A stretch of 33,326 nt of DNA from an uncultured OCS116 cluster bacterium (lineage in GTDB: Bacteria; Pseudomonadota; Alphaproteobacteria; Rhizobiales; TMED25), in the NCBI GenBank assembly GCA_902632055.1, contig CACPAS010000013.1, positions 1 to 33,326 of the forward strand. Reading direction: 5' to 3'. The notes below the pieces were generated by a model, which saw nothing but the letters and a program-made list of their open reading frames with translations, made no database searches and had not been told where the DNA came from. A program made the translations under genes and the position numbers. Below, in pieces: positions 1 through 33,326 of the stretch. Each line of letters starts with the position of its first letter. Within the stretch, counting starts at the first letter, position 1.

Positions 1-1260
1 TTCTTAGATGGGATTGTTGATAATTATGATGACTGGGAAAAAGTTGATGACATATTGGATGTCTGGTTTGAGTCGGGTACAACTCACGCCTTTGTTCTTG
101 AAAATAATCCCGAAACAACTTGGCCAGCTGACATGTACCTTGAAGGAAGTGATCAACACAGAGGATGGTTTCACTCATCTTTATTAGAGAGTAGCCTGAC
201 CAGAGGTCGCGCACCTTATAAATCTGTTTTAACTCACGGCTTTACAATGGATAAAGACGGAAGAAAGATGTCAAAGTCTCTTGGGAATGTGATATCTCCC
301 CAAGATATAGTAAAAAAATATGGAGCAGACATACTAAGGCTTTGGGTAGCATCCACAGATTATACTGATGACCAACGAATTGGTGAAGAGATCTTAAAGT
401 CAATAATTGAAGCTTACAGGAAGATTAGGAATACAATAAGATGGATGCTAGGTGTATTATCAAATTATGATCAGAGTTGGGTTTATGACTATGAGAATTT
501 AGATGAATTAGAGAAATATATGTTGCATAGTTTGACAAAACTTCAAGAGGATGTGCGTGCTGCGTATGAAGCTTACGATTATAAGAGAGTGACAACATTG
601 CTCGTGAATTATATTAACCTAGACCTGTCTGCCTTTTATTTCGACATTAGGAAGGACTCTCTCTATTGTGATCCTTACTCAAGTGAAAAAAGAAGATCAT
701 CTTTATATGTAATCAATATTATATTCAAAACGATTTCAAAATTATATGCACCAATCTTAAGCTTCACAATGGATGAGGTATGGAAAAATTATCCATTTGC
801 TCAGGATAAATCGATTCACCTATCACGATTTGAGATGGTAAATAGTAAATGGAGTAATGAAAATATAAATGAAAAGTGGAACAATGTAAGAAAGTTACGC
901 AAGACCGTAACTGCTGCTCTAGAAATAAAAAGGAGAGATAAAGAAATCGGGTCAAGCCTTGAAGCAGGCACTCAAATTTATCTGAATGATAAAGAAATAA
1001 TAGCTTCCGTCACTGATATCGATCTGGCTGAAATTTGTATCACAAGTAGCTATGAATTGATTAATAAAAAGCCTGATAGTAAGTGTTTTGTTTTGGATGA
1101 GCAGCCTGAAATTGGCGTGATTGTTCGGATTGCAAGTGGTAAGAAATGTAAAAGGTCTTGGAAAGTCACCCAGGATGTCGGTTTGGACTCTGAATACCCA
1201 GAGTTATCCAAGAGAGATGCCGATGCAGTAAGGGAATTTCTGAGTATGAGCCAAAATTAG
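1..1260 (+). CDS. ileS: Isoleucyl-tRNA synthetase, C-terminal portion (5' end outside window)
   Basis: Open frame runs from base 1 (FLDGIVDNYDDWEKVDDILDVWFESG...); contains WFHSSLL and KMSKSLGNVISPQDIVKKYGADILRLW, the class I synthetase KMSKS region typical of IleRS. The listed TTG start at 55 is only the window truncation. Confidence 0.96.
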   Translation, partial: FLDGIVDNYDDWEKVDDILDVWFESGTTHAFVLENNPETTWPADMYLEGSDQHRGWFHSSLLESSLTRGRAPYKSVLTHGFTMDKDGRKMSKSLGNVISPQDIVKKYGADILRLWVASTDYTDDQRIGEEILKSIIEAYRKIRNTIRWMLGVLSNYDQSWVYDYENLDELEKYMLHSLTKLQEDVRAAYEAYDYKRVTTLLVNYINLDLSAFYFDIRKDSLYCDPYSSEKRRSSLYVINIIFKTISKLYAPILSFTMDEVWKNYPFAQDKSIHLSRFEMVNSKWSNENINEKWNNVRKLRKTVTAALEIKRRDKEIGSSLEAGTQIYLNDKEIIASVTDIDLAEICITSSYELINKKPDSKCFVLDEQPEIGVIVRIASGKKCKRSWKVTQDVGLDSEYPELSKRDADAVREFLSMSQN

Positions 1261-1265
1261 TATAG

Positions 1266-1769
1266 ATGAATAAAAACATCTTTAGACTTTTGAGGGAATA
1301 TAAAAAAGAGATCACTGTCTTTACTAGTTTATTTATTATAGATAGGCTTATAAAAGTTTATTTATTGCATTTTCTTCGAGAAAACCAATTAAATTCATAC
1401 AGGCTAAATGACTTCTTTGAAGTGGTTCTTGTTTGGAATAAAGGCGTTAGTTATGGTCTTTTTCCACAAGATGGTTACATGGGACAATTGCTTATTGTAT
1501 TGGTTTCATTAATTATTTGTGTTTGGATAGTAAAATTTATAATAAACTCCGATATTAGATATCGTAAGATAACATTAATCTTAATTATAGCAGGTGCAAC
1601 TTCGAACATAATTGATAGGTTGATTTATGGAGCTGTAGCTGATTTTTTCCACTTTGAAATTGCCAGTTATAGTTGGTATGTCTTCAATATTGCGGATATG
1701 TATATAGTTAGTGGGCTAATAATATTGATCTATGCATTTATTTATCCTAACATTAAAAAAAGCCCTTAA
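1266..1769 (+). CDS. lspA: Lipoprotein signal peptidase (signal peptidase II)
   Basis: 167 aa hydrophobic protein with VWNKGVSYGLF, NIIDRLIYGAVADFF and FNIADMYIVSG (catalytic Asp motifs); directly downstream of ileS. Confidence 0.95.
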   Translation: MNKNIFRLLREYKKEITVFTSLFIIDRLIKVYLLHFLRENQLNSYRLNDFFEVVLVWNKGVSYGLFPQDGYMGQLLIVLVSLIICVWIVKFIINSDIRYRKITLILIIAGATSNIIDRLIYGAVADFFHFEIASYSWYVFNIADMYIVSGLIILIYAFIYPNIKKSP

Positions 1770-1785
1770 ACAAATAGTGTCTATC

Positions 1786-2583
1786 ATGCGCACCTACAAA
1801 TTAAATCGATATTTGCCGCTATTAATTATTTTTTTATTAACCGGGTGTGGTCCGTCATTGAAAGAATTTGTGTCAGCCTCGTCCACTGGGAATGCCTTAC
1901 AGGCCGGCCCACCCGATGAGTTTTTAACCGTTACAAAAAAACCATTGGAAATGCCACCTGATTTCCTTTTGAGACCTCCTTCAGAAGATCAAATAGCCTT
2001 CATAGATGAGCAAAGAAATTTATCTGAGGAAGCAATCTTTGGAGAGAGTGAGGGTACAGAAATCTCTGACGGAGAAGTTTTCATTCTTGAGATGGCTGAC
2101 GCTGATAACGCAAATCCTCAAATCAAAAAAGAATTATATAGTGAAGAAGGCGCTTATGCGAATGAAAGTCTTGCGGAGTATGTTCTGAGACTTAAAGAGG
2201 AGAATAGTCAAATTTTAGATGTGGAGGATGAAATTCGAAGATTAGAGAATGATAACATCATAAAAGATGAGATAAATATGGATAAATCGGATAATAAAAT
2301 CAAAAAAGATAATGTTGTTGTTGAAAGTTTGAACATGAATCAATTTACTCTCCAAAATTTAACTGAGCCTGGGCAATCAGGTAATAACAAAAACATTAAC
2401 TATGATCTCAGGATAGAAGATATTATTGATGTAGGTCCTATAGATAATAAACTTGCCGATGGAGATCCAGCTTCGGATCTAAAGGAAGATGTTAAAACCG
2501 AGGAAATTCCTCCTGTAGATAGAATGCCAACTGTCTTTAAGGGTCTACTTGGGGGATTAAGCAGTGGCTTTGGATTATTTTAA
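1786..2583 (+). CDS. DUF3035-type lipoprotein
   Basis: Start chosen at internal ATG 1786 (MRTYKLNRYLPLLIIFLLTGCGPS), giving a lipobox LTGC; conserved-looking PPDEFLTVTKKPLEMPPDFLLRPPS; follows lspA as in other alphaproteobacteria. Confidence 0.75.
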   Translation: MRTYKLNRYLPLLIIFLLTGCGPSLKEFVSASSTGNALQAGPPDEFLTVTKKPLEMPPDFLLRPPSEDQIAFIDEQRNLSEEAIFGESEGTEISDGEVFILEMADADNANPQIKKELYSEEGAYANESLAEYVLRLKEENSQILDVEDEIRRLENDNIIKDEINMDKSDNKIKKDNVVVESLNMNQFTLQNLTEPGQSGNNKNINYDLRIEDIIDVGPIDNKLADGDPASDLKEDVKTEEIPPVDRMPTVFKGLLGGLSSGFGLF

Positions 2584-2586
2584 CAT

Positions 2587-2614
2587 ACGAACGTTCGTTC
2601 GATAATCGAATGAA
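2587..2614. repeat. Two overlapping palindromes in convergent spacer
   Basis: ACGAACGTTCGT (2587-2598, perfect) and TTCGTTCGATAATCGAATGAA (2594-2614, one G/T wobble) between the DUF3035 gene stop and rsmD stop. Confidence 0.6.
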
Positions 2615-2654
2615 GGTGGGTAGATCAGAATTCGCTATTCTTCTTTTCAATAAC

Positions 2655-3212
2655 TCAATTGAGAATTAGAAAAATTACCTGTGTTTTTCCATAGATCTTT
2701 TTTTCAATTAATTTAAAATTATCGTCTATTTTTAGCTCTTCCCGAATATCATCTTCAATCACTAAAATACCATCCGGTTTAAGAAGATCATTTCTCTTTA
2801 TAAACTCTAGAATATTTTTTATGTATTTCTCTCTATATGGCGGATCCGCGAAGATTAAATCAAATTTTTTTTCAACGAAAAAGGGTCTTTTCCCTCTTAT
2901 ATCCATAATTATATGCTTCGAAAGATCGGATAACCCACAATTTTGAAGGTTTTTTTTGCAAATTAGATGTGAATGACGACTAATATCTAAAAAAAAACAA
3001 AATTCAGAACCTCGAGATAATGACTCAATGCCGAGTGAGCCTGATCCTGAAAATAGATCTAGTGTAGTACATCCTTCAAAATCAAAATTGATCACTCCAT
3101 GCTGAAGTACATTAAATATTGCCATTTTTACTTTATCAGCAGTTGGCCTTATGTTCATGCTTCTTATGCTACTTAATTTTTTACCTTTTGCAGACCCAGA
3201 TATGATACGCAT
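2655..3212 (-). CDS. rsmD: 16S rRNA (guanine966-N2)-methyltransferase
   Basis: MRIISGSAKGKKL N-terminus, LDLFSGSGSLGIESLSRG SAM motif, FADPPY catalytic motif. Confidence 0.93.
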   Translation of the reverse strand: MRIISGSAKGKKLSSIRSMNIRPTADKVKMAIFNVLQHGVINFDFEGCTTLDLFSGSGSLGIESLSRGSEFCFFLDISRHSHLICKKNLQNCGLSDLSKHIIMDIRGKRPFFVEKKFDLIFADPPYREKYIKNILEFIKRNDLLKPDGILVIEDDIREELKIDDNFKLIEKKIYGKTQVIFLILN

Positions 3213-3215
3213 TTT

Positions 3216-3968
3216 CTATCCTGTGAAACCTAATTTTTTTAATTTCATTGAAGCCTCTTTCTTGTTAAGTTCGATAAATTCACCTTTTTTTATCTGACCT
3301 AGTTCAAATGGCCCAAATTTAATTCTGATGAGTCTACTTATTTGAATATTTAAATATTCAAAGATTTTTCTTACTTCACGATTCTTACCCTCAGCAATTT
3401 CAATTGTCAGCCATGAATTAGATTGGCTATGCGAAATCAATTCTGCAGTAATGATATTGTATTTAACGCCATCAATAATCATTTCATTATTTATTTCACC
3501 AATCTTTTCTTTATTAATCATTCCTCTCACTTTAATCTTATATTTCCTTATTATTTTATTTTTTGGATGTTCCATATATCGGGAAAGATCTCCATTATTT
3601 GTAAACAGTAACAGACCTTCCGTATTCAAATCTAGTCTACCAATTGCGATTAAGTGATCTATTTTTGATGGAAGGAGATCAAATACCTCTCTTCTTTTTT
3701 GTGGATCTTTTGATGTTGTTATGTAGCCTTTCGGCTTGTTTAAAAGCCATATTCTTGTGATTTCAAAAGGTTTTATCTTTTTACCATCAATTGAGATTTT
3801 ATCCCTTTGATTTGCGAATGTTGCGGGTGTGTCAATAGTTCTGCCATTCAACTCAACTTTTCCTTCAAAGATAAGTTTTTCGGCATCTCTGCGTGAATAT
3901 GCACCAGCTTTCGAGATTAATTTTGCTATTCTTATATTTTTTGTGTCTTTATTGATATCACTTGGCAT
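3216..3968 (-). CDS. rRNA pseudouridine synthase, RluB/RsuA family
   Basis: S4 domain (RIAKLISKAGAYSRRDAEKLIFEGKVELNG), LNKPKGYITT, IGRLDLNTEGLLLFTNNGDL catalytic motif, EGKNREVRKIFEYL. Confidence 0.92.
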   Translation of the reverse strand: MPSDINKDTKNIRIAKLISKAGAYSRRDAEKLIFEGKVELNGRTIDTPATFANQRDKISIDGKKIKPFEITRIWLLNKPKGYITTSKDPQKRREVFDLLPSKIDHLIAIGRLDLNTEGLLLFTNNGDLSRYMEHPKNKIIRKYKIKVRGMINKEKIGEINNEMIIDGVKYNIITAELISHSQSNSWLTIEIAEGKNREVRKIFEYLNIQISRLIRIKFGPFELGQIKKGEFIELNKKEASMKLKKLGFTG

Positions 3969-4023
3969 AGTACAATTATATGGTGTAATGAATTTATTTT
4001 ATATCTTTTTATGAGAGACTTTT

Positions 4024-4473
4024 ATGAGTTATATGGAGCTTGCTATTGAAGAGGCGATTAAAGCGAAGGTTGTGGGTGAGGTTCCCATCGGTGCATTGGT
4101 TGCACACAAGGATGGGGAAATAATTTCAAGAGCTTATAATTTAACTAAAACAACATATGATCCATCTGCGCATGCTGAGATCAATGCTCTGAGAATGGCT
4201 GCCAAAAAGGTAAAAAATAATATTCTGAAGGATTATGATTTGTATGTCACTCTCGAGCCTTGCCTGATGTGCACTGTTGCGATCTCAAACGCGCGTATCC
4301 GTAGGCTTTACTTTGGCGCGTACGCAAATCAGGTTAATGAATTTTCTTCAAATGAGTCATCGAGATACTTATCCTCTAGCGAATGTAATCATCGCCCTGA
4401 AATATACGGCGGTATTCTTGAAATACAAAATCAGGAGTTAATTAAATCATTCTTTCAATCCAAGAGATTTTAA
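4024..4473 (+). CDS. tadA: tRNA-specific adenosine deaminase
   Basis: 149 aa; HAEINALRMA and PCLMCTVAISNARIRRLYFGA zinc deaminase motifs. Confidence 0.93.
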   Translation: MSYMELAIEEAIKAKVVGEVPIGALVAHKDGEIISRAYNLTKTTYDPSAHAEINALRMAAKKVKNNILKDYDLYVTLEPCLMCTVAISNARIRRLYFGAYANQVNEFSSNESSRYLSSSECNHRPEIYGGILEIQNQELIKSFFQSKRF

Positions 4474-5741
4474 GTGATTTTACTGAGCGCTCTCCAAGCT
4501 ATGTCATTCCGATATATTTTACCTTTGTAGGATATTTTTTCAATCGCTGAATAGGCATGTCTTCTTGCTTCTTCTAATGTATCCGCCATTGAAGTAACAT
4601 TCAGTACTCGACCCCCTGTTGCCGTCAATGCACCATTACTTATTGAAGTCCCAGCATGGAATATTTTCACATTTGGATCTTTTTCTGCTTCTTTTATGCC
4701 ATGTATTTCTGCATTTGTGTTATATTGAGACGGATACCCATTATTGGCTAAGACAACTGTTATTGCTCTCTTTTTTTCCCACTCAAGATTATAGTTCTTT
4801 ATATTTCCATTCATAGTTTCAATTAATAATTCTGTAAAGTCCGACTTCAAAAGCATTAATAACGCTTGGGTTTCAGGATCGCCAAATCTAATATTATACT
4901 CAATTAAGCTTGGTTCATTCTCTTTAACCATGAGACCTGCAAAAAGAATTCCCTTATATTCAATCCCTCTCTTTTTCAGACCATATATTGTTGGTTCTAA
5001 GATTTGCATCATAATCTTATTTTCGAGTTCAGAAGATAACATTGGTGGGGGGCAGTAGGCGCCCATACCACCAGTATTTGGGCCTTCATCTTTATCGAGT
5101 AGGCGTTTGTGGTCTTGGGCCCCTATGAGTGGAAGAATTTCTTTACCATCTGTAATTGCGAAGTAGCTCAGCTCTTCACCATACAAAAAATCTTCAATTA
5201 ATACTGATTGTCCACTTCCAAATTTTCCGTCAAAGATATCTATTAATGAATTATTTGCATCTTTGATATTTTCACAGATTGCAACGCCTTTACCCGCTGC
5301 TAATCCGTCTGCTTTTATGACATATGGCGCCTCAAGTTTCTCTAAATATACGCTTGCTTCGGTTTGATTATTAAACCATTTTGCTTTACCAGTTGGAATA
5401 TTATTTTCAAATGCAATTTCTTTGGTAAATTTTTTTGATGACTCCAGCTTTGATGCTTCCTGACTTGGTGCAAACACATCGATTTTGTCTCCTTTTAAGT
5501 AATCAGAAATACCTTCGCATATTGGGACCTCGGGTCCCACAATCACAAGATCAATATTATTATTTTTAGAAAAATTTTTAATCTCTCTAAAGTTAGATAC
5601 GTCTATATCAATACACTCACAATATTCTCTTATACCCGGGTTGCCTGGTAGGGCAAATAACCGATTGTTATTCGGGCTTTTCGACAAGGCCATTGCGATA
5701 GCATGCTCTCTTCCGCCGCTGCCAATTATTAAGATATTCAT
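4470..5741 (-). CDS. purD: Phosphoribosylamine--glycine ligase
   Basis: 423 aa; MNILIIGSGGREHAIA, YVIKADGLAAGKGV, DPETQALLMLL ATP-grasp motifs. Confidence 0.97.
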   Translation of the reverse strand: MNILIIGSGGREHAIAMALSKSPNNNRLFALPGNPGIREYCECIDIDVSNFREIKNFSKNNNIDLVIVGPEVPICEGISDYLKGDKIDVFAPSQEASKLESSKKFTKEIAFENNIPTGKAKWFNNQTEASVYLEKLEAPYVIKADGLAAGKGVAICENIKDANNSLIDIFDGKFGSGQSVLIEDFLYGEELSYFAITDGKEILPLIGAQDHKRLLDKDEGPNTGGMGAYCPPPMLSSELENKIMMQILEPTIYGLKKRGIEYKGILFAGLMVKENEPSLIEYNIRFGDPETQALLMLLKSDFTELLIETMNGNIKNYNLEWEKKRAITVVLANNGYPSQYNTNAEIHGIKEAEKDPNVKIFHAGTSISNGALTATGGRVLNVTSMADTLEEARRHAYSAIEKISYKGKIYRNDIAWRALSKIT

Positions 5742-5830
5742 TTACCCACAATTTTAGTTACGTCACATTAATTTTACTAATAATATTAGCGTAAAGAATT
5801 ATAATGTTAATTCATAAATAATGGTTTTAA

Positions 5831-7189
5831 ATGATTTTTGTTAATCAAAATATTCGTGAATATGGTGTTATTCAGCTCTCTCATGAGATAAAGAGAAGCC
5901 TCGAAGAAAACTTTGGTTACATAAGGTTGAGAGGAGAGGTATCAGGACTAAGTATAAGCAAGGCAGGACATGTATTTTTATCATTAAAAGAAAAAAATGA
6001 CCTCATAGAGGCGGTTATTTGGCCTGATAAATTTCAAAAATTAGATATAAAGCCACAGGATGGTATGGAAGTAATTGTATCGGGGAAAATTACGACTTAC
6101 TCAAAAGGTAGTAACTCAAAATATCAAATAATGATTGATAATGTCGAGGTTGCGGGTGAAGGGGCATTATTAGCTATTTATGAGAAACTAAAGAAAAGTC
6201 TCCAAGCTGAAGGACTATTTGATAGTTCAAGAAAAAAATTAATTCCAAAATATCCAAAAAATTTACTCATTTTAACCTCCATTAATGGAGCAGTAATTCG
6301 CGATATTTTAAGAATACACAAAGATCGTGGATATCCCATTAATATCAACATCATGGATGTATCGGTTCAAGGTCAAAATTGTCCGATAGAAATTAGTGAG
6401 GCAATAATTGGAGCTAATAAGATAACTAGATCTGCGAAAAGACCGGACGTTATACTTATTGCAAGAGGGGGTGGATCCCTTGAGGATTTATGGGGTTTTA
6501 ATGATGAGTTCCTAGTCAGGGCAGTATGCTCATCGGATATTCCGGTCATTACCGCAATTGGTCACGAAACTGATACAAGTCTAATTGATCTCGCTTCAGA
6601 CTATAGAGCCCCAACCCCTACTGCTGCTGCAGGAGAGTTATTTCCGGAAATTAGTGATGTTAAACGTCAGATTAATCAGGATATCGAAATACTTAACAAG
6701 TTTATTAAAGATAAGTCGGCTAATTTCAACCTCAGATACAACCTTATGGAGCAAAAATTGACCTCTTTTGGAACACAATATCAAAAAGAAAAACTGATCA
6801 ATTTTGAGAGGTTAAGTTCCAAGCTATCAAAGCAAGTGCTTGTCAGTAATATCCAAAATAAGAAATTAAAACAAAATAATCTGAACGAGAAAATTCTGAG
6901 ATTACTTGAGCGGAAACTCTATGATTATTTGAAAAAGCAGGAAATAATTAATTCAGAATTAATATCAAATATAAAAGGTACAATTCGAGATAAGTCTCTT
7001 AGATTGTCAACAAACAGTCGATTATTAGACAGTTTAAATTATAAAAAAACCCTAAATAGGGGCTACGCAATAATAAAAGATCAAAATAAATCAATTGTTG
7101 AAAGTGAAAAAGTTGCAAAACAGCATAAACTAGTAAATATTATGTTCTCGGATGGTGAAATTACTGTAAAAAATCAAAACCATAAATAA
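5831..7189 (+). CDS. xseA: Exodeoxyribonuclease VII large subunit
   Basis: 452 aa; OB-fold start (YIRLRGEVSGLSISKAGHVFLSLKE), IARGGGSLEDLWGFNDEFLVRAV, SDYRAPTPTAAA. Confidence 0.96.
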   Translation: MIFVNQNIREYGVIQLSHEIKRSLEENFGYIRLRGEVSGLSISKAGHVFLSLKEKNDLIEAVIWPDKFQKLDIKPQDGMEVIVSGKITTYSKGSNSKYQIMIDNVEVAGEGALLAIYEKLKKSLQAEGLFDSSRKKLIPKYPKNLLILTSINGAVIRDILRIHKDRGYPININIMDVSVQGQNCPIEISEAIIGANKITRSAKRPDVILIARGGGSLEDLWGFNDEFLVRAVCSSDIPVITAIGHETDTSLIDLASDYRAPTPTAAAGELFPEISDVKRQINQDIEILNKFIKDKSANFNLRYNLMEQKLTSFGTQYQKEKLINFERLSSKLSKQVLVSNIQNKKLKQNNLNEKILRLLERKLYDYLKKQEIINSELISNIKGTIRDKSLRLSTNSRLLDSLNYKKTLNRGYAIIKDQNKSIVESEKVAKQHKLVNIMFSDGEITVKNQNHK

Positions 7190-7199
7190 AAGAAGTGAG

Positions 7200-7415
7200 A
7201 TGATTGAAAAAAACAAAAATATTGTAGATGATCAGCGGGCAAAGTTAAGATACTCAGACGGTGAGTTTGATGTATTAGTTGATGGGCAATACGTTGTGTG
7301 CGCAGAAACAGGAAATAGGATTAATATAAGTGATCTAAAATACTGGTCAGTTGAAAGACAGGAGCCATACGAGAGTGCAGAGGCAGCCTTAGCTAGTTAC
7401 AAAAAAAATACTTAA
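7200..7415 (+). CDS. DUF2093 family small protein
   Basis: 71 aa; AKLRYSDGEFDVLVDGQYVVCAETGNRINISDLKYWSVERQEPYESAEAALASY matches the DUF2093 pattern as I recall it; downstream of xseA. Confidence 0.8.
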   Translation: MIEKNKNIVDDQRAKLRYSDGEFDVLVDGQYVVCAETGNRINISDLKYWSVERQEPYESAEAALASYKKNT

Positions 7416-7416
7416 A

Positions 7417-8412
7417 TTAATTTACGGATTTTTGTGAAATATACCTTACCAGATCATCAGCATAATCTATTTTAATAGAGATATCTAAAACATCTACCAA
7501 ATCACGAAGCTGTCTGTTCGGATCATTTACATTATTAAATCTAATGTAGTCTTTTGAGGTAGTCAATAAAGTGTATTTGTCATACTTCTGCGCAATTTCA
7601 AGTAAATGTCTCACATCATCTCTTCTGTATTGGTAGTGATTTGGATAGGTCAAATCTTGGATACTTTTTATGTTAATTTTTTTCAGTGTATTATAAAATT
7701 TTTCAGGCATACCAATTCCTGTAAATGTGACTCTCTCTGACCTATCATTATTTCTTGTTCGATATTCTGTTTTTGCTGAAATACAATGTTTTTTAAAATT
7801 TTTGATCTTTTTGATTATTCTTTCATCAGTTTTTTCTTCATCGATCAGAATTAATATATCAGCCATGTTCAGCGCAGAGTCAAATGAGCCTTGCAAATCA
7901 CCAGCTGGAAACTGCCTTAGATTTATTTTTGGTATATTCCCGTCAATTACTAAAACATTTATTTTATTTTTGATTGATACATCCCTATACCCATCATCAG
8001 ATACAATGAAGTCATATATATTATGTGCATTCGCAATCTCCAAGGCCGCCTTTCTTTTTTTTGATACAAATGTGTCACAAAACTTCGATAAGAGTAGGGG
8101 CTCATCTCCAACATCGATCGATGTATGGTTTTTATTTATGAGAACAGGATATTTAATTTTTCCCTTGTGACCCTTTGATATTGCTGATATTTTTTTATTT
8201 TGTTTTAACAGTATTTTTTGTACTGCGATTACAACCGGCGTCTTGCCTCCACCTCCAATTATAGGGCTACCGACACAAATTACAGGTGCTTTTGAGTAGT
8301 ATGGTTTTTGTATTTTATAACCATACTTAGAAACAAAATTATAAATGAGTCCTATTGGAATCAATGCATATGTAAGAAGTGATATGTTATTCCAAAATTT
8401 AGGTCGTCTCAC
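7417..8412 (-). CDS. lpxK: Tetraacyldisaccharide 4'-kinase
   Basis: 331 aa, GTG start; VGSPIIGGGGKTPVV Walker A-type motif, VSDDGYRD motif. Confidence 0.93.
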   Translation of the reverse strand: MRRPKFWNNISLLTYALIPIGLIYNFVSKYGYKIQKPYYSKAPVICVGSPIIGGGGKTPVVIAVQKILLKQNKKISAISKGHKGKIKYPVLINKNHTSIDVGDEPLLLSKFCDTFVSKKRKAALEIANAHNIYDFIVSDDGYRDVSIKNKINVLVIDGNIPKINLRQFPAGDLQGSFDSALNMADILILIDEEKTDERIIKKIKNFKKHCISAKTEYRTRNNDRSERVTFTGIGMPEKFYNTLKKINIKSIQDLTYPNHYQYRRDDVRHLLEIAQKYDKYTLLTTSKDYIRFNNVNDPNRQLRDLVDVLDISIKIDYADDLVRYISQKSVN

Positions 8413-9704
8413 CGAATTTCTCCGAGTTCAGAATTTAGGATATTAAATATTTCATCCTCAACAATTGCTTTTTTCTTATTTATCATTGTATTAATATTTT
8501 GAAGGGTATCCTGTGTTTCATTTGGTTGCCCAATGAAATCCTCAATTTTTTTTATAAGTGCATTTGCGTTATTGGCTAAAAAAGAACATCTGAGTTTATC
8601 TAAAGATCCGTAAATATCATTAAAATTTTGAATATTTTTTCCATGCAATACAATGCAATTTTTTTGTATTGCTTCAATTGGATTATGACCACCAATATTA
8701 TCAAAAGAGCCACCTATTATTGCTATCTTAGATAGTTCAAAATAAGTGCCCAAAATCCCAACTTCATTAACGATTAAGAAATTATTATTTGGTTTTAGCT
8801 CGTAATTTGGCAAGTATGACCAGCTATGGTCATGATCGTCGATGATGGAAATCATTTTATTGCATGTTTCCGGGTGTCTTGGCGCAAAAATACATACTGC
8901 ATTCGGATGTTTTTCTAGGAGCTCTCTGTGCAAATCATAGAATAATTGAGTTTCATTTTCGTGCACGGATGCCGCAATATATACAAATTTATTGTTTAAT
9001 TTATTTCTGAGATATTCATATTCCTTCATGTTTGTTCTTAGTGGAGTATTTGCATATTTTATATTCTCAGATAATATTATATTTGACTGACCTAGCAGCT
9101 TATATCTCTGATGGGTATCACTATCCTGACACGAAATCAATTTTGGTATGGAAAGTATTCTATCTGCTAATAATTTTATCTTATACCACCTTTTGAAGCT
9201 TCGGTCAGACATCCTCGCATTCATTAGATATAATGGTGTGCGTCTCCGATCAAGCTCTAGATAGTAATTAGGCCAGATCTCTGACTCCATGAAAATAGAT
9301 AGGACTGGAGACCAATAATTTAAAAATCTTTTTACAAATTTTCTTACATCTAATGGCAAGAACTGATGAATAATTCTCTCATTTGCATTATCGTTTAAAA
9401 TTTTCTCGGATGACAATGTTGCTGTGGTAAATAAAATACATATTTCCTTATCATGTTTCAAAATAATTTTAGCTACACTCAGTCCAGAGTAAGCCTCACC
9501 AATACTTACTGCATGTATCCATATGATTTTCTTATCAATATCGGGTTTTAATGGAAAATTTTGTGCGAGTTTTTGTGTAAAGCTTTTTTGAGTTTCCTTA
9601 GATCTAGCTCTACGTATTGACATGTAAATGTATGCAAAGATTAAAAATAAGTTTGTCAAAAAAACATAAATTGAGATCGCGAAATTTTGAAATATTTTTT
9701 TCAT
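8409..9704 (-). CDS. waaA: 3-deoxy-D-manno-octulosonic acid (Kdo) transferase
   Basis: 431 aa; IWIHAVSIGEAYSG, MESEIWPNYYLELDRRRTPLYLMNARMS, GGSFDNIGGHNPIEAI; 4-nt overlap with lpxK. Confidence 0.94.
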   Translation of the reverse strand: MKKIFQNFAISIYVFLTNLFLIFAYIYMSIRRARSKETQKSFTQKLAQNFPLKPDIDKKIIWIHAVSIGEAYSGLSVAKIILKHDKEICILFTTATLSSEKILNDNANERIIHQFLPLDVRKFVKRFLNYWSPVLSIFMESEIWPNYYLELDRRRTPLYLMNARMSDRSFKRWYKIKLLADRILSIPKLISCQDSDTHQRYKLLGQSNIILSENIKYANTPLRTNMKEYEYLRNKLNNKFVYIAASVHENETQLFYDLHRELLEKHPNAVCIFAPRHPETCNKMISIIDDHDHSWSYLPNYELKPNNNFLIVNEVGILGTYFELSKIAIIGGSFDNIGGHNPIEAIQKNCIVLHGKNIQNFNDIYGSLDKLRCSFLANNANALIKKIEDFIGQPNETQDTLQNINTMINKKKAIVEDEIFNILNSELGEIR

Positions 9705-9715
9705 TTTTTTATAGA

Positions 9716-10582
9716 CTAAGCGGATAATACTAATGCTGATACAACCAGAAAACCTATGTATTTATTTGCTGAGAAAAAACTAGCGCAAGATTGTGCTTTT
9801 CTTAAATCCAGTTTTTCGAGCAATACTATACCAAGCAATAATGCACAAAATAATACTATAAATGTTTTGTAGCTCGAATCAATCCATATCATTGCCATGA
9901 ACATAAGTAGAAAACTCATGATATAAAAAGAAAATATCGCTATTTTTGGTTTCTTTTCAAACAGTACAGCTGTTGACTTAACCCCAATTTTTTTATCATC
10001 AATAATATCTTGGTAACCATAAACAGTATCATATCCAAGTGTCCAAAATATTGCAGAAAGATAAATTAGGAATGTAATTGGGCTCAAGCTTTCTGATACT
10101 GATGCCCAGCCCATAATCACACCCCAATTAAAAGTGATACCTAAAAAAAGCTGCGGCCAATGGGTAATTCTCTTCATAAATGGATAGGTAACAACCAGAA
10201 ATGTCGATGCGAGCCCCATGAGTACTGTAATTGTGTTAAAGGAAATCAATATGCATAAACTTAAAAATAATAATACAAGGAGTAGTAATACTGCTTCAGA
10301 GAGTGACATTGTTTTATTTGCAAGGGGTCTATTTCTCGTGCGTTCAACTTGTGCGTCTATTTTGCGATCAATTATATCATTAAAAATGCAACCAGCAGAT
10401 CTCATTAGAATTGAGCCAAGCAAGAAAAGTATTATAATTTTCAGCTCAATTATTTTGCCTGAGTATATTGATGATGAAATGATCCCGTACAGGCATGGAA
10501 TAAACAGTAGGAGCCACCCAATTGGCCTATTGTTTCGCGTTATTGCAATGTAGCAAAGAATTCTTTTTTTAATACTTTTCAA
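9716..10582 (-). CDS. ubiA: 4-hydroxybenzoate polyprenyltransferase
   Basis: 288 aa membrane protein; NRPIGWLLLFIPCLYG, CIFNDIIDRKIDAQVERTRNRPLA (Asp-rich motif), LGYDTVYGYQDIIDDKKIGVKSTA second Asp motif. Confidence 0.94.
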   Translation of the reverse strand: MKSIKKRILCYIAITRNNRPIGWLLLFIPCLYGIISSSIYSGKIIELKIIILFLLGSILMRSAGCIFNDIIDRKIDAQVERTRNRPLANKTMSLSEAVLLLLVLLFLSLCILISFNTITVLMGLASTFLVVTYPFMKRITHWPQLFLGITFNWGVIMGWASVSESLSPITFLIYLSAIFWTLGYDTVYGYQDIIDDKKIGVKSTAVLFEKKPKIAIFSFYIMSFLLMFMAMIWIDSSYKTFIVLFCALLLGIVLLEKLDLRKAQSCASFFSANKYIGFLVVSALVLSA

Positions 10583-10658
10583 AACAATATCTAGTATATT
10601 TTTTACTGTTAATTTATTAATCTATTTATAACAAAAATTTTGGGATTAGAATAATAAA

Positions 10659-11411
10659 ATGCAATCAAAGCAATCAAGAAAAATAAGGCTCTATCAAAAT
10701 TGTAAATTACAAAAAAATGTAGTTGTTAAAGTCATAGGTGATGATCATCATTACTTGAAAAATGTAATGAGAGTTGCTGTAAATGAAGAATTGCTGATAT
10801 TTAATGGTATTGATGGTGAGTGGAGTTCAAGGGTTTTGGTTGTTAAAAAAGATTACATCGAAATAGAGGCGATCAGTTGCACAAGGTTTCAAATACATTA
10901 TGATGAGATGCATTGTTATTTTTCTCCATTAAATGCTAATCGTCACAACTACATAATTGAAAAGCTGACTGAGCTTGGTATATCCACTTTCACACCGATT
11001 ATAACAGAATTCTCAAATGTTCGAAAAGTGAGCCAAGATAAGTTGCATGCTAGAGCTAAAGAGGCCGCGGAGCAATGTGGATTGATGAGAATACCGATAA
11101 TTAATAATGCTATTTCACTGGACGAATTACTCAATGATTGGTCTGATGACTCAATATTGGTCTTTTGTGATGAAAAATCTAATCCAAAAAATCCCATTAA
11201 TGAATTGAGTAGGGCAAAAGAATTAAATATTTCCTTTTTGATTGGACCAGAGGGTGGGTTTTCTGATAAAGAGAGATACAATGTCTTAGAGTTACAAAAT
11301 GTTATAAGGCTGTCTTTGGGGTCAAGAGTTCTTCGTGCTGATACCGCAGCAATAGTTGTTGCTTCATTCTTGCAAGTCACAAACGGACAACTTTTTAGTG
11401 AGATTAAATAA
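10659..11411 (+). CDS. rsmE: 16S rRNA (uracil1498-N3)-methyltransferase
   Basis: 250 aa; HYLKNVMRV, EKLTELGISTFTPIITEFS, EAAEQCGLMRIP, LIGPEGGFSDKE, SLGSRVLRADTA. Confidence 0.95.
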   Translation: MQSKQSRKIRLYQNCKLQKNVVVKVIGDDHHYLKNVMRVAVNEELLIFNGIDGEWSSRVLVVKKDYIEIEAISCTRFQIHYDEMHCYFSPLNANRHNYIIEKLTELGISTFTPIITEFSNVRKVSQDKLHARAKEAAEQCGLMRIPIINNAISLDELLNDWSDDSILVFCDEKSNPKNPINELSRAKELNISFLIGPEGGFSDKERYNVLELQNVIRLSLGSRVLRADTAAIVVASFLQVTNGQLFSEIK

Positions 11412-11436
11412 CAATGCTATTGCAAAAGTATGATAC

Positions 11437-12813
11437 ATGAAAAATAATACAGAACAAAATTCACAAATCCCGACAGAATTGGATTTAGTTAATTATTTCC
11501 ACTCGGGTTCAAAGTCACCCGAAGATTATAGTATCGGCACAGAAAACGAAAAATTTTTATTCCACAATGCGTCATTGAGTCCGCTTCAATACTCAGAAAG
11601 ATCAGGCATAGTTGATGTTTTTGAGATACTTATTAATCAGTTTCAGTGGAGTCCTATATTTGATGGTGATAATATCATTGGTTTATCTGATGCTAAAAAT
11701 GACAGAAATATTACTCTGGAGCCTGGTGGCCAAATAGAATTATCAGGAGCAAAATGCTCAAACTTACATCAAACCAACGAAGAATTTATTCGATATCATT
11801 CTCAAATTAGTTATATTTGTAATGAGCTTAATATCGGAGCTCTTGGTCTTGGATTTTGTCCAAACTGGGGCTTTAATGATATGGCTAAGGTTCCAAAGAC
11901 AAGATATACAATTATGCGCAAATACATGCCAAAAGTTGGTAATCTTGGCTTGGATATGATGCATTGTTCCGCAACAACTCAGGTTAATCTCGATTATAGT
12001 GATGAAAATGATTATTCGAAAAAGTTTCGTGTTGCAATGGCCCTCCAACCACTCATATCGGTTATGTTTTTTAATAGCCCATTCCTAAATGGGAAACTGA
12101 CAGGATTATTATCTAATAGGCTTCGAGTTTGGGCAGATACTGATAGTGATAGATGCGGCTATTTACCATTCGCTTTCGGCGATTCAAGTAAATTTGATGA
12201 TTACGCTCAGTATGCTCTCGATGTACCTATGTACTTTATTTACAGAAATGGTAATTATGTTGTGCCGAACCATATCTCCTTCAGGAATTTCTTATCCAAT
12301 GGCTTTATTGATAGCGACGGTGAAAAGTTTTCGGCAACGATGAATGATTGGGAGACTCATTTATCGACACTGTTTCCTCAGGTAAGACTGAAGAAATTTC
12401 TTGAAATGCGAGGTGCTGACTCTGGCAACCATAATTCAATTCTCAGCCTAGCAGCGATTTGGACGGGATTAATTTATAATATTCAAGTGCTTGACGAAGT
12501 ACACAAAATGATCTCAAAATGGACATATTCAGATGTGTTGCATCTGGATGAGTGTTTAAACAAAGATGGTCTGAATGCGAGCTTCAAGGGCAATAACGTA
12601 CTTGAGCTCCTCAAAGAGCTTGTATCTCTATCAAAGCAGGGTTTATCTGAGAGGAATGTTAGAAATGCGCATAATGATACAGAAGAGATTTATTTAGAGC
12701 CACTATTTGAGGTCCTTACAAAAAAAAGAACACCATCAGATGAGTTAATAAGTGAATTCGATCACGAATGGTCAAATAAAATAAATCCAATATATAATAA
12801 GCATTATTTATAG
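11437..12813 (+). CDS. gshA: Glutamate--cysteine ligase (GCS2 family, plant/alphaproteobacterial type)
   Basis: 458 aa; IGTENEKFLF, ITLEPGGQIELSGA, MHCSATTQVNLDYSDE, EMRGADSG. Confidence 0.93.
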   Translation: MKNNTEQNSQIPTELDLVNYFHSGSKSPEDYSIGTENEKFLFHNASLSPLQYSERSGIVDVFEILINQFQWSPIFDGDNIIGLSDAKNDRNITLEPGGQIELSGAKCSNLHQTNEEFIRYHSQISYICNELNIGALGLGFCPNWGFNDMAKVPKTRYTIMRKYMPKVGNLGLDMMHCSATTQVNLDYSDENDYSKKFRVAMALQPLISVMFFNSPFLNGKLTGLLSNRLRVWADTDSDRCGYLPFAFGDSSKFDDYAQYALDVPMYFIYRNGNYVVPNHISFRNFLSNGFIDSDGEKFSATMNDWETHLSTLFPQVRLKKFLEMRGADSGNHNSILSLAAIWTGLIYNIQVLDEVHKMISKWTYSDVLHLDECLNKDGLNASFKGNNVLELLKELVSLSKQGLSERNVRNAHNDTEEIYLEPLFEVLTKKRTPSDELISEFDHEWSNKINPIYNKHYL

Positions 12814-12825
12814 GGGGTAATTAAA

Positions 12826-14004
12826 ATTAAAAAATATCAACCTTCTATTTGGTCTTTGGCTGCTGTAACTGGGCTTGCCCCTCTAACATTGAATCTAATT
12901 GTTCCATCGTTACCTGCTCTAGCAGATCATTTCGGAATAACTTATTCAAGTGCGCAAGTTGCTGTATCATCTTTCATAATATCAATGGCTATCGGTCAGA
13001 TTTTTATCGGTCCAATTTCAGACGCTTACGGAAGAAGGTCGATATTGATGCTGGGGATTATTATTTTTTTGATTGGGACAACAATATGCAGTATTGCATC
13101 GTCAAGTGAATTACTTTTTGTTGGACGTTTTATTCAGGCATTCGGCGGAGTTGCAGGAGTCGTTCTTGGGCGAGCTATTATTCGAGATGTATACAGCCGT
13201 GAAAAAGCTGCAAGCGCACTAGGTTATGTGACCACTGTTATGGTTATAGCACCCATGATAGCACCCCCACTAGGAGGTGTACTACAAGACTTATTTGGAT
13301 GGAGGAGTATTTTTTATCTAATGATGATTGTGGGTATAATCCTTTTTTTGAATATATTTTACAATCTTCAAGAAACAAAAACGGAAGATCGTATTAAGGG
13401 AGACATTAGATCTCTGTTAAACAGTTTTGGTCAATTACTAAAATTACCTCAATTCATCCTTTATACAATTACAATGTCGTGCGCAAACTCGATGTTTTTT
13501 ACTTTTCTTGGTGTCGCACCACTCCTTGTTATTCAGAGATTAGAGTATTCGCCAACCCAATATGGTTTCACATTTATGGTAATATCATTTGCATTTATGG
13601 CAGGTAGTTTTACAACTGCAAGGCTATCAGAAAGGATCGGTTCCCTGAGAATGATTGGTTATGCTGTCTTTGGTACCATAACTGGTTCGGTACTCATGTT
13701 GATCATATTCTTAAGCGGCATCATTAATATATATATCATATTTGGAACAATGATGATTATCACATACTCTAATGGAATTGTAATGCCTAATATTATTGCA
13801 AATATTATTAGCATAAAACCCCAATTAGCAGGAGCTGCATCCGGCTTATCTGGCTGCATTCAATACTCAATAGCGGGTATATCTTCATACGTGGCAGCTG
13901 TGCTCGCCAGTATTGGGCTTATTTTTATGCCACTACAACTTTTTTTGCTGGCCTTTGTTGGGACAATCACCTTCTATCTTGCTGAAGCAATTAGGGGTAA
14001 CTAG
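12826..14004 (+). CDS. MFS drug resistance transporter, Bcr/CflA family
   Basis: 12 TM protein; LAPLTLNLIVPSLPALADHF and GPISDAYGRRSILMLGIIIF are Bcr/CflA signatures. Start placed at ATT 12826 (in-frame with the TTG 12856 ORF) because 12856 would cut into TM1 and there is no ATG/GTG/TTG between the gshA TAG stop (12811) and 12856. Start uncertain. Confidence 0.88.
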   Translation: MKKYQPSIWSLAAVTGLAPLTLNLIVPSLPALADHFGITYSSAQVAVSSFIISMAIGQIFIGPISDAYGRRSILMLGIIIFLIGTTICSIASSSELLFVGRFIQAFGGVAGVVLGRAIIRDVYSREKAASALGYVTTVMVIAPMIAPPLGGVLQDLFGWRSIFYLMMIVGIILFLNIFYNLQETKTEDRIKGDIRSLLNSFGQLLKLPQFILYTITMSCANSMFFTFLGVAPLLVIQRLEYSPTQYGFTFMVISFAFMAGSFTTARLSERIGSLRMIGYAVFGTITGSVLMLIIFLSGIINIYIIFGTMMIITYSNGIVMPNIIANIISIKPQLAGAASGLSGCIQYSIAGISSYVAAVLASIGLIFMPLQLFLLAFVGTITFYLAEAIRGN

Positions 14005-14010
14005 TCTTAT

Positions 14011-14499
14011 CTATTCCTTACTGTAAATTTCGATAACATCACGCTTAATTCTCTCATAAAGTTCCTCTGTCGGTATACCATTCACAATCAAGCTGTTATC
14101 TTTTTGATAGCTTTTTATTGCATCACTTGTACTTCTTGTAAAAGAGCCGTCATACATTCCAACATAATAACCAATGCTAATAAGCGCAATTTGAGTATTA
14201 TAAACTAGCAGAGCCGAATACTCATCTGATATGATTTCATTATAAGAACTCTGACTTTCGTTCGTATTTCTATTTTCTGCTTCATTTATACTAGACGCAA
14301 TCCCCATAATCCCTCCAATTATAGCGCCTGCTTTTGCTCCATCATCACCATCGATTGCAGAGCCAATTCCACCACCAATACCTGCTCCGCAAAGTAATCC
14401 TCCGCCGGGGCCGTCACAAAGACCTTTTGATGACAGTTGACCTGCTGAAATTAGACCAACTAGCGTTAGACAAAATACGTAAATAATTGCTTTTTTCAT
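14011..14499 (-). CDS. Secreted glycine-zipper protein with C-terminal peptidoglycan-binding-like domain
   Basis: Signal peptide (MKKAIIYVFCLTLVGLISAG), glycine-rich GGGLLCGAGIGGGIGSAIDGDDGAKAGAIIGGIMG, then VYNTQIALISIGYYVGMYDGSFTRSTSDAIKSYQKDNSLIVNG (PG_binding_1-like). Confidence 0.7.
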   Translation of the reverse strand: MKKAIIYVFCLTLVGLISAGQLSSKGLCDGPGGGLLCGAGIGGGIGSAIDGDDGAKAGAIIGGIMGIASSINEAENRNTNESQSSYNEIISDEYSALLVYNTQIALISIGYYVGMYDGSFTRSTSDAIKSYQKDNSLIVNGIPTEELYERIKRDVIEIYSKE

Positions 14500-14579
14500 A
14501 ATTTAACCTTTATGATTCATTTAATTCGAATGCTTTATTCAATTATCTAATAAAAAAATGCAAATATCTAGTTTTTTAT

Positions 14580-15182
14580 CTAATTTTCGTAAAGCGTTGC
14601 AAACATCTCATTAAAGCCATTCATTTCAATCATAATACCAAAATTTGCATTAGTATTTTTATTGCCAAGTCCAATTATAAAATCATCTTCATTTTGGAGC
14701 TTTTTCTGGAATTCCTCTGGGATTACTCCAATAAACTCACAAAAATTCTCAGTGCATCTTGGGTTTAATAGTTGAAATTTAATATTGTTTATATTTGATA
14801 ATGCCATCACAGTCTCATAGCTCTTGTTGGGTAATTCTGATTTATCATCCAGTTTTGTTCTCAATCCAAGATAATTTTCACCCTTTTCTTTAATAATAAA
14901 CACAAGAAAAGTCCTCTCAGCTTCTTCTTTTTTGATCTCTATAAATTGTGTTAATAGACATCTATCATTATTTTCTAGTTCACAAATGATAGACCAATCC
15001 CCTTTTTCTTCATGAAGATAGCCCTCTATAAAGCCTTTGTAATATACGATATTTTTATTAAGCTCATAGCCAAATGCTGTGGATGACAAACAAGCAATTG
15101 TCAAAGTAATAAGAAGATATTTGAGACCAGTCGGGGTAAATATTTGCATCAGTACTATATGTGGAACTTTAATTGAAAACAT
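14580..15182 (-). CDS. Invasion-associated locus B (IalB)-like periplasmic protein
   Basis: Signal-like N-terminus; DWSIICELENNDRCLLTQ and LLNPRCTENFCEFIGVI match the W-x3-C...C and C-x4-C pattern of IalB family proteins. The start could be the internal Met at 15149. Confidence 0.65.
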   Translation of the reverse strand: MFSIKVPHIVLMQIFTPTGLKYLLITLTIACLSSTAFGYELNKNIVYYKGFIEGYLHEEKGDWSIICELENNDRCLLTQFIEIKKEEAERTFLVFIIKEKGENYLGLRTKLDDKSELPNKSYETVMALSNINNIKFQLLNPRCTENFCEFIGVIPEEFQKKLQNEDDFIIGLGNKNTNANFGIMIEMNGFNEMFATLYEN

Positions 15183-15369
15183 CCTTCAGCAATTTATATT
15201 AAAATCAAATTTTTTAATAGAAAATTCACTAATAAACGTATTATCACCGAAACTTATTTTTTTAAAAATATATTAGGATTAATATCTTGATTACTTGTGC
15301 AAAAAATATTATTTCTATATATATAAATTGATCAATAATCACATTTATTTCGTCCAGGATAAAAAATTA

Positions 15370-17914
<2,545 letters not shown>

Positions 17915-17920
17915 TTTATT

Positions 17921-17936
17921 AAACCTCAACAGGTTT
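17921..17936 (+). promoter_or_regulatory. Hairpin overlapping the presumed RBS of ctaB
   Basis: AAACCT-CAAC-AGGTTT, perfect 6-bp stem with 4-nt loop; the only SD-like AGG (17931-17933) before the ctaB ATG (17941) lies in the 3' arm; followed by TTATT. Confidence 0.45.
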
Positions 17937-17940
17937 TATT

Positions 17941-18846
17941 ATGGATCACACATCTGGTAATGTTCACGATTATTACGTGTTAATGAAACCTAGAGTCATG
18001 TCTCTGGTGATATTCACTAGTTTAGTGGGTCTTATATTATCACCAGTATCTATGCATCCCTTCCTTGCAATTATTTCAATAACTTGTATTGCAATCGGAG
18101 CGGGTGCATCGGGTGTACTCAATATGTGGTATGATGCAGACATAGATAGTATCATGAATAGGACCATAAGAAGACCGATACCTTCAGGCTCAATTGCTAA
18201 GTCGGAAGCACTAACCTATGGCCTTGTGATGTCATTTGGTTCAGTTTTTGTTATGGGAGTTTTGATAAACTGGATTTCCGCAATATTTCTTGCATTCACA
18301 ATATTTTTTTACGTAGTTGTTTACACTATTTGGTTGAAGAGAAGGACAACCCAAAATATTGTAATTGGTGGAGCGGCTGGAGCATTTCCGCCAATAATCG
18401 GATGGCTCTCAACAAGTGCTCCACTCTCAATAGAGCCAATTCTTTTATTTTTTATTATATTTTTTTGGACACCCCCACATTTTTGGGCATTGGCGATTCT
18501 TACATCAAGTGAATATGAAAAAGCCAGCATTCCAATGATGCCAAATATCTCGGGTAATAAGTATACTATCAGGCAAATTTTTCTTTATTCAATCATAATG
18601 TCAGGGTCAGCACTTATACCTTTCTATTTAAATATGGTTTCGATGGTATATATATTGCCGGTATGTTTTTTAAATTTTTTATTTATCGGAATTTCTTTTC
18701 AACTTTTTATCACAAAAGAGATCGATGAGATAAAGAGGTACGCAAAAAGACTATTCATATATTCAATCTTATATTTATTTTTAGTTTTCACTTTTTTTCT
18801 TATAGATTATCTATATATAAAATATAGTACGGAGTTGATATTTTGA
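17941..18846 (+). CDS. ctaB: Protoheme IX farnesyltransferase
   Basis: 301 aa; YVLMKPRVMSLVIFTSLVG, NMWYDADIDSIMNRTIRRPIPSG, FFWTPPHFWALA. Confidence 0.96.
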   Translation: MDHTSGNVHDYYVLMKPRVMSLVIFTSLVGLILSPVSMHPFLAIISITCIAIGAGASGVLNMWYDADIDSIMNRTIRRPIPSGSIAKSEALTYGLVMSFGSVFVMGVLINWISAIFLAFTIFFYVVVYTIWLKRRTTQNIVIGGAAGAFPPIIGWLSTSAPLSIEPILLFFIIFFWTPPHFWALAILTSSEYEKASIPMMPNISGNKYTIRQIFLYSIIMSGSALIPFYLNMVSMVYILPVCFLNFLFIGISFQLFITKEIDEIKRYAKRLFIYSILYLFLVFTFFLIDYLYIKYSTELIF

Positions 18847-19004
18847 TAGAAGAAAGCAATAAGAAGCAAATCGAAAAAGAAAAGCAAATTGAGTTTATTG
18901 AAAATCGAAGAAAAAAATCGAGAGCAATTGCTCTAATTTTATTCATCATGGTATTTACTTTTTTTCTGACAACCGTTATCAGAATATCATCAAATATTTC
19001 ATAG
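18843..19004 (+). CDS. Small single-TM coxF-like cytochrome oxidase locus protein (not in the supplied ORF track)
   Basis: Manual translation: (TTG)IEESNKKQIEKEKQIEFIENRRKKSRAIALILFIMVFTFFLTTVIRISSNIS*, 53 codons plus stop; GGAG at 18831-18834, 8 nt upstream of the TTG; start overlaps the ctaB stop; one TM segment; lies between ctaB and ctaG, where alphaproteobacteria often encode CoxF. Confidence 0.7.
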   Translation: MIEESNKKQIEKEKQIEFIENRRKKSRAIALILFIMVFTFFLTTVIRISSNIS

Positions 19005-19016
19005 TGCATAAAATTC

Positions 19017-19553
19017 ATGAAAGAACATAAGAAAAATAGAACAGTTTTAATAATGTGTTTTTCCATAATATTGTTTATGGGGGGGCTATCACTTGCCGCT
19101 GTTCCTTTGTATGAATTATTTTGTAAAGTGACAGGATATAAGGGGACTCCTAATATTATAAATGTTACCTCATCACAATCTGGAAATAGAGATTTCATAG
19201 TTCGTTATGATGTTAATATTTCACCAGAATTAAATTGGAAGGTCGTACCCGATAAGACATCAGAAATGGTTACAACAGGTGATAATATCTTTACATTTTA
19301 TAATGCAAAGAACGAGAGCATACTTAGAAATAATGGGATTGCGACTTATAATGTTATTCCTGCAGAGGCAGCGGCATATATTCTAAAAGTTGAATGTTTC
19401 TGTTTTTTGGGGCAAGATCTTGACTCCGGCGAAGAAATGAGAATGCCATTGACTTATTACATAGATCCTGCAATAGATCGAGATGAGGAATTAAAAAACG
19501 TTGATACAATTACCATATCATATACTTTTTTTAAAAATAAGGATTTATTGTGA
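19017..19553 (+). CDS. ctaG: Cytochrome c oxidase assembly protein Cox11/CtaG
   Basis: 178 aa; single TM, AVPLYELFCKVTGYKGT, CFCF copper motif (VECFCFLGQDLDSGEEMRMPLTYYIDP). Confidence 0.95.
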   Translation: MKEHKKNRTVLIMCFSIILFMGGLSLAAVPLYELFCKVTGYKGTPNIINVTSSQSGNRDFIVRYDVNISPELNWKVVPDKTSEMVTTGDNIFTFYNAKNESILRNNGIATYNVIPAEAAAYILKVECFCFLGQDLDSGEEMRMPLTYYIDPAIDRDEELKNVDTITISYTFFKNKDLL

Positions 19554-19609
19554 GAAAATTTTGTATATAGTAGAGTAAAATCAATAATTTACGAGAAAAA
19601 ATAACCTCC

Positions 19610-20443
19610 ATGAGTGAAACACACAGTAAGAATCATGATTATCACTTAGTCGATCCAAGTCCTTGGCCTGTAATTGGTTCGGTCGCAGCTTTCATTACAG
19701 CCATTGGTGCCGTGATATACTTTCATCAGGACAGCTATTGGTTACTGGTTATCGGTCTTATTGCTGTTTTATATACTATGTATGGTTGGTGGCGCGAGGT
19801 TATAAAAGAAGCAAATAAAGGCGATCATACACCCGTTGTTCAATTACATCTTCGATACGGAATGATTATGTTTATTGCATCAGAAGTGATGTTCTTTGTT
19901 GCATGGTTTTGGTCCTATTTTGATGCTTCACTATATGCAGGTGAGGCACAACAATATCTTCGTACTGAGCTTACTGGAGGGCATTGGCCGCCTGACCAAA
20001 TAGCAACATTTGATCCTTGGCATTTACCATTATTAAATACTCTGATACTTTTAACATCAGGTACTGCTGTTACATGGGCCCATCACTCTTTACTGCATGA
20101 TGATCGCAAAGGGCTCAGACTTGGTTTATTACTGACTGTTGCACTGGGTGCAATTTTTAGTTGTGTGCAAGCATATGAATACACTCATGCTACATTCAAT
20201 TTTTCAGGGCATATTTACGGTGCAACATTCTTTATGGCGACTGGTTTTCATGGTTTTCATGTGCTTGTCGGTACAATTTTCCTGATTGTTTGTACACTTC
20301 GAGTAGGAGCGGGTCATTTTAAAAAAGAGCAGCATTTTGGCTTCGAGGCAGCGGCTTGGTATTGGCATTTTGTGGATGTTGTGTGGCTCTTTCTTTTTGC
20401 AGCAATATATGTTTGGGGAGCTGGGGATATTGTACCGCACTAG
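19610..20443 (+). CDS. ctaE: Cytochrome c oxidase subunit III
   Basis: 277 aa; HDYHLVDPSPWPVIGS, FFVAWFWSYFDASL, TGFHGFHVLVGTIFL, YWHFVDVVWLFLF. Confidence 0.97.
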   Translation: MSETHSKNHDYHLVDPSPWPVIGSVAAFITAIGAVIYFHQDSYWLLVIGLIAVLYTMYGWWREVIKEANKGDHTPVVQLHLRYGMIMFIASEVMFFVAWFWSYFDASLYAGEAQQYLRTELTGGHWPPDQIATFDPWHLPLLNTLILLTSGTAVTWAHHSLLHDDRKGLRLGLLLTVALGAIFSCVQAYEYTHATFNFSGHIYGATFFMATGFHGFHVLVGTIFLIVCTLRVGAGHFKKEQHFGFEAAAWYWHFVDVVWLFLFAAIYVWGAGDIVPH

Positions 20444-20462
20444 TCTTCCAGCCAAATTATAA

Positions 20463-20819
20463 TTGTTCAAATCATCCAAAATACACAACTTAGCCAAAAT
20501 AATCATTCTTGGAAAATGTCCATCCTGTATGCAATCCAGTGTATTCAGTAATCTATTTATAATTAAGAAAGAATGTAAAGGTTGTCTGTTAAATTATACT
20601 GAATTTCAGATTGGAGATGCAGACAATTTCTTCGTTATCCTACTCGTTGGTATCCTCATGCTATCCGGTATTATATTTGTGGAGCTAAAATACAAACCAG
20701 ACATATATCTGATCATCATATTTTCTCTCCCTCTAACAGTTATATTTTCGTTGTTAGTAACAAGACCTATAAAAAGTTTTTTTTTATATATTACTTTTAA
20801 AATCAAGATGACCCAGTAA
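20463..20819 (+). CDS. DUF983 family membrane protein
   Basis: CPSC...CKGC zinc-ribbon-like pair, FQIGDADNFFVILLVGIL, two TM segments; between ctaE and SURF1 as in other alphaproteobacteria. TTG start with no clear SD. Confidence 0.8.
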   Translation: MFKSSKIHNLAKIIILGKCPSCMQSSVFSNLFIIKKECKGCLLNYTEFQIGDADNFFVILLVGILMLSGIIFVELKYKPDIYLIIIFSLPLTVIFSLLVTRPIKSFFLYITFKIKMTQ

Positions 20820-20829
20820 GAAATGTAAA

Positions 20830-21549
20830 ATGCCAAGCTTTAGAAATATATTCATGAATACATGTGTAATTTTAGCGTTTTCAATTTTAATGGCACTCGG
20901 CACATGGCAGGTTGATCGACTGGGACAAAAACAGGAACTACTCAGAAAAATACAGAGAGTTAGCGAGAATACAACGAATCTTAACTTTATAAATATAGAT
21001 GAGGATAGCCTAGATGATTGGTTATATCGTAAAATAGAAATACATGGTGATTTTATAGATCAAGAGAGCTTGTTTGTTTTTACGCACCTTTCAGAGCCGC
21101 GTGGAAAATTTGGGGGTGCCGGTTATTGGGTTCTTAATCCTTTTAAATCTAATGAAGGAAATATAATAATTATAAATCGTGGTTTCATTCCTCAGAATAC
21201 ATTAAATGATTTTATGTCAAATAGTCACAAGTATAAAAAAAATACTATAACAGGGTATGTAAGAAAGTTTGAAAAAACAAATTTATTTACTCCAAACACT
21301 AACATTGATGAGAGAATTTTATACTTATTTGAAAAAAGTGAGATAAAAAAAATGTTTCGTATTAAAAATATTGAGCCCTACTTCATCGATCAGGTTGATC
21401 AATATAACGGATTACCCCAATCAAACGAAACTCAATTAAAGTTCCCGAATAACCATCTTTCTTATGCAATAACGTGGTATGGTCTTGCAACAGCTTTATT
21501 ATTTATATATTTTTATTCAATATTTAGACGTAAAAAATTTGACTTGTAA
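20830..21549 (+). CDS. SURF1 family cytochrome oxidase assembly protein
   Basis: 239 aa; LMALGTWQVDRLGQKQELL, GGAGYWVLNPF, IINRGFIP, NHLSYAITWYGLATALL. Confidence 0.93.
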   Translation: MPSFRNIFMNTCVILAFSILMALGTWQVDRLGQKQELLRKIQRVSENTTNLNFINIDEDSLDDWLYRKIEIHGDFIDQESLFVFTHLSEPRGKFGGAGYWVLNPFKSNEGNIIIINRGFIPQNTLNDFMSNSHKYKKNTITGYVRKFEKTNLFTPNTNIDERILYLFEKSEIKKMFRIKNIEPYFIDQVDQYNGLPQSNETQLKFPNNHLSYAITWYGLATALLFIYFYSIFRRKKFDL

Positions 21550-22934
21550 TGTTTTATTTTAGTACACGAGACACCAATAAAAAGTTTACCTTTGAAGAAA
21601 TAATTCTGAATGGTCTTGCTGAGGATGGTGGTTTATATATACCTGAACGAACGCCGAATCTTAAAGAAAATGATATTAATGAGTTACTTTCTTCTGACTA
21701 TGAAACGATTGCGTACGAAATAATTAAACAATTTACTGGTGAGACTTTTAAAGTCGATCTACTTAAGGAGATGATTCACGACTCCTATAACTCTTTCAGA
21801 AGTGACTGCGTCACACCTTTGAGAAAAATAGATGACGCATTATCAATCTTAGAATTGTTTCATGGCCCAACTCTTGCTTTCAAAGATTTAGCAATGCAAT
21901 TGTTATCACGTATGATAGATGAAGTTCTATCTCGGACGCGCTCGAAAGCCTCCATAATATGTGCAACATCAGGTGATACAGGAGGTGCGGCAGTCACTTC
22001 ATTCGCGAATAAAAAGAATATCAAACTATTTGTTTTGTATCCAAAAGGAAGAATATCCGAGGTTCAAAGAAGATTTATGTCAACAGTCCAAGCTGATAAT
22101 GTGAAAGTAATATCGATTGATGGTAATTTTGATGATTGTCAGAATATTGTTAAAACTCTATTTAATGATAGAGATTTTGCAAACAATGTAAGATTGACTG
22201 CTGTTAATTCAATAAATTGGGCAAGGATAATGATACAAATAGTCTATTATTTCAGTGCATTATCACAATACAAGGGATATGAAAAGAATATAAATTTTAT
22301 AGTCCCAACAGGTAATTTTGGAGATATATTTGCGGGCTATATTGCAAAAAAGATGGGTTTACCCATCCATAAGCTAGTAGTTGCGACAAACATTAATAAT
22401 ATCCTAGAGCGATGTCTAAAAACAGGTATTTATGAAGTTTTTGATTCTATTAAGACAAATTCTCCTTCAATGGACATTCAAATATCAAGCAACTTCGAAC
22501 GACTTCTTTTTGATTTATTGAATATGAATTCAACAAATGTAGATAAGAAAATGAGTGAATTAAGTACAAATGGTAAATTTGAACTTAGTAAATTTGAGTT
22601 GGACACTTTCAAAAACAATTTCGATGCTGGATCAATTAATCAGGATGAAACGATTAAAATAATAAAAGATATGTATGATAAATCACATCAAATAATTGAC
22701 CCTCATACTGCAATTGCTGTTGGAATTCATTATAAAAATAGATATAAAAATTCAATAGTATTATCTACAGCTCATGCTGCAAAATTTCCTGATACTGTTG
22801 AACAAGCAATTGGAATAAACCCAGAGCTCCCAATAATGTCTGAAGATATTTATAAGATGCAAGAAAATATTATAAATCTAAAGAGTGATGTGGGTGAAAT
22901 TAAATCATACATTAAAAAAAATTTTAGAGAGTAA
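21549..22934 (+). CDS. thrC: Threonine synthase
   Basis: 461 aa; LELFHGPTLAFKDLAMQLL (PLP lysine motif), ATSGDTGGAAV, PTGNFGDIFAGYIAKKMGLP. Confidence 0.96.
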   Translation: MFYFSTRDTNKKFTFEEIILNGLAEDGGLYIPERTPNLKENDINELLSSDYETIAYEIIKQFTGETFKVDLLKEMIHDSYNSFRSDCVTPLRKIDDALSILELFHGPTLAFKDLAMQLLSRMIDEVLSRTRSKASIICATSGDTGGAAVTSFANKKNIKLFVLYPKGRISEVQRRFMSTVQADNVKVISIDGNFDDCQNIVKTLFNDRDFANNVRLTAVNSINWARIMIQIVYYFSALSQYKGYEKNINFIVPTGNFGDIFAGYIAKKMGLPIHKLVVATNINNILERCLKTGIYEVFDSIKTNSPSMDIQISSNFERLLFDLLNMNSTNVDKKMSELSTNGKFELSKFELDTFKNNFDAGSINQDETIKIIKDMYDKSHQIIDPHTAIAVGIHYKNRYKNSIVLSTAHAAKFPDTVEQAIGINPELPIMSEDIYKMQENIINLKSDVGEIKSYIKKNFRE

Positions 22935-22938
22935 ATAT

Positions 22939-24198
22939 ATGACAATAAGAGAAAGTAAAACAAAAAACGGTATCAGAGTGATTTCACAAAATATGCCAAA
23001 TTTCAGCTCAGTTTCGTTGGGTGTTTGGGCAGAGGTTGGTTCACGAAATGAATTAGAAAAAGAGCAAGGAATATCACACCTATTAGAGCATATGGCATTT
23101 AAGGGAACTAAGACAAGAACAGCCAAAGAGATTGCAATGGAAATTGAGAATGTTGGTGGTGATATAAATGCCGCAACAAGCGTTGAGAGGACTTCTTATT
23201 TTGTTCGAATGCTCAAGAATGATATAGAAATTGGCATTTCAATATTGTCAGACATAATACAAAATTCGATATTTGACCCGATTGAATTAGATAAAGAAAA
23301 GAATGTAATATTCCAAGAGCTCGCATCATATAGAGACTCACCAGATGACATGGTATTCGAAAATTTTCAAAGTGCAGCCTATCAGGATCAAGCGATTGGT
23401 CGGTCCATACTTGGTAATAGGGAAACTTTGATCAATATAAAATCTGACGATTTGATATCATATTCAAATAAGTTTTATAATTCAAATAACCTCATAATAG
23501 TCGCAACGGGTTCTATTGATCATGATCAACTGCATAATTCTTGTGAAAAATATTTCGAGTCTATTCATACCGGTGATATACCATTGACTATAAAAGCAGA
23601 ATATAAACCAAGCCAAATAAGAGAAAATAGAGATATCGAGCAGGCCCATATTATTTATGCATTTGAGGGCTGTTCTTATCATGACGATAATCTCTATGTT
23701 GCGCATCTCTTCTCTAATATACTAGGTGGTGGGATGTCATCAAGATTATTTCAAAACATAAGAGAGGGCCGAGGATTAGCTTATTCTGTCTTTTCCTTCT
23801 CATCAAGTTATAAAGATACGGGTATTTTTGGTATTTATTCTGCGACTGCTCCAAATAAAGTGAATGAGTATAGTGAAGCGGTCGCTAATGAAATTATAAA
23901 CTGTGAAAAAAGTCTAACAGATCAAGAAATTGAGAAGGCAAAGAAGCAATTAAAGGCTGGTTTAATAATGTCGTCAGAGAGTCCAGTTGCAAGGATGAAC
24001 CAAATTGCAAGACAAATATCAATTTATGATAGAGTTATTGACATGAGCGAAACCCTTGAAAGGATTGACTCAATACAGAAACACCATATAAGTGATTTCG
24101 TATCGGAAACTTTCAAATCCAAAAAACTTACAATTAGCGCACTTGGACCGATTTCAGAACTCTCTGATCAAGATGTTATTAAAAATTTTTATCGCTAA
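22939..24198 (+). CDS. M16 family zinc peptidase (mitochondrial processing peptidase-like)
   Basis: Start chosen at ATG 22939 (MTIRESKTKNGIRVISQ); HLLEHMAFKGT inverted zinc motif; GGGMSSRLFQNIREGRGLAYSVFS. Confidence 0.94.
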   Translation: MTIRESKTKNGIRVISQNMPNFSSVSLGVWAEVGSRNELEKEQGISHLLEHMAFKGTKTRTAKEIAMEIENVGGDINAATSVERTSYFVRMLKNDIEIGISILSDIIQNSIFDPIELDKEKNVIFQELASYRDSPDDMVFENFQSAAYQDQAIGRSILGNRETLINIKSDDLISYSNKFYNSNNLIIVATGSIDHDQLHNSCEKYFESIHTGDIPLTIKAEYKPSQIRENRDIEQAHIIYAFEGCSYHDDNLYVAHLFSNILGGGMSSRLFQNIREGRGLAYSVFSFSSSYKDTGIFGIYSATAPNKVNEYSEAVANEIINCEKSLTDQEIEKAKKQLKAGLIMSSESPVARMNQIARQISIYDRVIDMSETLERIDSIQKHHISDFVSETFKSKKLTISALGPISELSDQDVIKNFYR

Positions 24199-24216
24199 TA
24201 ATGAGGATGAGCTTAG

Positions 24217-24789
24217 ATTTTTAAAGACGCAAGAAATAATATACGTTCCGAAGATATAATTCTTCGATATCCGAGATTGGCTAATTATAAAAAGTGGAAA
24301 ACTATTAGGGAGTCTAGTAAAGATTTTCTTACTCCTTGGGAACCGACGTGGTATCCGGGAGAGCATAGTCTAAAGAGATATCTCAAACTTCTGAAAATAT
24401 ATTCTCAAAAAAGAAAAAATCATACGCAACTATCATACTTTATTTTCAATGGGGGTAATGAGCTACTTGGGGGTATAAATGTCTTTAATATAAAAAAAGG
24501 TATATCTCAAAGTTGTACAATTGGTTACTGGATAGGAGAGGCATATTCAAATCAAGGTTATATGACAAAATCACTTTTAATATTACTGGATTACCTATTC
24601 AATGATTTTAATTTTAACCGAGTTGAGGCTGCGTGTGTACCAAACAATATTGCATCCAAGAGTCTTCTCAAAAGGCTGGGGTTTGATGAGGAGGGGTATG
24701 CGAAAGATTATTTACGAATAAATGGAAGATGGGAAGACCATATTCTATTTTCATTAAGGAAAAAGACGTTTCATGCTCAACATAAATAG
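24217..24789 (+). CDS. GNAT family N-acetyltransferase (RimJ/RimL-like)
   Basis: ILRYPRLANYKKWKTIRESSKDFLTPWEPTW; IGYWIGEAYSNQGYMTKSL; RVEAACVPNNIASKSLLKRLGFDEEGYAKDYLRINGRWEDHILFSL. Start placed at ATT 24217; the listed TTG 24277 would remove part of the first strand. Start uncertain (see findings). Confidence 0.88.
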   Translation: MFKDARNNIRSEDIILRYPRLANYKKWKTIRESSKDFLTPWEPTWYPGEHSLKRYLKLLKIYSQKRKNHTQLSYFIFNGGNELLGGINVFNIKKGISQSCTIGYWIGEAYSNQGYMTKSLLILLDYLFNDFNFNRVEAACVPNNIASKSLLKRLGFDEEGYAKDYLRINGRWEDHILFSLRKKTFHAQHK

Positions 24790-25612
24790 TAAAAATAAGA
24801 ACATATTGTTCAATTTATTCTTTATTTTTTTTATTTCTATACTTGCTTATTTAAATACCAGCATATCTAAGCCAACGAAAACAGATTGGCATGAGAATAT
24901 TAATTCAAAAATACGAATTATTATGCCCGAGGTAATTGATCAAAATTTATATATTGGTCTAGAAATTACTCTAGATGATGGGACATACACTTACTGGTCA
25001 AATCCTGGCGATAGTGGTATTCAACCATTGGTTACTCTAAGTTCGAAGAGTATAAGAAAATATAATGTACTTTGGCCCGTGCCCGAGATAATAAAAGATG
25101 AGTATGGAACGAATTATGGTTATTTCGGTAATAATATTATACCAATCAAAATTTCACTGGCAAATACGAAGGATATTGTTGATCTTGATCTACATTACAG
25201 TTTAGGGGTATGTAATGTTATATGTATTCCAATTGATGGTAAAATAAGGATAGAGATGCCCGATAGCTACAACTATTACAAGAAGAAATCAAGTAGGGAA
25301 ATTGAAAATGCATTGCAAAATATTCCCGTATATAGAAATAACGAAATTAATCTTATAAGCTCAGCTAACCTTAAACAAATAAAGGATACAGAAATTATAA
25401 TTCTAGAATTTTTAGAACCGATCGAAAAAATATTTCCAATGACATCCAAAAAATTCTACTTAATAGACATCGAGGACACAAAAGATTCCTATATTAGTTA
25501 TAGTTTCTCCTATAGTCCAAAAAGAAGGAGTGATAAAATAAACGGTGAAAGTTTTTCTGTAATTATTTTTAATGATGGTGAATTTTTTATTGAGGACTTT
25601 ATTCTTGATTAA
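24773..25612 (+). CDS. Secreted DsbD N-terminal domain-like protein
   Basis: 279 aa with hydrophobic N-terminus; GTYTYWSNPGDSGIQPLVTL, NVLWPVPEI, GYFGNNIIPIKISL, LGVCNVICIPIDGKI. Confidence 0.75.
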   Translation: MLNINSKNKNILFNLFFIFFISILAYLNTSISKPTKTDWHENINSKIRIIMPEVIDQNLYIGLEITLDDGTYTYWSNPGDSGIQPLVTLSSKSIRKYNVLWPVPEIIKDEYGTNYGYFGNNIIPIKISLANTKDIVDLDLHYSLGVCNVICIPIDGKIRIEMPDSYNYYKKKSSREIENALQNIPVYRNNEINLISSANLKQIKDTEIIILEFLEPIEKIFPMTSKKFYLIDIEDTKDSYISYSFSYSPKRRSDKINGESFSVIIFNDGEFFIEDFILD

Positions 25613-26048
25613 TTTTAGCATCAAGAATTGCTTGTGTTGCAAGCTTATCTGCTATTTCATTCCCCTCATTTCCTTCATGACCTTTGACCCAGTTCCAATC
25701 AATTTGATGTCTCTTTACTGCCTTTAATAATTGAGCCCATAAGTCTTTATTCTTTACTTCTTTATTATTTGCATTTTTCCAATTGTTTTTTTCCCAGTTT
25801 ACTATCCATTTTGTTATGCCGTCCTTAAGATATACTGAGTCCGTGTAGAGCAAAACTTCGCATGGTCTTTTTAGCGCATTCAAACCTTCAATTGCTGCCC
25901 TAAGTTCCATCCTATTATTTGTAGTATTAACTTCCGATCCTGAAATCATTTTTTTATTATCTTCATAAATCAGATAAGCTCCCCAACCGCCATATCCAGG
26001 ATTTCCGGAGCAGGCACCATCTGTATAAATTATTACCTTATTTATCAT
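25599..26048 (-). CDS. rnhA: Ribonuclease HI
   Basis: VIIYTDGACSGNPGYGGWGAYL, TTNNRMELRAAIEGL, YTDSVYLKDGI, WVKGHEGNEGNEIADKLA; start at Met 26048. Confidence 0.96.
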   Translation of the reverse strand: MINKVIIYTDGACSGNPGYGGWGAYLIYEDNKKMISGSEVNTTNNRMELRAAIEGLNALKRPCEVLLYTDSVYLKDGITKWIVNWEKNNWKNANNKEVKNKDLWAQLLKAVKRHQIDWNWVKGHEGNEGNEIADKLATQAILDAKINQE

Positions 26049-27009
26049 AGATTCCATAATCCATTGGACTTGCTACAGATTGATGAAATTGTAGTTTATT
26101 ATAATATTCACTTGGGTCTTTTGGTGTAACAAGAACATTTTCATCTCGCTTAGTCCAATCAACAAGTCGTGTGAGTAAAAATCTTAGTGCGCTACCACGA
26201 CACATAATTGGTAAATAGCGAATCTCATCGTCAGTTAGATTTCTTAAAGATCTATAGCCTTCTAATAAATGTGAAGCTTTTGTAATATTAAATGAATAGT
26301 CGCTCTCAAAACACCAAGCATTTATACAGATCGCAATATCAAATACATAAAATTCATTACATGCAAAATAGAAATCAATTACACCGGTAAGCTTATAATT
26401 CTGGAAGAAGATGTTATCCGGGAACAGATCACCGTGGATAATCCCATTTGGAAGATCATTTGGCCAGTTATTCATAAGAAAATCGTACTCATTAGATATG
26501 TTTTTATATAGTTTACCATCTGGCTCTGAAGATGTTTTATTGATCAAATTTAAAAGTTCTGACCAATGCTTTAACGATAATGCATTTTCTCTGTATAGAC
26601 TTAAGTCAGTTGTTTTCAGGTGGATATTGGCAAGTGTCTGGCCGACTAGGAAGCAGTGCTCATTTTTAATTGTTATAGTTGATTTACCTGGTAAAAAACT
26701 AAAAATTGCCGCATGTTTGTTATTTAATAGTTCCGTGTAACTTCCATTATTCATTTTAATTGGATTAGGGCATTCTATATTTTTATTATTTAAAGCAACT
26801 AGTAGGTTGATAAAGAAAGGTAAATCGGCACATGAAACTCTGTTCTCGTAGAGCGTTAATATAAATTTTTCATTCTTTGTTACCAATATATAATTTGTAT
26901 TTTCAACGCCTTGTGGGATTTCAATTATTTCTATGAGATCTCTGATTGAGTAGTATTTTTCTAGAAACTCACTTGCTTCATTAAAATTTACCTTTGTATA
27001 CACAGCCAT
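26038..27009 (-). CDS. thrB: Homoserine kinase type II (APH-fold)
   Basis: Start chosen at Met 27009 (MAVYTKVNFNEASEFLEKYYS); QGVENTNYILVT, LPNGIIHGDLFPDNIFFQNYKLTGVIDFYFA. Confidence 0.92.
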   Translation of the reverse strand: MAVYTKVNFNEASEFLEKYYSIRDLIEIIEIPQGVENTNYILVTKNEKFILTLYENRVSCADLPFFINLLVALNNKNIECPNPIKMNNGSYTELLNNKHAAIFSFLPGKSTITIKNEHCFLVGQTLANIHLKTTDLSLYRENALSLKHWSELLNLINKTSSEPDGKLYKNISNEYDFLMNNWPNDLPNGIIHGDLFPDNIFFQNYKLTGVIDFYFACNEFYVFDIAICINAWCFESDYSFNITKASHLLEGYRSLRNLTDDEIRYLPIMCRGSALRFLLTRLVDWTKRDENVLVTPKDPSEYYNKLQFHQSVASPMDYGIYDK

Positions 27010-27114
27010 TAGTTTAATTATTTCTTTATTTATAAATTTATATAGCTTTATCAGCGATATTATGAATAATATAGTTATCAACATAATTGTTCAAATATAA
27101 TCCTTGAATAACAA

Positions 27115-27693
27115 ATGAAAAAAATTTTATCATTTTTGCTGATCTTTTTCCTAACATCTTGTGAGACTGTATCTGATTTTAATATGCCTAATTTAGGCAT
27201 GCCGGATCTTGCCAAATACAATATCAATCCTTTCACCAGAAATGCGTCACAAGAACCAACTTGCTCAAAGCCGATGATACTCGCTGATGCAATCAGTATC
27301 ACAGAGTTTCAAGACTTTGGATCTAATGATGAGTCAAATATTATTTATAGGGGTCGTATTGATAGAATAGATTATGAGTGTAATATCGAACCAAATTACA
27401 CATTGGGAAATTTAATTATCATTGGAACTTTATCTCTGGGTCAGGACGCTAAAGATAATTCTTACACCTTACCTGCATTTGTGGCTGTAATAAACAAAAA
27501 GAAAGAGGTAATTTCACGTAGCTTTGTTGATATAAACGTAGGTATACCTGAAGGGGCAACATTGGCAAGATTTGAGTTTGTTCTTGAAGATTTTAAATTG
27601 AATTTTGAACGCTCAAAAAATACTAGCGATTATCAAATACTGGTTGGTTTTAAGCTAACCGCGGATCAGGTTGAATTTAACAAAAATTTATAG
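27115..27693 (+). CDS. Conserved hypothetical lipoprotein
   Basis: 192 aa; MKKILSFLLIFFLTSCETV has a lipobox (LTSC); C-terminal VGFKLTADQVEFNKN resembles an alphaproteobacterial lipoprotein family of unknown function. Confidence 0.7.
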   Translation: MKKILSFLLIFFLTSCETVSDFNMPNLGMPDLAKYNINPFTRNASQEPTCSKPMILADAISITEFQDFGSNDESNIIYRGRIDRIDYECNIEPNYTLGNLIIIGTLSLGQDAKDNSYTLPAFVAVINKKKEVISRSFVDINVGIPEGATLARFEFVLEDFKLNFERSKNTSDYQILVGFKLTADQVEFNKNL

Positions 27694-27701
27694 AATCAAG
27701 A

Positions 27702-28181
27702 TTATTTTTTGATTTGCTTGATCCCATCTTCAAGCATTTTATCATATGAGCTGGTTTTGATATTATTTGCGGTAATTGATTTACCAACAGCTTCAAAAAC
27801 AACTTCACTGACTTCTTCTTTAATGGAATTTAAGGCGTCTGACTCTGCTCTTTTTAATTTCTCATCAAGTAATTTTTTCTTTCGTTCAAGGCTTTCTTCT
27901 AGTTTAATTTTCGCCTCTCTTTCATAATTTTTAGCAATTTTTTTTGCATCATCTATAATGGCTTTCGCCGTCTTCTCTGCTTCTTTATTCTTCTTATGGA
28001 ATTCGGCGAGAACTGCTTGAGCTTCTTCCCTCAGCCTTTTGGCTTCTTCTAGCTCATCACTTATTTTCTGTGCACGATTATCTAGAATTTTTGTAATTTG
28101 CCTTGGTACCTTGAAATAGACCAATAGCATTAGAAACATCACAAATCCAATCGCTACCCAAGTTGCATCTTTTTCTAGCAT
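27702..28181 (-). CDS. atpF: ATP synthase F0 subunit b
   Basis: 159 aa; N-terminal TM (WVAIGFVMFLMLLVYFKVP) followed by long charged helix; second b-type gene in the F0 cluster. Confidence 0.9.
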   Translation of the reverse strand: MLEKDATWVAIGFVMFLMLLVYFKVPRQITKILDNRAQKISDELEEAKRLREEAQAVLAEFHKKNKEAEKTAKAIIDDAKKIAKNYEREAKIKLEESLERKKKLLDEKLKRAESDALNSIKEEVSEVVFEAVGKSITANNIKTSSYDKMLEDGIKQIKK

Positions 28182-28194
28182 CTTTTTTCACCAA

Positions 28195-28698
28195 CTATCT
28201 TTTTACCATACTTTTTATGTTATCTTTCAGGGTATCTTTAACCAGCGGATTTTCACCAAATACTCTAGATATGATATCGTTAGATACTTCATATGCTATT
28301 TGTTCTGAGTCTGCAAGAATCGAACTCTTCTTTTTTTCGAGTTCAGACTCAAATTTTTGCATTAGTTCGCGGCTATTTTTTTCAAAGACACTATTTTCTT
28401 CTTCAATTATAAGATTTAGCTTATTTCTTGAGTTTGACAAATATTCTGAAGCCTTTTCTTGGGCCTCCCTTATTGATTGAAGATAGCCATGCTCTGTGAT
28501 TTCAGACTCTTTTTTGAAATTTTCAGCTTCCTCTATGTCTCTAGCTATTATGTCTTCTCGGGTTTCGATAACATTTGCAATTTTTGGCAATGCATACTTA
28601 GCCATCACGACATAGAGTATTATAAAGGATATTACTAACCAAAATATTTGCGATGCAAAATATTCCGCATTTAATTGTGGCATACCTGATTCTGACAT
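28195..28698 (-). CDS. ATP synthase F0 subunit b'
   Basis: 167 aa; MPQLNAEYFASQIFWLVISFIILYVVMAKYALPKIANVIETR typical b' N-terminus; charged helix. Confidence 0.9.
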   Translation of the reverse strand: MSESGMPQLNAEYFASQIFWLVISFIILYVVMAKYALPKIANVIETREDIIARDIEEAENFKKESEITEHGYLQSIREAQEKASEYLSNSRNKLNLIIEEENSVFEKNSRELMQKFESELEKKKSSILADSEQIAYEVSNDIISRVFGENPLVKDTLKDNIKSMVKR

Positions 28699-28726
28699 AC
28701 TATTCCCGTTTTAAATAGCGAGTTGT

Positions 28727-28954
28727 TTACACAACAAAAAGCAAAATTAGCGCGATAACAAGGCCAAATAGACCTGTAGCTTCCGCAAGTGCAAACCCGA
28801 GTAAAAGATTTGGAAATTGTCCTGGAGCTGCAGATGGATTTCTCAGCGCCCCTGATAAGTAATTACCAAAGATAGTGCCAATACCGATACCTGCTCCTGC
28901 AAGTGCAATTGTTGCTAATCCTGCCCCTATTAACTTAGCTGCTTCTGGTTCCAT
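28727..28954 (-). CDS. atpE: ATP synthase F0 subunit c
   Basis: 75 aa hairpin; [34 protein letters not shown] with the conserved acidic residue. Confidence 0.97.
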
Positions 28955-28989
28955 ATTATTCTCCTTTTAAATATTTATTGTTATAATGA

Positions 28990-29754
28990 CTAATGCATAT
29001 GTATTGCATCGTTTAGATAAATACAAGTTAGAATTGCAAAAACGTACGCTTGCAAGAACGCAACAAGTATTTCTAATCCAGTAAATGCTGTAATAAAGAG
29101 CAATGGCGCAACTCCAAGAGGTGCGATAAATAAATTCCCTGAAAAAAACATCCCAGCCACAAAGAAGCCAAAAACTTTCAACATTGTATGTCCAGCCATC
29201 ATGTTTGCAAATAGCCTCACGGACAAGCTCACAGGTCTTGTTAGATAAGAAATTACTTCTATTACAACTAATAGTGGCAGTAACGCTTTGGGAACTCCGC
29301 TTGGCACGAAAAATTTTAAAAAACTAATTCCGTGCATTACAAAGCCTATTACGGTTACTCCAAAGAAAATAACAATTGCAAGTGCAAATGTTACTATTAT
29401 ATGACTGGTAACAGTAAACGTATAAGGGATCATGCCCAACATATTACAAAATAGCACAAACATGAATAGGCAGAAAATAAAAGGGAAATATCTTTGTCCT
29501 TCGTCACCAACGTTATCTCTAACCATTTTTCCCACAAATTCATATGATAGTTCTGCAATTGATTGCAGTCTTGTAGGGACTGTGCCCCGACCATTAAACG
29601 TGAATAATGTAAGGAATATTATGAGTGCTACACTGAAAACCATAAATAATGAGGAGTTTGTGAATGACAAATTTAAGTCAAATAGTTTAAATTCAACTAA
29701 TTCAACTATTTCAAACTGATGCATGGGATCCGGAGCGCCAGATTTTTCAGCCAT
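28990..29754 (-). CDS. atpB: ATP synthase F0 subunit a
   Basis: 254 aa; LSVRLFANMMAGHTMLKVF, LEILVAFLQAYVFAILTCIYLNDAIH. Confidence 0.97.
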   Translation of the reverse strand: MAEKSGAPDPMHQFEIVELVEFKLFDLNLSFTNSSLFMVFSVALIIFLTLFTFNGRGTVPTRLQSIAELSYEFVGKMVRDNVGDEGQRYFPFIFCLFMFVLFCNMLGMIPYTFTVTSHIIVTFALAIVIFFGVTVIGFVMHGISFLKFFVPSGVPKALLPLLVVIEVISYLTRPVSLSVRLFANMMAGHTMLKVFGFFVAGMFFSGNLFIAPLGVAPLLFITAFTGLEILVAFLQAYVFAILTCIYLNDAIHMH

Positions 29755-29831
29755 TGTATATCCTTACTATTTATAATTAATTTTATATATAAATTTTAAT
29801 GTTTTTGGTAGTTATTTTATCAATTTTAATT

Positions 29832-29855
29832 AAAAAAATTCACTAAATTGTGAAT
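29832..29855 (-). terminator. Putative intrinsic terminator 3' of atpI
   Basis: On the minus strand ATTCAC-AATTTA-GTGAAT (29855-29838), a perfect 6-bp stem, then a T run (plus-strand A7 at 29832-29838, partly overlapping the stem); begins 2 nt after the atpI stop codon. Confidence 0.55.
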
Positions 29856-29857
29856 CA

Positions 29858-30163
29858 TTAGTTATTGTCGCTGTCTTCATATAATTGTCTTGAGGATGTG
29901 ATCGCAGTCTTTATACCTGACACGATTCCAAGGATCAGAAATATTATAAAAAAAATTGGTTTTGTATCTAGCCACTTATCTATATACCATCCCAGCACAG
30001 CGCCGATGATTGAAGACACGATGAGCTCAACTGATATTCGCATTGCGATGGATATTTGCCTCCCCCTTTTTTGTTTTTGTGTATTATCAATTTTTTTCTT
30101 CCGGGATTTGATTTCCTCTATTTTCTCAGCAACTTGATCGAGTTGATCATTTTTATCAATCAT
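29858..30163 (-). CDS. atpI: ATP synthase protein I (AtpI/AtpQ-like)
   Basis: 101 aa, two TM segments; SIIGAVLGWYIDKWLDTKPIFFIIFLILGIVSG; adjacent to atpB. Confidence 0.88.
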   Translation of the reverse strand: MIDKNDQLDQVAEKIEEIKSRKKKIDNTQKQKRGRQISIAMRISVELIVSSIIGAVLGWYIDKWLDTKPIFFIIFLILGIVSGIKTAITSSRQLYEDSDNN

Positions 30164-33100
30164 GCGACAATCTCTTCATTGACCATCTTCTCTGCTTGAT
30201 TTAAATCTACTGAGAGCAACACGCTCTCACCCTTTTTAGCCATTGTGATACCAAAAAGTCGATCCATTCGAGACATTGTATATGGATGATGAGTGACAAT
30301 AAGGAACTTTGTGTTTGAGTCTTTTGACAAATCATCAAGTGTGTCACAAAACTTTTTAACATTTGTATCGTCTAAGGGTGCATCAACTTCATCAAGAATA
30401 CATACCGGAGATGGATTTTCGAGGAAAACAGCTAATATTAGTGCAATTACTGTCAGTGCTTGCTCGCCACCTGACAGTAATGATATTGTTTGGGGTTTCT
30501 TACCTGGAGGCCATGCAACAATGTCAAGACCAGCATTAAGAATGTCTTCAGTGTCATCTAATTTAAGTTCAGCTTTGCCACCATCAAATAATTTTTCAAA
30601 TAAAAGCTTAAAGTTAGAGTTCACTTTCTCGTATGACTGCAGTAAACGCTGCTTTGCCTCTTTATCGATTTCTATAATTCCTTTTTGCAATGTGTCAGTT
30701 GCGGAAACAAGATCATCATTTTCGCGACAAAGTTCTTCATGATGAGCTTTTTTTTCGTCAAATTGATCTGATGCAGTCAAATTTACTGCACCAATTTTTT
30801 CTCTCTGCGAGTATGCTTGTGATAATAATTCAATGATTTTTTCTCGATCAATAGTGCTTGGGCTTGAATTATCGAACAAGTCTTTTGGGTCTATCCCTAA
30901 ATTAATCTTTATTTTATCATTTAACTCAATTTTTCTATCCTCCAAGTTTTCCAACTTGGCTCTCGCTTGGATTAATATTTCAGAATCTTTCATAAACTTA
31001 TTTTCAAGTAATTTTATTTTTTCGTTATTTTTTTGATAATTTTTTTCATATGTATCTAATTTTTTGTGCAAACCTTGTTTTGTCTGATTTATGTTTTCAA
31101 TTTCTATTTCAATTTGTGATTGTTTTTGTTTTATTTTTTCTGGTTCAATCTCAAGATCTCTCAACGATCCCTTCGAGCGTTCTAGTCTCTCATCTAGGTC
31201 TATTAGATGTTTTTCTGTTTGCTCCTTTCTGATTTCCCATAAATTTTTATTTTCATTGAGATCTTTTTGATTTTTTTCAAGATCTCTTTTCTCTCTAAGT
31301 ATATTTTGCGTATTTGCTTCTTTGATATCCGCTATTGTTTTTGCGTTATAGAAATCTTTTTTTACCCTTTCTAGAGTATTTTGAGCTTTTTCTATTTCGC
31401 TTTTACTAATTTTTTTTAAACTTAGCGACTCAATATTTCTTTTATTTATTTTTATATTTTCTTCTATTGATTTTAACCTAATCTCATTTGATATTGTGGA
31501 GTCTTTCTCGGCAATTATCTTTTGATCTAATTCCTGTATCTCCTGAGATATTAGATTTTGTTCTTTGATCAGTCTCTTCCAATCCTCTTTTTTCATTGAC
31601 AGCTTATGATTTACTTTTTCAAGATTTTCAGAAATTTGACTTGTGTCTTCCATCAGAGTTTCCAGTTTTATATTATTACTTTGAATCTCTTTATCTATAG
31701 CCATAATTTTCTTTTTGGCATGAGGTATGTTTATATTTTCATTATCATTTTGGAATTTCTGTACAAAGCCATCCCATCTTATCATCTCACCACTGGCATT
31801 AATTACCTGCTGTCCAGGTCTCAATAATTTTATAATTTTATTTATTTCTTTTATTTCTGTATATCCAGTATATTTCAGAAAAATAGCAATCTCATCTGGA
31901 CCTTTAATTAAATCAGATAGTGGAGTTATATGGTCTGAGAATTTATCATCAAACTCACGATTATTTTTGATCCAAAATTTTTTACCTTCCTTTAGTGTAG
32001 CAATTTCAAGTTCGTTAAGAATTCTCCCAACTTTTTTTTCAAAACCTTCTGTGATTTTAATTTTATTAACTACAGCCTCAGGATTTTCTATGCCTTTCAG
32101 GTAATCTTCGAGGTCTTCTTTAGATTTTTGTGATTGTCGGATCTCGAGATCTAAAATTAAGTTTAATTGTTTATTTTTTTCAAGATCCTGAGTTAGTTCC
32201 AATTTATCTTTTTCATATCGATCTATATCTTTTAGGGTAGAAATGAGATTTTCTTCTATTTGTTTGTACTTATTTATAATCGTTTCTCTATTTTCTGCAC
32301 TAGATTTATCGACGCTACGATTGGATTTTTCTTTGAGTGCGTTCTCAAGTTCGAGTGAGAGTAATTTCAGATTTTCATTGCATTCTTCGATTTGAGCTTC
32401 GATATTTTTACTTTCAGTTTCCATGGTAAGTGCTTCTGACAGATGGCTATTATATTCTTTTTCTAATACCTTATAATTATCGGTGGCGTCATTTGATGCT
32501 TGTATCAAGTTACTTTCAATGTTTTTTATGTCATCAATAGTCTTATGTAGCTCCCCTAATTTACCCTCCAAACTTTTGAGTTGAGTCGCTTGGTCAATTG
32601 CATTTGTTTTTTCGCGATCTTTATCGATTAATATTTGTTCTATTTGCTTACTTGTTGTGGTGATTTTTTCTGTCGTATATTGTAATTCATTTTTTAAATT
32701 GAGTTCATTACTTCTTATTTGTTGAAGATCATTAACAAGTATCTCATATTGCTGTTTAATCGGCTTTATCAGGTCAGAAAGACCATTATTTTCGGACTCT
32801 ATGTTACTAATCTCATTTTTTACATTTTTTACAATATCTTGTGTTTCTGTAATTTCATCATTTAATTCTTTTTCTTTATTTTTAATGGAGTACCAATCGA
32901 TTTTCAGCAACTCTTTTTCATAATCTCTTATTTTGGAGGCAATGGCTTTAAACTTTTCAGCCTGATTTGCCTGTCTTCTAAGTGAGGACATCTCGGCTCC
33001 AACAACACTAATAATATCGCCCAGTCGCTCTATATTCGATCTCGTTGCGTTAAGCCTCAATATTGCTTCATGCTTACGATGATGAAGGCCACTAATACCT

Positions 33101-33326
33101 GCTGCTTCTTCCAGTATTTTCCTTCTTTCGTTAGGTTTTGACTCGATAATTTGATTAATTTGACCCTGCTTAACAATTGATATCGAATGGGGTCCAAGAG
33201 AATTATCTGCAAAAAATAATTGGACATCTTTTGCTCTTTTTTCGATCGAATTTATGTAGTATTTCGAACCAGAATTTCTTTCAATTCTTCTCTTGATTTC
33301 ATATTCATCCCCATCACTTTGATTGT
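30160..33326 (-). CDS. smc: Chromosome segregation protein SMC (N-terminal start outside window)
   Basis: LSGGEQALTVIALILAVFLENPSPVCILDEVDAPLDDTNV C-terminal ABC head; coiled coils and hinge; frame stays open to the window end with GPHSISIVKQGQINQIIESKPNERRKILEEAAGISGLHHRKHEA. Confidence 0.97.
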   Translation of the reverse strand, partial: NQSDGDEYEIKRRIERNSGSKYYINSIEKRAKDVQLFFADNSLGPHSISIVKQGQINQIIESKPNERRKILEEAAGISGLHHRKHEAILRLNATRSNIERLGDIISVVGAEMSSLRRQANQAEKFKAIASKIRDYEKELLKIDWYSIKNKEKELNDEITETQDIVKNVKNEISNIESENNGLSDLIKPIKQQYEILVNDLQQIRSNELNLKNELQYTTEKITTTSKQIEQILIDKDREKTNAIDQATQLKSLEGKLGELHKTIDDIKNIESNLIQASNDATDNYKVLEKEYNSHLSEALTMETESKNIEAQIEECNENLKLLSLELENALKEKSNRSVDKSSAENRETIINKYKQIEENLISTLKDIDRYEKDKLELTQDLEKNKQLNLILDLEIRQSQKSKEDLEDYLKGIENPEAVVNKIKITEGFEKKVGRILNELEIATLKEGKKFWIKNNREFDDKFSDHITPLSDLIKGPDEIAIFLKYTGYTEIKEINKIIKLLRPGQQVINASGEMIRWDGFVQKFQNDNENINIPHAKKKIMAIDKEIQSNNIKLETLMEDTSQISENLEKVNHKLSMKKEDWKRLIKEQNLISQEIQELDQKIIAEKDSTISNEIRLKSIEENIKINKRNIESLSLKKISKSEIEKAQNTLERVKKDFYNAKTIADIKEANTQNILREKRDLEKNQKDLNENKNLWEIRKEQTEKHLIDLDERLERSKGSLRDLEIEPEKIKQKQSQIEIEIENINQTKQGLHKKLDTYEKNYQKNNEKIKLLENKFMKDSEILIQARAKLENLEDRKIELNDKIKINLGIDPKDLFDNSSPSTIDREKIIELLSQAYSQREKIGAVNLTASDQFDEKKAHHEELCRENDDLVSATDTLQKGIIEIDKEAKQRLLQSYEKVNSNFKLLFEKLFDGGKAELKLDDTEDILNAGLDIVAWPPGKKPQTISLLSGGEQALTVIALILAVFLENPSPVCILDEVDAPLDDTNVKKFCDTLDDLSKDSNTKFLIVTHHPYTMSRMDRLFGITMAKKGESVLLSVDLNQAEKMVNEEIVA

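What the first reader, a model, noticed from the sequence alone, without database searches (positions are those of the whole stretch)
12811..12860. MFS transporter gene appears to use an ATT start codon (or stop-codon readthrough from gshA)
Seen: gshA ends with TAG at 12811-12813; the same frame then reads GGG GTA ATT AAA ATT AAA AAA TAT CAA CCT TCT ATT TGG TCT TTG. No ATG, GTG or TTG exists before TTG 12856. Bcr/CflA proteins normally carry a short basic N-tail before TM1, as in xKKYQPSIWSLAAVTGLAPLTLN; starting at 12856 removes it and trims TM1. AGGGGG (12812-12817) sits 8 nt before ATT 12826, a good SD spacing. I saw no ATG in any plus-strand frame between the gshA 3' end and this region. 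AUU initiation is established for infC and pcnB in E. coli, where IF3 discriminates against it.
Basis: partly seen in the sequence, partly recalled or inferred. Interest (0 to 1): 0.6.

Follow-up and report, generated by a model that had tools for sequence, protein, structure and literature searches.

The report
Transporter gene starting at AUU codon
In a genus of uncultured ocean bacteria, a membrane-transporter gene begins at the rare start codon AUU instead of AUG, the AUU is kept in all 12 sequenced relatives, and several other genes of these bacteria seem to use similar odd start codons, which probably keeps protein output low and which standard gene finders miss.

Summary
The window comes from an OCS116-clade marine alphaproteobacterium. 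The Bcr/CflA transporter frame behind gshA has no ATG/GTG/TTG before TTG 12856. Twelve same-genus genomes show that the start is ATT 12826. The aligned codon is ATT in 12/12, and it is the only one of 33 invariant isoleucine codons in the protein that is ATT throughout. In nine genomes a Shine-Dalgarno sequence sits 5-8 nt upstream. Codons after ATT show protein-level constraint; codons before it do not. In two relatives TTG 12856 is TTA or CTA, and no canonical codon lies in frame between the upstream stop and an ATG 53 codons downstream. Readthrough from gshA is rejected (the stop-to-ATT gap is 10-30 nt and changes frame), and so is a one-genome sequencing error. Three relatives carry an ATG four codons upstream, and the sister genus has ATG. 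infC in the same family starts at ATA. A two-genome screen of 1,049 orthologue pairs finds about seven more genes (uvrA, trmL, argE and others) without a usable canonical start, each with ATT/ATC/ATA at the expected position. AUU starts that limit expression are known (infC, pcnB, staphylococcal cvfC1). This is a new, well-supported member; its effect on expression is inferred.

The parts
11437..12813 (+). gshA, glutamate--cysteine ligase; stop TAG 12811-12813
   Evidence: TIGR01436 above cut-off; gshA-transporter order also kept in the sister genus
12812..12817 (+). Shine-Dalgarno sequence AGGGGG, overlapping the gshA stop, 8 nt before ATT 12826
   Evidence: Predicted pairing to the anti-Shine-Dalgarno sequence -10.7 kcal/mol; -5.6 to -7.8 at the same place in the 8 other genomes without an ATG at codon -4
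12826..12828 (+). ATT start codon of the transporter gene
   Evidence: ATT in 12/12 genomes; only invariant-Ile column of 33 that is ATT throughout
12829..12855 (+). N-terminal codons (KKYQPSIWS) between ATT and the first canonical codon, under protein-level selection
   Evidence: Codons 5-9 after ATT: 40 synonymous against 6 amino-acid-changing codon differences; six codons before ATT: 6 against 109
12856..12858 (+). TTG that standard gene callers would take as start; not the start
   Evidence: TTA in G009 and CTA in G002; next canonical codon there is ATG 53 codons after ATT
12826..14004 (+). Bcr/CflA-family MFS transporter, 392 codons plus stop
   Evidence: TIGR00710 263.8 bits, cut-off 200.9; Pfam MFS_1; EmrD and MdfA are the nearest solved structures by sequence

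Best explanation
The transporter gene is translated from AUU 12826. The 30S subunit is placed by the AGGGGG/GAGG-type Shine-Dalgarno sequence at the end of gshA, and initiator fMet-tRNA (anticodon CAU) reads AUU with a third-position mismatch, so the protein begins with methionine followed by KKYQPSIW. Shown here: the position, the conservation, the Shine-Dalgarno spacing and the lack of any other conserved start. Inferred from the known behaviour of AUU starts: initiation is weak and subject to IF3 rejection, so the gene makes a small, IF3-sensitive amount of transporter downstream of the better-translated gshA. infC in the same genomes starts at AUA, which fits IF3 autoregulation and would link the two.
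For: ATT at the aligned column in 12/12 same-genus genomes. It is the only one of 33 invariant Ile columns that is ATT in all. Shine-Dalgarno-like GAGG/AAGG/GGGG lies 5-8 nt upstream in the 9 genomes without an ATG at codon -4, pairing -5.6 to -10.7 kcal/mol, against -3.1 in the 3 genomes with that ATG. Coding constraint begins at or just after ATT. In G009 and G002 no canonical codon lies in frame from the upstream stop to an ATG 53 codons downstream. The region around ATT is unpaired in the predicted RNA fold. infC starts with ATA after a GGAG-type sequence in all 14 family genomes. Precedent with conserved AUU plus strong Shine-Dalgarno pairing: cvfC1 in S. aureus, about 10% of the AUG output in poor medium (PMC13009471).
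Against: No expression, ribosome-profiling or protein data. Three genomes (G011, G006, G003) have an in-frame ATG four codons upstream, and G001 has one five codons upstream overlapping the gshA stop; the AUU may be internal there. The 12 genomes are relatives, not independent events. Weak initiation and IF3 control are carried over from other bacteria.
Confidence: 0.9

Rival explanations
1. Translation starts at TTG 12856 and the upstream codons are untranslated; ATT is chance.
For: TTG is a usual bacterial start and present in 10 of 12 genomes; about 51 of 852 orthologue pairs with a shared start column use TTG.
Against: The column is TTA in G009 and CTA in G002 with no replacement. Codons between ATT and TTG evolve as protein (40 synonymous, 6 amino-acid-changing differences in codons 5-9). 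A start here would cut into the first membrane segment.
Confidence: 0.03
2. Ribosomes read through the gshA stop (or shift frame near it) and make a gshA-transporter fusion, possibly processed.
For: In the window the two genes are in the same frame with only 12 nt between stop and ATT.
Against: The gap is 10, 11, 12, 13, 15 or 30 nt in relatives and the stop codon itself varies; codons between stop and ATT show no protein-level constraint.
Confidence: 0.02
3. A sequence error in the window (homopolymer G5 or A6) hides an ATG/GTG.
For: The window is from a draft genome, 77% complete.
Against: Separately assembled relatives show the same ATT without an ATG.
Confidence: 0.01
4. Non-AUG initiation at another nearby codon, for example ATT 12820 in the window, ATA at codon -5 in some relatives, or the second ATT in G008.
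For: Such codons exist locally.
Against: None is conserved; ATA at -5 lies before the Shine-Dalgarno sequence and ATT 12820 is only 2 nt after it.
Confidence: 0.04

Closest known systems
infC (IF3) and pcnB of E. coli, AUU starts
   Same: Non-canonical AUU start with a Shine-Dalgarno sequence; infC of this very family starts at AUA
   Different: Those encode IF3 and poly(A) polymerase; here a transporter behind gshA in an alphaproteobacterium; IF3 control untested
cvfC1 (AUU), ccpN, citZ and infC (AUA) of Staphylococcus aureus (PMC13009471)
   Same: cvfC1 and ccpN are conserved non-canonical starts with strong Shine-Dalgarno pairing
   Different: Experimental proof by profiling and reporters there; here comparative proof only, in another phylum and another gene
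Fixed non-canonical starts in Listeria monocytogenes (six conserved genes, incl. infC ATT and rnhC ATC; PMC13068326)
   Same: A small fixed set of genes per genome with non-canonical starts
   Different: 6 of 2265 conserved genes there; about 9 candidates here, 8 of them from 1049 orthologue pairs plus the transporter

Membership tests
Genes initiated at AUU (infC/pcnB/cvfC1 type) | No ATG/GTG/TTG in frame that could give the complete protein | tested here: met
   The window and six relatives have none upstream, and G008 only a TTG 25 codons upstream inside gshA; G009 and G002 have none until codon 53. G001, G011, G006 and G003 do have an upstream ATG
Genes initiated at AUU (infC/pcnB/cvfC1 type) | Start codon conserved as AUU beyond what amino-acid conservation demands | tested here: met
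   12/12 ATT; 1 of 33 invariant Ile columns
Genes initiated at AUU (infC/pcnB/cvfC1 type) | Shine-Dalgarno sequence at working distance | tested here: met
   9/9 genomes without an ATG at codon -4; weak in the 3 with that ATG
Genes initiated at AUU (infC/pcnB/cvfC1 type) | Initiation at the codon seen in vivo, with lower output than AUG | not testable with these tools
   Needs reporters or profiling
Genes initiated at AUU (infC/pcnB/cvfC1 type) | Discrimination by IF3 | not testable with these tools
   Only indirect: infC is present and itself starts at ATA
Bcr/CflA family efflux MFS transporters | Profile score above curated cut-off over the full length | tested here: met
   TIGR00710 263.8 against 200.9 bits, profile positions 6-383 of 385
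Stop-codon readthrough genes | Frame kept between the two reading frames across relatives | tested here: not met
   Gap 10-30 nt, not always a multiple of three

The most novel reading that the evidence does not exclude
The genus uses AUU/AUC/AUA as working start codons in roughly 1% of its genes (infC, uvrA, trmL, an adenosyltransferase, argE, an NAD-dependent epimerase, ybaK-like, bolA-like, this transporter), forming a set whose translation moves together with IF3 level: a streamlined marine lineage in which such initiation is an ordinary tuning device and is systematically mis-annotated.
Probability: 0.35. Interest if true: 0.7.

Novelty: new member of a known kind. Interest (0 to 1): 0.5.

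Why it matters
It gives comparative evidence, not just a plausible codon, for a conserved AUU start outside the few textbook cases, in a transporter of an ocean bacterium. It shows that gene callers restricted to ATG/GTG/TTG would truncate real proteins here (uvrA in G001 would lose at least its first 60 codons). It also offers a short list of genes on which IF3-dependent start-codon discrimination could be tested as a shared control.

Tried and rejected
Readthrough or frameshift from gshA: gap length and stop vary. TTG 12856: not conserved. Sequence error: repeated in separate assemblies. RNA structure as control: no unusual fold around the start (z = 0.65) and no Rfam match in the window. 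Variant initiator tRNA as a special cause: the anticodon stem is AU/GC/GC instead of three GC pairs, but the same stem is in 49 of 61 genomes including most of the order and the all-GC form in none, so it is at most permissive. An overall enrichment test of Shine-Dalgarno sites at shared ATH codons was not decisive (0.029 against 0.011 for other codons in genes lacking a shared canonical start, only 3 ATH cases). AlphaFold with 11 sequences gave mean pLDDT 52, too poor to place membrane segment 1. The PDB search with IF3 only confirmed the family. Literature in the held library gave no report of non-canonical starts in OCS116.

Full report
WHAT IS THERE. The window is contig C13 of a 1.03-Mb, 77%-complete genome. 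Its relatives are named OCS116 cluster / Rhodobiaceae in the public records. At 11437-12813 lies gshA (TIGR01436) and directly behind it a Bcr/CflA transporter frame (TIGR00710). There is no ATG, GTG or TTG in the transporter frame between the gshA stop and TTG 12856.

CONSERVATION OF THE CODON. The orthologous locus was compared in 12 genomes of the genus. The codon aligned to 12826 is ATT in all 12. To separate codon from amino-acid conservation, I listed all 33 columns of the protein that are isoleucine in every genome: 32 of them vary among ATT, ATC and ATA, and only the putative start is ATT throughout. Shared ancestry acts on all 33 columns alike, so it does not explain the difference.

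WHERE CODING CONSTRAINT BEGINS. Between seven diverged representatives, the six codons before ATT give 6 synonymous and 109 amino-acid-changing codon differences. Codons 5-9 after ATT give 40 and 6. Translation therefore begins upstream of TTG 12856 and not far upstream of 12826. In the DNA alignment ATTA stands as a block of four invariant columns.

RIBOSOME BINDING SITE. In the nine genomes that lack an ATG four codons upstream, a GAGG, AAGG or GGGG element pairs with the anti-Shine-Dalgarno sequence at -5.6 to -10.7 kcal/mol, 5-8 nt before ATT. In the three genomes with such an ATG (G011, G006, G003) the pairing is only -3.1. The predicted RNA fold leaves ATT unpaired and is no stronger than in shuffled sequences.

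ALTERNATIVES. TTG 12856 is TTA in G009 and CTA in G002. In these two genomes the frame holds no canonical codon from the upstream stop to an ATG 53 codons downstream, a start that would remove the first membrane segment and more. The gap from the gshA stop to ATT is 10, 11, 12, 13, 15 or 30 nt and the stop codon changes, so conserved readthrough is excluded. An error in the window is excluded by the other assemblies. G001 alone has an ATG overlapping the gshA stop; its nearest relatives have ATA there.

EVOLUTION. The sister genus (G012, G013) keeps the gshA-transporter order and has an in-frame ATG two codons further upstream. The simplest inference is a change from ATG to ATT in the ancestor of this genus, with a new upstream ATG in one subclade.

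THE SAME KIND OF START ELSEWHERE IN THE GENUS. infC starts at ATA behind a GGAG-type sequence in all 14 family genomes, a positive control. I pieced together G001 (1.32 Mb) and G008 (1.25 Mb) from fetched stretches and compared 1,049 orthologue pairs. The screen recovered infC and the known prfB frameshift. It also found genes with no usable canonical start in one or both genomes and ATT, ATC or ATA at the expected position in both: uvrA (ATC/ATA), trmL (ATT/ATT), a cob(I)alamin adenosyltransferase (ATC/ATA), argE (ATA/ATC), an NAD-dependent epimerase-like gene (ATA/ATC), ybaK-like (ATC/ATT) and bolA-like (ATT/ATT; G001 also has TTG two codons upstream). Protein searches in all 14 genomes found most of these genes, with the frame opening right at the start residue in several (family names). 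These cases rest on two genomes at DNA level and are weaker than the transporter. Any one column is ATT/ATC/ATA in both genomes with a frequency of about 9%. The formal Shine-Dalgarno enrichment test had too few cases.

MECHANISM. Shown: position, conservation and binding site. Inferred: fMet-tRNA reads AUU with a third-base mismatch, IF3 lowers the rate, and the gene is kept low. In S. aureus, AUU and AUA starts gave about 10% of the AUG output in poor medium (PMC13009471). The initiator tRNA here has an AU/GC/GC anticodon stem; a review ties the three GC pairs to initiation fidelity (PMC7949028). But this form is usual across the order, so it does not explain the genus.

NOVELTY. Non-canonical starts of this sort are a known kind (infC and pcnB of E. 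coli, from established knowledge; cvfC1 and ccpN in PMC13009471; six genes in Listeria, PMC13068326). I found no report for this transporter or clade in the held library. It is a new member of a known kind, with an unproven hint of wider use.

Noticed in passing
window 24217-24789 (+): GNAT acetyltransferase (PF13302) with no ATG/GTG/TTG before TTG 24277, which would remove the conserved N-terminus SEDIILRYPR; ATT 24217 or ATA 24241 are candidate starts. G001 has an ATG and G008 a TTG near this place, so the start is not conserved.
   Followed up: partly
L058-L071 (infC loci of 14 genomes): infC begins with ATA behind GGAG-type sequences across both genera of the family.
   Followed up: partly
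G001:C5 and G008:C21 (uvrA): uvrA has no canonical codon near its N-terminus in either genome; ATC/ATA stand at the expected start.
   Followed up: partly
G001:C4:112909-112985 (+) and G008:C1:17027-17103 (-): Initiator tRNA anticodon stem is AU/GC/GC instead of three GC pairs; the same in most genomes of the order.
   Followed up: yes
G001:C1:469045-469843 (+) and G008:C2:207300-208125 (+): Another orthologue pair (CSIQRIITIPKTDIKKEPSHSSETI) without a canonical start near the conserved N-terminus; gene not identified.
   Followed up: no
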